Part shown: positions 1 to 64,000 of the stretch, piece by piece
How positions within the stretch are numbered: the stretch's first letter is position 1
Layout: the number at the start of each line of letters is the position of its first letter
Assembly (NCBI GenBank): GCA_030148775.1
Contig: JASBST010000029.1
Span: forward strand, 1 to 64,000
Direction: 5' to 3'
DNA from: Thiogranum sp.
GTDB taxonomy: Bacteria > Pseudomonadota > Gammaproteobacteria > DSM-19610
Length of the DNA: 64,000 nt
The notes under the pieces: model-generated
What the model saw: only the letters and a program-made list of their open reading frames with translations
Told to the model about the DNA's origin: nothing
Databases searched by the model: none
Position numbers and translations under genes: made by a program

Positions 1-666
1 CTGCACATCGCCCGTGCCCGGCGGCAGATCGATCACCAGGTAGTCGAGACTGCGCCAGTTGGTGTCGCCCAGCAGCTGCTGCAGCGCCTGCGTGACCATC
101 GGTCCACGCCAGATCATCGGCGTTTCCTCGTCCACCAGAAAACCGATCGACATAGTTTGAATGTTATAGCTGACCAAGGGCTCCAGAGTCTGACCGTCCT
201 TGGACTCGGGTTTGCCGTGAATGCCCAGCATGCGCGGCTGACTCGGCCCGTAGATATCGGCGTCGAGCACGCCGACGCTGGCGCCCTCGGCCGACAGCGC
301 CAGGGACAGGTTGGTGGCCGTGGTGGATTTGCCGACGCCGCCCTTGCCCGAGGCCACCGCGATGATGTTCTTGATCCCCTCGAGCGTCTTGACGCCTTTT
401 TGCACCGAGTGGGCCTCGATCGCCATGTTCACGTTCACCCGCGCCTTGGCGACACCGGCGATGGACTCCACCATCTCTTTGAGCTTGGCCGACAGTTCTT
501 CCATATAGCCCTTGGCCGGAAAACCGAGCACCACGTCGACGACCACCTGGTCCCCCTCGATCATGACGTTGCGCACACATTTAGTGGACACCAGGTCCTT
601 TTCCATGTACGGATCAATGTACTCCTTGAGCTTCTCTTCTATCTGCTCTCTGGACAGGTCTGCCAT
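1..666 (-). CDS. mrp: Mrp/ApbC Fe-S carrier P-loop ATPase, C-terminus cut by window edge
   Basis: This encodes a cytoplasmic iron-sulfur cluster carrier ATPase of the Mrp/ApbC/NBP35 family, which holds and transfers Fe-S clusters to apoproteins. The first 222 codons are present and open to the left edge, so the C-terminal part with the CxxC cluster ligands lies outside. Residues 1-95 match the MIP18/FeS-assembly-like N-terminal domain found in Mrp. The deviant Walker A motif GKGGVGKS is at residues 107-114, followed by DADIYGPSQP and, near the edge, VIDLPPGTGD. The ATG at 666 gives a normal N-terminus (MADLSREQIEEKL). metG, a frequent neighbour of mrp, lies about 11 kb away in this window. 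Family assignment is very secure. Confidence 0.95.
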   Translation of the reverse strand, partial: MADLSREQIEEKLKEYIDPYMEKDLVSTKCVRNVMIEGDQVVVDVVLGFPAKGYMEELSAKLKEMVESIAGVAKARVNVNMAIEAHSVQKGVKTLEGIKNIIAVASGKGGVGKSTTATNLSLALSAEGASVGVLDADIYGPSQPRMLGIHGKPESKDGQTLEPLVSYNIQTMSIGFLVDEETPMIWRGPMVTQALQQLLGDTNWRSLDYLVIDLPPGTGDVQ

Positions 667-927
667 GGTTTTTTCCTCGTCAGTGCTCGGTAAATGGCCG
701 TTCGGCCTTGAAAATTTGTGAAAATTTTGAGGCGCGATTGTACACAATTTGGAAAAAGCGGTCTCCATTCCGTTTTGTGCGGTTAAGTGACGGTTCAGGC
801 ACGGGGGCGCGCAGCGCCGGGTTGCCAATGGCCGTCGAGGGCCCGGCAAAGACCGACGGAGACTTTGTCTACAAAGGACTTTTCCCGGTTTTGCGGCAGG
901 CGCAACAGCGCCGCGCCGGCGCCGATG

Positions 928-1383
928 CTAGCCGTTATCCGGATGCGTATGCTTGCGGATGAGGCGTTCCACCCGACCTTCCAAGGCGCGATACCGGGTG
1001 TGCATTTCCGCGCCGGAGAGATCGCCGCTGCGCACCTGCTGTTCCCAACGTCGCAGGCTGGCGGTAATGGCATTTATCTCCGCCAGATCGCGCGGATCCG
1101 ACATCGCGGCTTTGTGCAACCAGGACACCGACGCCCTGAGCGCCGCCTCGCCGTCGCGATCTTCGCTCGCCAACACTTCCATGGCGTGGTGGTAAATATC
1201 AAGCTGTCGATCCGCCTCCAGCAGATCGGTGCGCGTGCGGTCATACAGGTCGGGACGATGCTGAACCAGATAGAACACCAGCGGCGCGACGATCAGTCCC
1301 AGCAACAGCAGCCCCTGGGCGAGCCGCTGCCGGCGCGACCGGCGCCGGCGCAACCACTGTAGCCAGGGCGATTTATCCTTCAT
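928..1383 (-). CDS. membrane-anchored hypothetical protein, last gene of two-component operon
   Basis: A 151-residue protein I cannot assign to a named family. It starts with a very basic stretch (residues 10-20, rich in Arg), then one hydrophobic segment at about 22-41, then a charged, mostly helical tail. That suggests a single-pass inner-membrane protein with a soluble, possibly coiled-coil periplasmic domain. Its ATG overlaps the stop of the upstream histidine kinase gene in an ATGA arrangement (1380-1383), so the two are probably translationally coupled and it may be an accessory to the sensor. It ends with a normal TAG. Function is unknown; a role in sensing is inferred only from position. 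Confidence 0.75.
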   Translation of the reverse strand: MKDKSPWLQWLRRRRSRRQRLAQGLLLLGLIVAPLVFYLVQHRPDLYDRTRTDLLEADRQLDIYHHAMEVLASEDRDGEAALRASVSWLHKAAMSDPRDLAEINAITASLRRWEQQVRSGDLSGAEMHTRYRALEGRVERLIRKHTHPDNG

Positions 1384-2909
1384 GGGCGCGTAGTCGTCGA
1401 CAGATCAGAGTTCCTTGTGGTTGCGGCGCCAGGCCGACCTGCCTGCTCTGACCGTGGAGGCGGGATTTGGTTCTCCGGCGCCAGCGGCCGCTTTCGATCG
1501 GGCCCGTCGTCCCGGCGGGGGAAAACCACCGTGACCACAAGCCCGGGGCAATTGTCCGCGAAAACGAGATGAGCGCCGTGCAGCCGGGCAATGGCGTTGA
1601 CCAGGCTGAGGCCCAGCCCGTTGCCGGGGCTACTGCGGGCCTGATCCAGGCGGGTAAAGCGCTGCAGGACACGCTCGCGGTCGGCGACAGGGATACCCGG
1701 CCCCTGATCGGATACGCCGATGCGAGCGCTCGCGGCATCGGCCTCAACACGCACCTCCAGCCGCGCCCCACGAGGCGAATACTTGATGGCATTTTCCAGC
1801 AGATTACCCAGAGCCTGGGACAGCAGATCGCTGTTGCCGCGCACACAGACGCCGGCGGCGGTATGCAGCGAAAGAGCCTGTCCCCGCTGCTGCGCCAACG
1901 GCAGATAAAACTCCACCCCCTGGGCGGCGATCGTGGCAAGGTCCACGGACTGCATTTTCACCCGCAGCGTGCCGGCCTCCGCCTGGGCGATCTGCAGAAT
2001 CGCATTAAAGCTGGTCATCAGCTCTTCGGTATCGCGCAACGATTCCTCTATGGTTTGTCGATACTCTGCACCGCGGCGCTCACCCAGCAAAATCACGTCC
2101 AGGCGATTACGCAGGCGCGCCAGCGGCCGACGCAGGTCATGGGCGACGTTGTCGGTGACATCGCGCATCCCCTGCATCAACTGCTCGATGCGATCGAGCA
2201 TATGATTCAAGCGTGTCGACAACTCGTCGAATTCATCGTCGCGCCCGCTCAGCGACACGCGTCGCGACAGGTCGCCGCGGATAATGGTCTCGGCGGTGGC
2301 GGTAATTTTATCGATCCGGAGCAGGATCGTTCGCCCCATGAAAACGCCCATCGCCAGCGCCAACAGGACGATGATCAACAGCAACCCGGAAAGCGCGTAA
2401 ATACTGAACAACTGCATTTCATCGGCCTGGGCGACACTGCGGGTGAGCAGCAGAATCGAACCGTCGTCGAATCGCTTGCCGATCACCGGCCAGAATTCGT
2501 CTTCGTCGGCGACATTCGGATACATGTCGTCGTCGATCCATGCCGTGTGCACGGTTTCGTCGAGCCGTACCTGGTCGTCGCGCTCCCGCGGCCACCGCGC
2601 AAGGTTGCCGGCAACCTTGCGCCCCTGCGCGTCCGTCAGCAGATAGTAACGCCCGTCCTGGCTGCCAGCGCGGCTTCTGGAGGACACTTCCCGACTCAAA
2701 GCCGTGAAACCCTGCGCCGCTGCGGTATTGCGCAAGTCGACGAACTCATCGTGCAGACCAGCATACAGCTGGGCGTCCACATAACGGCTGGTCGCCCAGT
2801 GGTAAGTACCGAGCGCCGCCCCCGCCAGCAGAATGTACAGGCTGGCATACCACAGCGAGGTGCGCACGGCGGTGGTACGGAACAGACGCCTGAATTCAAG
2901 GCGTATCAC
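1380..2909 (-). CDS. sensor histidine kinase with HAMP domain (heavy-metal/RND-efflux type)
   Basis: Membrane histidine kinase of a two-component pair, 509 residues from a GTG at 2909 that overlaps the 3' end of the regulator gene. An upstream start is possible but would add residues encoded wholly inside the regulator gene. There are two membrane segments (about 17-38 and 167-191) flanking a periplasmic sensor domain of roughly 125 residues. HAMP (192-245) follows, then a HisKA H-box with His257 (AHDLRRPLARLR). The HATPase boxes are visible as LGNLLENAIKYS, DQGPGIP, FTRLDQ and GNGLGLSLV. Adjacency to an RND efflux operon suggests that it senses metal or envelope stress. The signal itself cannot be read from sequence. 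Confidence 0.9.
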   Translation of the reverse strand: MIRLEFRRLFRTTAVRTSLWYASLYILLAGAALGTYHWATSRYVDAQLYAGLHDEFVDLRNTAAAQGFTALSREVSSRSRAGSQDGRYYLLTDAQGRKVAGNLARWPRERDDQVRLDETVHTAWIDDDMYPNVADEDEFWPVIGKRFDDGSILLLTRSVAQADEMQLFSIYALSGLLLIIVLLALAMGVFMGRTILLRIDKITATAETIIRGDLSRRVSLSGRDDEFDELSTRLNHMLDRIEQLMQGMRDVTDNVAHDLRRPLARLRNRLDVILLGERRGAEYRQTIEESLRDTEELMTSFNAILQIAQAEAGTLRVKMQSVDLATIAAQGVEFYLPLAQQRGQALSLHTAAGVCVRGNSDLLSQALGNLLENAIKYSPRGARLEVRVEADAASARIGVSDQGPGIPVADRERVLQRFTRLDQARSSPGNGLGLSLVNAIARLHGAHLVFADNCPGLVVTVVFPRRDDGPDRKRPLAPENQIPPPRSEQAGRPGAATTRNSDLSTTTRP

Positions 2910-3573
2910 TGAGTTTATACCCGACACCGCGAATGGTGTGCAGAAGCGGCAGTGTGAAACCGCGATCGATCTTGGTACGCAGACGGCTGATATGCACATC
3001 GACCACATTAGTCTGCGGATCGAAATGATAATCCCACACCTGCTCCAACAGCATGGTGCGCGTCACCACCTGCCGTTGGTGGCGCAGGAGAAAATTCAAC
3101 AACCGGTATTCGCGTGACTGCAACCGGATCAGCCGTCCGGCGCGCGTCACCCGGTGGGCATCGAGGTCCATGACAAGGTCGGCCAGTTGGATGCGCGCAT
3201 CCGACTCCTCCGGTCGCTGGCGCCGCACCAAAGCCTCCAGGCGCGCCAGCAGCTCGCTGAACGCGTACGGCTTGACCAGATAGTCGTCGCCACCGGCCTG
3301 CAGGCCGGTCACCCGATCGTCGACTTCGCCGAGCGCGGAAAGTACCAGTGCCGGGGTGCGGTCGCCGCCGGCACGCAGCATCCTGATCACCGCCAGACCG
3401 TCCCGACCCGGCATCATGCGGTCGACGATCAGCACGTCATAGCCACCGCCGAGCGCCAGCTGCAGACCCTCGTCGCCGTCGGCCGCGTGGTCGACGCCAT
3501 GACCGCTTTCATCGAGCCCTTTCAGCAGATATGCGGCGGCCTCGCCGTCATCTTCGATCAGAAGGATGTGCAT
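2896..3573 (-). CDS. OmpR/PhoB-family response regulator (CusR/HprR-like)
   Basis: A 225-residue DNA-binding response regulator. The receiver domain (1-115) shows the acidic pair Asp8/Asp9, phospho-acceptor Asp51 in DVLIVDRMMPGRDG, and the conserved Lys in YLVKPYAF. The C-terminal winged helix (about 125-222) has the family signatures SREYRLLNFLL, VWDYHFDP and TIRGVGYKL. The start is taken at MHILLIEDD, because the eight codons upstream would precede the first beta strand. It overlaps the kinase gene by 14 bases. A perfect 7-4-7 palindrome lies 35 bases upstream (3608-3625), laid out like the CusR/HprR boxes of enterobacteria, so autoregulation is likely. The same box sits before the RND efflux operon. 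Confidence 0.93.
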   Translation of the reverse strand: MHILLIEDDGEAAAYLLKGLDESGHGVDHAADGDEGLQLALGGGYDVLIVDRMMPGRDGLAVIRMLRAGGDRTPALVLSALGEVDDRVTGLQAGGDDYLVKPYAFSELLARLEALVRRQRPEESDARIQLADLVMDLDAHRVTRAGRLIRLQSREYRLLNFLLRHQRQVVTRTMLLEQVWDYHFDPQTNVVDVHISRLRTKIDRGFTLPLLHTIRGVGYKLSDTP

Positions 3574-3607
3574 ATCGTCCCATAATAGCCTCAGCACTGC
3601 GGTGGCG

Positions 3608-3625
3608 CATTACCGTATGGTAATG
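3608..3625. promoter_or_regulatory. palindromic operator, probable response-regulator box
   Basis: Perfect inverted repeat CATTACC-GTAT-GGTAATG located 35 bases upstream of the regulator ATG. The same arms with a different 4-base spacer recur at 10781-10800, about 7 kb away, in the gap between the efflux operon and the divergent methyltransferase gene. The 7-4-7 layout and the CATTAC/GTAATG core resemble the recalled E. coli HprR box. Binding by the adjacent regulator is inferred. Confidence 0.7.
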
Positions 3626-4041
3626 TTGCGTTCATCTTCGCGACCGCGCAGACCGATTACACTTACCGCTGTCGCCACGACGTTCGCGGACGCCTCAATT
3701 CAGGCGCGACCGCGTCGGGCGAAACGGCGCGGCCTTCGCGGGCCCCGCCGACCTCCGCGCCCCGCAAAGCTATGGCGACACCTGGTATTTGTCGTCGCGG
3801 CACCCCGGCCCGGGCCCGAAGTGATCAGCGCGTCACCCCCGTAGCCGCGGACCTTACCGCCCTTGCAGAGGGCCTTGCAGGGCGGGAACAACCTCCCCCG
3901 CTCTGCTTTTTTCTTTGCGCCGCGACCGGCGACGCTGGATAATGCATCGATTCCCGACTAACAAGAATTTCCAGGGTTTTCATCGTCAACACTGCACCCG
4001 GCCGCCTCATTGCAGACGCTTGTACCGCCATCGTCGCGGCT
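3626..4041. other. intergenic stretch between regulator operator and porin relic
   Basis: About 400 bases without a supportable gene. The reading frame of the downstream porin is open from 3943, after a TAA at 3940-3942. It encodes a basic then hydrophobic stretch that looks like the front of a signal peptide, but it contains no ATG, GTG or TTG before 4042. I see no terminator or repeat here beyond GC-rich sequence at 3700-3850. Confidence 0.5.
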
Positions 4042-5100
4042 ATGCTGGCGCTGTGCCTGGTGTGGTGTCCACGGTCGAAGGCCGACTCGGCCGACCCGGA
4101 GACACAAGACAGCGTGCGCCTGTACAGCACCCGCTACGAGCAGCGAGAAGCCGGCATAGAGCACGCACTCACCCCTTGACTGAGCGTGGCCGGACTGACG
4201 GAATTCGATTGGGAATATGACAAAAACGCCTTCAGCGATCTGCGTTCGGAACACGCCAATGGCGACACCAGCGCAAGTATTCAGTTGCACGGCAGCGTGA
4301 AACCCTTGTCGTTTGCCAGTGGCGAGATGATTTTGAACTACGCCACCGGCCAGGACCGTCTCGAACTCGATGAGGCCACCGTGTCGTTGGAATTCGGCGA
4401 CTGGGAACTGGGATACGGCCGGCAATATTTGCCCTTTGGCATCTATTTCAGCCATTTCGTCAGCTCCCCGCTATTGGAGTTCGGCGAAACGCGGGACGTG
4501 GCGCTGAATCTCGAGTATGACTATCGCGATCGCTTCAATGTCGCCGCGGCGCTTTTCCGCGGGCAGGGACGCAAGCTCGATGCGCGGGGCTCAACTCCCC
4601 CGGACTGGACGCTGGCGATATCGACCTGGCTGAACGGCTCACTGCAACTGGGGGTCGGCTATCTCTCCGATCTGGCCGCCGCCGACGGCGATATCCTCGG
4701 CGACAACGCCAACCGCTATCAGCGCCGGGCGGGCGCGGTCAGCGCCTCCCTGCTGTGGTCTTCGGAACACTTCGAACTGACCGCCGAGGCGATCTCCGCC
4801 ACGCGTCCGTTGCGCGCATTGCCGGCTGCGCGCAACCAGCCACTGGCCTGGAATCTGGAGTTCGCCCAGTTTCTGCATTCCAACTTCGACTGGGCGCTAC
4901 GCCTCGAAGGTAGCCGGGAGCTGCAGGATGCACCGCAACTACGCTATGGGCTAGCGATCAGTTTTCGCGCGGGACGTTACGCCAGCCTCACCCTTGATTA
5001 TCTGCGCAGCCACTACAAACACAATTTTGTCACCGATGACGGCGAGCATCCCATTGACCACGCTGATCGCCTCGCGGCGCAACTTTCTATCGCCTTCTAG
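4042..5100 (+). pseudogene. outer-membrane porin-like protein interrupted by in-frame TGA at 4177-4179
   Basis: An outer-membrane beta-barrel protein resembling LbtU-type porins: alternating aromatic strands, a short coiled region near the N-terminus (RYEQREAG), and a C-terminal Phe (QLSIAF). Reading frame and character continue on both sides of a TGA at 4177-4179, in the context HALTP-stop-LSVAGL. Trp is the expected residue, so TGG to TGA would explain it. The longest stop-free part is 4180-5100 (GTG at 4186 is the first start codon there) but would lack a signal peptide. No good start precedes the signal-like segment; ATG 4042 is the first in frame and gives a poor n-region. Two defects make a decaying gene plausible. 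Its end overlaps the convergent RND permease gene by 14 bases. Confidence 0.65.
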
Positions 5101-8100
5101 CCATTTTTCCCGCCGCCCCGCGCAGGCCATAGTAAACCAGCAGCATCACCATCAGGACAAAAGGCATCTGCACCAGCAGGCCGGCGATAATGGCAACCGC
5201 CAAGGGCTGCTGCATCGCCGAACCCTGCCCCAACGCCAGCGCCAGCGGCATCAGCGCCAGAATCGCCGCCAGCGTTGTCATGGCGATCGGCCGCAAGCGG
5301 TTATAGCCGGCCTGCATCAGGGCGGCGGCCCTGTCCATCCCGGCGCGCAGCAGTTCGTGATACTCGGAGAAGTAAAAAATCGAGACTTCGGTGGCGATAC
5401 CGACAATCACGATCATGCCCATCATGGCGATAATATTCAATTCGATGCCGGTCGCCCACAAGCCAATGAACACCGCCGCGACGGCCAGCAGCGGCGCGCT
5501 CAAAATGGCCAGCGCGGCGGCGAACTCTTCGTACATAAACAGCAGCAACAGAAACACCAGCGCCAGGGCGGCGACGAACACGGCAATCAGGCCGCGAAAA
5601 GCGATTTGCTGCTGCTTATAGAGTCCGCCCAGCTCGAAGTACATCGACGCCGGCAACAGGCCGTCGCGCCCCAGTACCTGTTTGACCTGGCGGATGGTCG
5701 AGCCCAGATCGCGTCCGCTGATACGAGCCGTCACCGCCACCATGCGCTTGAGATTGTCGCGCGCGATCTGCGCCTGTCCGGTCTCGACGCTGATATGCGC
5801 CACGCGCCCGAGCGGGAAACGATGACCATCGGGCGCCCGCAGCCAGATGGCGTCAATGGCCGTCATCTCGTCACGGGCGGCCGGCGGCACCCAGACACGT
5901 ACGCCCACCAGTTTCAGGTCCTCCTGGATCCTGGTCGTCACCAGGCCTTCGAACCAGGCCTTGAGCTGTCGGGTGACCGCGTCCGGATCGATGCCCTCCA
6001 GCGCCGCCTTGTCGCGGTCGACAACAATATTGATCGCATCGCCGGCGAGCACGATGCCGCTCTTGACATCGACGACGCCGTTGATGTCGGCGATCGCTTC
6101 GGCCACCCGCGGCGCCGTCGCGGCGAGTGCCTGCAGATTGTCGCTGTAGAGCTTGATTTCAATCGGTTGCGGCACCGCTGTCAGGTCGCCGATCAGATCC
6201 TCCATCAGCAGCGCCATTTCCACTTCCAGACCGGGCACCCGGTTTTCGATGCGCTGACGGATATCATCCATGACACGATCGATGGGCGCGCGCGGCAGCG
6301 GCTTGAGGCGGACAAAGATATCGCCTTCGTTGGCTTCGGTAAGTCCGCCGCCGAGTTGCAGACCGGTGCGACGCGAATAGGTCTCCACCGCGGGGTTAGC
6401 GCGCACAATGGCTTCCAGCTGGCGCAGCATACGGTCGGTTTCGCTCAGCGAAGTGCCGGCGGCCGTGCGGTAATCGAGGATGAAGCCGCCCTCATCCATA
6501 TGCGGCATGAAACCGGAACCGACCTAGTGGTAGGCGAAGTAACCGAGCAGCAGCAACGGCGCCACGCCCAGCCCGGCGAGCAAGGGCCGGCGCAGCAGGC
6601 GTTGCATCAGGCCGGCGTATGCCCGTTGCAGGCGCTCAAAAAGGCCGCCGACATCTTCCCGATCGGCGTCGCGGGCGCTCAGCAGGTGCTCGGCGAGCAA
6701 CGGCACGGCCAGCCACGCCAACAGAAAGGAGATAAACAGGCTGCTGGCCATCGTCAACGACAGTGCCTTGAAAAACGCGCCGGTGACGCCGCCGAGAAAC
6801 GCCAGCGGCGCAAAAATAATCATCGTCGCCGCCGATGAGCCGGCAAGCGGCGGCGTGAACTCGATGGCGGCCGTGCGAACGCTGAGCGCAAGCTCGCCGC
6901 TGCGTTCGCGCAGCCGGCGGATAATGTGCTCGATCATGACAATGGTGTCATCGACAATCAGTCCGACTGCCGCCGCCATGCCGCCCAGTGTCATAATGTT
7001 GAAGCTCATATGCAGCACTTGAAGCAACAGAATAGTGCTGGCCAGCACCGAGGGAACGACCAGGACGGCGACCAGGGTGATTTTGAAACTGCGCAGAAAC
7101 AGCAGCAGTACCAGCGCGGCCAGCACGACACCAATGGCGATGGCATCGCGGACGCTGCCGGCCGCGGCGGTGATCAGCTGACTTTGGTCGTACCAATTGG
7201 CGATCTGCACCGCGGCGGGAAGCTTGGCGCGATAAGCCTTCAGCGCCTGGCGCACGTCGCTGACGATCTGCACGGTGTTTCCGCCAGGCTGCTGATAGAC
7301 CTGCACCAGTACGGCGTCCTGCCCGTCGGCGGTGACCCGCAGCCATTGCGGCGCCAGCGCGGGATAGACGCGGGCGATGTCTTCCAGCCTCACCAGGCCG
7401 TCGGCGCCGCTGCGCAGAACCGTGTTTTCGATATTCGCCAGCGAGCGCAAGCGGGTATCGGAGAGCAGCAAATACAGCTTATATCGCGCCTCCATGCGTC
7501 CCACGGCCTGCAATACGTTGCTTGCCGACAAAGCCATCGCCACGTCGCTGAAAGTCAGCCCATAGGCGGCGAGCTTCTCGGGATCGATCTCGACGCGATA
7601 TTCCGCCTGCTCGCCACCGAGCACCGCCACCCGCGCCACGCCGTCGATCGACGACAACAAGGGTACCAACTGATAGCTGGCCAGATCGCGCAGTTGCACC
7701 AGCGTTTCGCTGTTCGAGCGCAGGCTGTAAGCGGCCACCGGAAACACCGTCGGATCCATGCGCCGGACGTTGAAGCGCGTGCCCGCAGGCAGTTCGGGCA
7801 ACACCTGGTTAATGGCCGACTCTACCTGCAGCATGGCCGAGACCATGTCGTCGCCCCAGGCGAAGTTGATCGACAACTCCGCACTGCCACGGCTGGTGGT
7901 GGAGCGCAGACCCGCCACGCCGGGCACCGAACGCACCGCCTGCTCCACCGGCCGGGTCACGGCGATTACCATCTGATCGGCGGGGCGATCGCCGGCGTCG
8001 AGCGTGACCACCACGCGCGGAAAGTCCACGTGCGGGAACAGGGCCACAGGCAGGCGAAAGCCGGCGGCAACGCCGGCCAGCGCGACCAGGGCCACCAGAA

Positions 8101-8146
8101 ACAGAATCGAGCGGCGGTGGGCGGCCGCCCAGTGAGCAATGTCCAT
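5087..8146 (-). pseudogene. RND efflux permease (AcrB/CusA superfamily) interrupted by in-frame TAG at 6524-6526
   Basis: Inner-membrane proton-driven RND pump, about 1020 codons, of the AcrB/CusA superfamily. Codons 1-540 (6527-8146) carry the first transmembrane helix, the first periplasmic porter region and helices 2-6, including GGMAAAVGLIVDDTIVMIEH. Codon 541 is TAG. The frame continues from 6523 to 5087 with VGSGFMPHMDEGGF, the normal start of the second half, and a second helix bundle with AMMGMIVIVGIATEVSIFYF. The expected residue is Gln (CAG to TAG). Apart from this codon the gene looks complete and unbiased. Its ATG overlaps the stop of the fusion protein gene, so it is the last gene of the OMF-MFP-permease operon. 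Both halves would be needed for function. Confidence 0.85.
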
Positions 8147-9180
8147 CAGGGCCTGGTCCTGACAGCCATACCGTCGCGCAGCTGGTAGTTGCCGCTGACG
8201 ACCACCTGATCGCCCTCGCGCAGATCACCGCTGACCTCGACGCTATCGCCGCTGCGCACGCCCGCGCGCACCGGCACGCGGCGCGCGTGACCCTTTACCA
8301 GGGTATATAAATGTGTCTCCGACGCCTGCCCGAGCAGTGCGCTGCGCGGCACGGTCAGCGCCTGGCGCGACGCCAGGCGGACGCGCCCCAACACCCGACT
8401 GCCGAGAACCAGCCGATCGACCTGCGCGGCCGGAATAGGCACCAGGACTTCTACCAGATGGGTGGCCGGATCGATCATTGCGTGCACTTCGCGTACCTGG
8501 GATTCAACCTTGACCGCCGGACCGAATACCGAACTGATCGTAACACGGGTGCCGGGCGATACCCTGCCTAAATCCTCCGGCTCCACACCCAGGCGCGCGA
8601 TCAGCTTTTCTTCCGCGGCAATCAGCATGGCGGTGGTATCGGCCTGCACGCGCTGGCCCTGGGAAACATCCAGACGGGTGACAATGCCGTCCATGGGCGC
8701 ACGCAGCGTCTCACTGGCGACGTCCAGGCCGCGCTGGCGCAATGCCTCCAGCGCGGCACGCGCGTCGTGCAGATTCTTTTTCGCCATATCGACCTGGGAC
8801 TTGGTCGCCAGCTGCTCTTGGAGCAGGTTTTGCTGGCGCTGGTACTCGCGCCGGGCGTAATCGACCGCGCTCTGCGCCTGCAGGTACTGCATGCGCGCAT
8901 CCGGCGCCGTGATCACTTCCAGCAACCGGTCGCCGCTGTTTACCCGCTGCCCCAAACGCACCCAGACGCGATTGATCAACCCCGCATGCGGCAGCGACAG
9001 GCTCAGCACCTGGTCGGGATCGGGGTCAAGTACGCCGAAAACCGACAGCGTGTCGTGCACGCTGTGCATTTGCACCCTGGCCGCAGTCACCAATACGCTC
9101 GGCTCCTCGGCCGATACTTGCGCTGCCAGCACCAATAGCAACAAACTCAGCGCGGCGCGCGCCATCGCTCTTTGTTTCAC
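8146..9180 (-). CDS. RND efflux periplasmic adaptor (membrane fusion protein)
   Basis: A 344-residue HlyD/AcrA-family adaptor joining the RND pump to the outer-membrane factor. The GTG at 9180 is preferred because GGAG sits five bases upstream and the codon overlaps the stop of the OMF gene. A signal peptide follows at about residues 6-24 (hydrophobic run ending QVSAEE). The barrel-sandwich halves are visible around HAGLINRVWVRLGQRVNSGD and APMDGIVTRLDVSQGQ, with an alpha-helical hairpin between (YARREYQRQQNLLQEQ). Beta-barrel and membrane-proximal domains follow. The substrate cannot be told, but the neighbouring metal-type two-component system hints at metals or lipophilic toxicants. Confidence 0.9.
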   Translation of the reverse strand: MKQRAMARAALSLLLLVLAAQVSAEEPSVLVTAARVQMHSVHDTLSVFGVLDPDPDQVLSLSLPHAGLINRVWVRLGQRVNSGDRLLEVITAPDARMQYLQAQSAVDYARREYQRQQNLLQEQLATKSQVDMAKKNLHDARAALEALRQRGLDVASETLRAPMDGIVTRLDVSQGQRVQADTTAMLIAAEEKLIARLGVEPEDLGRVSPGTRVTISSVFGPAVKVESQVREVHAMIDPATHLVEVLVPIPAAQVDRLVLGSRVLGRVRLASRQALTVPRSALLGQASETHLYTLVKGHARRVPVRAGVRSGDSVEVSGDLREGDQVVVSGNYQLRDGMAVRTRP

Positions 9181-10607
9181 GGCTTCTCCTTGGTGACCGG
9201 GTGCGCAGGCGTCGGCACTCCAGCGGGATAGCCGGGCAACGCCAGCAACGCTTCCAGAGCGATGCGATTCTCCCAACTGGTCTGCTCCAGGCTGATCTGC
9301 TCGAGGCGCTTATTGACCCAGGTGGATTCCATATTGAGGAACGTCAGCGCCTGAATATCGCCGCGGGTATAAGCGCGGCGCGCCCGCTCGACCAGTGTTT
9401 GCAGGCGCGGCAGATACTGCCGCAGGCGCTGCTGCTGTCGCTGCAACAGCGCCTGCAATCGCAACAGACGATCGACGTCCATGTGAGTTCGGGCCAGCCG
9501 GGCCCGGTACTCCGCGCGCAATTGTTCGCGCGTGGCGCTGGCCACCGCAATCGCGCCGCGGTTGCCGCTGAACAGCGGCAGGGTGAGATTGACGCTCAAA
9601 CCGATCGTCTCCACATCGCCGGTATCGCGTGCCCGGTTGACGCCGATGCCGAGCGAGGGAAACTGCGCCAGCACGGCCGCCCTCAGGCTGGCTTCCTGAC
9701 TGGCGTAACCGGCCTGCAAGGCCAGCAGATCGGGGCGCAGGCGTGGTAGTTGACGCAGGCGCGTGTGCACCAGGTCGGCATCCACCGGTGCCGGCGGCGT
9801 CAATGGCGCCAGGGGGACATCGACCTCCGGGGCCAATCCCAACAGCAGATTGAAATCATGGCGCGTCTGGTTGTGGGTTTGTTCAAGCTGGTTGATCTGG
9901 CTGAAAGTGTCGATCAGCGCCGTAAGATCAGTGCCGTTGACATCGAGCGTGAGGTCGCCGGCGTCGAGCGCGCGCGCCGAACGCTGGTAGCGTTGCTGAT
10001 AAAGCGCCTGCATGGTGTGCAACAGCTGCAGACGCTGTTGTTCGAGACCCAGGCGCACCGCCAACATCCGCGCCCTTTGAATGACCTGCCACTCCTGCCA
10101 CAACAGATCGAGGCGAACCTTGTCCTCGCCGCGGTGGGTCGCGTCCAGGCGCGATTGCCGTGTCAGCAAGGGGATAAGGTCGTAGCCCAGGCCGAGGGAC
10201 AAGGCGTTGACCAGGCCAGCCGTGTCACCGGTAGGCTTGTCCAGGCCGACACTGAGCTGAGGATCGGGCAACAGACCCGCGGCGAACGCCTGTGCGCCCG
10301 CCAGCGCCAGGCGGGCGCGCTGGGCGCGCAGGTCGGGATTGTTCAGTACCGCCAGCGTGCCCACTTCGGTCAGATCCAGTCCGTCGGCGACGTCGAACCT
10401 GCGCCGCTCAGGGCCGCTCTTGGACGCGCCCGCGGACGTGCGCAAGGCGCCCAGCGACGTCGCCAGCGCAGGTTCGTCCGGCAATGGCCGCGCCTGATAG
10501 GTGGCACAGCCCGCGGTCAGCGCCAGCGCGCAGAGCATGAGGAACAGACCGCTGCGCCGCGCCGGAGACGACCTGACTGTGGCCATCTGGTACGAACTCG
10601 GATTCAC
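9177..10607 (-). CDS. TolC-family outer membrane factor lipoprotein of RND efflux system
   Basis: Outer-membrane efflux channel of the TolC/OprM family, 476 residues, first gene of the three-gene efflux operon. The start is a GTG at 10607 with AAGGAG eleven bases upstream; the ATG at 10586 has no ribosome site. The signal sequence ends in a lipobox (LALTAGC, Cys34), so the protein should be lipidated. Two OEP repeats are recognisable as long helical stretches rich in Gln, Arg and Leu (for example around DLRAQRARLALAGAQAFAAG and LRPDLLALQAGYASQEASLR). The next gene overlaps its stop. A palindromic operator at 10781-10800 lies about 175 bases upstream. Confidence 0.9.
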   Translation of the reverse strand: MNPSSYQMATVRSSPARRSGLFLMLCALALTAGCATYQARPLPDEPALATSLGALRTSAGASKSGPERRRFDVADGLDLTEVGTLAVLNNPDLRAQRARLALAGAQAFAAGLLPDPQLSVGLDKPTGDTAGLVNALSLGLGYDLIPLLTRQSRLDATHRGEDKVRLDLLWQEWQVIQRARMLAVRLGLEQQRLQLLHTMQALYQQRYQRSARALDAGDLTLDVNGTDLTALIDTFSQINQLEQTHNQTRHDFNLLLGLAPEVDVPLAPLTPPAPVDADLVHTRLRQLPRLRPDLLALQAGYASQEASLRAAVLAQFPSLGIGVNRARDTGDVETIGLSVNLTLPLFSGNRGAIAVASATREQLRAEYRARLARTHMDVDRLLRLQALLQRQQQRLRQYLPRLQTLVERARRAYTRGDIQALTFLNMESTWVNKRLEQISLEQTSWENRIALEALLALPGYPAGVPTPAHPVTKEKP

Positions 10608-10780
10608 AAGCCGGCTTGCTCCTTTTTTACCTTGGAGGGGCCGTGCTCAAGCGTCCGGAAACCGAATGGCAACTTGTCCCCCTTTTTAGATAGTGTTTAG
10701 ACGTTCGCCCAAAGCCACGCAACATCACATCTGTAAAGACGCGCGTATGGCGGCATTCTGCCCCGCCGGCGCGATATCCG

Positions 10781-10800
10781 ACATTACCATTCGGTAATGT
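10781..10800. promoter_or_regulatory. palindromic operator in divergent efflux/methyltransferase promoter region
   Basis: Perfect inverted repeat ACATTACC-ATTC-GGTAATGT. Its seven-base core arms are identical to the site at 3608-3625, upstream of the response-regulator gene. A further half-site GGTAATG lies at 10815-10821, 22 bases (two helical turns) downstream in direct orientation, which could allow a second dimer to bind. It lies between genes read left (efflux operon) and right (methyltransferase), so it may control both. Binding by the nearby OmpR-type regulator is inferred. Confidence 0.7.
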
Positions 10801-10844
10801 CCGGACAACTTTGTGGTAATGCGCCCCTTGCTACGCTTTTCCGC

Positions 10845-11534
10845 ATGAAAAAACTCGACTCACCATGTAGCACCGCCGAACCGAATTCCCCAGAATACGC
10901 CCGCCACCGGCAACGACTACGCACCGTACGCTTGTCGCTGATACGCCGGACGTTCGTTGCCCTGATCATAACCAGCGGTATTCTGCTCACGCCACTGACC
11001 TCGCGCTGGCCGGTTGCGGATCCTTTCATGCGTGATGTTATGATTATGTTAGGAATGCTGTTGATAGGCACAGGCGCCGCGCTCAGATTGTGGGCCGGCC
11101 TCTATCTCGGCGGCCACAAGGAGCGCCAGCTGGTCACTTGCGGCCCTTACAGCTGTGTGCGTAACCCGCTCTACCTGGGAAACATTGTTGCGGCCGCTGG
11201 CATTGGCCTGATCAGTGGGTCGCCCTACGTGCTGACACTGACGCTGACCGCCACGACACTGGTTTATCTCGCCACCATTCGCCAGGAGGAGCACAAATTG
11301 CAGCCGCTTTTCGGCTCGGATTACAACCGCTATCTGCAAGCGGCGCCGCCCTTGCTGCCGCACCCAGCCGCCGTGCGCCGCCTGATCAAAGACACCACCC
11401 CTTGCACTATCACCCATTTCAGCCTTGCACGCGAACTCAGGCGCTGCCTGTGTCTGGTGGCGCTCGGTTTCGTCGCCTTCCTGCTGGCGATGGCCGCGCC
11501 GCTGCTGCACGCTCACCTGCCCACCTTACTCTGA
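10845..11534 (+). CDS. ICMT/PEMT-family integral membrane methyltransferase
   Basis: A 229-residue integral membrane protein of the isoprenylcysteine carboxyl methyltransferase / phospholipid methyltransferase family. The family signature is GPYSCVRNPLYLGN, where Arg, Asn-Pro and Tyr line the SAM pocket, followed by a hydrophobic helix and RQEEHKLQPLFGSDYNRY, the usual C-terminal EE motif. About five membrane segments are visible. I chose the ATG at 10845 because the upstream ATG at 10797 lies inside the palindromic operator. The gene is divergent from the RND efflux operon and may be co-regulated with it. Its substrate is unknown; bacterial members methylate lipids, thiols or isoprenoids. 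Confidence 0.8.
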   Translation: MKKLDSPCSTAEPNSPEYARHRQRLRTVRLSLIRRTFVALIITSGILLTPLTSRWPVADPFMRDVMIMLGMLLIGTGAALRLWAGLYLGGHKERQLVTCGPYSCVRNPLYLGNIVAAAGIGLISGSPYVLTLTLTATTLVYLATIRQEEHKLQPLFGSDYNRYLQAAPPLLPHPAAVRRLIKDTTPCTITHFSLARELRRCLCLVALGFVAFLLAMAAPLLHAHLPTLL

Positions 11535-11624
11535 AACGCCGGGCCGACGATGCCCACGCCCTGATCCGCGCGCCAAATATCTGGCATAATGTCCGCTTAA
11601 CTGTGGATCCGTACGGGACATTTC

Positions 11625-13676
11625 ATGCCGGAAAAACAACGCACCATGCTGGTGACCAGCGCGCTGCCCTATGCCAACGGGCCGATCCATCTGGGTCACC
11701 TGGTCGAGTATATCCAGACCGATATCTGGGTGCGCTTTCAGAAAATGCGCGGCCACGACTGTGTCTATGTCTGCGCCGACGATGCCCACGGCACGCCGAT
11801 CATGCTGCGCGCGCAGCACGAAGGCATCGCGCCGGAGGCGCTGATCAGCCGGGTGGCGGATGAGCATCGCGCCGACTTCGCCGATTTTCTGATCGGCTTT
11901 GACAACTACCACAGCACCCACTCCGAGGAAAACCGTCAGCTCTCGGCGCTGATCTACCAACGCCTGCGCGCGGCCGGCCATATCGAGACGGCCACCATCA
12001 CTCAGGCTTACGATCCGCACAAGCAGATGTTTCTGCCGGACCGCTTCATCAAAGGCGAGTGCCCGCGCTGTGGCGCGGCCGACCAGTATGGCGATTCGTG
12101 CGAGGTCTGCGGCGCCACCTATGCACCGACCGAACTGAAAAACCCGGTCTCGGCGGTCTCGGGCGCCACACCGGTGGAAAAACAATCGCTGCACTATTTC
12201 TTCCGCCTGGCCGATTTCGAGGACAGCCTGCGCGCCTGGACCGCCGGCGGACACCTGCAGCCGGAGGTGAGTAATAAACTCGGCGAGTGGTTTAAAGACG
12301 GCCTGCGCAACTGGGACATCTCCCGCGACGCGCCCTATTTCGGCTTCGAGATACCAAGCGCCCAGGACAAGTATTTCTACGTCTGGCTGGACGCGCCGAT
12401 TGGCTATCTGGCCAGCTTCAAACACTATTGCGAACGCAACGGCAGGGACTTCGACGCCTATCTAAAGGAAGGTGGCGATACCGAGCTGTACCATTTCATC
12501 GGCAAGGACATTATTTATTTCCACGCACTGTTCTGGCCGGCCATGCTGGAAGGCGCGGGTCTGCGCAAACCGGACGCGATCTTCGCCCACGGCTTTCTCA
12601 CCGTGAACGGCCAGAAGATGTCCAAGTCGCGCGGCACCTTTATCAAGGCGCGTACTTACTTGGAGCACCTGAACCCGGAGTATCTGCGTTATTACTTTGC
12701 CGCCAAACTCGACGCCTGCGTCGGCGACATCGACCTCAACCTGGAGGACTTCACCCAGAGGGTCAACAGCGATCTGGTGGGCAAATATGTGAATATCGCC
12801 AGCCGCAGCGCCAACTTCATCGTCAAACAGTTCGACGGCCGCCTGCTCGGTGTCGATGAATTCTGCGACGATGCCGACATCTTCGACGCCTATACACAGG
12901 GAATCAACGCGCAAACCCAAAGCGTCGCCGCGTTGTACGAAGCGCGCGAATACAGTCAGGCGATGCGCAAAATCATGGAGTTCGCCGCCGCGATCAATCA
13001 GTATTTCGACGAGCAGGAGCCGTGGAAATTGGCCAAGGATACGGCGCGGCGGGACCGCCTGCACAAAGTCTGTTCGCGTATTCTGCACGGCTTTCATCAG
13101 CTCTCGGTGTTGCTCGCGCCGGTGTTGCCCGGCATTACCCGGCGCGTGGCGCGGGAGCTGTTCGGCTTGTCGCGCGATTTCACCTGGGACGACCTGGCGC
13201 CGAAACGCTTTCCCACGCGCATCAATCCGTTCAAACATCTCGCCCAACGTATCGATAGCGACAAGGTACAAGCCATGATCGACGCTTCCCAAGAGGACAT
13301 GACCAGGTCCCCGACAACGCCCGACCCGTCAGCCGACGAGCCGATCGCCGAGACCATCGGCTTCGAGGATTTCGCCAAGCTGGATCTGCGCGTCGCGCGC
13401 ATCGTCAAGGCCGAGGCGGTGGACGGGGCCGACAAGCTGCTGCGCCTGACGCTGGATCTCGGCGGCGAGACGCGCAACGTCTTTGCCGGCATCAAGAGCG
13501 CCTATCAACCCGCGGACCTGGAAGGCAAGCTCACCGTGATGGTGGCCAATCTGGCGCCGCGTAAGATGCGCTTCGGCGTCTCCGAGGGCATGGTGCTGGC
13601 GGCCGGTCCCGGCGGCAAGGAGCTGTACATTCTGGAACCGCACGCCGGCGCGCGGCCGGGCATGCGGATCAAGTGA
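11625..13676 (+). CDS. metG: methionyl-tRNA synthetase with C-terminal tRNA-binding domain
   Basis: Charges tRNA(Met), including initiator tRNA, with methionine. It has 683 residues, the usual length for the long dimeric MetG of gammaproteobacteria. The class I signature HLGH is at residues 22-25 and KMSKS at 331-335. The zinc-binding CPRCG...CEVCG knuckle (Cys146, 149, 159, 162) sits in the connective domain. A low-complexity linker near 555-575 precedes the OB-fold tRNA-binding domain (about 580-683), with [16 protein letters not shown] and [13 protein letters not shown]. The start at 11625 follows GGGAC at a suitable distance. The rnf operon starts 75 bases after its stop. Confidence 0.97.
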
Positions 13677-13751
13677 AATGCCGTCAATTCACCGAAAACA
13701 CCGGCGGTTAATCGTCTGGTGGCGACACCAATCTGGGGTACCATCTGAGGC

Positions 13752-14333
13752 ATGAGCGAACTCGCCCTTATTCTCGTCAGCACCGTTCTGGTGAACAACT
13801 TCGTGCTGGTGAAGTTTCTCGGGCTGTGTCCGTTCATGGGGGTATCGCGCAAAATCGAGACGGCGACCGGGATGGCGTTGGCGACCACTTTTGTACTCAC
13901 GCTGTCGTCGGTTTGCAGCTACCTCGCCAATGAATATCTGCTGGCCCCGCTGGGACTGGAATACCTGCGCACCATCACCTTCATTCTGGTCATCGCCGTC
14001 GTGGTGCAGTTCACCGAAATGGTGGTGCACAAGACCAGCCCGCTGCTGTACCAAGTGCTGGGGATTTTTTTGCCGCTGATCACCACCAATTGCGCGGTAC
14101 TCGGCGTGGCCCTGCTCAACGTGCAGGAGCGGCACGGTTTTCTCGAATCGGCGGTGTACGGTTTCGGCGCCGCGGTCGGCTTTTCGCTGGTGATGATCCT
14201 GTTTGCCGGCATCCGCGAGCGGGTGGCGGTCGCCGACGTGCCCGAGGCCTTCAAGGGTTCCGCCATCGCCCTGATCACGGCGGGGCTGATGTCGCTTGCG
14301 TTCATGGGCTTCTCCGGCCTCATCAAGGGCTAG
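13752..14333 (+). CDS. rnfA: Rnf electron transport complex subunit A
   Basis: Membrane subunit of the Rnf complex (also called Rsx), which couples electron flow between ferredoxin and NAD(H) to ion movement across the inner membrane. In gammaproteobacteria it can also keep SoxR reduced or feed nitrogenase. It has 193 residues and six membrane segments. Cysteines placed for the intramembrane 2Fe-2S site shared with RnfE are seen in [10 protein letters not shown] and [12 protein letters not shown]. It is the first gene of a canonical rnfABCDGE-nth operon and ends in a normal TAG seven bases before rnfB. Confidence 0.95.
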
Positions 14334-14340
14334 GCGGAAG

Positions 14341-14904
14341 ATGCTGACCGCGATCCTGGCACTGGGCACTCTGGCGGCGCTGTTCGGCCTGCTGCTGGGT
14401 TACTCGGCCATCCGTTTTCGCGTCGAGGGCGACCCGATCGTCGAGCAGATCGATAATTTGTTGCCGCAGACCCAGTGCGGCCAATGCGGTTTCCCCGGTT
14501 GTCGCCCCTACGCCGAGGCCATTGCCGGCGGCGAAGCCGACATCAACCAGTGCCCGCCGGGCGGCGACAGCGGTATTCAGGCGCTGGCGGAACTGCTCGG
14601 CGTCGACCCCAAGCCGCTGAACGCCGAACACGGCGAACATACCGAAGCGCGCGTCGCGGTAATTGACGAACAGACCTGCATCGGCTGCACACTCTGTATA
14701 CAGGCCTGTCCGGTGGACGCCATACTCGGCGCCGCCAAGCAGATGCACACGGTGATCCGCGACGAGTGCACGGGTTGCGACCTCTGCGTGGCCCCCTGTC
14801 CGGTCGACTGTATCGAAATGGTCCCGGTCGAACGCGCCCTGTCCACCTGGAAGTGGCCTTATCCACAGGGCGAACACCGGCCCATCGCAGACATCGGCAG
14901 CTGA
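14341..14904 (+). CDS. rnfB: Rnf electron transport complex subunit B, ferredoxin-like
   Basis: Iron-sulfur subunit that takes electrons from ferredoxin in the Rnf complex. It has 187 residues from ATG 14341, which follows GGAAG; an upstream in-frame start at 14296 lies inside rnfA. An N-terminal membrane anchor (2-24) precedes the 4Fe cluster motif [16 protein letters not shown] with a downstream Cys in CPPGG. Two ferredoxin-type motifs then follow, [16 protein letters not shown] and [16 protein letters not shown]. All expected cluster cysteines are present. Its TGA overlaps the ATG of rnfC, indicating translational coupling. Confidence 0.95.
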
Positions 14905-16505
14905 TGGTGGATTTACTGCGACAGCCCCTGGAGATCGGCGCTGGCCTGCGCCTGGCTGCCAATAAAGCGCAGTCTCTGCGCGAGCCCTTGCGCACCGCGC
15001 CCATCCCCGCGCGTCTGGTGGTGCCATTGGGCCAGCATATCGGCGACCCGGCCGAGGCGACGGTCGAAGTCGGCGAACAGGTCCTCACCGGACAGGCCAT
15101 AGGACGGTCGCTGAACTATATCAGCGCACCGGTGCACGCCCCGACTTCGGGCACCGTCTGCGACATCGGCGACTATCCGGTACCGCATCCCTCCGGGTTG
15201 AAAGCCACCTGCGTCGTCATTCAGAGCGACGGCCGGGACCGTCGCGCCGAAACCGGCCTGCGGATGGAAACCGCGCTGTCGGCCGACCCGGCCGATATCC
15301 GTCAGCGGGTGCGCGACGCCGGTATCGTCGGTCTGGGCGTCGCGGGGTTTCCCAGTGCGGTAAAGCTCAATCCCGGCCGCGAAGTGTAGTTGCTGGTGAT
15401 CAACGCCGCCGAGTGCGAACCCTACATCAGCTGCGACGAAGCGCTGATGTGCGCCCGCCCCGAGGAGGTGATCGAGGGTATCCGCATCATGCGGCATGCG
15501 CTGCAGGCTCGCCAGGTGGTGATCTGCCTCGAGGACAACATGCCCGGCGCTTTCGACTGTCTCAAGCGCGCTCTGGAAGCGGCCGGCGACAGCGCTATCC
15601 GTATCATGCCGGTGCCCACGCTTTATCCGGCCGGCGGCGAAAAACAACTGATCTACGCCCTCACCGGTGAGGAGATTCCCAGCCAGGGCCTGCCCGCCGA
15701 CCTCGGCATTGTCTGCCATAACGTCGGCACCGCGGCGGCCGTGGCGCGCGCGCTGGTGCACGGCGAACCGCTGATTTCACGTATCGTGACGGTCACCGGC
15801 GCCGGCGTGCGGCAACCGTGCAATCTGGAGGTGCGTATCGGCACCCCCATCGGCGACATCGTCGCCGCCTGCGGCGGTTATACCGAACAGGTCGCCAGGC
15901 TGTTAATGGGTGGCCCGATGATGGGGATTTCCCTGACCAGCGACCAGCTGCCGGTGATCAAGACCAGCAACTGCATACTGGCCGCCAGCGTCGCGCAGGC
16001 CCCGACGCCGCCACCCGCGCTACCCTGTATCCGCTGTGGCAAATGCGCCGAGGTCTGCCCCGCCTACCTGCTGCCACAGCAACTGTTCTGGTATGCGCAC
16101 GCCCGCGACTTCGACAAAATCCAGGACTACAACCTGTTCGACTGCATCGAATGCGGCTGCTGCGCCCAGGTCTGTCCCAGCCACATTCCGCTGGTGCAAT
16201 ACTATCGTTTCGCCAAAACGGAAATCTGGGATCTGGAGCGCCAGCGCGCCCGCGCCGACGTCGCCCGGCAACGCCACGAATTCCGCCTGGAGCGGCTGCA
16301 ACGCGAGAAGCAGGCCCTCGAGGCCCGCCGCGCGGCGGCAAAGAAAGGCCTGGAGAAACGCGAAAAGAGCGGCGACGCCGACGCCAAGAAAGCCGAAATC
16401 GCCGCCGCCCTGGCGCGCGTCAAGGCAAAGAAATCCGCCCAGGCGGCGCCACCCGTCGCGACCGGCGAGGACGACGCGGCCGGCCCCTCGGAGGTGAAGC
16501 GCTGA
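14904..16505 (+). pseudogene. rnfC: Rnf complex subunit C interrupted by in-frame TAG at 15387-15389
   Basis: NADH-binding, FMN- and Fe-S-containing subunit of the Rnf complex. The gene spans 534 codons; codon 162 is TAG. The frame is intact on both sides: VKLNPGREV before it and LLVINAAECEPYISCDEALM after it, which is continuous RnfC sequence. The residue here varies in the family, so Gln or Glu are both possible; CAG to TAG needs one transition. Downstream are the flavin/NADH domain and two ferredoxin motifs, CIRCGKCAEVCP and CIECGCCAQVCP. An Ala/Lys-rich C-terminal tail, typical of proteobacterial RnfC, closes the protein. Its stop overlaps rnfD's start. If the TAG is real and not read through, the Rnf complex cannot work. 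Confidence 0.88.
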
Positions 16506-17542
16506 TGGAATTCCCGACGCAGAGCTCACCTTATCTGCCCGCCGCCAACGACGTCGGCCGGCTGATGCGGCAGGTGTCGCTGGCGCTGATACCAGGGGCC
16601 TTGTGTTTGTTCTGGTTCTTCGGCTGGGGGGTGGTTTTCAATCTGGCGCTGAGCGCAACCACCGCCGTGCTTGCCGAAGCCTTGATGCTCATCGCGCGCC
16701 GCCGCGCCGTCAGACCCGCACTCAGCGACGGCAGCGCCTTGCTCACCGGCCTGCTGCTGGCGCTGGCGCTACCGCCGCTGGTGCCCTAGTGGATCCCGGT
16801 ACTGGGCGCGGCTTTTGCCATCGTTGTCGCCAAGCAGCTGTTCGGCGGCCTGGGTTACAACCCGTTCAATCCGGCCATGGTCGGCTTCGTCGTGCTGATT
16901 ATTTCCTTCCCGCTGCAAATGACACTGTGGCCGCCACCCATGGGGTTGCACGACGGCTACAGCTTACCCTTCATTGATACCGTCAAGCTGATATTCAGCG
17001 GCGTGACACCCGCCACGCATACGCTCGACAGCCTGACCATGGCGACGCCGCTCGATAGCGCGAAAACGCAACTCGGGCTGGACTACACCTGGAGCGAAAT
17101 CCGCGACCAACCGCTGTACAGTCGCTTCGGCGGCTATGGCTGGGAGTGGATCAATCTGGCCTACCTGGGCGGTGGCTTGTGGCTTTGGCGCAAACGCGTC
17201 ATTCAGTGGCAGATCCCCATCGCGCTGCTGGGCGGCCTGGGTGCGACGGCGCTGCTGTTCTACATCGGCGACAGCGACACCTTCGGTTCGCCGTTGTTCC
17301 ATCTGTTCAGCGGCGCCACCATGCTGGGCGCGTTTTTCATCGCCACCGATCCCGTCTCCGCGGCGACCACGCCGCGCGGGCGCTTGTATTACGGCGCCGG
17401 TATCGGCATTCTCACCTATGTGATCCGCACCTGGGGCGGCTATCCCGACGCCATCGCTTTTTCGGTGCTGCTGATGAACATGGCCGCCCCCACCATCGAT
17501 TATTACACCCAGCCGCGGGTTTTCGGGCATCGGAACAAGTAA
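16505..17542 (+). pseudogene. rnfD: Rnf complex subunit D interrupted by in-frame TAG at 16787-16789
   Basis: Membrane subunit of Rnf that carries covalent FMN. The gene spans 346 codons; codon 95 is TAG in the context LPPLVP-stop-WIPVLGAAFAI. Trp is the residue normally seen in this PWW-like motif, so TGG to TAG by one transition fits. Downstream sequence is intact: KQLFGGLGYNPFNPAM, then the FMN attachment motif SGAT in HLFSGATMLGAFFIATDPVSA, and the last membrane helices. The ATG overlaps the rnfC stop. The gene follows another interrupted gene in the same operon while rnfA, B, G and E are intact. Confidence 0.88.
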
Positions 17543-17547
17543 TTCGC

Positions 17548-18180
17548 ATGCGCTACCGGCCCATACTGATTTCGGTCATTTTTCTTTTCCTGTTTGCGGT
17601 GCTCGGTAGCGGGCTGGTGGCCTACATGCACGACAACACCGCCGAGCGCATCGCCGAGAACCAGCGCCGCGCGCTGCTGCGCAGTCTGAATGAACTCATC
17701 CCGCGCGCCGACTATAACAACGACATCTACACCGATATTGTCTATGTGCGCGACGCCGAGCTGCTCGGCACGGCGCAGCCGGTAGCGGTATACCGCGCGC
17801 GCAAAAACGGCTGGCCGGTGGCGGCGGTATTCGCGTCGGTGGCACCCGATGGTTACAACGGCGCCATCCGGCTGCTGGTGGCCGTCAGAGTCGACGGAAC
17901 CCTCGCCGGGGTGCGGGTGCTTTCCCACCGGGAGACGCCCGGGCTCGGCGACCATATCGAGGCCGACCGCTCCGACTGGATCCTCGCCTTCAACGGCAAA
18001 TCGCTCGATAATCCGCAACCGCAGGACTGGAAAGTGAAACGCGACGGCGGCGTGTTCGATCAATTCACCGGCGCCACCATCACCCCGCGCGCCGTCGTGG
18101 CCGCGGTCAGGAATACACTGTTATACTATCGGGCCCACGGCCACAGTCTGTTCGAACAACACCCTGCGGAAACATCATGA
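17548..18180 (+). CDS. rnfG: Rnf electron transport complex subunit G, FMN-binding
   Basis: Membrane-anchored periplasmic subunit of Rnf with covalently bound FMN. It has 210 residues, with one N-terminal helix (residues 6-25) and an FMN-binding domain. The phosphoester attachment motif is in [14 protein letters not shown], where the last Thr of TGAT is the expected linkage site. [10 protein letters not shown]-like sequence ([11 protein letters not shown]) is the other conserved element. The ATG at 17548 is five bases after the rnfD stop; its own stop overlaps the rnfE ATG. No defects are visible. Confidence 0.94.
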
Positions 18181-18866
18181 GCGGCTACAACACCATTTTG
18201 CGCGACGGCCTGTGGACCAACAATGTCGGTCTGGTGCAGCTGTTGGGCCTGTGTCCGCTACTGGCGGTGACGGGCACCTTCATCAACGGTCTGGGTCTGG
18301 GTCTGGCGACGCTGATCACGCTGGTCGCCTCGAATGTGATCATTTCGCTGATCCGAAAATTGGTACGACCGGAGGTGCGCATTCCGGTATTCGTACTGGT
18401 CATCGCCTCGGTGGTGACGGTGATCGAGTTGAGCATGAGCGCCTACCTTTACGGACTCTATAAAGTACTGGGTATTTTCATCCCCCTGATTGTCACCAAT
18501 TGCTCGATTATCGGCCGCGCGGAAGCCTTCGCCTCCAAAAACACTGTGGGGCGGGCCCTGGTCGACGGTTTCGCCATGGGTCTGGGTTTTCTGCTGGTGC
18601 TGGTCACGCTCGGCGGACTGCGTGAAATTGTCGGCCAGGGCACCCTGTTCGCCGGTGCTCACCTGATGTTCGGCGAGGCCGCGCGCACCTGGACGATCAC
18701 CCTGGTGGACAACTACAGCGGTTTTTTGCTGGCCGTGCTGCCGCCCGGCGCCTTCATCGGCCTGGGCCTGCTGATCGCCCTGAAAAATGTCGTCGACCGG
18801 GCGGGCCGCAAGCGCGCCGCCGCACTGCCCGCGGCACAACCGGCGCCGGCGGGGACCGCTGCCTGA
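18177..18866 (+). CDS. rnfE: Rnf electron transport complex subunit E
   Basis: Membrane subunit homologous to RnfA and inserted in the opposite topology. The two together form the core channel and share an intramembrane iron-sulfur centre. It has 229 residues and six membrane segments. Conserved elements are [21 protein letters not shown] and [19 protein letters not shown], both with the expected cysteines. The C-terminal tail after residue 205 is low-complexity Ala/Pro, as is common. The gene starts four bases inside rnfG and is followed by nth after seven bases. Confidence 0.95.
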
Positions 18867-18873
18867 ATGCCGT

Positions 18874-19509
18874 ATGAACAAACTCAAGCGCTGCGAAATC
18901 TTCACCCGGCTGAGACGGGAAAACCCCCAGCCCACCACCGAACTCGAATACGCCAACCCCTATCAACTGCTGGTGGCGGTGACGCTGTCAGCGCAGGCGA
19001 CGGATGTCGGCGTCAATAAAGCCACCCGCGGCCTGTTCAAAAAAGTACGCCGGCCGCAGGACCTGCTCAAACTCGGTGAAGCGGGTCTGAAATCGCACAT
19101 CAGGACCATCGGCCTGTTCAACACCAAAGCGCGCAATTTGCTTGCCGCCGCCAAACTATTGGTGGAAAACCACGAAGGTGAGGTACCCGACAGCCGCGCG
19201 GCACTCGAGGCACTGCCCGGGGTTGGCCGCAAGACCGCCAATGTCGTCCTCAACACCGCCTTCGGCCACCCCACCATCGCCGTGGATACGCACATCTTCC
19301 GGGTTTGCAACCGCACCGGCATCGCGCCGGGCAAAAATGTTACCGAGGTGGAACGCCGCCTGGAGCGCTGCGTACCGGCGGAGTTCAGGCAGAATGCCCA
19401 TCACTGGCTGATTTTGCACGGACGCTATACCTGCCTGGCACGCACCCCACGCTGCGGCAGCTGTATTATCGAAGATCTGTGCGAGTTTCGTCACAAAACA
19501 GAGGTCTGA
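18874..19509 (+). CDS. nth: endonuclease III, DNA glycosylase/AP lyase
   Basis: Base-excision repair enzyme that removes oxidised pyrimidines and cleaves abasic sites. It has 211 residues, the standard length. The helix-hairpin-helix motif LPGVGRKTANVVLNTAFG carries the catalytic Lys, and the catalytic Asp is in VDTHIFRVCNR. The C-terminal 4Fe-4S loop has the exact Cys-x6-Cys-x2-Cys-x5-Cys spacing (CLARTPRCGSCIIEDLC). The ATG at 18874 is chosen over an upstream in-frame start that would lie inside rnfE. Its place as the last gene of the rnf operon matches E. coli and relatives. Confidence 0.97.
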   Translation: MNKLKRCEIFTRLRRENPQPTTELEYANPYQLLVAVTLSAQATDVGVNKATRGLFKKVRRPQDLLKLGEAGLKSHIRTIGLFNTKARNLLAAAKLLVENHEGEVPDSRAALEALPGVGRKTANVVLNTAFGHPTIAVDTHIFRVCNRTGIAPGKNVTEVERRLERCVPAEFRQNAHHWLILHGRYTCLARTPRCGSCIIEDLCEFRHKTEV

Positions 19510-19578
19510 AACCCGCGCAGGCCGGTTGCCTTGCCAACCGGGTGTGCGGGCGGGTACTCTTCGGCGAGGTATAAAGCG

Positions 19579-20016
19579 GTGTTCGGTCAGGATCGCGACA
19601 AACTGCGGCAGATGTACTGCCAGGCCTGGCAACGGCACCGGCAAGGCCAGGCTCTGGAGCCGTTGCAGGCACAAATCGTCGCCGTGGTCGAGCGGCATCC
19701 GGAATACCAGCCGTTGCTGGAGCATCCCGAGCGCGCACTCGGACGCGATTACCTGCCGGAGCTGGGCGAGACCAACCCGTTTCTACACATGGGCATGCAT
19801 CTGGCCATCCAGGAGCAGGTCGGTACCGATCGCCCGGCCGGCATGCGCGAGCTGTATCAGCAGGCGGCCGCCACAGGTGCCGATATGCACGGGCTCGACC
19901 ACCGGCTGATGGAATGCCTGGCGGAAATGTTCTGGCAGGCGCAGCGCGACGGCCGCCCGCCGGACGAACAACAGTATTTACATTGTGTCCGCAGGCGCCT
20001 GCGAGGCGTTGACTGA
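19579..20016 (+). CDS. DUF1841 family protein
   Basis: A 145-residue soluble protein of the DUF1841 family, of unknown function and common in beta- and gammaproteobacteria. The start is a GTG at 19579, nine bases after GAGG, and gives the family N-terminus (V/M)FGQDRDKLRQMY. Conserved features are RDYLPELGETNPFLHMGMHLAI, then a His/Asp-containing helix (GADMHGLDHRLMECLAEMFWQAQRDG) and a final YLHCVRRRLRG. The His, Asp and Glu residues in these helices could bind metal, but this is not established. It follows nth by 69 bases and may be a separate unit or the end of that operon. Confidence 0.85.
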   Translation: MFGQDRDKLRQMYCQAWQRHRQGQALEPLQAQIVAVVERHPEYQPLLEHPERALGRDYLPELGETNPFLHMGMHLAIQEQVGTDRPAGMRELYQQAAATGADMHGLDHRLMECLAEMFWQAQRDGRPPDEQQYLHCVRRRLRGVD

Positions 20017-20081
20017 AGACCCGGCCACACGGCACTACAAAAATGCGGCCTTAACGGAACCTTTACCTTTTCCGCCCGGTC

Positions 20082-20107
20082 GTAAGGGTTGTCCAACTGA
20101 CGGCGGA
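20082..20107 (+). promoter_or_regulatory. possible ECF-type promoter before hvfA
   Basis: GTAAGG at 20082-20087 and CGGA at 20104-20107 are separated by exactly 16 bases. This resembles the GTAACC-N16-CGAA promoter recalled for SigF-type ECF sigma factors that control DUF692/MNIO clusters in other proteobacteria. The predicted transcript would have a leader of about 60-65 bases. The match is partial and based on one sequence, so this is tentative. A second ECF-like element, GGAACC at 20056-20061, lies just upstream. Confidence 0.35.
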
Positions 20108-20177
20108 CGGAAATCCTTTCCACCCTGATGTGGCGGGTACGTACTTTGCCACAAATCAAGTCCTTAGGAGGCTTACC

Positions 20178-20501
20178 ATGAAAACTCCAGTAAAAACCCT
20201 GTCGGCGGCGGTAGGTGCCGCGTTCATCTCTTCTCTGGCGGGCACGAGCGTCGCCGCGAGCGACAACCCCTTCAGCATGACCCAGTTATCCAGCGGCTAC
20301 ATGGTCGCCGACAGCCAAGAAGGCAAATGCGGCGAAGGCAAATGCGGCGGCGACAAAAACAAAGTTAAGGCCGAAGGCAAGGGCGGTGAAGGCAAGTGCG
20401 GCGGCATGGGCGACAAGCACGAGACCAAGACCGGCGACGAAATGGGCAAGGCCAAAGCCGAAGGCAAGTGCGGCGAAGGCAAGTGCGGCGGTAACAAGTA
20501 A
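20178..20501 (+). CDS. hvfA: HvfA-type RiPP copper metallophore precursor (EGKCG repeats)
   Basis: A 107-residue secreted, cysteine-repeat peptide of the HvfA/bufferin group. These are peptides whose cysteines are converted to oxazolone/thioamide groups that bind copper. A strong TAGGAGG site lies seven bases before the ATG. The signal peptide (1-27) is of the long Sec type ending SVAAS. The repeated core [11 protein letters not shown] is seen at 48-58 and 95-105, with cysteines at 51, 56, 98 and 103. A middle copy at 66-76 reads [11 protein letters not shown], having lost its first Cys and kept Cys74. Lys/Gly/Glu-rich spacers separate the copies. The maturation enzymes follow directly. The modification chemistry is known from family work, not seen here. 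Confidence 0.9.
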
Positions 20502-20512
20502 TCGGTTTTACC

Positions 20513-21373
20513 ATGACGGCCGCAAAATTCCCCGTACATGGTGCCGGTCTGGGGCTGCGGCGGACCCTGCTGGGTCCGCTTGCGGACCAGCCGCCACCCC
20601 AGGTAGAATTTTACGAAATCGCGCCGGAAAACTGGATCGGCGTGGGCGGGCGGTTCGGCAAGCAGCTGCGCGCATTCACCGAACGCTATCCGTTCGTCAC
20701 CCACGGCCTGTCGCTGTCGATCGGTGGTCCGGCGCCGCTTGACGAGACCTTTCTGCGCCGCCTGAAACGTTTCCTCGATCACCACGGCATTGGCACCTAT
20801 ACCGAACATCTCAGCTACTGTAGCGACGACGGGCATCTGTACGACCTGATGCCGATCCCCTTCACGGCCGAGGCCGTAGCTCATACCGCGGCGCGCATCC
20901 GCCGCGCCCAGGATATTCTGCAACGGCGTATCGCCATGGAAAACGTCTCCTATTACGCGGCCCCCGGGCAGGAGATGACCGAGATAGACTTCATCCGCGC
21001 GGTGCTCGACGAGGCCGATTGCGACCTGCTGCTGGATGTCAACAATATCTACGTCAACAGCGTCAACCACCGCTACGACGCCGAACAATTTCTCAATGCG
21101 CTGCCGGCCGAACGGGTGGTCTATTTTCATGTCGCCGGTCACTTCAACGAGGCCGAGGATCTGATCGTGGATACTCACGGCGCGGATGTCGTCGAACCGG
21201 TGTGGCAGCTGTTGGAAATGGCCTACCGCCGCTTTGGCGTGGTGCCGACCTTGTTGGAGCGCGATTTCAATATTCCACCGCTGCCGCAGCTGCTGGGCGA
21301 GGTCGATCGCATTGTCGAGACCCAGGCGCGGTTCGCCGGTCTGAGACCGACTCGTCATGCCGGACAGGCCTGA
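20513..21373 (+). CDS. hvfB: MNIO family (DUF692) RiPP maturase HvfB
   Basis: A 286-residue multinuclear non-heme iron oxidase of the MbnB/DUF692 family, a TIM-barrel enzyme that oxidises cysteine in RiPP precursors. The conserved metal-ligand motifs are in order: [52 protein letters not shown] and LLERDFNIP. The His, Glu and Asp residues in these bind the iron centre. The ATG is 11 bases after the hvfA stop with no clear ribosome site, so translation may depend on hvfA. It overlaps hvfC by 17 bases. The substrate is inferred to be the peptide encoded just upstream. Confidence 0.92.
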
Positions 21374-22130
21374 GCCGGATTTTATCCGTCGGCAGTATGA
21401 CTTCGCGGCCCACATCCGCGATCCCCAGCGGCAGCCGCCACCCGACGGTATCGAGGACCGTCGACTGAAGATCTACCGCGACCTGTTCTTCAACAACATT
21501 GAAAATTTTCTCAGCAACAGCTTCCCGGTGCTGAAGCGGATTCTGGACCCGGCCGCCTGGCTGGCGCTGGTGCGCGACTTTTACGGCCGCCACCGCAGCC
21601 ACTCACCGCTGTTTCTCGAAATCCCGCGGGAATTCCTCAATTATCTGGAAACCGAGCGCGATGAACAGGCCGGCGATCCGCCGTTTCTGCGCGAGCTGGC
21701 ACACTACGAGTGGATCGAGCTGGCGTTGTCGGTGGCCGAGGAGCAGCGATCGCCCGACTGCGACCCGCAGGGCGACCTGCTCGCCGCCGCGCCGCTGTTA
21801 TCGCCGTTGGCCTGGCCGCTGGCGTACCAGTATCCGGTACACCGGATCGGCCCGGACTTCCAGCCGCGGACGCCGCCAGCACAACCGGTGTATCTGCTGG
21901 TTTATCGCGACGCGGCAGACGAAGTCGGCTTTGTGGAACTGAATGCGGTGTCGGCCCGGTTGTTCGCACTGCTGCAGGAGCCAACGCGGCGCGACGGTCT
22001 GACGTTGCTGCGCCAGATTGCCGACGAACTGGCGCATCCACAGCCGGAACAAGTCGTCCAGGGCGGTGCGACCATCCTTGAACAGTGGCGACAACTGGGC
22101 ATTGTCCTGGGCGCGGCCTGCACGACCTGA
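21357..22130 (+). CDS. hvfC: MbnC-like partner protein HvfC (DUF2063)
   Basis: A 257-residue protein with the N-terminal DUF2063 putative DNA-binding fold ([28 protein letters not shown]), which in this context acts as the partner of the MNIO maturase. In methanobactin systems MbnB and MbnC form a heterodimer that recognises the precursor leader. The C-terminal half (about 120-250) is the usual variable winged-helix-like part. The gene overlaps hvfB, supporting a fixed 1:1 product ratio. No cofactor motif is seen. The function is inferred from the family and the hvfA-hvfB-hvfC order. Confidence 0.88.
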
Positions 22131-22156
22131 GAACACCGGAGCCAATGGAGCCAATT

Positions 22157-22747
22157 ATGTATCCTCTCACACAACTACAACGAATTCTCGACAGCACCCG
22201 GGCGCTGGATTTCCTCGCGCCTCTGGCGCTGCGTCTGTACCTGGTCCCGATTTTCTGGATGGCGGGTTCGAAGAAACTGCAGGATATCGACAGTACCATC
22301 GCTTGGTTCGGTAACCCGGATTGGGGACTTGGACTGCCCTTTCCGGAATTGCTCGCCTGGACGGCGGCGATTACCGAAGCCGGCGGCGCGGTGCTGTTGT
22401 TGATCGGCCTGGCCGTGCGCTGGATATCGATACCCTTGATGATCACCATGGCCGTGGCCGCATTTGCCGTGCACTGGCACAACGGCTGGCTGGCCATCGC
22501 CGAGAGTTCCGGTCCCTTTGCCACCGAGCGCACGCAGGGCGCGATCGAACGCCTCGACCAGGCCAAGGAGATTCTGCAGACGCACGGCAATTACGAGTGG
22601 TTGACGCAAAACGGCAGTTTCGTGGTACTGAACAATGGTATCGAGTTCGCCGCCACTTACTTCGTCATGCTGTTGGCCCTGTTCTTCATCGGTGCCGGCA
22701 GATTTTTCAGCATGGACTACTGGATTCGCAGCGCCTTTATGCGCTGA
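22157..22747 (+). CDS. hvfX: DoxX family membrane protein, HvfX type
   Basis: A 196-residue integral membrane protein of the DoxX superfamily, with four hydrophobic segments and the family motif YLVPIFWMAGSKKLQDI near the N-terminus. DoxX proteins are frequent members of MNIO/DUF692 clusters, where their role is undefined; quinone- or redox-linked membrane functions have been proposed. The ATG at 22157 is preferred over 22145 because TGGAG lies six bases upstream of it. It closes the hvfABCX operon and is followed by a strong GC hairpin before copA. Confidence 0.85.
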   Translation: MYPLTQLQRILDSTRALDFLAPLALRLYLVPIFWMAGSKKLQDIDSTIAWFGNPDWGLGLPFPELLAWTAAITEAGGAVLLLIGLAVRWISIPLMITMAVAAFAVHWHNGWLAIAESSGPFATERTQGAIERLDQAKEILQTHGNYEWLTQNGSFVVLNNGIEFAATYFVMLLALFFIGAGRFFSMDYWIRSAFMR

Positions 22748-22752
22748 AGCGG

Positions 22753-22781
22753 CCGCCACCCGGGCGCCCGGGTGCTGGCGG
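22753..22781. terminator. GC-rich hairpin between hvfX and copA
   Basis: CCGCCA-CCCGGGC pairs with GCCCGGG-TGGCGG, with a three-base bulge, seven bases after the hvfX stop. The stem is very stable, but no T-run follows (GTAAGGCC). It may therefore be a Rho-dependent or mRNA-stabilising structure rather than a classic intrinsic terminator. Confidence 0.5.
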
Positions 22782-22823
22782 TAAGGCCAGGAATCGTGCG
22801 TCTTTAAGCCGCGCGCATTTGAG

Positions 22824-22829
22824 TATACT
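22824..22829 (+). promoter_or_regulatory. candidate -10 element immediately before copA
   Basis: TATACT ends six bases before the copA ATG at 22836. If used, it would start transcription at or next to the start codon, giving a leaderless mRNA, which agrees with the absence of any Shine-Dalgarno sequence. No good -35 is present at 17 bases and no CueR-type dyad is evident, so an activator may be needed. Confidence 0.3.
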
Positions 22830-22835
22830 GCGGTT

Positions 22836-25613
22836 ATGGATCGTCCAACCGACACCTCCCGGACACCCGCCCCGGTCGCCCGCTACGCACTGGCCGTGGA
22901 AGGCATGACCTGCCAGCACTGCGTGGCGCGGGTGGAGGAGGCGATTCGCGCCGTCGCGGGCGTGACAGACGCCGACGTTGATCTGGCCGGCGGCAGCGCC
23001 CAGGTCAGCGGTGGGCAGCCACACGCGGTGATCGCCGCGCTGGAAAAGGTCGGCTACGAAGCCCGCCCGCGGGCGGCGTCCGCGCCGAGCTGCGAGGCGA
23101 CCCCAGCCGAGCGACCGTCCACGTCAACGTCGGTAGCGGCCATGGACGACGCTTATCGCATCGACATCGACGACATGACCTGCGCCAGTTGTGTGGCGCG
23201 GGTGGAAAAGGCTATTCTCGCCGTCCCCGGTGTCAGCACCGCCGCGGTCAATCTGGTCGAGGGCGCGGCATACGTGCAAGGCGGCGTCGCCAAGGATGTC
23301 GCCGAAGCGATTATCGATCAGGGCTATCCGGCCCGGCCCGCCGCCGCTGCGCGCCCCGGCGGCGAAGTGCGCTTGCGCTTCGCTACGGCACTCACCGCCG
23401 AACAACGGCAGCAAGTCGAGCAACGGCTGCAAACGGTGGCTGCCGGCAGCGAAGTACGTTGGGCCGGCGACAATCAGGCACGACTGACGCTGCGCGCCCA
23501 CGCCGCCGATTATCTGCTGATACTGCGCCAGGCCGGTTTCGATCCGGTGCTGGAGGAAATCGCGCCCGACCCTTATCTGGCCCAGGAACAACAGGCGCGA
23601 TACGCGATCCGGCAATCGTTGCTGCGCGCGCTGGCGGCCGGCCTGCTCGGGTCCGCGCTGATGGGCGCCATGATGACCGGTCTGCTGCCCCACGTGGAGG
23701 CCGGCTCCGCGCTCAGCGATCTGAGCGGCCGCGGCTTCTGGCTGGCGATGGCGGCGCTGACGCTGCTGACGATGATCTACAGCGGGCGCGATTACTATGT
23801 CGGCGCCTGGAAGCAGCTCAAGCACGTCCGCGCCAATATGGACACCCTTGTGGCGGTCGGTACCGCGGCGGCCTGGCTGGCATCGCTGCTGTTGATCCTG
23901 GCACCCGATTTCGTCCCCGCGGCGCAACGCCATCTTTATCTGGAGACCTCGGTACTCATACTGGCTTTTCTACAGTTCGGCCATGCACTGGAAGTGCGCG
24001 CCAAGGCGCGCACCTCACGCGCGATCGGCGCGCTGGTGGCTTTGGCGCCGAAATCCGCCCGCCTGGTCCGCAACGGGCAGGAAGTGACCATGCCCGCGGC
24101 CTTGCTGCAACCGGGCGATGTTTTCCGGGTGCGCCCGGGTGACGCGGTGGCCGGCGACGGCGTGGTCGTCCAGGGCAGCTCCAGTATCGACGAATCGATG
24201 CTCAGCGGCGAACCGCTGGCCGTGGCGAAGACGAGCGGCGACGAGGTGACCGGCGGCACCATCAATCAGTCCGGCTCCCTGCTGGTGCGCGTCAGCCGCG
24301 CCGGGGCCGATTCGACCCTGGCGGGTATTATCCAGGCGGTCAAACAGGCACAGATGAGCAAGCCGCCGATCGGGCGTCTGGTCGATCGCATCGCGGCGGT
24401 GTTCGTGCCCCTGGTCATGCTGATCGCGCTGCTGAGCTTCGGCGCCTGGATGGCCTGGGGACCCCAGCCTGCACTGCCGTTTGCGCTGACCACGGCAATT
24501 GCGGTGCTGGTGATCGCCTGCCCTTGTGCCTTGGGACTGGCCACGCCCATCGCCATCATGGTCGGTATGGGACGGGCCGCGCGCTTCGGCATTTTGATTC
24601 GCAATGGCGACGCCTTGCAGTCCGCGGCCGATATCTCCCATCTGATAGTCGACAAAACCGGTACCCTGACCGAAGGCAAGCCGCGGATCACGGCCATTTA
24701 TCCCGCCGACGGCGTCAGCGAGGAGCAGCTGCTGCGCTGGGCCGCGAGCCTGGAGCAGCCGTCCGGACATCCGCTGGCGCAGGCGGTGCTGGCATCGGCG
24801 CAGGCGCGCGCCATCGCGCCGCTGCCGGTGACGGATTTTCACGCCGAAGGCGGACAGGGCGTACGCGCCCGGATCGAATCGCGCCAATTCTTTCTCGGTC
24901 GCCAGGAATGGTTGCAGGAACTGGGTATAGGCTGCAGCGCAGAACAGTCGCATCGAGCCGATGCACTGGCCCGGGACGGCAAAACGCCGATCTGGCTGGC
25001 CGATCGACAGCAGGTACTGGGCGTACTCGGGCTGAATGATCCCGTGCGGCACGACACGCCGGCGGCGATCGAAGCGCTGCACCGGGCGGGAATCCAGGTC
25101 GTCATGTGCACCGGCGACCACCCCGATACCGCCAATACCGTGGCCAGTCAGCTCAACATCGACACTGTCCACAGTCGCGTACTGCCGCAGCGCAAAGCCG
25201 AAATCGTCGCCGAGCTGCAGGCGCGCGGACACACAGTGGGCATGGTGGGCGACGGTGTCAACGACGCCCCGGCGCTGACGCAGGCGCACGTCGGCTTCGC
25301 CATCGGCGCGGGCACCGACGTGGCGATTGAGAGCGCCGATGTCACACTGGCGAGCGATTCACTGACCAGCGTGGCCGGAGCGATTACGCTGTCGCGCGCC
25401 ACGCTGCGCAATATTCGCCAGAATCTGTTTGGCGCCTTTATCTACAATGTCATCGGCATTCCACTGGCCGCCGGCGCATTGTATCCCTTTACCGGCTGGC
25501 TGCTGAACCCGGTGTTCGCCAGCCTCGCCATGGCACTTTCCTCGGTGACCGTGGTCACTAATGCCAATCGACTACGGTTTTTCCAACCCATGGAGTTGAG
25601 CACCGATGAGTGA
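22836..25613 (+). CDS. copA: copper-exporting P1B-type ATPase with two heavy-metal domains
   Basis: A 925-residue Cu(I) export pump. Two N-terminal HMA domains carry MTCQHC (Cys26, Cys29) and DMTCASC (about residues 108-114). A divergent third HMA-like segment lacking CxxC lies near 170-240. The membrane metal site CPC is in VIACPCALGLATP, characteristic of P1B-1 Cu(I) pumps. The phosphorylation motif is DKTGTLTEGK, the HP dipeptide is in SGHPLAQAV, and the hinge is GDGVNDAP. The ATG lacks a Shine-Dalgarno sequence. The gene overlaps copZ and follows the hvf operon, so both may respond to copper. Confidence 0.95.
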   Translation: MDRPTDTSRTPAPVARYALAVEGMTCQHCVARVEEAIRAVAGVTDADVDLAGGSAQVSGGQPHAVIAALEKVGYEARPRAASAPSCEATPAERPSTSTSVAAMDDAYRIDIDDMTCASCVARVEKAILAVPGVSTAAVNLVEGAAYVQGGVAKDVAEAIIDQGYPARPAAAARPGGEVRLRFATALTAEQRQQVEQRLQTVAAGSEVRWAGDNQARLTLRAHAADYLLILRQAGFDPVLEEIAPDPYLAQEQQARYAIRQSLLRALAAGLLGSALMGAMMTGLLPHVEAGSALSDLSGRGFWLAMAALTLLTMIYSGRDYYVGAWKQLKHVRANMDTLVAVGTAAAWLASLLLILAPDFVPAAQRHLYLETSVLILAFLQFGHALEVRAKARTSRAIGALVALAPKSARLVRNGQEVTMPAALLQPGDVFRVRPGDAVAGDGVVVQGSSSIDESMLSGEPLAVAKTSGDEVTGGTINQSGSLLVRVSRAGADSTLAGIIQAVKQAQMSKPPIGRLVDRIAAVFVPLVMLIALLSFGAWMAWGPQPALPFALTTAIAVLVIACPCALGLATPIAIMVGMGRAARFGILIRNGDALQSAADISHLIVDKTGTLTEGKPRITAIYPADGVSEEQLLRWAASLEQPSGHPLAQAVLASAQARAIAPLPVTDFHAEGGQGVRARIESRQFFLGRQEWLQELGIGCSAEQSHRADALARDGKTPIWLADRQQVLGVLGLNDPVRHDTPAAIEALHRAGIQVVMCTGDHPDTANTVASQLNIDTVHSRVLPQRKAEIVAELQARGHTVGMVGDGVNDAPALTQAHVGFAIGAGTDVAIESADVTLASDSLTSVAGAITLSRATLRNIRQNLFGAFIYNVIGIPLAAGALYPFTGWLLNPVFASLAMALSSVTVVTNANRLRFFQPMELSTDE

Positions 25614-25815
25614 GACAGTAACGCTGACCGTCAGCGGCATGACCTGCCAGCATTGCGTTGCCGCCGTGCGCAAGGCGTTGCAGGCCGTCGACGGCGTGGA
25701 GGAAGTCACCGATGTTTCACTGGCGGACAACAGCGCCACAGTGAAAGGGGTCGCCGACCCGCGGGCGTTGATCGCGGCGGTGCAGGAGAGCGGCTACAGT
25801 GCCGCGCTGCGTTGA
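25606..25815 (+). CDS. copZ: CopZ-type copper chaperone
   Basis: A 69-residue single HMA-domain protein with the metal-binding MTCQHC motif at residues 12-17 and the usual beta-alpha-beta-beta-alpha-beta fold pattern (GVEEVTDVSLADNSATV). It should carry Cu(I) in the cytoplasm and hand it to CopA. Its MTCQHCVA motif is identical to that of the first CopA HMA domain, consistent with direct transfer or with duplication. The ATG lies inside the end of copA (eight-base overlap), so the two are co-translated. Confidence 0.93.
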   Translation: MSETVTLTVSGMTCQHCVAAVRKALQAVDGVEEVTDVSLADNSATVKGVADPRALIAAVQESGYSAALR

Positions 25816-25839
25816 CCGCGTTTGGCGTAACGGGCGCGA

Positions 25840-27138
25840 CTAAAAATAGCGTGATAGACGCAAGGTGACATGGCTGTCGTTGCGCAAAGCGGCGGCCACG
25901 ACGTCGCCGCCACCGTCGAACCAGCGACTTTCCAGCTCCAGGCTCCAGTGATCGCTCAGGCGCCGTTCGCCTTCGAGCGAGAACTGTCTGGCACGGGTAT
26001 CGCGGTCGATGACGACACCGGCCAGCAATGTGCTGCTCTGGACATCGTTGAGACTAAGGCGCATGCCCAGAAAGATATCGTCATCCAGCAGCACCGGCGG
26101 TTGTCGGCCGGGGTCGCTGCTGCGCCCGTCCCGGGAATATTCCAGCAATAACCCCAGATCGGCGTCGCTGGCGAATATCTGATAGCGGGTATACTCGAAG
26201 CCGCCGACCGCGGCGCTGTAGTGATCGCCGTGCTGGGCGCGCCACAGCGCCTCGAATTTCCACAGCCAGGCGCCACGGGTGAACTGGATGTCCGTACCCA
26301 CTTGCCGGATCAGGTCGTAGAAGGGTATCAGGCGATCACCGGCGGTGTTCGCTATCAGGCGCGGCTCCCGTCCGGTACCGTCGAAGTAATAAAACCCGAA
26401 GTCCCAGTCCCCGATATAATGGGAATAGCGCAGTGCCAGGTCGATATGGTTTTGTTCGTCGGAGGACTGATAAAGGGCCTGGCCATCGGTCACCAGCGGA
26501 AAGCGCAACCGCCCGTGTTTGCCCGGAAACGTCCGTTCGCGAAACCAGGGCAACAGATAGAAGTCCAGCGTCCCCCAGTCGCGCTGGGACGATAGCTTGA
26601 GCATCGGTTGCCCCAATTTGTCCTCGGCGTCTATGTCCTCGACAAAATCGGTCTGATTGATGATATCGACAAGGTGATTCGACTCGGTCACCCCCCAGAA
26701 CACACGGTTGAAACCGGCCAGCACTTCCCAGGATCCGCGGACAGCACGCCAATAGGCTTCGCGTAAATCGACATGCGTGCGACGGCTGTCCTGGCTATCC
26801 AGGTGGACGAATGGGATCAGACTGTATTGCTCATCGTCCCTGCTCCAGCTGAATTCGGGCTGCAGCAGCAACGAAGTCTGCAAGCTATCGAACTGCCGGG
26901 CGTCAAGGCCCTCGTCGGGGAAAAAACGGGCCTCGGTGGCGATATAACCCGACAGGCGATAGTCGGCCGCCAGCGGCATCGGCAGGCAGGCGATCAGCCA
27001 GAGCGAGACACACGAACCGATTCTCGCACGACGCCCCCGGTCCGCTCGGCGCCGCAAACAAAAACCGGCGCGTCCCATTCGGTCAGATTCGCCGGCACTC
27101 GGACTGCGGCGCGACTGCTTTTGCTCAATCGTCGACAT
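25840..27138 (-). CDS. predicted outer-membrane beta-barrel protein
   Basis: A protein of up to 432 residues, not assigned to a named family. A signal sequence is seen at about 40-58 (hydrophobic, ending PMPLAADYR). The region before it is basic and long, so the true start may be ATG 27078 rather than 27138. The mature part is rich in alternating aromatic strands (for example GYIATEARFF, LRYSHYIGDWDFGFYYFDGT) and ends LRLSRYF with a terminal Phe, the barrel-assembly signal. It overlaps the end of the MFS gene by 14 bases, which suggests co-transcription. It converges on copZ with 24 bases between. A channel or receptor role is inferred. Confidence 0.7.
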   Translation of the reverse strand: MSTIEQKQSRRSPSAGESDRMGRAGFCLRRRADRGRRARIGSCVSLWLIACLPMPLAADYRLSGYIATEARFFPDEGLDARQFDSLQTSLLLQPEFSWSRDDEQYSLIPFVHLDSQDSRRTHVDLREAYWRAVRGSWEVLAGFNRVFWGVTESNHLVDIINQTDFVEDIDAEDKLGQPMLKLSSQRDWGTLDFYLLPWFRERTFPGKHGRLRFPLVTDGQALYQSSDEQNHIDLALRYSHYIGDWDFGFYYFDGTGREPRLIANTAGDRLIPFYDLIRQVGTDIQFTRGAWLWKFEALWRAQHGDHYSAAVGGFEYTRYQIFASDADLGLLLEYSRDGRSSDPGRQPPVLLDDDIFLGMRLSLNDVQSSTLLAGVVIDRDTRARQFSLEGERRLSDHWSLELESRWFDGGGDVVAAALRNDSHVTLRLSRYF

Positions 27139-28258
27139 TCCGTATTCCCCGCCACACTATCGCCAACGCCAGCAACGCCGTCAGCGCCGCCGCCAGATAC
27201 ATCCATTCGGCGCCGAAATCCTGCCATAGATAACCGGCGGCGAAACTGCCGAGCGCGCCGCCGGCACCGAAGCTCAAACTGCTGTACAACGCCTGTCCGC
27301 GTCCCTGCAGACGCCCGCGGAACAAGCGATGGAACAAATGAATCGATACGGCATGATACAGCCCGAAGCTGGCCGCGTGCAGCACCTGTGCGATCAGCAT
27401 AATCCAAAGATTGTCCACCGCCGCCGCAATCAACAGCCAGCGCAGCGCCGTCAGGGCGGTGGCCCAAAGCAGCAGGTGGCGCGCACCGAAACGTGGCAGC
27501 CAATGACGCATGCGCATAAAAACACCGATTTCCGCCACCACGCCCAAGGCCCATAGCTGCCCGATGAGGGTCTCGCTGTAGCCGTGGTTCGACAGATAAA
27601 TGCTGTAGAACGTGTAATAGGGTCCGTGGCTCGCCTGGATCAGAAAACATACCAGCAGCACGGAGATCACCACCGGCTGGCGCAGTACCTCGGTCAGCGA
27701 CAGGCTTTCGCGATGCGGATGCGGCGTCTTTTTTTCCGGGACCAGCAGGCTCGATCCCCAGATCGCCGCGAACAGACCGGTCAGGACCAGCGGCAGCACG
27801 GCACTGCCGGTGTATTCGAACAGCATGCCCAATGCGGTTACCGTCAGGATGAAACCGACGGAACCCCACAGGCGGATACTGCTGTAGCGATGGGTGTCGG
27901 CGGCCAGATGATTGAGCGTATTGGCCTCGAATTGCGGCAGGGCGGCGTTCCAGAAGAAGCTGAACAGCGCCATCACCAGCGCCATCGCCCAGTAGCCGCT
28001 CACGGCAAAAACCAACGCGAAACTGAGCACGGACAGCAGACCGGCGATGCGCACGATCTTCATGCCGCGTCCGGTATGATCGGCGATCCAGCCCCAGATA
28101 TTCGGCGCGACGATCTTGGTGGCCATGATGATCGCCACCAGTTCGCCGATCTCCACCACGCCGAATCCCAGCGAGCGCAGATACAGGCCCCAGTAGGGCA
28201 CCAGCGCGCCGAGCGAGGCGAAATAGAAGAAATAAAAAGTCGACAGCCGCCAGTACAT
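27125..28258 (-). CDS. MFS transporter, HcaT/MFS_1-like
   Basis: A 377-residue, 12-helix major facilitator superfamily protein resembling the HcaT/LacY-like MFS_1 group (3-phenylpropionate transporter type). The N-terminus MYWRLSTFYFFYFASLGALVPYWGLYLRSLGF is typical. The loop motif after helix 2 reads GWIADHTGRGMKIVRI, the usual GxxxDrxGrr element. A cytoplasmic loop with KKTPHPHRESLSL separates the two six-helix halves. It lies 85 bases downstream of aroC on the same strand. No substrate can be named, and genes for aromatic acid catabolism are not present nearby. Confidence 0.85.
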   Translation of the reverse strand: MYWRLSTFYFFYFASLGALVPYWGLYLRSLGFGVVEIGELVAIIMATKIVAPNIWGWIADHTGRGMKIVRIAGLLSVLSFALVFAVSGYWAMALVMALFSFFWNAALPQFEANTLNHLAADTHRYSSIRLWGSVGFILTVTALGMLFEYTGSAVLPLVLTGLFAAIWGSSLLVPEKKTPHPHRESLSLTEVLRQPVVISVLLVCFLIQASHGPYYTFYSIYLSNHGYSETLIGQLWALGVVAEIGVFMRMRHWLPRFGARHLLLWATALTALRWLLIAAAVDNLWIMLIAQVLHAASFGLYHAVSIHLFHRLFRGRLQGRGQALYSSLSFGAGGALGSFAAGYLWQDFGAEWMYLAAALTALLALAIVWRGIRNVDD

Positions 28259-28343
28259 GGAACGCTCCGGCGACGCTAGAAAAACGCAACGGGCGGCGGC
28301 GGCGCACGCAAGCCCCTGTCGCCGGGCGGTCGGCGGACAGCCA

Positions 28344-29444
28344 TCAGCCGTCGCTGGCGGGAATGACCGGAGTGGCCGAGACCACCTCGCCGTTCTGTGC
28401 GCGATGACGCAGCCAGTGGTCCATCAGCACCAGCGCCAGCATCGCCTCGGCGATGGGCGTGGCGCGGATGCCGACACACGGATCGTGGCGGCCGGTGGTC
28501 ACCACCTCGACCGGCTCGCCGTCCAGATTCACGCTGCGGCCCGGCAGGCGGATACTGGAGGTCGGCTTGAGCGCGATACTGACCCGTATCTCCTGCCCCG
28601 AGGAGATACCCCCGAGGATGCCGCCGGCGTGATTGCTGAGAAACCCCCGCGGGGTGATTTCGTCGCGATGCTCGGTGCCTTTCTGCGCCACGCAGTCGAA
28701 CCCGGCGCCGATTTCCACACCCTTGACGGCATTGATGCTGAGCATCGCATGACCGATATCCGCATCGAGGCGATCGAACACGGGTTCACCCAGGCCCGGC
28801 GGCACGCCGCTGGCGACGACGTTGACGCGCGCGCCCACCGAGTTGCCTTCCTTGCGCAAGGCGTCCATGTAAGCTTCCAGTTCGGCTACACGCGCCGGAT
28901 CGGCACAGAAAAACGGGTTTTCCTCGACGCTCGACCAATCTTCCAGCGCCAGCGGCAGCGGTCCCAACTGGGCCAGATAACCTCGGATCTCGATACCCAC
29001 ATGTTCCCGCAGGTACTTGCGCGCGATGGCGCCGGCGGCCACGCGCATGGCCGTTTCGCGCGCCGAGGACCGTCCGCCGCCACGGTAATCGCGCAGGCCG
29101 TACTTCTGCTGGTAGGTGTAATCGGCGTGTCCCGGCCGGAAACGGTCCTTGATCTTGCTGTAATCCTTGGAACGTTGATCCGTATTGTGGATCAGCAGCC
29201 CGATAGGGGTCCCGGTGGTCCGGCCCTCGAACACGCCGGAGAGGATCTGTACCTCGTCGGCCTCGCGCCGCTGGGTGGTGTGGCGTGATTTGCCCGGTTT
29301 GCGCCGGTCCAGGTCGCGCTGCATATCGCCCGCCTCGAGCGCCAGACCGGGCGGACAGCCGTCGACGACACAACAGATGGCGGGACCGTGGCTTTCGCCG
29401 AAGCTGGTGACTGTAAACAGTTTGCCGAAACTATTACCGGACAT
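28344..29444 (-). CDS. aroC: chorismate synthase
   Basis: Catalyses the last step of the shikimate pathway, converting EPSP to chorismate using reduced FMN. It has 366 residues, the normal length. The N-terminal signature is [28 protein letters not shown]-type sequence appears as [23 protein letters not shown], and RRPGKSR-type as [14 protein letters not shown]. The flavin-binding GGISSG motif is in [14 protein letters not shown], and the C-terminal [16 protein letters not shown] is intact. The ATG at 29444 is conventional. A small gene is divergent from it. Confidence 0.97.
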
Positions 29445-29590
29445 GGGGGTCTATTGTACAGGAGTTTAATGGCCGCGCTATCGGGTCGGGGCAGACCCGG
29501 GCGGCGCGGTTAAAGCCTGCTGAGGTAGCGCCGCTAATTCACATGAGTCCGTCATATTCAAGTCAACCTGAACAGAAAAAGGGGGATACC

Positions 29591-29779
29591 GTGAGCCAAC
29601 AGGGTCACGCCATCGGCAACTACCTCGGCAAGCCGATTTTCGAATCCATCGAAATCCAGGACGAAGCCTATGTGTTTGATCGCATCGCCGAATACGAAGA
29701 CGACGAGTTCCCGCTCGACCGTCTGAGCGCCAACGAACTGCTGCTCGAACCGGGCCTGATTTACCGTCAGAAAGACTGA
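29591..29779 (+). CDS. small acidic protein of unknown function
   Basis: A 62-residue acidic soluble protein that I do not recognise. The GTG at 29591 is preferred because AAAGGGGGA lies a few bases upstream; an in-frame ATG at 29543 would add 16 residues of low-complexity sequence. The body (IGNYLGKPIFESIEIQDEAY, EYEDDEFPLDRLSANELLLE) looks like a real folded small protein, with regular polar/hydrophobic spacing and no stop-rich composition. It is divergent from aroC, and a short GC hairpin follows it. No functional claim is made. Confidence 0.6.
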   Translation: MSQQGHAIGNYLGKPIFESIEIQDEAYVFDRIAEYEDDEFPLDRLSANELLLEPGLIYRQKD

Positions 29780-29809
29780 GCGCGGCGACCAGGGACGGCT
29801 CGACCCCGA

Positions 29810-29827
29810 CCGCCCGGGCGGGATTTT
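29810..29827 (+). terminator. possible weak intrinsic terminator after small gene
   Basis: The self-complementary CCGCCCGGGCGG is followed by GATTTT. The stem is short with a minimal loop and the T-run is only four bases, so termination would be weak. It is the only structured element in the 29780-30018 gap, which otherwise shows nothing recognisable. Confidence 0.35.
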
Positions 29828-30018
29828 CCCCAGACGTTCAGTCATCAACATCCAGCCCTTCGAAGGGATCCCGCGATCTTCGGCAATAGCGGTTTGACCT
29901 GATCCACCGGGTCTGCATACTGTCTTGCGGTTATAGAGCCACCAGGCGTTCTCGGTCCACCCTTGCGCGGGCGGGCACCGGGATGTCGTGCGCCCGATCG
30001 CACCTGCACGATAGAAAT

Positions 30019-30939
30019 TCAGTTCAGAGCCCGGGCGAACACCGGCTGGTAAGTCTTCACCTGGGCGGCTTCCAGCAGCAATACGCCGTGGCCGCCGCGC
30101 TCGAACTCCAGCCAGGTGAAAGGCACCTGGGGGAAACAGTCGGCGAGCAACGCCTCGCTATTGCCCACCTCGATCACCAGGATGCCGTCGTCGCTGAGAA
30201 AATCCGCCGCCCGCGCGAGAATGCGCACGGCCACCTCCAGGCCTTCTTTCGCCGCCAACAGGCCGATCTCGGGCTCGTGCCGATATTCGGCCGGCAGGCT
30301 CTGCAATTCCGCGCCCGAGACATAGGGCGGGTTGCTGATGATCAGCTGGTATCGGGACTCGGGCAAGGCCGCGTACAGATCCGAATGAAACAAATGCACC
30401 CAGTCGTCGAGTCCGTGGCGCGCGACGTTGGCGCACGCCACCTCCAGCGCCTCCGGCGACAATTCCGCCGCATCCACCTCGGCATTGTCAAAATGGACGG
30501 CGCAGGCGATGGCGATACAGCCGCTGCCGGTGCACAGATCCAGCACCCGCCGCACCCCGTCCGGCTCCAACCAGGGGGAAAACCCGCGCTCTATCCACTC
30601 GGCCAGCGGCGAGCGTGGCACCAGTACGCGTTCGTCGACCGTGAACGGCAGGCCGGCGAACCAGGCCTCACCGGTCAAATAGGCCGCCGGCTTGCGGCTT
30701 TCGCTGCGCTCGGCGAATAGAGCGGCCACCACGGCTCGCTCGGAGGCCGTGAGACGGGCATCGAGGTAGTCGGCGGGAAAATCGAAGGGCAGGTGCAACG
30801 CGTGCGCCAGCAACAACCGGGCTTCGTCAAAGGCATTGTCGGTACCGTGACCGAAACACAGGCCGGCCGCCTGGAAGCGGCTGGCGCCCCAACGGATCAG
30901 ATCGCGGATGGTGACAAGTTCCTCTGGTACAGCGCTCAA
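30019..30939 (-). CDS. prmB: ribosomal protein L3 N5-glutamine methyltransferase
   Basis: SAM-dependent methyltransferase that modifies a glutamine of ribosomal protein L3. The catalytic NPPY motif (ISNPPYVSGAEL) and the SAM-binding DLCTGSGCIAIA are present. The N-terminal TIRDLIRWGASRF and FGHGTDNAFDEARLLLAHAL distinguish PrmB from PrmC. I favour a TTG at 30939 with CAGGAG six bases upstream, which gives 306 residues, the family length. An ATG at 31002 is possible and would make the protein 327 residues, overlapping the divergent sco1 start by two bases. Confidence 0.9.
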   Translation of the reverse strand: MSAVPEELVTIRDLIRWGASRFQAAGLCFGHGTDNAFDEARLLLAHALHLPFDFPADYLDARLTASERAVVAALFAERSESRKPAAYLTGEAWFAGLPFTVDERVLVPRSPLAEWIERGFSPWLEPDGVRRVLDLCTGSGCIAIACAVHFDNAEVDAAELSPEALEVACANVARHGLDDWVHLFHSDLYAALPESRYQLIISNPPYVSGAELQSLPAEYRHEPEIGLLAAKEGLEVAVRILARAADFLSDDGILVIEVGNSEALLADCFPQVPFTWLEFERGGHGVLLLEAAQVKTYQPVFARALN

Positions 30940-31000
30940 TACGATCTCCTGCGCCGGCGCCACTAGCGCCGACACGCTATCGATGGAATAATAGGCCGCC

Positions 31001-31639
31001 ATGATTATCAGCGACCCCCGAATCACACGATTGGCGCGAATTATACCTTGGTTGTTCGCGGCTGCACTGCTGTCGGCCTGCGAGCCGCCGCAGCCACCCC
31101 ACCTGCAACAAGGCACGCTGCTGCCTTCGGCCAAGCCCGTCGCCGACTTCAACCTTATAGATGACAAGGGAGAAAGTTTCACGCTGAAGGATCTGCAGGG
31201 CCGCTGGACTTTCGCCTTTTTCGGCTACACCCATTGCCCCGACGTCTGCCCCACTTCGCTGTCGATGCTGGCCAAGGTCATGGCGCGGCTGAGGCAGGAG
31301 GAAAATCTGCCGAGTCTGCCGCGCGGCCTGTTTGTCAGTGTCGATCCGGCCCGTGATACGCCCGCCACCCTGGCCAACTATGTAAAGTACTTTGATGCGG
31401 ATTTCGTCGGCGTGACCGGCAAATCGCAACAGCTGCATACCCTGACCCGCCAACTGGGCATCCTCTATGCCAAGTCCGGCGGAGATTCGGCAGACGATTA
31501 TCTGATCGATCACAGCGCGGCTATCATACTGTTCGATCCGCGCGGTCGCTTTTACGCACTCTTCAACGTGCCGCATGACCCTGACAAGATCGCCAGCGAT
31601 TTCATGTTGATCAGGAACTACTACGAGGCCAGCGAATGA
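31001..31639 (+). CDS. SCO1/SenC family copper chaperone lipoprotein
   Basis: A 212-residue periplasmic thioredoxin-fold protein that delivers copper to the CuA site of cytochrome oxidase or acts as a thiol reductant. The signal peptide ends in a lipobox (LFAAALLSAC, Cys27), so it should be membrane-tethered by lipid. The copper ligands are the CPDVC pair in GYTHCPDVCPTSL and the conserved His in DDYLIDHSAAIILFDPRG. A VSVDPARDTPATLANYV element is typical. It is followed with a four-base overlap by a PCuAC chaperone gene, a known functional pairing. Confidence 0.93.
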   Translation: MIISDPRITRLARIIPWLFAAALLSACEPPQPPHLQQGTLLPSAKPVADFNLIDDKGESFTLKDLQGRWTFAFFGYTHCPDVCPTSLSMLAKVMARLRQEENLPSLPRGLFVSVDPARDTPATLANYVKYFDADFVGVTGKSQQLHTLTRQLGILYAKSGGDSADDYLIDHSAAIILFDPRGRFYALFNVPHDPDKIASDFMLIRNYYEASE

Positions 31640-32055
31640 GATTTTTATTGGCACTGCTGGCGCTAACGACCGGCATGGTATCCGCCGATGGCGGTCTCGC
31701 GGTGCAAAACGCCTGGATCCGTGAAGCGCCGCCCGGCGCCAGCATGATGGCCGCGTACCTGACCATCGACAACGGCTCGGATCAGGACAATGCGCTGGTT
31801 GGCGTCAGCAGCCCAACATTTCCCCGCATCATGATGCACCGGTCGGAGACGGTGGACGGCATCGCCCGCATGCAGCATGTCGAACGAATCGCCCTGCCGG
31901 CCCATGGCTCGGTGGAACTTGCGCCGGGGGGGTATCACCTGATGATGGCGACACCCGACCCGCAACCCGTGGCCGGCGAGCGCGTTGCGCTCACCCTCCA
32001 TTTCGCCGACGGGGGCGAACAGCAGGTCATGGCGCCAGTCAAAAAAAAGCCTTGA
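31636..32055 (+). CDS. PCu(A)C periplasmic copper chaperone
   Basis: A 139-residue secreted copper chaperone. After a short signal peptide (1-17, ending VSADGG) it has the exact copper motif H(M)-x10-M-x21-H-x-M: His68 of MMHRS, Met79 of ARMQH, and His101/Met103 of YHLMM, counted approximately from the ATG. PCuAC proteins pass Cu(I) to Sco1 or directly to cytochrome oxidase. The ATG overlaps the sco1 stop, so the two are co-translated. The C-terminal tail MAPVKKKP is basic. Assignment is secure; the recipient oxidase is not in this window. Confidence 0.93.
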   Translation: MRFLLALLALTTGMVSADGGLAVQNAWIREAPPGASMMAAYLTIDNGSDQDNALVGVSSPTFPRIMMHRSETVDGIARMQHVERIALPAHGSVELAPGGYHLMMATPDPQPVAGERVALTLHFADGGEQQVMAPVKKKP

Positions 32056-32945
32056 ACGGGAAGTCGCGGGTGGAGCGGACAGCCAGCTGGTGGGACCAAC
32101 TCAAGTCCTGGTGGCTGTATCCCCTGCCCCAGCATGCGATTTCCCGTCTCACCTATCGCCTTACACGTATCCAGACGCCTTGGTTCAAGAATGCCCTGAT
32201 CCGCTGGTTCGCCGAGGCCTATAAAGTAGACTGGCGCGAGGCCCGCTACCAGCGGCCTGCCGATTACGCCACTTTCAACGCCTTTTTCACCCGCAGCCTG
32301 CACGCCGATGCCCGTCCGCTCGCCGGCGATGCGTCGACCCTTGTCAGCCCCGCCGACGGACGCGTCAGTCAGCTCGGCGATATCGACGGCGAGGCGATAT
32401 TTCAGGCCAAGGGGCACCAGTTCAGCGTGACTGAATTACTCGGCGGCGACAGCACGCTGGCGGCGGAATTCGAGGATGGGAAATTCATCACGGTCTATCT
32501 CTCGCCGCGGGCTTCCCACCGTGTGCACATGCCGTTTGCCGGAAAACTCCGCCAGACCCTGTACGTTCCCGGGCGCCTGTACAGCGTCGCGCCGCACACG
32601 GTGCGCAGCATACCGCGCCTGTTTGCCCGCAATGAACGCCTGGTCTGTGTGTTCGACAGCGACGCCGGCCCGATGGCCGTGGTGCTGGTGGGCGCGATCA
32701 ACGTCGCGGCGATCGAGACCGTCTGGTCGGGACTGGTGACGCCACCGCCGCGCCCCAGCGTGCAAATGCGTGACTGGAGCGCTGAAGATATCAGCCTGGC
32801 GCGCGGCGCGGAGATGGGTCGCTTCAATATGGGGTCGACCGTGATCCTCTTATTCGGGCGCGAACGAATAAACTGGTCGTCCCAGGTGGACGCCGAACAA
32901 CACCTGCGCATGGGTCAGGCCATCGGCGCTCTGTCGGGGCACTGA
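32052..32945 (+). CDS. psd: phosphatidylserine decarboxylase proenzyme
   Basis: Makes phosphatidylethanolamine from phosphatidylserine at the inner membrane. It has up to 297 residues. The self-cleavage site GST is in RFNMGSTVILLFGRER, where Ser becomes the pyruvoyl group; Met-Gly replaces the commoner Leu-Gly before it. HRVHMPFAGKL and the membrane-associating N-terminal LPQHAISRLTYRL are conserved. The start is uncertain: TTG 32052 overlaps the PCuAC stop, and GTG 32070 is an alternative. The gene appears to be in one unit with sco1 and PCuAC, which is probably positional rather than functional. Confidence 0.93.
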   Translation: MNGKSRVERTASWWDQLKSWWLYPLPQHAISRLTYRLTRIQTPWFKNALIRWFAEAYKVDWREARYQRPADYATFNAFFTRSLHADARPLAGDASTLVSPADGRVSQLGDIDGEAIFQAKGHQFSVTELLGGDSTLAAEFEDGKFITVYLSPRASHRVHMPFAGKLRQTLYVPGRLYSVAPHTVRSIPRLFARNERLVCVFDSDAGPMAVVLVGAINVAAIETVWSGLVTPPPRPSVQMRDWSAEDISLARGAEMGRFNMGSTVILLFGRERINWSSQVDAEQHLRMGQAIGALSGH

Positions 32946-32968
32946 ATACGGTGGCCGGAAGGCGCCGC

Positions 32969-34348
32969 TTAGTTGTTGTTGATCAGGACTTCCACGCGGC
33001 GATTCGCCGCCCGCCCGTCGGGCGACTCGTTGCTTGCCACCGGCCGTTCCTCGCCATAGCCGGTGGCGATGATACGGCTCGCCGGCACGTTGCCCACCTC
33101 GACGAGGAAGCGTGCCACATTGTCGGCGCGTGCCTGTGACAACCGTTTGTTGCTGGCATCGGTGCCGGCGGAATCCGTGTGCCCGGAAATCTCAATGTAA
33201 CTCTGCGGAAAGGTCTGCACCGCCTGGATAATCCTGTTCATCAGGGCGAAATTGTCGGGGCCGATTTCGCTGCGCCCCGAGGGGAAACGGAAGCCGTGCG
33301 CCGAGATCAGGACGTTGCGCTGTTGCTGATAGACGCGCGCCTCGGCGGGGCTGAATAGCGACTGTACTTTATCGACAGCCGCGCGCTGTTCCGCCGTCAA
33401 CGACAACTCCTGTTCGTACTGCGAGCGTTGCGCCGCCGTGTCGTCGCGCTGCTGCTTGAGCTCGCGTATCGACTGCTGCAGACCCAATACCAGATCGCGA
33501 TTGGACTTGTTGACGGGTAGCTGCGTTGCCAACGGCGCGTTGATGGTACCGAGTTGTTCCTGATACCAGAGTATGGTGTCCTCACGGGTATAATCGCGAC
33601 GCTCGAAATCCTTGATCAGCTCGGTGATCGCCGCGCTTTTCTCGGCCAGGAAGCGGGCACGTCTGGCGTGGGCGTCGGCTTTCGCGGTGTGGGTTCGGTC
33701 GGCCTCCAGCACCGATTCAGCCAAGCGCATTTCCTCGGTCGCGAGCTTGAAGGTCTTGGGCGCGAATTTCATCGCATCGCGCTCGCGGGCCGCCGCTATG
33801 GCCGCCACGGCCGCCTCCACCGTGCCCTGTTTGAGCGCGGCGAGTTCCAGCCTCTCGTAACCGGCCAGCAACGCGGGCCGACGTTGCTTGGCGTCCTCAA
33901 GACGACCGCGTTCCACCAGATTGGCCAGTTTACGAAAGTCCTTTTCCAGCACCGCGCTCTGCGGCGCCAGAGAGGCTGCCGCACCGGCGGCGGCCGCCCT
34001 TTTGCGCACCTCGATCACTTCGCGAAGAATGTCGCGGCTGATCGCCGCGCGCTCATTGGCGTTGTTCAGTGTCTCGATGCCGGCGTTGGCGGCGCCATTG
34101 GCGCTGTTGGGACGACCGGCAGCGGCCGCTCCGACCGCCTCCGCATAGTGAGCCTGCGCACGGCTATAACCGGTGGGTGCCAGATCCGGAACGCCTTGCG
34201 CGGCGGCTTCCTGCAAGCGCTGGTCGAGCAGCGCGACGCGCTCGTAGCGTGTCAGAACCTCGTCTTCGGTCAGCTTGGGCGTACCGGCGCACCCGGCCAC
34301 GACGGCGATGACTACGAGCAAAAAGTGACTACGCAGAGCAGTTTTCAT
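32969..34348 (-). CDS. OmpA-family lipoprotein with DUF4398-like N-terminus
   Basis: A 459-residue envelope lipoprotein. The signal peptide ends in lipobox VVAGC (Cys20). An Ala/Arg/Glu-rich helical region follows, with TPR- or DUF4398-like character (about 30-330) and likely coiled coil around 290-345 (LQQSIRELKQQRDDTAAQ). The C-terminal OmpA peptidoglycan-binding domain (about 345-459) has SGHTDSAGTDASNKRLSQARADNV and GYGEERPVA. The ATG at 34348 gives the signal peptide directly; the longer frame adds 36 residues with no export signal. It likely links the outer membrane to peptidoglycan. Its specific role is unknown. Confidence 0.87.
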   Translation of the reverse strand: MKTALRSHFLLVVIAVVAGCAGTPKLTEDEVLTRYERVALLDQRLQEAAAQGVPDLAPTGYSRAQAHYAEAVGAAAAGRPNSANGAANAGIETLNNANERAAISRDILREVIEVRKRAAAAGAAASLAPQSAVLEKDFRKLANLVERGRLEDAKQRRPALLAGYERLELAALKQGTVEAAVAAIAAARERDAMKFAPKTFKLATEEMRLAESVLEADRTHTAKADAHARRARFLAEKSAAITELIKDFERRDYTREDTILWYQEQLGTINAPLATQLPVNKSNRDLVLGLQQSIRELKQQRDDTAAQRSQYEQELSLTAEQRAAVDKVQSLFSPAEARVYQQQRNVLISAHGFRFPSGRSEIGPDNFALMNRIIQAVQTFPQSYIEISGHTDSAGTDASNKRLSQARADNVARFLVEVGNVPASRIIATGYGEERPVASNESPDGRAANRRVEVLINNN

Positions 34349-34549
34349 GAGCGGAGGTTCTCCAGGTCCGTTTCGAGCACGGCGGGCGCTATCAATATAA
34401 CTCATGCGGGCTGCGAGCAGTACCTTTGCCCCGACGGCGCACCGTGCCGGCGCCAATTAAGTGCCGATCGGAGGAAAAATCTACTTTTTTGTCAACCTCC
34501 AGGACGTTCGCGCGTTAGGTGGGTATTGTGACCGCAAGAGGATTGAACG

Positions 34550-34957
34550 ATGAGAAATTTGCGCAAGGCTCTGTTTATTCTGACCCTGGGCGCCGGCGCG
34601 ACGCTCAGCGGCGGCGCCCAGGCTGGCGAGCGTTTCAGCCTGTACTATTCCACCGGCGCCTATTCGGGTCACGGATCCGGGTATCGGCACAGCTATGGTT
34701 TCGACCACCCGGAGCGGCATCGCCATGGGCGCCACCACCGCTATGGCTATCGCGAGCATCCGCATGCACGGCATCACCGCGACAGGCACCGCGAACACGG
34801 GTCACACCAGCGCAAAGCGCATCGCTGGTATCGACACGGAGGCCATCACCGCTGGCACGCCGAGCGACGCGCTCATCGCGACTACCGCTATCGGCATCAC
34901 AGTCGGGATCATCGGCGTACGCAGCCTCGCGCCTATGCCTACCGCGACCGGCATTAA
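34550..34957 (+). CDS. secreted His/Arg-rich protein
   Basis: A 135-residue exported protein that I cannot place in a named family. The signal peptide (1-25) ends SGGAQAG. The mature part is low-complexity, with 24 histidines in about 110 residues mixed with comparable numbers of arginine, plus Tyr and Asp (RHRHGRHHRYGYREHPHARHH type). That composition suggests divalent metal binding or polyanion binding in the periplasm. AAGAGG precedes the ATG by seven bases. It lies 55 bases before an ECF sigma factor gene on the same strand and may be part of that operon. Its reality is supported by the clear export signal and ribosome site. Confidence 0.7.
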   Translation: MRNLRKALFILTLGAGATLSGGAQAGERFSLYYSTGAYSGHGSGYRHSYGFDHPERHRHGRHHRYGYREHPHARHHRDRHREHGSHQRKAHRWYRHGGHHRWHAERRAHRDYRYRHHSRDHRRTQPRAYAYRDRH

Positions 34958-35012
34958 GCGTGTTTCGCTGCCGACTGGCCGCCCGGATTGGGACAGCGTA
35001 TTCTTGCCCCTG

Positions 35013-35621
35013 ATGGACGCCGAACCCACCGGCGACGGGCGCGTCGAAGCGGCGCTGTCACTGGACAATTTCCTGCGTACGGTACAGCACAAAGCGTATC
35101 AGATCGCTTATGGCGCGCTGTGGGACCGCGAGAGCGCGCTCGATGTGGTGCAGGAGAGTCTGCTGCGGTTTGTCGACTACTACCGGCACAAACCGGCTTC
35201 GGACTGGCCGGCCTTATTCCGCAGCGTCCTCAACAGCCGGATCAACGACCAGCGGCGCAAACGGCTGTTGGCGCGTGGCGGCCGACGACTGTTGTCGCTG
35301 ACCGGGTTGACGTTTGGCGCCCCGGCGGACGACGCCGACGAGGAAGCCGAGCTCCCGGCGTCGGTCGACGGACGCCCGGCGCGTAACCCGGAGCACGAAG
35401 CGGCGAACGGCGAACTGCAACGGCTCATCGAGCGTGCGGTGGGCAGCCTGCCGCAGCGTCAACGCCAGGTGTTCCTGTTGCGCGAACAGCTGGGCCTGAG
35501 CATTCAGGAGACGGCGGATACGCTTGGCTGTTCCGCCAACAGTATCAAGCAGCATCACTTTCGCGCCTTGCGGGCGCTGCGTGGTCAACTGGCAGAGGTA
35601 TGGCAGCATGAACGGCTTTGA
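35013..35621 (+). CDS. ECF-type RNA polymerase sigma factor
   Basis: A 202-residue extracytoplasmic-function sigma factor. Region 2 is at about 15-80 (LDNFLRTVQHKAYQIAYGAL, DVVQESLLRFVDYY, WPALFRSVLNSRINDQRR). An unusual acidic linker follows (DDADEEAELP), and region 4 is at about 135-195 (LPQRQRQVFLLREQLGLSIQ, ADTLGCSANSIKQHHFRALR). The ATG at 35013 is the first in frame with proper region 2 and no extra sequence; no strong ribosome site is visible. It overlaps the next gene, a zinc-finger-type anti-sigma candidate, by 14 bases. The sigma/anti-sigma/DUF3106 order resembles sets in betaproteobacteria. Its regulon is unknown. Confidence 0.88.
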   Translation: MDAEPTGDGRVEAALSLDNFLRTVQHKAYQIAYGALWDRESALDVVQESLLRFVDYYRHKPASDWPALFRSVLNSRINDQRRKRLLARGGRRLLSLTGLTFGAPADDADEEAELPASVDGRPARNPEHEAANGELQRLIERAVGSLPQRQRQVFLLREQLGLSIQETADTLGCSANSIKQHHFRALRALRGQLAEVWQHERL

Positions 35622-36030
35622 GCAACATCCGGACCCCGAAGTGTTGGATAAGTTGCGCGCGGGAATGTTCGACGACGATCCGCAGCAACGCCTGCATCTC
35701 GAACAACATCTGAGCCGGTGCCCGGCCTGTCGCGACGCCTACGACTGGCCCGACCGACTGGGGACCTGCGGCGGGGTCGCCGACGAGCAGCTGGACTGGC
35801 TGCGGCAACAGGCGCTGCGCGCACGGCGGCCGACGTCACGCCGCTGGCTGCCGGCGGCGGCCGCGGCGGCCTTGTTGTTGGCCGTATTCGGCTTGGCGAC
35901 GCTCGACCGCCGACCGGCACCGCCGCCACAGGTCGCCGCCGGCGAGGCGCAGGTGCCTGACCTCTACGAGGACCTGGACTTCTATTTGTGGTTGGCCGAC
36001 CATAAGGGCAAACCGGACTCCTCCACCTGA
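35608..36030 (+). CDS. putative membrane anti-sigma factor with zinc-finger-like motif
   Basis: A 140-residue protein probably controlling the ECF sigma factor encoded just upstream. The N-terminal domain has the His-x3-Cys-x2-Cys signature of zinc-binding anti-sigma domains (EQHLSRCPACRDAY, about residues 33-44). A single membrane segment lies at about 82-99 (PAAAAAALLLAVFGLATL), followed by a short acidic periplasmic tail with DLYEDLDFYLWLADHKG. This topology, soluble domain inside and sensor tail outside, is standard for ECF anti-sigma factors. ATG 35608 lies inside the sigma gene, so the pair is coupled. No homologue name is certain; it occupies the place of DUF3619 in related loci. Confidence 0.75.
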   Translation: MNGFEQHPDPEVLDKLRAGMFDDDPQQRLHLEQHLSRCPACRDAYDWPDRLGTCGGVADEQLDWLRQQALRARRPTSRRWLPAAAAAALLLAVFGLATLDRRPAPPPQVAAGEAQVPDLYEDLDFYLWLADHKGKPDSST

Positions 36031-36037
36031 CGCCCGT

Positions 36038-36379
36038 ATGAAGATTAAACGACTGATCCTCCTACCGCTGCTTGTCTGCCTGCAGGTCCCCGGCGCGCTG
36101 GCGGAGCCGGGAACCGGCCGAATCGATCTCGCCCAGCGCGGTCAGATCCCCTGGCAATCGCTGTCGGCCGAGGAACAGGCGGCGCTCAAGCGTTATCGCA
36201 ACCGCTGGGACCGCTACAGCGGCGATCGCCAGAGCGAACTGCGCCAGGGCGCGCGGCGCTATCTGCAGCTGCCACAGCAAAAACGACGTGAAGTTGAACA
36301 GCAGCGTCGACAGTATCGTGACATGTCGCCGGAACAGCGGCGGCGCCTGCGCGAGGAATACCAACGCGAACGCCACTGA
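36038..36379 (+). CDS. DUF3106 family periplasmic protein
   Basis: A 113-residue secreted protein of the DUF3106 type. A signal peptide (1-22, ending GALAEP) precedes a strongly charged helical body rich in Arg, Gln and Glu, with IPWQSLSAEEQAAL and DMSPEQRRRLREEY, the repeating W-x-x-L-(S/T)-P-x-x-(Q/R) pattern of the family. It follows the anti-sigma gene by seven bases and is probably the last gene of the sigma operon. Similar small charged proteins accompany ECF sigma factors elsewhere; a periplasmic sensing or chaperone role akin to CpxP/RseB is speculation. Confidence 0.8.
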   Translation: MKIKRLILLPLLVCLQVPGALAEPGTGRIDLAQRGQIPWQSLSAEEQAALKRYRNRWDRYSGDRQSELRQGARRYLQLPQQKRREVEQQRRQYRDMSPEQRRRLREEYQRERH

Positions 36380-36466
36380 GCGTGCCATTGCGTCAGTCGA
36401 CGTCCTATTCACAGGTCGGTTGCCAGTCGGTACAATGGCCGGCTCTGAGCGAAAGATATCACCCCT

Positions 36467-37270
36467 ATGCACCCTATGCTGAACATCGCGGTGCGCGCAG
36501 CGCGTAACGCCGGAGAAATCATTGTCCGCCATTCCAACCGCATCGACGAACTGACGGTTGCAAGCAAGGACCGCAATGATTTCGTCTCCGAGGTGGACCG
36601 ACAGGCTGAAGACGAAATCATCGCCGTCATCCGCAAAGCCTACCCCGATCACGCCATTCTCGCCGAAGAGAGCGGCCAGCGTCACGGAAAGGACGGGGAC
36701 TTTCTGTGGATTATCGATCCGCTCGACGGCACCACCAATTTCCTGCATGGCATGCCCCAGTTCGCCGTCTCGATCGCCTTGCAACACAAAGGGCGTCTCG
36801 AGCAGGGGGTGATCTACGACCCGATGCGCCAGGAGCTGTTCACGGCCAGTCGCGGCAGCGGAGCCTTTCTCGACAATCGCCGTATCCGGGTCAGCAAGCA
36901 GGTCGGTCTGAACGGCGCGCTGTTGGGCACGGGCTTTCCTTACAAAGACCAGGCGCATCTTGAGACTTATTTGGCAATGTTCAAGGCGCTGATTGTCGAT
37001 AGCGCCGGCATACGCCGGCCTGGTTCGGCCGCGCTCGATCTGGCCTACGTCGCCGCCGGGCGCTTCGATGGATTCTGGGAGATCGGGCTCAAGCCTTGGG
37101 ACATGGCCGCCGGGATACTGCTGGTGCGGGAAGCCGGTGGCCTGGTCGGCGATTTCGCCGGCGGTCACGACTACCTGACAACCGGCAACGTCGTCGCCGC
37201 GGCACCCAAATTGTTCCCCGCCATGTTGCGCGAAATCCGCCCCCACCTGACACCCGCCCTGTCGTCCTAA
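36467..37270 (+). CDS. suhB: inositol-1-monophosphatase family protein SuhB
   Basis: A 267-residue Mg2+-dependent phosphatase that acts on inositol-1-phosphate. In E. coli SuhB also joins the rRNA antitermination complex through NusA and RNA polymerase. The metal-binding motifs are intact: EESG (Glu in LAEESGQRHG), the WIIDPLDGTTNFLHG signature, and WDMAAGILLVREAGG. The start is ATG 36467; a second Met three codons later (MHPMLN) is equally conventional. The gene is read toward the small Cys-motif protein and convergent with the secF operon. Neighbourhood with queA-tgt-sec genes is common in gammaproteobacteria. Confidence 0.96.
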   Translation: MHPMLNIAVRAARNAGEIIVRHSNRIDELTVASKDRNDFVSEVDRQAEDEIIAVIRKAYPDHAILAEESGQRHGKDGDFLWIIDPLDGTTNFLHGMPQFAVSIALQHKGRLEQGVIYDPMRQELFTASRGSGAFLDNRRIRVSKQVGLNGALLGTGFPYKDQAHLETYLAMFKALIVDSAGIRRPGSAALDLAYVAAGRFDGFWEIGLKPWDMAAGILLVREAGGLVGDFAGGHDYLTTGNVVAAAPKLFPAMLREIRPHLTPALSS

Positions 37271-37648
37271 GCGCGAATCGACGCTCAAGCCGAAGCGCCG
37301 GCCAGCCGCTAGTAGGGGAAAGCGACGGCGCGTTGCTATCCGCACACGACCTCCGTCACGACCGACAATAAAGACAACGATTAGGTTTTATGAAGCTGAG
37401 CGACAAGGCACTCCGGCTGATCGGCCGGAAACTACTGGACCGCCCGGACAGCACCCACCTTCAGGATGATAGGCCAGCGCAAACCACCAGGCCCCGACCG
37501 GGAGCCCCGGTCGCCAGTGGGCGACAATCTCACTACGCTACCGTATTGGACTTCCGCAAAACCCGACGTTAGGCCACGGGCTTATTGTGGTCGAAACAGC
37601 GGTGCGATATGGTAGAAACAATCGCCGGTCCGATCAGGAGGCTGATTC
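37271..37648. other. gap after suhB with one doubtful short ORF
   Basis: This 378-base stretch has one ORF, 37390-37572 (60 residues, MKLSDKALRLIGRKLL...), with a weak AGG four bases before its ATG. Its N-terminal 16 residues look helical and its tail is Arg/Pro-rich. I cannot support it as a gene beyond that. No terminator, repeat or RNA is evident. Confidence 0.3.
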
Positions 37649-37987
37649 GTGAAACGTGGGCTTCTTATTTTACTGATACCACCCATGGCGGCCTGCCGCT
37701 ACGGCTGCGCGGGTTGTTGCGCCGCCCCCATCGCCGTGTTCTGGATCACGGCCATTGTCAGCATCAGTTACGGGTTGCTGGGCGGGCCCACCCATCTCAT
37801 GGGACCTAGCCTCAACACCATCCTGCTGGGCGCGGGCTTGTGGACGATCGCCAGTGTCTGGGCCGCGGTAACGATCCGCAGCGCCGACGAGGACCGCTGC
37901 GCCAAACGTAGCAACCGGCTGTGTCGGGGCGTTCTCGCCGCTGCCGACGAAACCGACCCCTTCGACGAAGTGCGCAAGGCGCGCTAG
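37649..37987 (+). CDS. small membrane protein with CxxxCxxCC motif
   Basis: A 112-residue protein I do not recognise. The GTG at 37649 has an excellent CAGGAGG site seven bases upstream, which supports translation. The N-terminus is a hydrophobic segment followed at residues 16-24 by CRYGCAGCC (Cys16, 20, 23, 24). Two further membrane segments follow at about 27-48 and 55-77, then a polar tail with CAKRSNRLCRG and many acidic residues. Clustered cysteines at the mouth of a membrane helix suggest binding of a soft metal or a cluster, or lipid modification at Cys16. All of these are inference. Confidence 0.65.
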   Translation: MKRGLLILLIPPMAACRYGCAGCCAAPIAVFWITAIVSISYGLLGGPTHLMGPSLNTILLGAGLWTIASVWAAVTIRSADEDRCAKRSNRLCRGVLAAADETDPFDEVRKAR

Positions 37988-38000
37988 TCCAAAACCCGGT

Positions 38001-38936
38001 TCAGGGCGCGGCGTCGACGTCCTTGCCCTCTTTTTCCACGGCCATCAGATCGGACTTGCTCACACCCAGCGCCAGCGACAGCGCGCCGGCGACAAATATC
38101 GAGGAGTAGGTACCGACAAAGATACCGACGATCAGCGCCAGGGCAAAGGCATGAATGATCTCCCCGCCGAAAACGAATAAGGCCACAAGCACCATCAGCG
38201 TGGTGCCCGATGTCATCAAGGTGCGGGAAAGAGTCTGATTGATCGACGCGTTCATGATCTCCTCGGGAGACCCTTTACGCATCTTGCGGAAATTTTCCCG
38301 AATGCGATCGAACACCACGATGGTATCGTTGAGCGAGTAACCGATAACGGCCAGAATGGCGGCCAGGACGGTGAGATCGAATTCCACCTGCAGCAACGAG
38401 AACAGTCCCAGGGTGATGGTGACATCGTGCACCAGCGCCACCACCGCGCCGACGGAAAAACGGTACTCGAAGCGCAGGGCCACATAAATCAGAATACCGA
38501 TCAGGGAATACAACACCGCCAGGCCACCCTGTTCGGTCAGCTCGTCACCGACTTGCGGGCCGACGAATTCAACCCGGCGCTTCTCCACCGAGGGATCGGC
38601 GCCGGCCAGTGCCGCCATGACTTCTTCACTGAGCTTGGCGCTGGCCGTGTCGGCCCGCGGCGCAATGCGTATGAGCACGTCCCGCGCGGTACCGAAATGC
38701 TGCACCTGCACGTCGCTGAAACCGGCATTCTCCAGAACGCTGCGGATACCGCCCAGGTCGACCGCGTCGGGATAGGCGACTTCGATCAACGTGCCGCCGG
38801 TAAAATCGATACCAAAGTCCAGACCCCGCATCGCCAATGTCACCAGGGATCCGATCACCAACGCCAGCGACAACACCATGGCAATTTTGCGTTTGCCCAT
38901 GAAGTCGATTTTCGTGCCCTTGTTGAGTATTCGCAT
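38001..38936 (-). CDS. secF: protein translocase subunit SecF
   Basis: Inner-membrane partner of SecD that uses the proton gradient to help complete Sec-dependent export. It has 311 residues from ATG 38936, with GGA seven bases upstream. A TTG at 38948 directly after the secD stop is the alternative. The family elements are GLDFGIDFTGGTLIEV near the N-terminus, a periplasmic P1 domain, and the membrane core VIGYSLNDTIVVFDRIRENFRK with TSGTTLMVLVALFVFGGE. Six membrane helices are visible. It is the last gene of the queA-tgt-yajC-secD-secF run. Confidence 0.97.
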   Translation of the reverse strand: MRILNKGTKIDFMGKRKIAMVLSLALVIGSLVTLAMRGLDFGIDFTGGTLIEVAYPDAVDLGGIRSVLENAGFSDVQVQHFGTARDVLIRIAPRADTASAKLSEEVMAALAGADPSVEKRRVEFVGPQVGDELTEQGGLAVLYSLIGILIYVALRFEYRFSVGAVVALVHDVTITLGLFSLLQVEFDLTVLAAILAVIGYSLNDTIVVFDRIRENFRKMRKGSPEEIMNASINQTLSRTLMTSGTTLMVLVALFVFGGEIIHAFALALIVGIFVGTYSSIFVAGALSLALGVSKSDLMAVEKEGKDVDAAP

Positions 38937-38948
38937 AATAAATTCCAA

Positions 38949-40802
38949 TCAGATCGGCAGTCGTTTCAGACGGCGACCGCCGTACGCCAGGTTGATGACG
39001 GCGCGCGTTCCCATGATAGCGGTAAACATCGATGTGATAATACCCAGCGACAGCGTCACCGCGAAGCCCTTGATCGGCCCGGTACCAAAGCTGAATAGCA
39101 CCACCGCTGCGATCAGGGTGGTGATGTTGGCGTCGGCGATAGTCGAGAAAGCCTTGGAGTAACCGGCGTGGATGCTGGCCTGGGGTGTATTACCATTGCG
39201 CAATTCCTTGCGGATGCGCTCAAAAATCAGCACATTGGCGTCGACCGCCATGCCCACCGTCAACACGATACCGGCGATGCCCGGCATGGTCAGCGTCGCC
39301 TGCAGCAATGACAGCAGGGCGACAATCAGAATCAGATTGAACGCCAGCGCCAGATCAGCCACCAGACCGAACACCTTGTAATAAAGCGCCATGAACACCA
39401 GAACCACAATGAAGCCGATCACCACCGATTCGAACCCCTGCTCGATATTCTCCGCGCCCAGGCTCGGCCCCACAGTGCGCTCCTCGATAATACGGATAGG
39501 GGCGGCCAGCGCACCGGAACGCAGCAGCAGCGCCAATTCATGCGCCTCTTGCGGGCTATCCAGACCGGTGGTCTGGAAATTCTTGCTGAACACATCGCGG
39601 ATGGTCGCTACGCTGATAATCTCCTGGACCTTGTGGTTACTCAACACCGATTTGCCGTCGACCATCCGCGACGTGGTCTTGTTCTCGATGAACACCACCG
39701 CCATCGGCTTGCCGACATTCTCCTTGGTGAAGTCGAGCATCTTGCGCGCGCCCTTGCCGTCGAGCGTCACCGAAACCTGCGGACTGCCCGAGTTGTTATC
39801 AAAACCGGAACGCGCGTTGATGATCTGATCGCCAGTCACGATCACACGGTTTTTCAGCAGGTAATAACGGCCATCGCGACTCTTGTACAAGCGTGTTCCG
39901 GGCGGAACCGCGCCCCTGCGCGCCGCCTCAACGTCATGCTGCGTATCCACAGCGCGGTACTCCAGAGTGGCTGTGGCGCCAAGAATACGTTTCGCCGCGG
40001 CGGTATCCTGCACGCCCGGCAATTGCACCACAACGCGACTGTCACCTTGCTGCTGGATGATGGGTTCGGCAACCCCGAGCTCATTGATGCGGTTGCGCAA
40101 GGTGGTGATATTCTGCTGCAGCGCAAGCTTGCGTGTCTCGCGGATTTCATCGTCGCTAAGACTCGCCTGCAACAGATAAGCGCCGCCTTTATCGACATTC
40201 TCCAGTTGCAGGTCGCGGTAAGCCTCGTGGATGACATCGCCGGCCTTGTCGCGATCCTCGGCGTTACGGAACTTGAACAGTAGTTCTTGCTTGTCGATTC
40301 GGATACTGATATAGCGAACCTTCGCATCCCGCAGAACTGTGCGCAGATCGGACGAATAGCGTTCCAGCGCCTTGTGGATCGCCGCGTCCATGTCGACTTC
40401 CATCAGAAAGTGTACACCGCCGCGCAAATCGAGCCCGAGATACATGGGCAAGGCGTTGATCGCCCGCAACCAGCCGGGGGTGGACGGCGCCAGATTGAGC
40501 GCGACGATGTAGTTGCCGCCAAGCGCCTCTTTGATCACATCGGCGGCACGCAGTTGATCCTCGGTATTGTGAAAACGGACCAATATGCGGTCTTCGGTTT
40601 GCTGAACCGACTTGACCGCCAGCTTTTTGTCCGCCAGGCGCGTCTCGACCACTCCCTCCAGGCTGTCGCCCAACTTAGTCCCGCGCGAAGAGGAAATCTG
40701 TACCGCCGGGTCCTCACCGTACAGATTGGGCAAGGCGTAGAGCACGCCGACCACGAGCGTAAGACAGATGAGCAAATACTTCCACGCGGGATACTGATTC
40801 AT
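38949..40802 (-). CDS. secD: protein translocase subunit SecD
   Basis: Large partner of SecF with an extended periplasmic region that captures exported proteins. It has 617 residues, typical of gammaproteobacteria. Signatures are [18 protein letters not shown], the P1 domain with [18 protein letters not shown], and the membrane domain with [22 protein letters not shown]-like sequence ([13 protein letters not shown]) and [20 protein letters not shown]. Six membrane helices are present. It begins 19 bases after yajC and ends directly before secF. Confidence 0.97.
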   Translation of the reverse strand: [617 protein letters not shown]

Positions 40803-40821
40803 AGGATTTCGTCTTCAGGAG

Positions 40822-41154
40822 TTATTGCAGTTCTTTGCCGGTGCCTTTGGGCATCAGCGTGGCGACCGCCTGCTTTTGCACTTTAACCTCGACATTGTCG
40901 GCGACCTTGAGCTGAACGAAATTTTCACCGACATCAGTAATACGTCCCAGCAGGCCGCCGTTGGTGACCACTTCATCGCCCTTGGCCAGCACTTCCACCA
41001 TTTTCTTGTGTTCTTTGGCACGCTTGGTCTGCGGACGAATCAACAAAAAGTAGAACACCACGAAAATCAGTACGAGCGGAAGGAAGCTCATAATCGGATC
41101 CGGTTGCCCTTCGGCCGGGGCGGCCGCGAGAGCATCGCTGATGAAGAAATTCAT
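40822..41154 (-). CDS. yajC: preprotein translocase accessory subunit YajC
   Basis: Small single-pass membrane protein that forms a complex with SecDF. It has 110 residues. A periplasmic N-terminal stretch precedes one strong membrane helix (about 23-40, LPLVLIFVVFYFLLIRPQ). The conserved cytoplasmic sequence is RAKEHKKMVEVLAKGDEVVTNGGLLGRI. It lies 52 bases after tgt in the conserved order tgt-yajC-secD-secF, and all members are transcribed leftward. Confidence 0.96.
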   Translation of the reverse strand: MNFFISDALAAAPAEGQPDPIMSFLPLVLIFVVFYFLLIRPQTKRAKEHKKMVEVLAKGDEVVTNGGLLGRITDVGENFVQLKVADNVEVKVQKQAVATLMPKGTGKELQ

Positions 41155-41206
41155 AGACTCTTTTCCCTTTGAACAGTAGCGCCGGTCAGGCTTTCAAAGC
41201 GCGCTA

Positions 41207-43365
<2,159 letters not shown>

Positions 43366-43433
43366 GGCGCGGCATCTTACCACAGCCGCCGGGCTGCGCT
43401 GGCGCGCCGGGAGCAGCCGCGGTGACAAGCGTA

Positions 43434-43461
43434 TTGCACCGGCAAAAGGAATCCTTATACT
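43434..43461 (+). promoter_or_regulatory. sigma-70 promoter for tRNA-Leu
   Basis: TTGCAC (43434-43439) and TATACT (43456-43461) are separated by 16 bases. A GC-rich discriminator (GGCCCGCTCCC) follows, as expected for stable-RNA promoters under stringent control. The predicted start is about seven bases before the mature tRNA 5' end. Confidence 0.7.
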
Positions 43462-43474
43462 GGCCCGCTCCCTC

Positions 43475-43561
43475 GCCGGGGTGGCGGAACTGGTAGACGC
43501 GCCGGATTCAAAATCCGGTTCTGGCAACAGAGTGTGGGTTCGATTCCCACCCTCGGCACCA
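43475..43561 (+). tRNA. tRNA-Leu (anticodon CAA)
   Basis: The cloverleaf folds completely. The acceptor stem is GCCGGGG with CCTCGGC (one G-T pair), and the D-arm sequence is TGGCGGAACTGGTAGACGC. The anticodon stem CCGGA/TCCGG encloses loop TTCAAAA, placing anticodon CAA at 43509-43511. A long class II variable arm and the T-arm GGGTTCGATTCCC follow. CCA is encoded (43559-43561). The type reads UUG codons. The gene stands alone between queA and glgP. Confidence 0.97.
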
Positions 43562-43567
43562 TCATCG

Positions 43568-43608
43568 CAGGCACGCGGCCGGCGCCGGACCGGACCGACG
43601 CCTGTTTT
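43568..43608 (+). terminator. possible terminator after tRNA-Leu
   Basis: CAGGC at 43568-43572 can pair with GCCTG at 43600-43604, directly followed by TTTT. The 27 bases between are GC-rich and self-complementary (GGCCGGCGCC), giving a compound hairpin. The outer stem is short, so the call is tentative. Confidence 0.4.
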
Positions 43609-43847
43609 CTTCGCTTACCATCTTGAGATTTCTTGACATTTCAGTCGCACCTCTTCGGCGCGCTGGTTCGCGCGCGCCGCCGGTTTTAGTGCAGGCGCTC
43701 GCCACTTTGGTGCTCGCCGGGCAGCGGTCGACAAGTGCCGCGTTTAACCTATAATCGCACCCTTGACCTTTGGCGGCGCTGCCCGGCGGTTGAACCGTGG
43801 CGCAGGTCGCGCCACTTATTCACTCGTGCACCCTTAGCGGAGATCCC

Positions 43848-46406
43848 ATGCCAGGAACGCGTTTTAGCCTGGAAGTCCAACCCGAAATCACGGAAAAACT
43901 GCAACGCCTGGTCGAATTGTCGAACGATTTGCTGTACAGCTGGGACCGTTCGGTGAGAGCGCTGTTCTTCCGCCTCGACCCGGCGTTGTGGGAAAACAGC
44001 GGCCACAACCCCAAGGTGTTTCTACGCCGAGTATCCCAGCAGCGACTGGACGAAGCCGCGGACGACCGTATTTATATCGAAGCCTATAATCGCGCGCTAT
44101 CGGCCTATGACTCCTATCTGGCGGAAAACCAGCGCAAGAGCATCGACAAATACCTGCACCCCAAAAAGGATCTGGTGGCTTATTTCTGTGCCGAATTCGG
44201 TCTGCACGAGAGTCTGCCGATCTACTCCGGCGGACTCGGTATTCTTGCCGGCGATCACTGCAAGGCGGCGAGCGATCTGTCAATACCCTTCGTCGCCGTC
44301 GGCATGCTCTACCGCCAGGGCTACTTCACCCAGACCATCGACGAACACGGCAACCAGGTCGCCCATTACACCACCACCGATTTCGACAAGCTGCCGTTGC
44401 GCTCGGCCTGCGACGAAAGCGGCCTGGAACTGCACGTCAAGGTGGAGTTCCCCGGCCGCGACGTGTTACTGAAAATCTGGGAGGCGCGCGCCGGGCATAT
44501 CAAGCTGTATCTGCTCGACAGCGATCTGCCCAGCAACGAGGAAGCCGACCGCGCGATCACCTACCAGCTGTATGGCGGCGATATCAATACCCGCATTCAG
44601 CAGGAAATCGTCCTCGGTATCGGCGGCGTGCGCGCCCTGCGACTGCTCGGCCTGCAACCGACCGCCTGGCATATCAACGAGGGACATGCCGCGTTCCAGG
44701 TGCTTGAGCGCTGTCGCGAACTGGTCGCCGAAGGGCTTGATTTCGGCAGCGCGTTGGAACAGGTGGCGGCAGCCACGGTATTCACCACGCATACGCCCGT
44801 ACCGGCCGGCCACGATATTTTCGACCACAGCCTGGTCGTCAGTTATTTCAGCGACTATGCCGAGTCGCTGGGTATGACAATGGAGGATTTTCTTGCCCTC
44901 GGCACCAATCCGGCCAGCGAGGGCCGTTTCAATCAGACCATCCTGGCGCTGCGCGCGTCGCGTTTCCATAACGGTGTCAGTCGTATTCACGGACAAGTCG
45001 CTTCGCGGATGGAGGGGTATGTCTGGCCGCAAATACCGGTCGACGAAAACCCCATGCGCCACGTCACCAATGGTGTGCACGTGCAGACCTTTCTGGCCTA
45101 CGAATGGGGCAACCTGTACGACATGCGTTTCGGTCTGGAGTGGCGCAACGAACTGCTGAACGAGGAATACTGGGATCGTATCGATGAAATTCCCGACCAC
45201 AGCTTCTGGAGTCTGCGTCAGTCCCTGAAATCCGAACTATTGGCGGCAGTACGCCGCCGCGTGGTGCTGCAGTCGCGGCGCAACCGCTGCGGCGAGGCAC
45301 AGATCGATCGCATTACCCGTCTGCTCAGTCCGCACGAAGCGGACATTCTGACCATCGGCTTTGCCCGCCGCTTCGCCACCTACAAACGTGCCACGCTGTT
45401 GTTTTCCGATCCCGAACGCCTCGCGCGCCTGCTCAACGACCCGCAACGTCCGGTACTGCTGATTTTCGCCGGCAAGGCGCATCCCAGCGACCAGCCCGGG
45501 CAGCAACTTATCCGGGTGATTCACGAGTTTTCCCGCCGTCCCGAGTTCGTCGGCAAGATTCTACTGCTTGAGGGCTATGATCTGTCGTTGGGGCGCAAGC
45601 TGGTCTCCGGCGTCGACGTCTGGCTGAACAATCCTGAATATCCGATGGAGGCCAGCGGTACCTCCGGACAAAAGGCCGGCATCAATGGCGTGATCAATCT
45701 CAGCGTCCTCGACGGCTGGTGGGGTGAAGGTTACAACGGCGAAAACGGATGGGCGATCACACCGCACGACCGCCACTACGATGCCGCGTTTCGCAACCAG
45801 GAAGAGGCCAACGAACTGCTCGATATCCTTGAGCACCAGGTGATTCCGCTGTACTACGACCGTAACGGACACGGGTTTTCGGAAGGTTGGGTGCACATGT
45901 CCAAAGCGTCGATGAAATCCACCCTGCCGCTGTTCAATTCGCAGCGCATGGTCATGGATTATATTCGCAGTTTTTACGCACCTGCGGCCGAGCAGGGACG
46001 CAGCTTGTCGCGCAACCGCTATAAAGGAGCCCGCGAATTGGCCACCTGGAAAAAGAAAATCCGCGCGCTCTGGCCCGGGGTTGCGCTGCGCCGCGTCGAT
46101 CCGGGCACCGGCGCGGTGAGCGCCGGCAGCCAGGTGACTATCCAGGTGGCTGCAAAATTGGGCGACCTGACCCCCCAGGACGTGCGCCTCGAATGCGTGA
46201 TAGGCACCGAGGACGAACATCATAATTTTCAAGCCAGCGAATACTTCGGCTTTACACCCGGCGGCAAACTCGACAACGGCGAGACCTTGTTCGAGCTCAA
46301 CATGGAGCCGCCCCTACCCGGCCTGCAGCTATATCAGATCCGCATTTATCCCTATAACCCGTTACTCAGCCATCGCTTTGAAACCGGTTGCATGGTCTGG
46401 CTCTAG
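43848..46406 (+). CDS. glgP: alpha-glucan phosphorylase (GT35, short DUF3417-bearing type)
   Basis: Releases glucose-1-phosphate from glycogen or maltodextrin using pyridoxal phosphate. It has 852 residues of the bacterial/archaeal-type phosphorylase with an N-terminal DUF3417 domain (LLYSWDRSVRALFFRLDPALW). Core motifs are AYFCAEFGLHESLPIYSGGLGILAGDHCKAASDL, INEGHAAF, FTTHTPVPAGHD and TIGFARRFATYKRA. The PLP region reads MEASGTSGQKAGINGVINLSVLDGWW, with the catalytic Lys in SGQKAG. The ATG at 43848 follows GCGGAG. It is convergent with the malQ-GH57-glgC genes of the same pathway. Confidence 0.95.
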   Translation: MPGTRFSLEVQPEITEKLQRLVELSNDLLYSWDRSVRALFFRLDPALWENSGHNPKVFLRRVSQQRLDEAADDRIYIEAYNRALSAYDSYLAENQRKSIDKYLHPKKDLVAYFCAEFGLHESLPIYSGGLGILAGDHCKAASDLSIPFVAVGMLYRQGYFTQTIDEHGNQVAHYTTTDFDKLPLRSACDESGLELHVKVEFPGRDVLLKIWEARAGHIKLYLLDSDLPSNEEADRAITYQLYGGDINTRIQQEIVLGIGGVRALRLLGLQPTAWHINEGHAAFQVLERCRELVAEGLDFGSALEQVAAATVFTTHTPVPAGHDIFDHSLVVSYFSDYAESLGMTMEDFLALGTNPASEGRFNQTILALRASRFHNGVSRIHGQVASRMEGYVWPQIPVDENPMRHVTNGVHVQTFLAYEWGNLYDMRFGLEWRNELLNEEYWDRIDEIPDHSFWSLRQSLKSELLAAVRRRVVLQSRRNRCGEAQIDRITRLLSPHEADILTIGFARRFATYKRATLLFSDPERLARLLNDPQRPVLLIFAGKAHPSDQPGQQLIRVIHEFSRRPEFVGKILLLEGYDLSLGRKLVSGVDVWLNNPEYPMEASGTSGQKAGINGVINLSVLDGWWGEGYNGENGWAITPHDRHYDAAFRNQEEANELLDILEHQVIPLYYDRNGHGFSEGWVHMSKASMKSTLPLFNSQRMVMDYIRSFYAPAAEQGRSLSRNRYKGARELATWKKKIRALWPGVALRRVDPGTGAVSAGSQVTIQVAAKLGDLTPQDVRLECVIGTEDEHHNFQASEYFGFTPGGKLDNGETLFELNMEPPLPGLQLYQIRIYPYNPLLSHRFETGCMVWL

Positions 46407-46418
46407 TCCGCGCGCAAC

Positions 46419-47888
46419 TCAGGGACCGCGGCCGTAGAGGCCGATCCATTCGCGCAGGCGCTGCGCCTGGTGCGGCTGCAACTGCTCCCAGTCGAAGCGC
46501 CAGCTCCAGTTGCCTGCGGCGACACCGGGTGTGTTCATCCGGTGTGCCGCGTCCAGTTCCATCACGTCCTGCAGCGGAACCACCGCCAGGCGCGCCACCG
46601 AAGCCAGCGCGGCGCGTATCAGTAGCGCGGGCATAGGTTCCTGCGAATTCCCCAGGTAGTGGCGGATGCGCTCACGCTCCTGCTCGGATAATTCCTGATA
46701 CCAGCCGAGTGTGGTGTTGTTGTCGTGGGTGCCCGTGTAGACCACACTGAGCTCCTCATGATTGTGCGGCAGATACGGGTTGTCGGGCGACCCGTCGAAC
46801 GCGAACTGAAGGATCTTCATTCCCGGTAACTGGAACGCCTGACGCAATGCGGTCACCTGCGGCGTGATGACGCCCAGATCCTCGGCCACCAACGGCAAAT
46901 CACCGAACACCTGGCGGAGGACTTCGAAGAAACTCTCGCCCGGCCCCTGCACCCAGTGGCCGTCGATCGCCGTCTCGGCGCTGGCATCGATCTCCCAATA
47001 GGCCTCGAAGCCGCGAAAATGATCGATACGCACCAGATCGAACATCTCCATTTGTGAACGCATGCGTTCGAGCCACCAGCCGAAACCGTCCTGCTTTAGC
47101 GCCTCCCAGCGATACAACGGATTACCCCAACGCTGGCCGGTGGCCGAAAAATAATCCGGCGGCACCCCGGCCACCACCTGCAGCCGTCCCTGCTCGTCGA
47201 CCGAAAACCATTCGCGATGGGCCCATACATCGGCGCTGTCGTGCGCCACGAAAATGGGAATATCCCCAAATAGCAGAATGCCGCGCTGATTGGCGTAGCG
47301 ACGCAGTTGGCGCCACTGGCGGTAGAACAGATATTGTTCGAAGCGCACCTGAGCGAGCGCGCCCGCCAGCCGCTTGCGTTGCGCCTCGAGCGCCTCACGG
47401 TCGCGCTCGCACACCGGCTGCGGCCACTCGTACCAGGCGCGTCCGCCGTAAGCACCGCGCAAAGCCTGGTAGAGAGCAAAGTCGTCCAGCCAGTGCGCGT
47501 GCTCGCGGACAAAGCGCTTGAATGCGCGTCGCTCCTCGTCGTCGGCATTGCGCTGAAAACCGTTCCAGGCGGCCGCCAGACGCACGCCGCGCTGCTCGAC
47601 CAGATCCTGCCCCGCATCCAGATCGGCATTGTCCAGCCAGCCGAGTTCCACCAGTGCCCGCAGACTGATCAGACGCGGATTACCCGCGTGGACGGAGGTG
47701 CACTGATACGGGGAACCGTCCTCATGGGTCGGGCCCAGCGGCAGGGTCTGCCACACCCCAACGCCGACATCGTGCAGAAAATCGACAAAGTGATAGGCCT
47801 CCTGCCCGAGATCGCCGTTGCCGAGCGGGCCCGGTAGCGACGTTGGGTGAAGGAGTACGCCGGCGCGGCGTTGGTTGAACAGGTCCAT
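46419..47888 (-). CDS. malQ: 4-alpha-glucanotransferase (amylomaltase, GH77)
   Basis: Transfers glucan chains between maltodextrins and links glycogen breakdown to phosphorylase. It has 489 residues, typical of short amylomaltases. The N-terminal signature is RRAGVLLHPTSLPGPLGNGDLG. The catalytic nucleophile Asp is in DLVRIDHFRGFEAYWEI, the acid/base Glu in LPLVAEDLGVITP, and the third Asp in VVYTGTHDNNTTLGW. ATG 47888 gives the usual N-terminus; upstream frame extension has no homology. It lies 26 bases after the GH57 gene on the same strand. Confidence 0.96.
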   Translation of the reverse strand: MDLFNQRRAGVLLHPTSLPGPLGNGDLGQEAYHFVDFLHDVGVGVWQTLPLGPTHEDGSPYQCTSVHAGNPRLISLRALVELGWLDNADLDAGQDLVEQRGVRLAAAWNGFQRNADDEERRAFKRFVREHAHWLDDFALYQALRGAYGGRAWYEWPQPVCERDREALEAQRKRLAGALAQVRFEQYLFYRQWRQLRRYANQRGILLFGDIPIFVAHDSADVWAHREWFSVDEQGRLQVVAGVPPDYFSATGQRWGNPLYRWEALKQDGFGWWLERMRSQMEMFDLVRIDHFRGFEAYWEIDASAETAIDGHWVQGPGESFFEVLRQVFGDLPLVAEDLGVITPQVTALRQAFQLPGMKILQFAFDGSPDNPYLPHNHEELSVVYTGTHDNNTTLGWYQELSEQERERIRHYLGNSQEPMPALLIRAALASVARLAVVPLQDVMELDAAHRMNTPGVAAGNWSWRFDWEQLQPHQAQRLREWIGLYGRGP

Positions 47889-47914
47889 GTCAGGCGGGGT
47901 ATCGTCCAGGGGCG

Positions 47915-49624
47915 TCAGTTGCGCAGTTTGCCATGGCGCATGGTTCCACCCAAGGCGGGACTGCCGCTGCCATAGGCGAAGCTGTGGGCCAGATACTCGG
48001 GCGGTTCCTGACCGATCAGCTGATACAAATTGGACAGGTGCAGGCGGAACAGGGCTTCGAAATCGCTCACCGAATCGGCGGGGTTGTAATCGCCGAACCA
48101 CCAGAACCAATCGGAACCTTCGCAGATGGCCAACTGCAACTGCGCGGCCACTGCCTGATCGCCGTCGATATGTCCCTGCGCGAGCGCCCGGTCAAAGGCG
48201 CGTTTGGCGTCACCCAGCATATCCCAACCGCGGTTTTTATCGCGATCGCCGATCCAGGTGGAAAAGCTGCCGTAGACCCAGGAACCGCTGACCATTTGCG
48301 GCAGCTCGCCCAGTTCGACGCCGGCGTCCAGACATTCCGAAAAAGTCGACAGGCGCAACCGGGGGTGACCACTGAGTTTCTCGTACAAGGTGCGCAGAAA
48401 ATAATAACCGTTCTCCGGAAAATGTTCCCACGCGTTTTCACCGTCGAGAATGATCGGCACGGCCAGCTCGCGGCCGGGGTGGTTGGCGGCGATGTTTTCC
48501 AGGTTGTGAATCAGATTGGCCACCGCATCGTCGGCGTGCCAGGTGGAGTAGTTGAAACCGATATCGTCCGACAGATTGTCATCGCGGAAAAAACAAACCA
48601 GCCTGCCTCCGTTGATTTTATAGCCCTTGAGCAGCGCATCCGAGTCACCCGCCCCCTGCTCGCCGGCGCCGGCATGCAGGCTGTTACGCAGCACCGTCTC
48701 GCCGCTGGCCGCCCAGCGAAAGCCCTGCGACTGCAACAACTCCAGGGTAGCCTGGCTGACACCGCCCTCGGCCGGCCAGCAGCCACTGGGCCGGCTGCGG
48801 AAATACTGTTCGAAGACGTTCAGCCCCTCGCGCACGTGCCACAGCACCCGAGCCTCTCCGTCCGGGTACTGTGACAACTCCGGCAGCTCGACATCGGGCA
48901 TGGCTTCGGCCGCGCAGGGAATATCCAGCATCAGCGGGGCGATGGGGTGGGCGTAGGGACTGACCGACAACTCCACCTGGCCGCGCGCGGCAAGGGCGGC
49001 GTAGCGATCGATGATCCCCCCCAGCAGTTCGCCGATCAACACCAGCAACTCGCGTCGATCGTGCAGAGAAAAATTTCTGCCCTGTTCCTGCCAGCGCTGC
49101 ACCCGCAGGTCATTGCGGCGCACCGTTTCGCCGATCCAGCCCAGGTGATACCAGAACAGCAGATCGGCGATGTACTGCTCGCTGATATAAGTCAGATAGT
49201 CGCAGTGACCCAGAAAGGGTTGGGCCATGTCCGCCAACAATTTGAACGGCGCAAAGCGCTCGATCACCCGTTGGCGATTGACCCGCAGACAGGCGTTGAT
49301 CAACTCCATCCGCCGCTCGGGGTGCGACGGCAGCACCGGTGCCACCAGCGCCGCCAGCAGCGGGTCGCGAATGGCTTTGTGATCGCGCAGATAACCGCGT
49401 ACCTGGGCGGCGTAGTCGTCGAGCTGTTCCAGCAGCACCGGGGCGAAGTTGACGACCGCCCGCGCTCCCGGTACTGCCTCGAGATGCGCCGCCATGTCGA
49501 CGTAGTCCTTGATGGCATGGAGGTAGGTCCAGGGCAGCTTGTATTCGCCGCTGATCAGATCGCAGTACTGGGGCTGGTGCATGTGCCAGCACAACACGAC
49601 CCGCAGCGGCGGGCTAGCGGACAT
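47915..49624 (-). CDS. glycoside hydrolase family 57 protein
   Basis: A 569-residue GH57 enzyme, a family of alpha-amylases, amylopullulanases, 4-alpha-glucanotransferases and branching enzymes. The N-terminal HMHQPQY motif and [24 protein letters not shown] (usually containing the second His/Trp element) are present. [20 protein letters not shown] carries the conserved Asp-Gly-Glu-Asn-x-Trp, and [11 protein letters not shown] is a late family element. The GCWPAEG element is the region of the catalytic nucleophile Glu. It starts 11 bases inside the end of glgC. Its precise bond specificity cannot be told; context suggests glycogen or maltodextrin processing. Confidence 0.92.
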
Positions 49625-50882
49625 GGTGCAGCTCCTGCCCCAACATTTCCGGCGTCACCAGTACCACACCGCCGGGGGTCACGTGATAGCGCTGGGTGTC
49701 CTGCTCGAGGTCCTCGCCGATTACAGTGCCGGGCGGCACAATGCAGCCTTTGTCGATTACGGCGTTCTGTATCCGGCAGTGTCGGCCGATACGCACATCG
49801 TGCAGAACCACGGCGTGCTGGAGCAGCGCGTAGGAATTGACCTTCACGTTGGAAAACAACAACGAATGACGCACGGTCGCACCGGAGATCACACATCCGC
49901 CGGATACCATGGAATCCACCGCCGTGCCCCGGCGATCGTCGTTGTCGAAGACGAATTTGGCCGGCGGCATCTGCTCCTGGTAGGTCCAGATGGGCCAGTC
50001 GACGTCATAAAGGTTCAGCTCCGGCGTGACGCCGATGAGCTCCAGGTTCGCGGCCCAGAACGCGTCCACCGTGCCGACGTCGCGCCAATACGCCTGACGG
50101 CCGCTTTGCACGTCGCGGAAAGGATAGGTGAATACCCGATACTGATTGATGATGGCCGGAATAATGTCATGGCCGAAATCATGACCGGAATTCATATTAT
50201 CGGCGTCCTTGATCAGCTGTTCGAACAAAAAACGGGTGTTGAATACATAAATCCCCATGGACGCCAGCGCCAGATCGTCCTTGTCGGGCATCGGTTGCGG
50301 ATGCTCCGGTTTTTCGTTGAATTCGCGTACCCGTCCGTCGGCGTCGGTGGTCATGATGCCGAAAGCGCGCGCCGACTCCAGGTCCACTTCCAGACAGGCC
50401 ACGGTCATGTCGGCGGAATTTTCCACGTGCTGGGCGATCATCGGGCCGTAGTCCATCTTGTAGATGTGGTCGCCGGCCAGAATCAGCACGTACTCGGGGT
50501 TATGGATGCGGATGATATCCAGATTCTGGTAAATGGCATCCGCGGTGCCCGCGTACCAGGACGACTGGATGCGTTGCTGGGCCGGCAGCAATTCGACAAA
50601 TTCGCCGAACTCGCCGCGTAAAAAACCCCAACCACGCTGAATGTGCTGGATCAGGGAGTGCGATTTGTATTGCGTCAAGACACCGACACGACGAATGCCG
50701 GAATTCATGCACTTGGAAAGGGGGAAATCGATGACCCGGAACTTGCCGCCGAAAGGTACCGCCGGCTTGGCGCGCCATAAAGTCAGTTGTTTCAGCCTGG
50801 AACCACGCCCTCCTGCCAGTATCAGTGCCAACGTATCGCGGGTAAGGCGACTGACAAAGCGCGGCGTGGACGCAGAACTCAT
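49614..50882 (-). CDS. glgC: glucose-1-phosphate adenylyltransferase
   Basis: Makes ADP-glucose for glycogen synthesis, the regulated step. It has 422 residues. The nucleotide-binding motif is [17 protein letters not shown], and the ADP-glucose/glucose-1-phosphate site includes [14 protein letters not shown] and [28 protein letters not shown] and a left-handed beta-helix tail ([20 protein letters not shown] type) complete it. AGGGGAG four bases before ATG 50882 is a strong ribosome site. It is the first gene of the leftward glgC-GH57-malQ unit and is divergent from glgB. Confidence 0.97.
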
Positions 50883-50988
50883 ACAACTCCCCTGTCGGTG
50901 TGACCCCCGGTCACATTTAGCATACCTGACTTCCTCTAGCGCCGCCTATGTTACCATCATGACAGCAACGTGAAATTTAACATCTTTT

Positions 50989-53214
50989 ATGAATCGAGAC
51001 ATAGCATCTATGAGGACGCGCACAGCGGCTGGCAAAAGCGGCGTTAACGGGCTTGCCGAACCTCTGCGCCGCCTCGTCGAAGCCAGGCACCATGACCCTT
51101 TTCAGGTTCTGGGCTGCCAGCAGGAAAACGGTCGGGGCGTGCTGCGCGCCTTCCTGCCCTACTGCGACGATGTGAGCATTGTCGAGACCGGACAGCGGCT
51201 CGCGCGTGTCGGCGACACCGGTCTGTTCGAGTGGCACGGTGACACTGCCGGCCTGGGGCCGCACTACCGGTTGAGCTGGACCGAGCGCGACGGCAGTCGG
51301 CGCGTCGCCTACGACCCCTATACATTCGCGCCGCTCATCGGCGATCTGGACCTGCACCTGTTTGGTGAAGGCAGGCATCTGCACGCCTGGCGGGTCTTCG
51401 GCGCCCATCCGTGCACCGTCGACACTATCGCCGGCACCCGCTTTGCCGTATGGGCACCGGGCGCAGAGCGCGTCAGCGTCGTGGGCGACTGGAACCACTG
51501 GGACGGACGCCGTCACCCCATGCGGGTGCGCGGCAGCAGTGGCGTATGGGAATTGTTCATACCGGGCGTCGACGCCCATACCCTGTACAAATTCGAAATC
51601 CGTAATCGTCACCATGGAACGGTGCACGTCAAGACCGATCCCTACGGCCAGGGTTTCGAGATGCGCCCGGGCACCGCCTCGACAGTCCAGCCGAAAACCG
51701 ATTACGACTGGGGCGACGACGCCTGGATGCAGGCGCGGGCGCAGCGCAACTGGCTGCACGCGCCGATGTCGATCTACGAGGTACACCTGGGGTCCTGGCA
51801 ACGCGACGCGCAGGGCGGCTTCATCAACTATCGCACGCAGGCCGAATGGCTGGTCAACTATCTGCGCGAAACCGGCTTCACGCACATCGAACTGCTGCCG
51901 ATCACCGAACACCCGCTCGACGCCTCTTGGGGATACCAGACCACCGGCTATTTCGCGCCCACCAGCCGTTTCGGCAGCCCGGACGACTTCCGCTATCTGG
52001 TCGACCACTGCCATCGCAACGGCATCGGCGTTATTCTCGACTGGGCCCCCGGGCACTTTCCCAAAGACGCGTTCGCGCTGGCGCGCTTCGACGGCACGCC
52101 GCTTTACGAACACGAAGACCCGCGTCGCGGCGAACACCGCGACTGGGGCACCTTGATCTTCAACTACGGCCGCAACGAGGTGCGTAATTTTCTCATCTCC
52201 AGTGCCATGTACTGGCTGGAGGAAATGCATCTCGACGGACTGCGCGTGGACGCGGTCGCCTCGATGCTGTACCTGGACTATTCGCGCGATCCGGGCGATT
52301 GGATGCCCAACGAATACGGCGGCAGGGAGAACCTGGAGGCCATCCACTTTCTGCGTCACCTGAATCAGGTAACCCACGCCGAGCAGCCCGGCAGCCTGAT
52401 CATCGCCGAGGAATCCACCGCCTGGCCGCAGGTAACACGACCGGTCGATGGCGGCGGTCTGGGTTTCAGCATGAAATGGAATATGGGCTGGATGCACGAC
52501 ACGCTCGACTACATGAGCAAAGAGCCGGTACACAGGAAATTTCATCACCACGAACTCACTTTTGGCCTGTTGTATGCGTTTCACGAAAACTTCGTGCTGC
52601 CCTTCTCCCATGACGAAGTGGTGCACGGCAAAGGTTCGATGCTTGACAAAATGCCAGGCGATTCGTGGCAACGCTTTGCCAATCTGCGTCTGCTGTATAC
52701 CTTCATGTTCACCTACCCCGGCAAAAAGCTGTTGTTCATGGGCAGTGAATTCGGTCAGTACGCCGAGTGGAATTTCGACGCAGCGCTGGACTGGAACCTG
52801 CTGAAACAGGAACGTCATGCCGGATTGAAACACCTGGTGCACGACCTCAACCATTTGTACCGCGAGCAGGCGGCGCTGCATTACCACGATTTTCAGGCCC
52901 AGGGATTCCATTGGATCGATTGCGACGATGCCGACCAGTCGATATTGAGCTACTACCGGCAGGGTAAGAACAGGATCGCCTTGGTGGTGCTGAATTTCAC
53001 CCCGGTCCCGCGCAACGGCTTTCGCCTGGGCGTGCCGCAAGCGGGCGAATACCGTCTGTGCCTGAACTCCGACTCGAGTTACTACAGCGGCAGCAACATG
53101 CCGGTCTGGGCGCAGCACCGCGCCGAGGCGGTAAGCTGGATGAAACAAAGCCATTCGCTGGTCATCGACCTGCCGCCCCTGGCCGGTCTGATTCTGCTGA
53201 AGACGGCGGATTGA
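50989..53214 (+). CDS. glgB: 1,4-alpha-glucan branching enzyme (GH13)
   Basis: Introduces alpha-1,6 branches into glycogen. It has up to 741 residues; ATG 50989 and ATG 51010 are both possible starts and neither has a strong ribosome site. There are two N-terminal CBM48-type modules (about 30-230, with [20 protein letters not shown]). The GH13 barrel motifs are [13 protein letters not shown], nucleophile Asp in [17 protein letters not shown], acid Glu in [10 protein letters not shown], and [16 protein letters not shown]-terminal beta domain ends the protein. It is divergent from glgC, so one intergenic region may control both. Confidence 0.96.
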
Positions 53215-53288
53215 CTTGATTTAATCGGCGCCCGCGCCTATTACTCTCTTAAGCGGATAAGATCTTTTCTTTCCGCCCGGAGGTGTCC

Positions 53289-54077
53289 GTGGTTCAAATC
53301 CGTGAACCCGCCGTGGCCGGGCTGTTTTATCCCGCGCAGCCGCGGCAATTGCGCCAGCAGATTACTTCGTTTTTGCGCGCCGCCCCGGACGGCGGCGAAC
53401 GACCGCAAGCCTTGGTGGTACCCCACGCCGGGTATATCTATTCAGGTCCGATAGCCGCCAGCGCCTACCGCCTGGTGCAGAAACTGCGCGGCGAAATCAC
53501 CCGCGTGGTATTGCTGGGACCGGCGCACCGCGTGGCCTTCGACGGCGTGGCGGCCAGCGCCATGAGTCACTTTTCCACGCCCTTGGGGCAGGTGGAAATC
53601 GACGCCGAGGCGCTGGAGAGGTTGCGCCCACTGCACCAGCTGCGCGTTTTTGACGCCGCGCACCGCGACGAGCACAGCCTCGAAGTCCAGCTGCCTTTCC
53701 TGCAGGTCCTGTTCGGCGAAGACTTCCGGCTGGTCCCGCTGCTGGTCGGCGACGCCGACGGCGAGACGGTACGCGAAGTCATCGAGGCCGTCTGGGGCGG
53801 CGCCGAAACCCTGCTACTGGTCAGCTCCGACCTCAGCCACTACCACGACTACCGCAGCGCCCAACGGCTCGACAGTGCGACTTCGCGCGCGATTGAGCGC
53901 CTCGATCCGACGGCGCTCGGCCCCGGACACGCCTGCGGCCACAATCCGTTGAGCGGGCTGCTGCTCGCCGCGCGCCGGCGGCGGCTGCGGGCCGTCACGC
54001 TGGACCTGCGCAATTCCGGCGACACCGCCGGCAACCGCGACCGGGTCGTCGGTTACGGTGCTTATGCGTTTATCTGA
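53289..54077 (+). CDS. amrB: MEMO family protein (AmmeMemoRadiSam system protein B)
   Basis: A 262-residue protein of the MEMO1 family, related to class III extradiol dioxygenases. The GTG at 53289 is chosen because GGAGG ends five bases before it; a GTG at 53283 overlaps that site. Conserved metal-site residues are in VVPHAGYIYSGPIAA, LLGPAHRVAFDGVAAS, DEHSLEVQLPFLQ and LVSSDLSHYHDY (His and Asp residues). Human MEMO1 has been reported to bind iron or copper; the bacterial role is unknown. It overlaps an AMMECR1 gene, which is the usual partner. The third radical-SAM member of the set is not in this window. Confidence 0.9.
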   Translation: MVQIREPAVAGLFYPAQPRQLRQQITSFLRAAPDGGERPQALVVPHAGYIYSGPIAASAYRLVQKLRGEITRVVLLGPAHRVAFDGVAASAMSHFSTPLGQVEIDAEALERLRPLHQLRVFDAAHRDEHSLEVQLPFLQVLFGEDFRLVPLLVGDADGETVREVIEAVWGGAETLLLVSSDLSHYHDYRSAQRLDSATSRAIERLDPTALGPGHACGHNPLSGLLLAARRRRLRAVTLDLRNSGDTAGNRDRVVGYGAYAFI

Positions 54078-54645
54078 AAGCCAACGCGGCGTGCTGCTGG
54101 AGGCGGCGCGTCGCGCCATCCAATACGGTCTGGAGCATGGCGCCCCGATGCTGCCCGAGGTGCAGGACCACCCCTCGCTCGCCGGCGGCGGCGCCAGTTT
54201 CGTCACCCTGCGCTACCGCCAGCGGCTGCGCTGCTGCATCGGCAGCCTCGAGGCAACCCGGCCGCTGCTGCTCGACGTCGCCGCCAACGCCTACGCGGCG
54301 GCGTTCAAGGACCCGCGTTTTCCGCCCTTGCAAGTGCAAGAAACGACACACCTGCGGGTCGGTGTATCGGTCTTGTCGGCGCCGCAGCGGCTGCGCTTCC
54401 GCGACCAGCGGGAACTGCTGGCGCAACTGCGCCCCGGTTTAGACGGTTTGATCCTGGATGAACACGGCCATCGCGGCACCTTCCTGCCCGCCGTCTGGGA
54501 TCAGCTGACCGAAGCCGAGGAATTTCTGGCGCAACTCAAGCTGAAAGCCGGCCTGAGCGGCGATTACTGGTCCGATACGGTGAAAATCTGGCGTTATACC
54601 ACCGACAGTTTCGAGGCCGACCAGACGCCGTCTCAGCGCGGCTGA
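54064..54645 (+). CDS. amrA: AMMECR1 domain protein (AmmeMemoRadiSam system protein A)
   Basis: A 193-residue AMMECR1-domain protein of unknown biochemical role. The signature is the LRCCIGSLE element in YRQRLRCCIGSLEATRPLL (usually LRGCIG), followed by AFKDPRFPPLQ and the VSVLSAPQRL strand. GLILDEHGHRGTFLPAVWDQL and LKLKAGLSGDYW are also conserved. ATG 54064 is used; GTG 54058 is the alternative. It overlaps the MEMO gene by 14 bases. It is convergent with, and overlaps the stop of, the pentapeptide-repeat gene by 13 bases. Confidence 0.9.
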   Translation: MRLSESQRGVLLEAARRAIQYGLEHGAPMLPEVQDHPSLAGGGASFVTLRYRQRLRCCIGSLEATRPLLLDVAANAYAAAFKDPRFPPLQVQETTHLRVGVSVLSAPQRLRFRDQRELLAQLRPGLDGLILDEHGHRGTFLPAVWDQLTEAEEFLAQLKLKAGLSGDYWSDTVKIWRYTTDSFEADQTPSQRG

Positions 54646-55538
54646 TTGCAACCGCCGACAGACCCGGCCAGACAGGGGCGATGGTCGACCCAGATGGCAT
54701 GACTGAGATCGGCACCGGTGAGATCGGCGCCCTCCAGACGTGCGTCGCTCAGGTTCGCGTAGGCCAGGTTGGCGTAATTGAGGTGGGCAAAACGCAAGTC
54801 GGCGCCGTGCGCCGCGACACCGACCAGACGCGCATGGCTGAGATCGACATTGCGCAGGCGCCCGCCATTGAGCGATGCATATTGGAGGTCGACACCGGTC
54901 ATGGTGGCACCGCTGAGATCGGCGGCATCCAGACGGACATTACGCAAATTGGCGCCGACCAGATCGGCACTGGGATATTGCTGGCCGATCAGATTACAAC
55001 CGTTCCAATTGACCCCCGGTCTGGCGCCTGCCTCGCAATCGGGTGGCACCGGCGGCGGTTGCACACGGTTTAGTAGATAACTGAGTCCCAGGCCCGCGAT
55101 CACCAGCGCCGCGAGCGTCAACGGATAGCGGTACAGTCCCTGGTTGCGCTGTTTCGCCTGCGCCGCCGCGGCGCGCAGCTCCCGGTAGCACAGCGCATCC
55201 GCCTCTTCGCCGCGGCGACGGTCCTTGCCACTGCGTCGGTTGCGGATCTGCGGCGACGGTGGCGCCTGCTGGTCGCGCCGATCGCGTGGCTGGCGCTCGT
55301 CGGCGCGCATTCGCGCCATGAGCAGTTTTTGCAGGTTCTCTTCGGTCGGGGGTAATGTCATAACCTCGGGAACGAGTTCGGCATGGTGCGCCAGCGGCGC
55401 CCAGTCGCCGCCTTCCGGGCACACCTCGTCGTGGGCACGGATTCGGCCCAGCAGAATATAGCGACTGATCTGCCTGTCGGGGTAAGGTCCTCTAACCACC
55501 CCGTCACGTCGCGTGTACCACAATGTGCGTCGTTGCAT
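54633..55538 (-). CDS. membrane protein with GYF_2-like N-terminus and pentapeptide repeats
   Basis: A protein of about 301 residues with an unusual domain order. Residues 1-60 (LWYTRRDGVVRGPYPDRQIS, ending DWAPLAHHAEL) match the GYF_2/DUF4339 pattern of WY-x-GPY and a final W-x-P. An Arg-rich linker of about 70 residues follows, then one membrane segment near 140-157 (LTLAALVIAGLGLSYLL). The C-terminal part from about 190 is a pentapeptide-repeat domain, A(D/N)LxX, with roughly 19 repeats (ADLSGATMTGVDLQYASLNG), ending with a Cys-containing cap. ATG 55538 is used; a TTG 12 bases upstream is possible. The repeats would be periplasmic. Function unknown. Confidence 0.8.
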   Translation of the reverse strand: MQRRTLWYTRRDGVVRGPYPDRQISRYILLGRIRAHDEVCPEGGDWAPLAHHAELVPEVMTLPPTEENLQKLLMARMRADERQPRDRRDQQAPPSPQIRNRRSGKDRRRGEEADALCYRELRAAAAQAKQRNQGLYRYPLTLAALVIAGLGLSYLLNRVQPPPVPPDCEAGARPGVNWNGCNLIGQQYPSADLVGANLRNVRLDAADLSGATMTGVDLQYASLNGGRLRNVDLSHARLVGVAAHGADLRFAHLNYANLAYANLSDARLEGADLTGADLSHAIWVDHRPCLAGSVGGCNQPR

Positions 55539-55639
55539 AGCCGCTTCCAAAAATCATTCCGTCACAGGCCCGTCGGCGTTCACATCAGCCGCCAAATCCT
55601 GCAGTATAGAGAGCCGTTACCATCCGATCCGGCGACTTT

Positions 55640-57097
55640 ATGGAACCCTCAGGCCCCACTTCGGGCGCACCCCCGGCGCTGCCCAGGACGACAGTCCAGG
55701 CGCCGCCGCCGTGGCAGGTCGGACAGCTGCTGCAGGCCAATGTGGTGGAAAACAGCGCCGGCAGAATTCTGCTTGCCTTAGGTCATCGGCAGCTCAGCGC
55801 CGAGTCTTCACTGCCGTTCAAGGCCGGAGAGGTTTTGACCCTGGAAGTCCGCACTCTGGGTGCCCGGCCGGTGCTGAAAGTGATCGCGGCGCTGCAGGAA
55901 AGCGCGACCGCCCAGGCCATCCGCAATCTGTTGCCGCGCTATGGCGCCAGCACGCCGCTGCTGGCCAACCTGCCACGCCTGGTGCAGACACCGACCGCTG
56001 GCGTGCCACCCGCGCTACAGGCCAGCGTGGCCGCGCTGTTGCGGGTATTGCCGGATCGGCAAACGGTGTCCCAACCCCGGGGGCTGCGCGCCGCCATCGA
56101 GCGTTCGGGCAGTTTTCTGGAGCAGAATCTGCTTTTGAACCCGGCGCAAACACCGCGCCCGGCGGTCATCGAGAGCGATTTCAAGGCGGCGCTGCTACGC
56201 TTGCAGGCCCTGCTGCGAGCTCTGCCGGCCACGCCGCCCACCAGCAACCCGCGCCCCGCGGCACCGCTGCCCGACAAGGCGCCTCCCACGCCGCCGCAGG
56301 CCCCGACCGGTGCCACGGCCGACCCCGCCTCCCGTTCATCTCCCCCCCCGGCCGCCGCCACCGCCGAGTACCAGGCCGCAAAAGCCGCGCCGCTGCTGTC
56401 ACAGGCGCTGCAGCGCGTCCTGCGACAGGCGGCGAACGTCGGCACCGGGGCGCCGCGCGCGGCGACAGGCCCGGCGTCGGCAATCGCTACCGGGGCCGGG
56501 GCCGCCGGCGCTCCCGCCAACCCGAACGCACCCGTGCCGACGCCGCCTCCGCCGCTGCCCGGCACAACGCCCACCGCGCAGCCGGCGGTAGCGGCGACAC
56601 TCGATCCGGCCGCCGGCCTGAGCCGGCTGCGACTCGATCTGCTGCAACAGACCGACGCGGCGCTGGCACGGATTCATCTCAATCAGCTCGCCAGTCTGCC
56701 ACGTGAAGGCGACCACCGGCTGATGGAATGGTTGTTCGACCTGCCGCTGCGACGCGGCGAAGAGATCGACCTTTGGTCGGCCCGCTTACGCCGCGACAGC
56801 GAACAGGATCGGCGCAACGACGAGCACGCGGCACCGAACTGGTCAATACAATTGGCGTTCGATTTACCCGGCCTCGGCCCCATGCAGGCGCAGATCAACC
56901 TGCATGGGGAGCGCGTTTCCACTCATTTGCGCACCAGTCGACGCGAGACGTTGCCGCTGCTGCGGGCACATCTGCACGAATTGCGCGATTCACTGCTGGC
57001 GGCGGGATTGCAGGTCGGGGAAGTCGACTGTCGTCCCGGACAGCTCGATGACGAGCCGACAGTACCGCCCGGCCCTTTGATAGACGAAAAAGCATGA
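55640..57097 (+). CDS. fliK: FliK-like flagellar hook-length control protein
   Basis: A 485-residue protein with the architecture of FliK family members: an ordered N-terminal stretch (WQVGQLLQANVVENSAGRIL), a long Pro/Ala-rich middle (about 200-320), and a compact C-terminal domain. The last 150 residues (GDHRLMEWLFDLPLRRGEEI, QLAFDLPGLGPMQAQINLHG, HLHELRDSLLAAGLQVGEVD) match the Flg_hook (FliK C-terminal) domain. It controls hook length and export switching through FlhB. The next gene encodes an FlhB-like fragment, which fits. Low-complexity regions make exact boundaries uncertain. Confidence 0.85.
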   Translation: MEPSGPTSGAPPALPRTTVQAPPPWQVGQLLQANVVENSAGRILLALGHRQLSAESSLPFKAGEVLTLEVRTLGARPVLKVIAALQESATAQAIRNLLPRYGASTPLLANLPRLVQTPTAGVPPALQASVAALLRVLPDRQTVSQPRGLRAAIERSGSFLEQNLLLNPAQTPRPAVIESDFKAALLRLQALLRALPATPPTSNPRPAAPLPDKAPPTPPQAPTGATADPASRSSPPPAAATAEYQAAKAAPLLSQALQRVLRQAANVGTGAPRAATGPASAIATGAGAAGAPANPNAPVPTPPPPLPGTTPTAQPAVAATLDPAAGLSRLRLDLLQQTDAALARIHLNQLASLPREGDHRLMEWLFDLPLRRGEEIDLWSARLRRDSEQDRRNDEHAAPNWSIQLAFDLPGLGPMQAQINLHGERVSTHLRTSRRETLPLLRAHLHELRDSLLAAGLQVGEVDCRPGQLDDEPTVPPGPLIDEKA

Positions 57098-57375
57098 ACC
57101 CAAACAAGTCACATACCACCACCCTGGCGGTGGCCTTGCAATACGATGGCGAGAACGCGCCGCGGGTTACCGCCAGTGGCCGCAACCAGGTGGCCGAAGA
57201 AATCGTCCGGCTGGCACGCGAGCACGACATACCGTTGCAGGAAAACGAGCCGCTGGCGGGTCTGCTGGCCAAAGTTGAGTTGGGCGAAGAAATCCCCACG
57301 GCGCTATATCTCGCGGTGGCTCAGGTTATCGCCTTCGCTTATCAGTTGTCGGGGAAAATGCCGCCGGAAACCTGA
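57094..57375 (+). CDS. FlhB-like C-terminal domain protein (FhlB)
   Basis: A 93-residue stand-alone homologue of the cytoplasmic C-terminal domain of FlhB/YscU. It aligns with that domain through ALQYDGENAPRVTASGRNQVAEEI and the helix REHDIPLQENEPLAGLLAKVELGEEIP. The autocleavage NPTH motif of full-length FlhB is absent, as is usual in these short paralogues, which can partly replace the FlhB C-terminus. It overlaps the fliK stop by four bases, so the pair is co-translated and is likely involved in substrate switching during flagellar export. Confidence 0.88.
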   Translation: MNPNKSHTTTLAVALQYDGENAPRVTASGRNQVAEEIVRLAREHDIPLQENEPLAGLLAKVELGEEIPTALYLAVAQVIAFAYQLSGKMPPET

Positions 57376-57399
57376 AAGGGCGCCAAGCCGCTCGGTGGC

Positions 57400-57795
57400 T
57401 CAGGAAGCACGCTGCATCATTATCAACAGCTCGGCTTCGCCGCGGGTAAGACCGCAGGTTTCCATCAGCTCGTCGATATCGGCGCCGTGGGTGACCAACT
57501 GGTTGGCCTGCGAGTACGGGCGCTCGACCGCCACTCTCATATCCTGTCGATTCTGGCGCTCCATGACCCGCTGTACCTGCTGTTCGAGCCTGACCACATG
57601 TTCGCCGGCGCCGATCGACGCGCTGCACAAGGCGCCGATCTCCTGCTACAGCTGTTGCAACCGCTCGCGCATGTTGCGGGCATCGTAAGCCAACTCGGCC
57701 GCCGACCGCCGCGTACAACGCAACAGATAGCCCTGGTAACCCGTTCCCAGCAGGAGGGCCAGTGCACATACGCTAATCAGCAGTGTCATGATCAT
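57400..57795 (-). pseudogene. DUF2802 family protein interrupted by in-frame TAG at 57646-57648
   Basis: A 131-codon gene of the DUF2802 family found at the end of chemotaxis operons. ATG 57795 has GAGG seven bases upstream. The N-terminal membrane helix (about residues 5-18) and a coiled-coil stretch (AYDARNMRERLQQL) run straight into TAG at codon 50. The same frame continues with QEIGALCSASIGAGEHVVRLE and RPYSQANQLVTHGADIDELM. The C-terminal CGLTRGEAELLIMM helix-turn-helix-like motif, diagnostic for the family, is intact. Gln (CAG) is the natural residue here given LQQL-x-QEIG. A TTG or GTG restart inside would lose the membrane anchor. Confidence 0.75.
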
Positions 57796-57804
57796 CCCGA
57801 TACC

Positions 57805-57987
57805 TCAGGCATACTCGTCGATGTGACCGCGGGATTTATCGTCGCCGCGGCGACCACCCGGTTTATTACCGGTGTCGTCATTGCGCTCGGACTTGCGCCG
57901 CGGCGGCCGTTGGTCGCGTTCGCGACCCGCGGCCGGACGCGCCGGCGGTATGCGGTAGGCAGGCTGCAGCTTGTCGATTTCGCCCAC
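57805..57987 (-). CDS. small Arg/Pro-rich protein between cheW and DUF2802 genes
   Basis: A 60-residue low-complexity ORF from GTG 57987 with GGGG nine bases upstream. It starts GEIDKLQPAYRIPPARPAAG, continues rich in Arg, Asp and Pro, and ends GHIDEYA. Similar short charged ORFs ending in a DEY motif occur at this position of the che/mot operon in other gammaproteobacteria, from memory. It fills the gap between cheW and the DUF2802 gene neatly. No function is known and disorder is likely. Another frame of the same length exists, so the call is moderate. Confidence 0.5.
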   Translation of the reverse strand: MGEIDKLQPAYRIPPARPAAGRERDQRPPRRKSERNDDTGNKPGGRRGDDKSRGHIDEYA

Positions 57988-58024
57988 AGCGGCATACCCC
58001 GGCTTCCGACGCGAGACAACCGAC

Positions 58025-58504
58025 CTAGAGGTCGGCGATCTCGTCCCACTCCTGATCGGTAAGCAGCTTGTTCAGATCCACCAGAATCAGCAGTTCGCCG
58101 TCACGGCTGGCCACACCCTGTATGTATCGGCTGCTCTCATCGCTACCGACATTCGGCGCCGACTCGACTTCGGACATCGGCAGGTCCACTACCTCGGCCA
58201 CACAGTCGACCAGTATGCCGACCACATGGGCGCCTTCGATAATCACGATGCGCGTGGCGTCAGTCACTTCGGTCGATTCCAGCCCCAGTCGGATACGGGT
58301 ATCGATGACCGTTACCACGTTGCCGCGCAGATTGATGATGCCGAGCACGTAATGCGGGGCTCCGGGAACCGGTGCGACTTCCGATACCCGCAGTACTTCC
58401 TGTACCTGCATCACATTGATGCCATAGGTTTCGTCCGCGAGACGGAACGTAACCCATTGAATAATTGGATCATTAGCGTTAGATTGTACGGCCGCCTTGG
58501 TCAT
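58025..58504 (-). CDS. cheW: chemotaxis adaptor CheW
   Basis: A 159-residue adaptor linking chemoreceptors to the kinase CheA. ATG 58504 has CGAGG seven bases upstream, better than ATG 58522. The CheW domain (about 15-155) has QWVTFRLADETYGINVMQVQ, LRVSEVAPVPGAPHYVLGII, NLRGNVVTVIDTRIRLGL and GVASRDGELLILVDLNKLL. All the expected Gly-Asn-Arg-Gly residues are present. It is separate from the following CheW-like gene by about 100 bases that contain nothing recognisable. Confidence 0.95.
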   Translation of the reverse strand: MTKAAVQSNANDPIIQWVTFRLADETYGINVMQVQEVLRVSEVAPVPGAPHYVLGIINLRGNVVTVIDTRIRLGLESTEVTDATRIVIIEGAHVVGILVDCVAEVVDLPMSEVESAPNVGSDESSRYIQGVASRDGELLILVDLNKLLTDQEWDEIADL

Positions 58505-58606
58505 GTCCAAACCTCGTTTCATTAGATTTCGGGCTCCAGGTCGTCAATTTTCTGACGACTGAGGAGCTAAGTAAAATATTTGCACCTTTCATGCCAGAAA
58601 TAGCGC

Positions 58607-59284
58607 TCAGACGTCGCCCACTGTCAGCATCCGGGCCAGTCCATCGACATCGATCAGCGCGCACAGGCGCTCGCGCACCGTGCCCGCCAGCCAGGGCCGC
58701 TTACCGGCCGCGCCGCGCCAGTTGACGTCGGCCGGCTCCAGGGTGACGGTCTCGCCGACGCGCTCGCACGCGAGCGCCCAGGGGCTGTGCGCAAGAACCA
58801 GCAGATGGCGGCAACGTCGGGACAGCTGTGCCGCCAATCCGGCTGTTCTCTGCGGCGGCAATATCAAGCGCGCGGTATCGATCACATTGATCTGCCCGCC
58901 TTCGTAGTCGCTCCGCCCGGCGATTAAAGCGTGGGACGCCGGCAACGGAACCGGATCGTTACAGCCGTCGGCGACAGCGCGAAGTTGCGCCAGCGGAATG
59001 GCCAGCGCCAGTCCCGCCACTTCGAACAGACGCGCTTCGAAGCGCGTCGGCGAACGGAATGGAACCGGCGGCGGTGACGGCGCCACGGGGTCGACGGCCT
59101 CCGACCCGCTCACCGCCTGTGCGCGACCAGGCGAGCGGATTTGCGATACCGACCCGGCACCGACCGCCTGGCTGCCATCTGCGGCGACGGCGCGCGCGAC
59201 CGGCTCACCCAGCAGATCCTGCAGATAAGCGTCCAGGGCCTGACTCTGATTGTGCATCGCCGGTCGACGCTTCTCCGGACTCAT
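58607..59284 (-). CDS. CheW-domain protein with long N-terminal extension
   Basis: A 225-residue protein with a C-terminal CheW-like domain (about 85-220; FEVAGLALAIPLAQLRAVAD, LIAGRSDYEGGQINVIDTAR). It has an N-terminal 80-residue extension containing ALDAYLQDLLGEP and an Ala/Pro/Ser-rich linker. In related motile gammaproteobacteria a second CheW-domain gene sits between parA and cheW, and the ParA-type ATPase is thought to position chemosensory arrays through such partners. Its ATG overlaps the parA stop (ATGA). The role in array placement is inferred. Confidence 0.85.
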   Translation of the reverse strand: MSPEKRRPAMHNQSQALDAYLQDLLGEPVARAVAADGSQAVGAGSVSQIRSPGRAQAVSGSEAVDPVAPSPPPVPFRSPTRFEARLFEVAGLALAIPLAQLRAVADGCNDPVPLPASHALIAGRSDYEGGQINVIDTARLILPPQRTAGLAAQLSRRCRHLLVLAHSPWALACERVGETVTLEPADVNWRGAAGKRPWLAGTVRERLCALIDVDGLARMLTVGDV

Positions 59285-60093
59285 GAGGCCACCGCCTCGC
59301 GATCGGGCTCACGGGATTGTCCGGTTTCGGCCTGCAGCCAGCGTAACAGCGACGCATACGCCTGGGTGCCGCGGGCGGTCGCATTGAAGCGGTTGATCGG
59401 CTGGCCTTGGCGGCTGGCTTCGCGGAACTGGGTATCGATCGGAACCACCCGGTCCCAGAGATGCTCCTTGTGCTGATCGCGCAACATCCGCAGCGCCTCG
59501 GTGGAAGCACGGGTGCGCCGGTCGAAGAACGTGGGAATGACTGTGTAGGGCAACACCGAGCCACGCGAACGACCGATCATTTGCAATGTGGACAACATCC
59601 GCTCCAGACCCTTGAGCGCCAGAAACTCCGTCTGCACCGGGATCAGCAGACGTTCGCAGGCGGCCAAGGCGTTGACCATCAGCACCCCGAGCATGGGCGG
59701 ACAGTCGAGCAGGACATAGTCAAAATGCGATTCCAGTCCGGCAAGCGCCCGCCGTATCACCAGCCCCATGCCGCCCTGGGCGCCAAGCTGCCGGTCAAGG
59801 GTGGCCATGGCGGTAGAGGCCGGTAGCAGCGAGAGATTCGCCGTGCCGGTTTCTCTGATCAGGGCCTGCACCGACAAATTTTCGTCAGCGTTGGCGCTGG
59901 CGGCGAACAGGGCGTAGACACTGCTGTGCGAAGCGTCGGGATTACAGCGGAAATAAGCGCTCAGCGATCCCTGCGGATCGAGGTCCAGCAACAGTACTCG
60001 CCGACCCTCGGCCGCCAGCAGGCAGCCTAGGGTGACGGCGGTGGTAGTTTTGCCGACGCCGCCTTTTTGATTGGAAACGGTCCATATTCTCAA
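59281..60093 (-). CDS. ParA/MinD-family ATPase of chemotaxis operon (ParC/ParA-like)
   Basis: A 270-residue deviant Walker ATPase. The P-loop KGGVGKTTTAVTLG is at residues 10-23. Walker A' is DLDPQGSLSAYF, and switch II is DYVLLDCPPMLGVLMVNALA. It belongs to the chromosomal ParA group embedded in che/mot operons, which segregates chemosensory arrays (ParC in Vibrio, ParP partner) rather than DNA. No parB is nearby, which supports that role. It overlaps motD by four bases and the CheW-domain gene by four bases. Confidence 0.92.
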   Translation of the reverse strand: MRIWTVSNQKGGVGKTTTAVTLGCLLAAEGRRVLLLDLDPQGSLSAYFRCNPDASHSSVYALFAASANADENLSVQALIRETGTANLSLLPASTAMATLDRQLGAQGGMGLVIRRALAGLESHFDYVLLDCPPMLGVLMVNALAACERLLIPVQTEFLALKGLERMLSTLQMIGRSRGSVLPYTVIPTFFDRRTRASTEALRMLRDQHKEHLWDRVVPIDTQFREASRQGQPINRFNATARGTQAYASLLRWLQAETGQSREPDREAVAS

Positions 60094-61046
60094 GGCTGTA
60101 CACCTGCGCTGTCAGCGACCTGTCCGGTCGTGGCCGCTTTAGCCGAGCCGGCCATCGGTGCGACCGACGGCGGACGCAGCACGTTCTCCTCGCGCAAGGT
60201 CTGCAGGTGTTGCAGCCGCTCGCTAATCCGCGCGTCGGTGCCGGACATGATCACCAGCACCACGCGTCGGTTGCGGGCCCGCCCTTGCGCAGTCGTGTTG
60301 GCCGCCACCGGCCGGTATTCACCGTAGCCGATCGCGGCCATCCGCTGCGGATCGATACCCAACCGCGTGAACAGATGCACGACGCTGGCGGCGCGAGCGG
60401 CCGACAACTCCCAGTTGGAACGGAATTCGAGTGTGTTGATCGGCACGTTGTCGGTAAAACCCTCGACATGAATGATATTGCGTAGCGGTTGCAACGTCCG
60501 TGCCAATTTACGTAACACCGGTAGCGACTGGGACGACAGCTCCGCATTTCCCGACCCGAATAAAATGCTGGATTTGATTTCCACCTCTATCCAACGCTTG
60601 TCGCGCCTGACTTCAATCAGTCCCTGGTCGACCAGTTCCGCCATCGACTTTTCAATCCCGGCCGCCAGATTTTCCGACGCTTCATCGAGCCGCGCGTCTT
60701 CGGGTGGCGCCGGCGCCGGGGTCTTGTTTTCGCGATGCCCGGTATCCGGCTTTTCCGGCATGGGCACCTTGAACAGTTTGATGACCGGGTTGTGGGGGTC
60801 CAGTGGTTTTTCCGACTGAACGGGCGAACGCAACAACTGGCCGACCTGGATCGGCTCGAGACTGCGCGCCGGATCACGAAAGGCCGCGACGATGGCGTCG
60901 GACAAAACACGGTACTTGCCTTCGTTCACGGAAGAAATGGAATACATGACCACAAAGAAGGCGAACAGCAGGGTGATAAAATCCGCATACGAGACCAGCC
61001 AGCGCTCGTGGTTTTCGTGTTCTTCGCTGCGTTTCTTTCTTGCCAT
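60090..61046 (-). CDS. motD: flagellar motor stator protein MotD
   Basis: A 318-residue MotB-type stator subunit. The N-terminal membrane helix (about 19-39) carries the proton-binding Asp in SYADFITLLFAFFVVMYSI, followed by the plug-like NEGKYRVL. The OmpA peptidoglycan-binding domain (about 165-285) has VEGFTDNVPINTLEFRSNWELSAARAASV and IGYGEYRPVAANTT. The C-terminal tail is unstructured. It pairs with MotC encoded upstream. Naming follows the Pseudomonas MotCD stator, since the operon context (cheB-motC-motD-parA) is the same. Confidence 0.93.
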   Translation of the reverse strand: MARKKRSEEHENHERWLVSYADFITLLFAFFVVMYSISSVNEGKYRVLSDAIVAAFRDPARSLEPIQVGQLLRSPVQSEKPLDPHNPVIKLFKVPMPEKPDTGHRENKTPAPAPPEDARLDEASENLAAGIEKSMAELVDQGLIEVRRDKRWIEVEIKSSILFGSGNAELSSQSLPVLRKLARTLQPLRNIIHVEGFTDNVPINTLEFRSNWELSAARAASVVHLFTRLGIDPQRMAAIGYGEYRPVAANTTAQGRARNRRVVLVIMSGTDARISERLQHLQTLREENVLRPPSVAPMAGSAKAATTGQVADSAGVQP

Positions 61047-61054
61047 CGCAACCG

Positions 61055-61795
61055 CTACTGGAAGTAGCCCTGTAGTTTGGTCTCGATATTGCGGGGATTC
61101 TCGCCCTCGGCGATGGAGATCACGCCTTCGACGATCATTTCACGGAACTGTGTCTGGCTGTGTATCTGGCTCTTAAGCTTGTTCGCCATGGGCAGAAACA
61201 GCAGATTGGCGAATCCCACGCCATAGATGGTCGCGACGAAGGCCGTGGCGATGCCGCCGCCGAGCATGGACGGATCCGCCAGATTGTTCATCACGTGTAT
61301 CAGCCCCATGACAGCGCCGATGATGCCGATGGTCGGGCTGTAGCCGCCCATGCCGTCGAACACCTTGGCCGCCTGGATATCCTGGTGCTCGCGGCTGTCG
61401 ATCTCCACCTCGAGAATGCCGCGGATGATCTCCGGTTCGCTACCGTCGACCAGTAGCTGCAGACCTTTGCGCGCGAAGGCGTCCTGCTCTTCCTCGGCGA
61501 TCGCCTCGAGCCCCAGCAGACCTTCGCGGCGCGCGATATTGCTCCAGTTGACGATCTTCTCGGCGATTTCTTCGGGGTACAGCTTCACCTGCAACAGCAC
61601 CCAGACCGATATTTTCATGGCGCGCACGAACGTACGGATGGGAGTCTGTACCATGACCGCGCCAAGCGTCCCGCCGCCGACGATGACGAAAGCGGTCAGT
61701 TGCACCAGCGAGGAGGTATGGCCGCCCTCCAGCAGATTGCCGCCGAGGATCGCAACCAGCGCCACAATGATGCCTACCAGGCTGAGGATATCCAT
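61055..61795 (-). CDS. motC: flagellar motor stator protein MotC
   Basis: A 246-residue MotA-type stator subunit that forms the ion channel with MotD. Four membrane helices are visible: 1-20, 33-52, then after a cytoplasmic domain SPTIGIIGAVMGLIHVMNNL and GIATAFVATIYGVGFANLLF. The charged cytoplasmic loop that contacts the rotor includes REGLLGLEAIAEEEQDAFARKG. The conserved Pro of the third helix (YSPTIG) is present. It begins two bases from the cheB stop and ends eight bases before motD. Confidence 0.94.
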   Translation of the reverse strand: MDILSLVGIIVALVAILGGNLLEGGHTSSLVQLTAFVIVGGGTLGAVMVQTPIRTFVRAMKISVWVLLQVKLYPEEIAEKIVNWSNIARREGLLGLEAIAEEEQDAFARKGLQLLVDGSEPEIIRGILEVEIDSREHQDIQAAKVFDGMGGYSPTIGIIGAVMGLIHVMNNLADPSMLGGGIATAFVATIYGVGFANLLFLPMANKLKSQIHSQTQFREMIVEGVISIAEGENPRNIETKLQGYFQ

Positions 61796-61797
61796 GC

Positions 61798-62871
61798 TCA
61801 GCCACCTGCCGTCTGTACCAGAGAAGGGCCGATATCTCGCAGCGGCATCACCAGGTCACTGAGACCAGCCTCGGCGACTGCCATCGGCATTCCGTAAATC
61901 ACGCTGCTGGCTTCGTCCTGACTCCAGATGGTGGCACCCTGGCCTTTCAGCGCACGCGCACCCTCTCGTCCGTCCGCGCCCATGCCGGTGAGCACCAACC
62001 CGAGTACTTTGGCACCGCAAACCGCGGCTATCGAGCTGAAACTGATATCCGCGCAGGGCTTGTAATGTATGTCGGGACGTCCATCCTCAATCTGGATGAC
62101 CAACTTGCCGGCCTGCTGTGAGAATGTCATCTGACGGCCGCCGGGAGCGATATAAACATGACCGCTGCGCAGTTGGTCGCCATCGGCGGCTTCTTTCACC
62201 CTGACCGCGCACTGCTGGTCGAGGCGCTGCGCGAAGGCGGGCGTAAACGACGCCGGCATATGTTGCACTACCACGACCGGCGGCCGGAAATTCGCCGGAA
62301 GGCGGGTCAGCACCTGCGTCAGCGCCACCGGCCCACCGGTGGAACTGGCGATAGCCACGACATCGAAATGTGCCCGCTTGGCACGCGACAATAGCGGGCC
62401 GTTCGTCACCACCGTCGTCACCGGTTTGGCCGCGGCGTTGATGACACCGGCGCGGGTTAAGGCAGGTTTGCGCCGCGCCACTGCATGTATACGCCGGCGC
62501 AACAGCATCCTCGCCTGATCCCGATCGGCCGCGATCTCGTCGAATTTCTTGGGCAGAAAGTCCACCGCACCCGCGTCCAGCGCATCCAGCGTCGCGGCCG
62601 CACCTTCCAGGGTAAGCGAAGAGAACATGAGTATCGGCGTCGGGTGACTGGCCATGATGTGGCGTACCGCAGTAATACCGTCCATGACCGGCATTTCGAT
62701 ATCCATGGTCACCACATCGGGTTTCAGACTGGCCACCTGATCGACCGCCTCGCGACCGTTGACGGCGGTGCCGACGACCTGGATACGGGCGTCGGCTTCC
62801 AGCATTTCCACGATGCGGCGGCGGAAAAAGCCCGAGTCGTCAACCACCAGCACACGGGTTACAATACGCAC
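61798..62871 (-). CDS. cheB: chemotaxis protein-glutamate methylesterase CheB
   Basis: A 357-residue methylesterase/deamidase that resets chemoreceptors, activated by phosphorylation from CheA. The receiver domain (1-120) has VLVVDDSGFFRRR and phospho-Asp in PDVVTMDIEMPVMDG. A linker follows. The catalytic domain (about 165-350) has the Ser of VAIASSTGGPVAL, the His of VVVQHMPASFTPAFA and the Asp of LTGMGADGREGARAL. The start is GTG 62871, with AGGA upstream at short distance. Codon use and length are normal. It lies 116 bases after cheA; that gap shows no convincing gene. Confidence 0.96.
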   Translation of the reverse strand: MRIVTRVLVVDDSGFFRRRIVEMLEADARIQVVGTAVNGREAVDQVASLKPDVVTMDIEMPVMDGITAVRHIMASHPTPILMFSSLTLEGAAATLDALDAGAVDFLPKKFDEIAADRDQARMLLRRRIHAVARRKPALTRAGVINAAAKPVTTVVTNGPLLSRAKRAHFDVVAIASSTGGPVALTQVLTRLPANFRPPVVVVQHMPASFTPAFAQRLDQQCAVRVKEAADGDQLRSGHVYIAPGGRQMTFSQQAGKLVIQIEDGRPDIHYKPCADISFSSIAAVCGAKVLGLVLTGMGADGREGARALKGQGATIWSQDEASSVIYGMPMAVAEAGLSDLVMPLRDIGPSLVQTAGG

Positions 62872-62987
62872 CGATCCTGTAAAACGCCGGGATCGGACAC
62901 GTCAGAAGCGGCTGCGCGATCTGTTCTGCCGCTGTCCCCGGCGGGTGTCGTCTTGGCTGGCCATTCGAGAGTCACTGTCCATCCTTG

Positions 62988-64000
62988 TCACAGATGCTGT
63001 GCATAGGCTTTCATAAGACTCGGCACGTCCAGAATCAGGGCGATACGCCCGTCACCGGTAATGGTGGCTCCGGCAAAGCCGGCCAGACCCTGCAAAAACG
63101 CGCCGAGCGGTTTGATCACGACTTCCTCCTGACCCACCAACTGTTCGACCACAAAGCCGACCTTCTGGCTGCCGACATGAACCACCACCACATGACTCAC
63201 CGTATCCCCGCTCTGTTGTGAGCCGGCCGAGGCCAACCAGTCGCGGAGGAAATACAAGGGCAAGGCCTTCTGTCTGACCATCACGCACAGCTGACCGTCG
63301 ACGGTATTGGTGCGGGTCTCGTCGAGATCGAAGATCTCGCTGACGCTACCCAACGGCAAGGCGAAGGGCTGCTCGGCGATCTTGACCATCAATGTCGGCA
63401 TGATGGCCAGCGTCAGTGGCACCCGTATCATCAGGCGGGTGCCCTTGCCCAATTCCGAATCGATTTCTATGGTCCCATTCAGCTGACCGATGCGGGTTTT
63501 CACCACGTCCATGCCGACACCGCGACCGGAGACGTCGGAGATCTCCTCCTTGGTGGAAAAACCAGCGGCGAAGATCAGATTATAGGCATCGCGGTCGTCG
63601 AGTCTTGCCGCGGCTTCGGCGTCCATGAGACCTTTCTCCACGGCTTTTTCCCGCAGTTTTGCCGGGTCCATGCCTTTTCCGTCGTCTTCGATCGACAACA
63701 GAATATGGTCGCCTTCCTGTTCGGCGGCCAGAATCACCGTGCCGGCGCGCGGCTTGCCCGCGTCCTGGCGTTGCTGAGGGTCTTCGATGCCATGGTCAAC
63801 CGCATTGTGCACCAGATGCACCAACGGATCGGCCAGGGCTTCGACCAGATTCTTGTCAAGATCGGTTTCCTCGCCTTGCAGCTCCAGATTCACCTCCTTG
63901 TTGAGGCTGCGGGCAAGGTCTCGCACCACCCGCGGAAATCGACCGAACACTTTTTTGATCGGTTGCAGACGCGTTTTCATGACCGCGTTCTGCAGATCGG
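62988..64000 (-). CDS. cheA: chemotaxis histidine kinase CheA, N-terminal part outside window
   Basis: The C-terminal 336 residues of CheA; the frame is open through the right edge, so the Hpt and P2 domains lie beyond. Visible are the end of the dimerisation domain (LQPIKKVFGRFPRVVRDLAR) and the ATPase domain, with N-box DPLVHLVHNAVDHGIEDPQQR, G1 IEDDGKGMDP, and GFSTKEEISDVSGRGVGMDVVKTRI. The CheW-like regulatory domain ends DGRIALILDVPSLMKAY. It is the first visible gene of a leftward operon running through cheB, motC, motD, parA and cheW. Confidence 0.97.
   Translation of the reverse strand, partial: DLQNAVMKTRLQPIKKVFGRFPRVVRDLARSLNKEVNLELQGEETDLDKNLVEALADPLVHLVHNAVDHGIEDPQQRQDAGKPRAGTVILAAEQEGDHILLSIEDDGKGMDPAKLREKAVEKGLMDAEAAARLDDRDAYNLIFAAGFSTKEEISDVSGRGVGMDVVKTRIGQLNGTIEIDSELGKGTRLMIRVPLTLAIMPTLMVKIAEQPFALPLGSVSEIFDLDETRTNTVDGQLCVMVRQKALPLYFLRDWLASAGSQQSGDTVSHVVVVHVGSQKVGFVVEQLVGQEEVVIKPLGAFLQGLAGFAGATITGDGRIALILDVPSLMKAYAQHL

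Follow-up and report, generated by a model that had tools for sequence, protein, structure and literature searches.

A conserved ECF sigma factor locus of Thiogranum sp. headed by a His/Arg-rich, probably exported protein suggests a self-contained autoregulated circuit

Introduction

RpoE-RseA-RseB and CpxP/Spy are envelope-stress systems, whose small, charged, helical periplasmic proteins resemble those encoded at the locus described here. A further likeness is the inner-membrane anti-sigma factor with an outer part, as described for RseA in the portion of PMC8103513 that concerns it. In contrast to RpoE-RseA-RseB, no RseB-like gene is found among the genes of the unit and the scanned neighbours, and, unlike for the RpoE and Cpx systems, no target was detected beyond the unit's own operon in the genus. 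The CnrYXH system of Cupriavidus metallidurans likewise combines a membrane anti-sigma factor, an ECF sigma factor and a periplasmic helical protein, but CnrX is a Co/Ni binder and the system controls an RND efflux pump (both according to the CnrYXH passages of PMC7689651), and CnrY is a class II anti-sigma factor; no efflux pump is present among the neighbouring genes scanned around the unit. CorE-type metal-responsive ECF sigma factors share the proposed response to metal, but are grouped with ECFs that possess a C-terminal extension (PMC8103513, in its part on CorE), whereas the sigma factor considered here has a separate anti-sigma factor. ECF circuits that regulate themselves are well known (PMC3817407).

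Homologous sigma factors with the same type of site occur in loci composed of a PRK09047-like ECF sigma factor, a DUF3619-like anti-sigma factor and a DUF3106 protein, which are found in Gamma-, Beta- and some deltaproteobacteria. Compared to those loci, the clade studied here has a His-rich first gene, an anti-sigma factor with an HX3CX2C motif and a DLDFYLWL tail, and a short DUF3106 protein. We found no experimental work on the sigma/DUF3619-like/DUF3106 group among 5.39 million open-licence papers, in whose main texts the word DUF3106 does not occur and PRK09047 together with sigma factor yields no paper. The combination of a His-rich protein, an ECF sigma factor, an anti-sigma factor and a periplasmic protein leads to a single genome paper there, five papers that mention TGTCAACC together with a sigma factor bear unrelated titles, and nothing else listed deals with this system by title and abstract start. 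What we regard as new is the pairing with a His-rich, probably exported effector, and the apparent exchange of charged effectors under one controller in relatives.

Results

The DNA analysed here, referred to as the window, is a stretch of 64,000 nt from Thiogranum sp. (GCA_030148775.1, contig JASBST010000029.1). The features of the four-gene unit are collected in Table 1. As the original prediction had it, a sigma factor gene (PF08281, TIGR02937) is followed by an anti-sigma gene and a DUF3106 gene (PF11304). Hereby, the sigma and anti-sigma genes overlap by 14 nt, and 7 nt separate the anti-sigma gene from the DUF3106 gene. The open frame of the sigma factor, with its ATG at 35013, continues upstream (34695-35012); judging from the codon-position pattern of the overlapping His-rich frame, this extension is not a gene there.

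Table 1. Coordinates of the unit, its putative promoter and an adjacent gene in the window
Feature	Position	Strand	Remarks
Probable promoter of the unit's ECF sigma factor, TGTCAACC-N15-CGTTA	34490..34517	+	Conserved site
His/Arg-rich small protein, probably exported	34550..34957	+	Gene 1 of the unit, 135 aa
ECF sigma factor, 202 aa	35013..35621	+	PF08281, TIGR02937
Membrane anti-sigma factor	35608..36030	+	HX3CX2C, one hydrophobic helix, short outer tail with YEDLDFYLWLADH
DUF3106 protein, probably periplasmic, helical	36038..36379	+	PF11304 (45 bits); candidate sensor/co-regulator
OmpA-domain protein, between psd and the unit	32969-34456	-	Domain match

Within the scanned region 34400-36500, no sigma-70 consensus promoter lies ahead of the operon, and the lone sigma-70-like site (36408-36436) precedes the inositol monophosphatase gene. 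One terminator-like site was found inside the unit, at 35859 within the anti-sigma gene. An internal promoter or terminator was rejected, as the terminator-like count is below the shuffle mean of 1.3 and the sigma-70-like site lies outside the unit. The flanking genes are here called psd and suhB on the basis of Pfam matches (phosphatidylserine decarboxylase and inositol monophosphatase). In relatives such as G003 and G008 some 70 to 110 nt separate the end of psd from the conserved site, and the gap in G005 resembles that of the window; given the closeness of psd to the site in such relatives, the OmpA-domain gene is probably a local insertion.

The first gene of the unit encodes a protein with 24 His, 28 Arg, 12 Tyr and no Cys, the 28 Arg and 2 Lys standing against 10 acidic residues (Asp plus Glu). 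It had been predicted as a signal-peptide protein with 24 histidines in about 110 residues, and indeed all 24 follow residue 25, i.e. lie within the final 110 residues. Secretion was called from visual inspection of the N-terminus (a basic start, then a hydrophobic stretch and AQA-G) and a hydrophobicity count. With 17.8% His, the protein ranks first among all 203 window ORFs (six frames, at least 100 aa; runner-up 10.7%), and when the window is scanned by 110-aa stretches the top value is 23 His, with 17 in the second-best independent stretch of any frame. Taking the 2.75% His of five neighbouring genes as expectation, 24 His in 110 residues correspond to a binomial P of about 4e-15. Neither Pfam nor NCBIfam yields a match to the protein at E values up to 1. 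Between close relatives, the differences in the gene at codon positions 1/2/3 amount to 25/25/54 (L001-L005, the nearest pair) and 18/16/39 (L011-L013); this third-position excess indicates that the His-rich frame is translated. While the sigma factor is conserved among the orthologous loci, the sequence of the His-rich protein is poorly so, and in the 12 loci it contains 11 to 25 His, corresponding to 10 to 24% of the part beyond residue 25. The ends of these proteins are alike, with a YSTG-like stretch past the signal region in some and an aromatic residue or His as last residue in 10 of the 12, which could be relevant to folding, sorting or protease recognition.

The second gene encodes an ECF sigma factor with regions 2 and 4, matching PF08281 (E 1.7e-16, 60 bits; cut-off 25.7), PF07638 (29.8; cut-off 21.1) and TIGR02937 (75.5; cut-off 42.9), the region-2 model PF04542 alone scoring under its cut-off (14.4; 24). 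Its best NCBIfam relative is NF006550/PRK09047, to which the protein is not assigned at 149 bits and a cut-off of 173.

Of the zinc-finger type that had been predicted for the anti-sigma factor, the motif part stands: HX3CX2C is present as HLSRCPAC. The zf-HC2 model scores below its cut-off (14.9; 22.2), as does NF052375 (28.9; 100). HX3CX2C recurs in all 12 window-clade loci with a tail-pattern anti-sigma factor (L071, L072 and 10 of type A) and, by reading, in L010; beyond the window clade, L016 from another family has it, and 21 of the 24 aligned anti-sigma factors are without this part. In membrane anti-sigma factors the motif may be structural (PMC7406223, in its passage on the motif). 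The anti-sigma factor of L022 scores just under the DUF3619 cut-off (21.2; 22.2). An AlphaFold2 model of the window protein (mean pLDDT 73, pTM 0.33) predicts helices at 82-99 and 119-133, among others, with the outer tail modelled as a helix. No PDB match was obtained by sequence (best E 0.26) or with this model of middling confidence. The YEDLDFYLWL-like outer tail was caught by the chosen pattern in 38 of 91 loci, the hit in L089 being a different small ORF; its invariance in alignment A3 arises partly by construction, since only motif-bearing loci were taken into that alignment.

The fourth gene product matches PF11304 above the cut-off of 24.3 and is thus a DUF3106 protein. Its model (mean pLDDT 83) is mostly helical from residue 44, and no PDB match, to a CnrX-like fold or any other, was found by sequence profile (best E 0.075) or by fold (Foldseek). 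The only Cys of the protein lies in the presumed signal peptide and its only His at the very C-terminus, which leaves few likely metal ligands.

To follow the unit beyond the window, the sigma factor was searched across 114 genomes. Within the genus, 11 of 17 genomes carry a close orthologue (59% identity or more); among three genomes from other genera of the family, one does (G017). Each of the 12 orthologous loci has a short, secreted-looking His-rich ORF as the gene preceding the sigma factor, and a single contig shows the order psd, sigma, suhB in 9 of the 11 genus genomes, sometimes with extra genes between. This co-occurrence supports the proposal that the genes form one set, and the lack of co-occurrence that had been named as part of its refutation does not apply. 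The remaining six genus genomes have neither a close sigma factor nor the exact site. One of them is informative as an empty place: in G014 (about 75% complete, locus intact on one contig) psd and suhB are 103 nt apart, which implies absence of the whole cassette. The other five are uninformative, with psd and suhB 10 kb apart on one contig (G010), far apart (G004) or on separate contigs (G007, G015, G016). This conservation argues that the four genes form one unit in which the His-rich gene is no chance neighbour. Plasmid carriage of the sigma factor was rejected, as the 10 plasmid records were all below 60% identity.

Ahead of the His-rich gene, with its 3' end 32 nt before the start codon, lies the site TGTYAACC-N15-CGTTA, which in sequence has the shape of an ECF-type -35/-10 pair. 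The pattern [TCG]GTYAAC[CT]-N15-CGTTA fits 11 of the 12 orthologous loci, L008 deviating. The exact site occurs once in the window's own genome, at the position given in Table 1, and the 17 genus genomes contain eight exact matches to the pattern with T or G as first base, each before the His-rich gene, compared to four matches of the reversed-pattern control in the same genomes; as eight is just twice this control, the position of the sites rather than their number carries the argument. With up to two mismatches, 36 sites are found in the own genome and 79 for the reversed control. No further targets can therefore be claimed there, and a larger regulon was rejected for lack of an excess over the control. 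Given the single exact match and no mismatch excess, the own operon appears to be the sole clear target of the sigma factor in the genus. We infer that the site is the promoter of this sigma factor; a conserved ECF-type site ahead of the sigma factor's own operon points to an autoregulated ECF system. Where the original prediction had left open whether the His-rich protein is buffer or target, target appears the better word in view of the 12/12 co-occurrence and the conserved ECF-type site, and we are highly confident that the gene belongs to the unit and stands under the unit's own sigma site.

The same site was then scanned across the class, where TGTCAACC-N15-CGTTA has 43 matches in 274 genomes and the built-in reversed control 24; a separate reversed-pattern control scan covered 252 genomes. 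The analysis took in 42 distinct real matches of 43, the window's own included, and 22 distinct control matches of 23, with flanks of up to 1.5 kb except for 14 real-set stretches that were somewhat different. A sigma factor of this family follows within 1300 nt at 15 of the 42 sites, and 16 were flagged before a short secreted charged ORF, 15 of them real, as the flag at L164 concerns a wrong-frame ORF. In all, a sigma factor of this family, a secreted charged gene or both follow 23 of the 42 class sites, compared to none of the 22 reversed-pattern sites; the total stands because the L164 site also precedes a sigma factor. The other 19 sites, which precede neither, may be due to chance. His-rich ORFs follow the site in L152 (two), L175 and the window, and ORFs with Arg/Asp 11-residue repeats in L151, L158, L159, L166, L167, L171 and L176. 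Further ORFs at the site are EF-hand-like with charged repeats (L182; EF-hand models below cut-off), weakly LTXXQ/Spy-like (L157; 19.0 bits, cut-off 24.3), an MSPEDRR-repeat protein (L179) and a Cys- and His-containing protein (L189). Since no sigma factor lies within 1300 nt of the sites in L157, L158, L159, L176, L179 and L189, these may be separate targets. In L177, from another family, the site is followed by a small His-rich lipoprotein-like ORF that falls outside the formal secreted-charged filter.

A scan of named genomes was evaluated for the best 80 of at least 576 confirmed loci, and the counts in this and the next paragraph refer to these best 80. Besides Gamma- and Betaproteobacteria, they represent a few genera of deltaproteobacteria (Geobacter, Trichlorobacter, Desulfuromusa). 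In 76 of the 80, the sigma factor is followed by a DUF3106-like ORF (home-made profile, E 0.01), and 35 of these 76, checked together with that of the window, all match PF11304 at E 0.1 or better. Among these 36 members there are weak matches to Metal_resist (PF13801; 4/36) and LTXXQ (2/36), which sit among many unrelated weak ones (62 families). Strict sites number 25 in the 1500 nt before the sigma factor (24 of 80 loci, 115 kb), with three more on the same strand and one on the other strand elsewhere (631 kb in all).

The first gene varies among the best 80 relatives and the class sites, being His-rich, of the Arg/Asp 11-residue repeat type, EF-hand-like or not found. First genes with at least 11% His occur in 8 of 80 loci (L071, L073, L076, L079, L083, L091, L100 with two, and L123) and Arg/Asp repeat genes in four (L094, L097, L098, L113). 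No first gene with at least 11% His was found by the composition filter in 72 of 80, a filter that may miss genes and that met little upstream sequence in a few loci (almost none in L072 and L143); the sigma core thus probably works without a His-rich gene. Moreover, 18 of 80 loci have 55 to 170 nt, and no gene, between the site and the matched start of the sigma factor, which suggests that the controller can stand without a first gene. Under a strict filter, secreted His-rich ORFs on the sigma strand lie solely within 1.2 kb before the sigma factor (5/5), one short other-strand ORF (L138) also passing; of four Arg/Asp-type ORFs, the one in L123, which lies downstream of the sigma factor, is identical with the DUF3106-like protein. 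In a tree of 106 sigma rows, parsimony requires seven changes of the His label, at least three of them forced by starred branches; the seven may be one or two too many, as L072 was labelled other on scant upstream sequence and L086 His at 6% His. The pairing of His-rich gene and sigma factor was thus apparently made or lost more than once, and we take this recurrence as the strongest sign that the His-rich chemistry is functional and not accidentally inherited. No metal transporter was seen by eye among the recurring neighbours of the best 80, and a metal-gene neighbourhood was rejected, since these neighbours look housekeeping by eye.

Discussion

On balance, we lean towards a self-contained autoregulated ECF circuit with an exported His/Arg-rich effector as sink, most plausibly for metal. 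The sequence comparisons provide the genes, their conservation as a unit and the conserved site with its specificity. In such a circuit the HX3CX2C anti-sigma factor would keep the sigma factor at the inner membrane. The short outer tail of the anti-sigma factor, with its YEDLDFYLWL helix, would be the input surface for the signal, and its partner in the periplasm would probably be the DUF3106 protein. Owing to its near-constant presence in the loci, the latter is the best candidate for this part. The freed sigma factor would read TGTYAACC-N15-CGTTA, in the genus seemingly at its own operon only, and since the site seems restricted in this way, the exported His/Arg-rich protein would be the first and main product, with the extra sigma factor, anti-sigma factor and DUF3106 protein serving feedback. 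This effector, a charged polymer that is probably unfolded, would bind up a stressor in the periplasm, for which transition-metal ions captured by the histidines are the most plausible candidate. That the His-rich protein is output and not sensor we consider likely, and that this output acts as sink or protectant reasonably probable; a transition metal as stressor is a tentative proposal, the identity of the stressor being the least certain part. Against a metal sink, the same site elsewhere heads Arg/Asp-repeat, EF-hand-like and Spy-like genes, which fit general envelope protection as well as metal binding, and the window protein contains more Arg (28) than His (24).

An envelope-stress circuit without metal would instead sense outer-membrane or lipopolysaccharide damage, and the His/Arg-rich polycation would coat or cross-link anionic envelope polymers, histidine being merely one way to build a charged low-complexity polymer. 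Relatives that carry Arg/Asp 11-residue repeats instead, one of them weakly apolipoprotein-like (33.5 bits; cut-off 90), Spy-like LTXXQ or MSPEDRR genes at the site, and the housekeeping-like recurring neighbours of the best 80 of at least 576 relatives are consistent with this reading, but it leaves unexplained why His-rich first genes recur on separate branches and why a small His-rich lipoprotein-like ORF follows the site of L177 in another family. Because other lineages have this site ahead of Arg/Asp-repeat or Spy-like genes, we hold a polycation acting on the envelope to be nearly as likely as metal, though rather unlikely in itself.

The sensing step invites comparison with CnrYXH, in that DUF3106 could be a periplasmic metal sensor whose binding of metal frees the sigma factor. 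The shared outline of sigma factor, membrane anti-sigma factor and periplasmic helical protein encoded together and the weak Metal_resist and LTXXQ matches among DUF3106 members would suit such a sensor, but those matches sit among many unrelated weak ones, the DUF3106 protein lacks a PDB match by profile and fold and has few likely metal ligands, and CnrY is of class II (PMC7406223, where it classifies CnrY), whereas the anti-sigma factor of the window carries HX3CX2C; we regard a metal-sensing DUF3106 protein as improbable. Still less probable is a role of the His-rich protein as sensor or signal, in which it would bind metal or a ligand and then act on the anti-sigma tail. It is probably exported, encoded beside the anti-sigma factor and strictly linked in the genus, but the filter finds no such first gene in 72 of the best 80 of at least 576 loci, while 76 of the 80 keep sigma factor and DUF3106, and its sequence is poorly conserved compared to the sigma factor; as the core can probably work without it, a sensor role is disfavoured. 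A low-complexity passenger that merely lies upstream would fit the fast-changing sequence and the missing family match, but it is very hard to reconcile with the 12/12 linkage, the conserved site and the third-position excess, and we give it hardly any weight. The preferred reading thus remains the autoregulated circuit with the His/Arg-rich protein as effector.

Beyond the genus, loci with sigma factor and DUF3106 occur in many Gamma- and Betaproteobacteria (among the best 80 of at least 576 named loci). It is conceivable, at slightly less than even chances, that a widespread ECF core is a plug-in controller of exported, low-complexity, highly charged polymers whose chemistry is exchanged between lineages. 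The core would consist of the sigma factor, TGTYAACC-N15-CGTTA, the anti-sigma factor (with a YEDLDFYxWL-type outer tail in many lineages) and DUF3106, and the exchanged polymers would be His/Arg-rich, Arg/Asp 11-residue repeat, EF-hand-like with charged repeats, or Spy-like. If so, one signal would be answered by different protective materials, and easily overlooked low-complexity exported proteins would be tied to a defined stress switch. With its compactness, one apparent target site and simple effector chemistry, the unit would be a good place to learn the signal of the group.

Several observations on relatives may be added. A second, more distant sigma factor of the same kind (34-38% identity) is found in several genomes of the window's family (L020, L030, L033 and more matches in G001, G009, G011, G012, G013 and G017), and in L020, L030 and L033 it comes after an Arg/Asp 11-residue repeat gene; at this identity level there is no match in the window's own, incomplete genome. 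L022, L028 and similar distant loci encode an additional short protein between anti-sigma factor and DUF3106. It looks secreted, has an ELLEFLGxFExxDGxWLDP-like motif and is absent from the window's unit; the one example tested has no Pfam match. The first genes of L073, L083, L086 and L123 encode His-containing secreted proteins with a common hydrophobic C-terminal end (like LIAIIGGAVLVHEIL), which differs from the His-rich protein of the window; they are perhaps a second His-rich family under the same sigma factor. The upstream gene of L150, which lies under the site, encodes a secreted-looking protein of 280 aa with DUF3106-like MSPEER repeats and EF-hand-like DTDGDG stretches, possibly a fusion of partner and effector. 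Finally, in L100/L019 (G057) two different His-rich secreted genes stand in tandem no more than about 1.3 kb ahead of one sigma factor. Each is preceded by a site of its own, so that the effector is naturally doubled.
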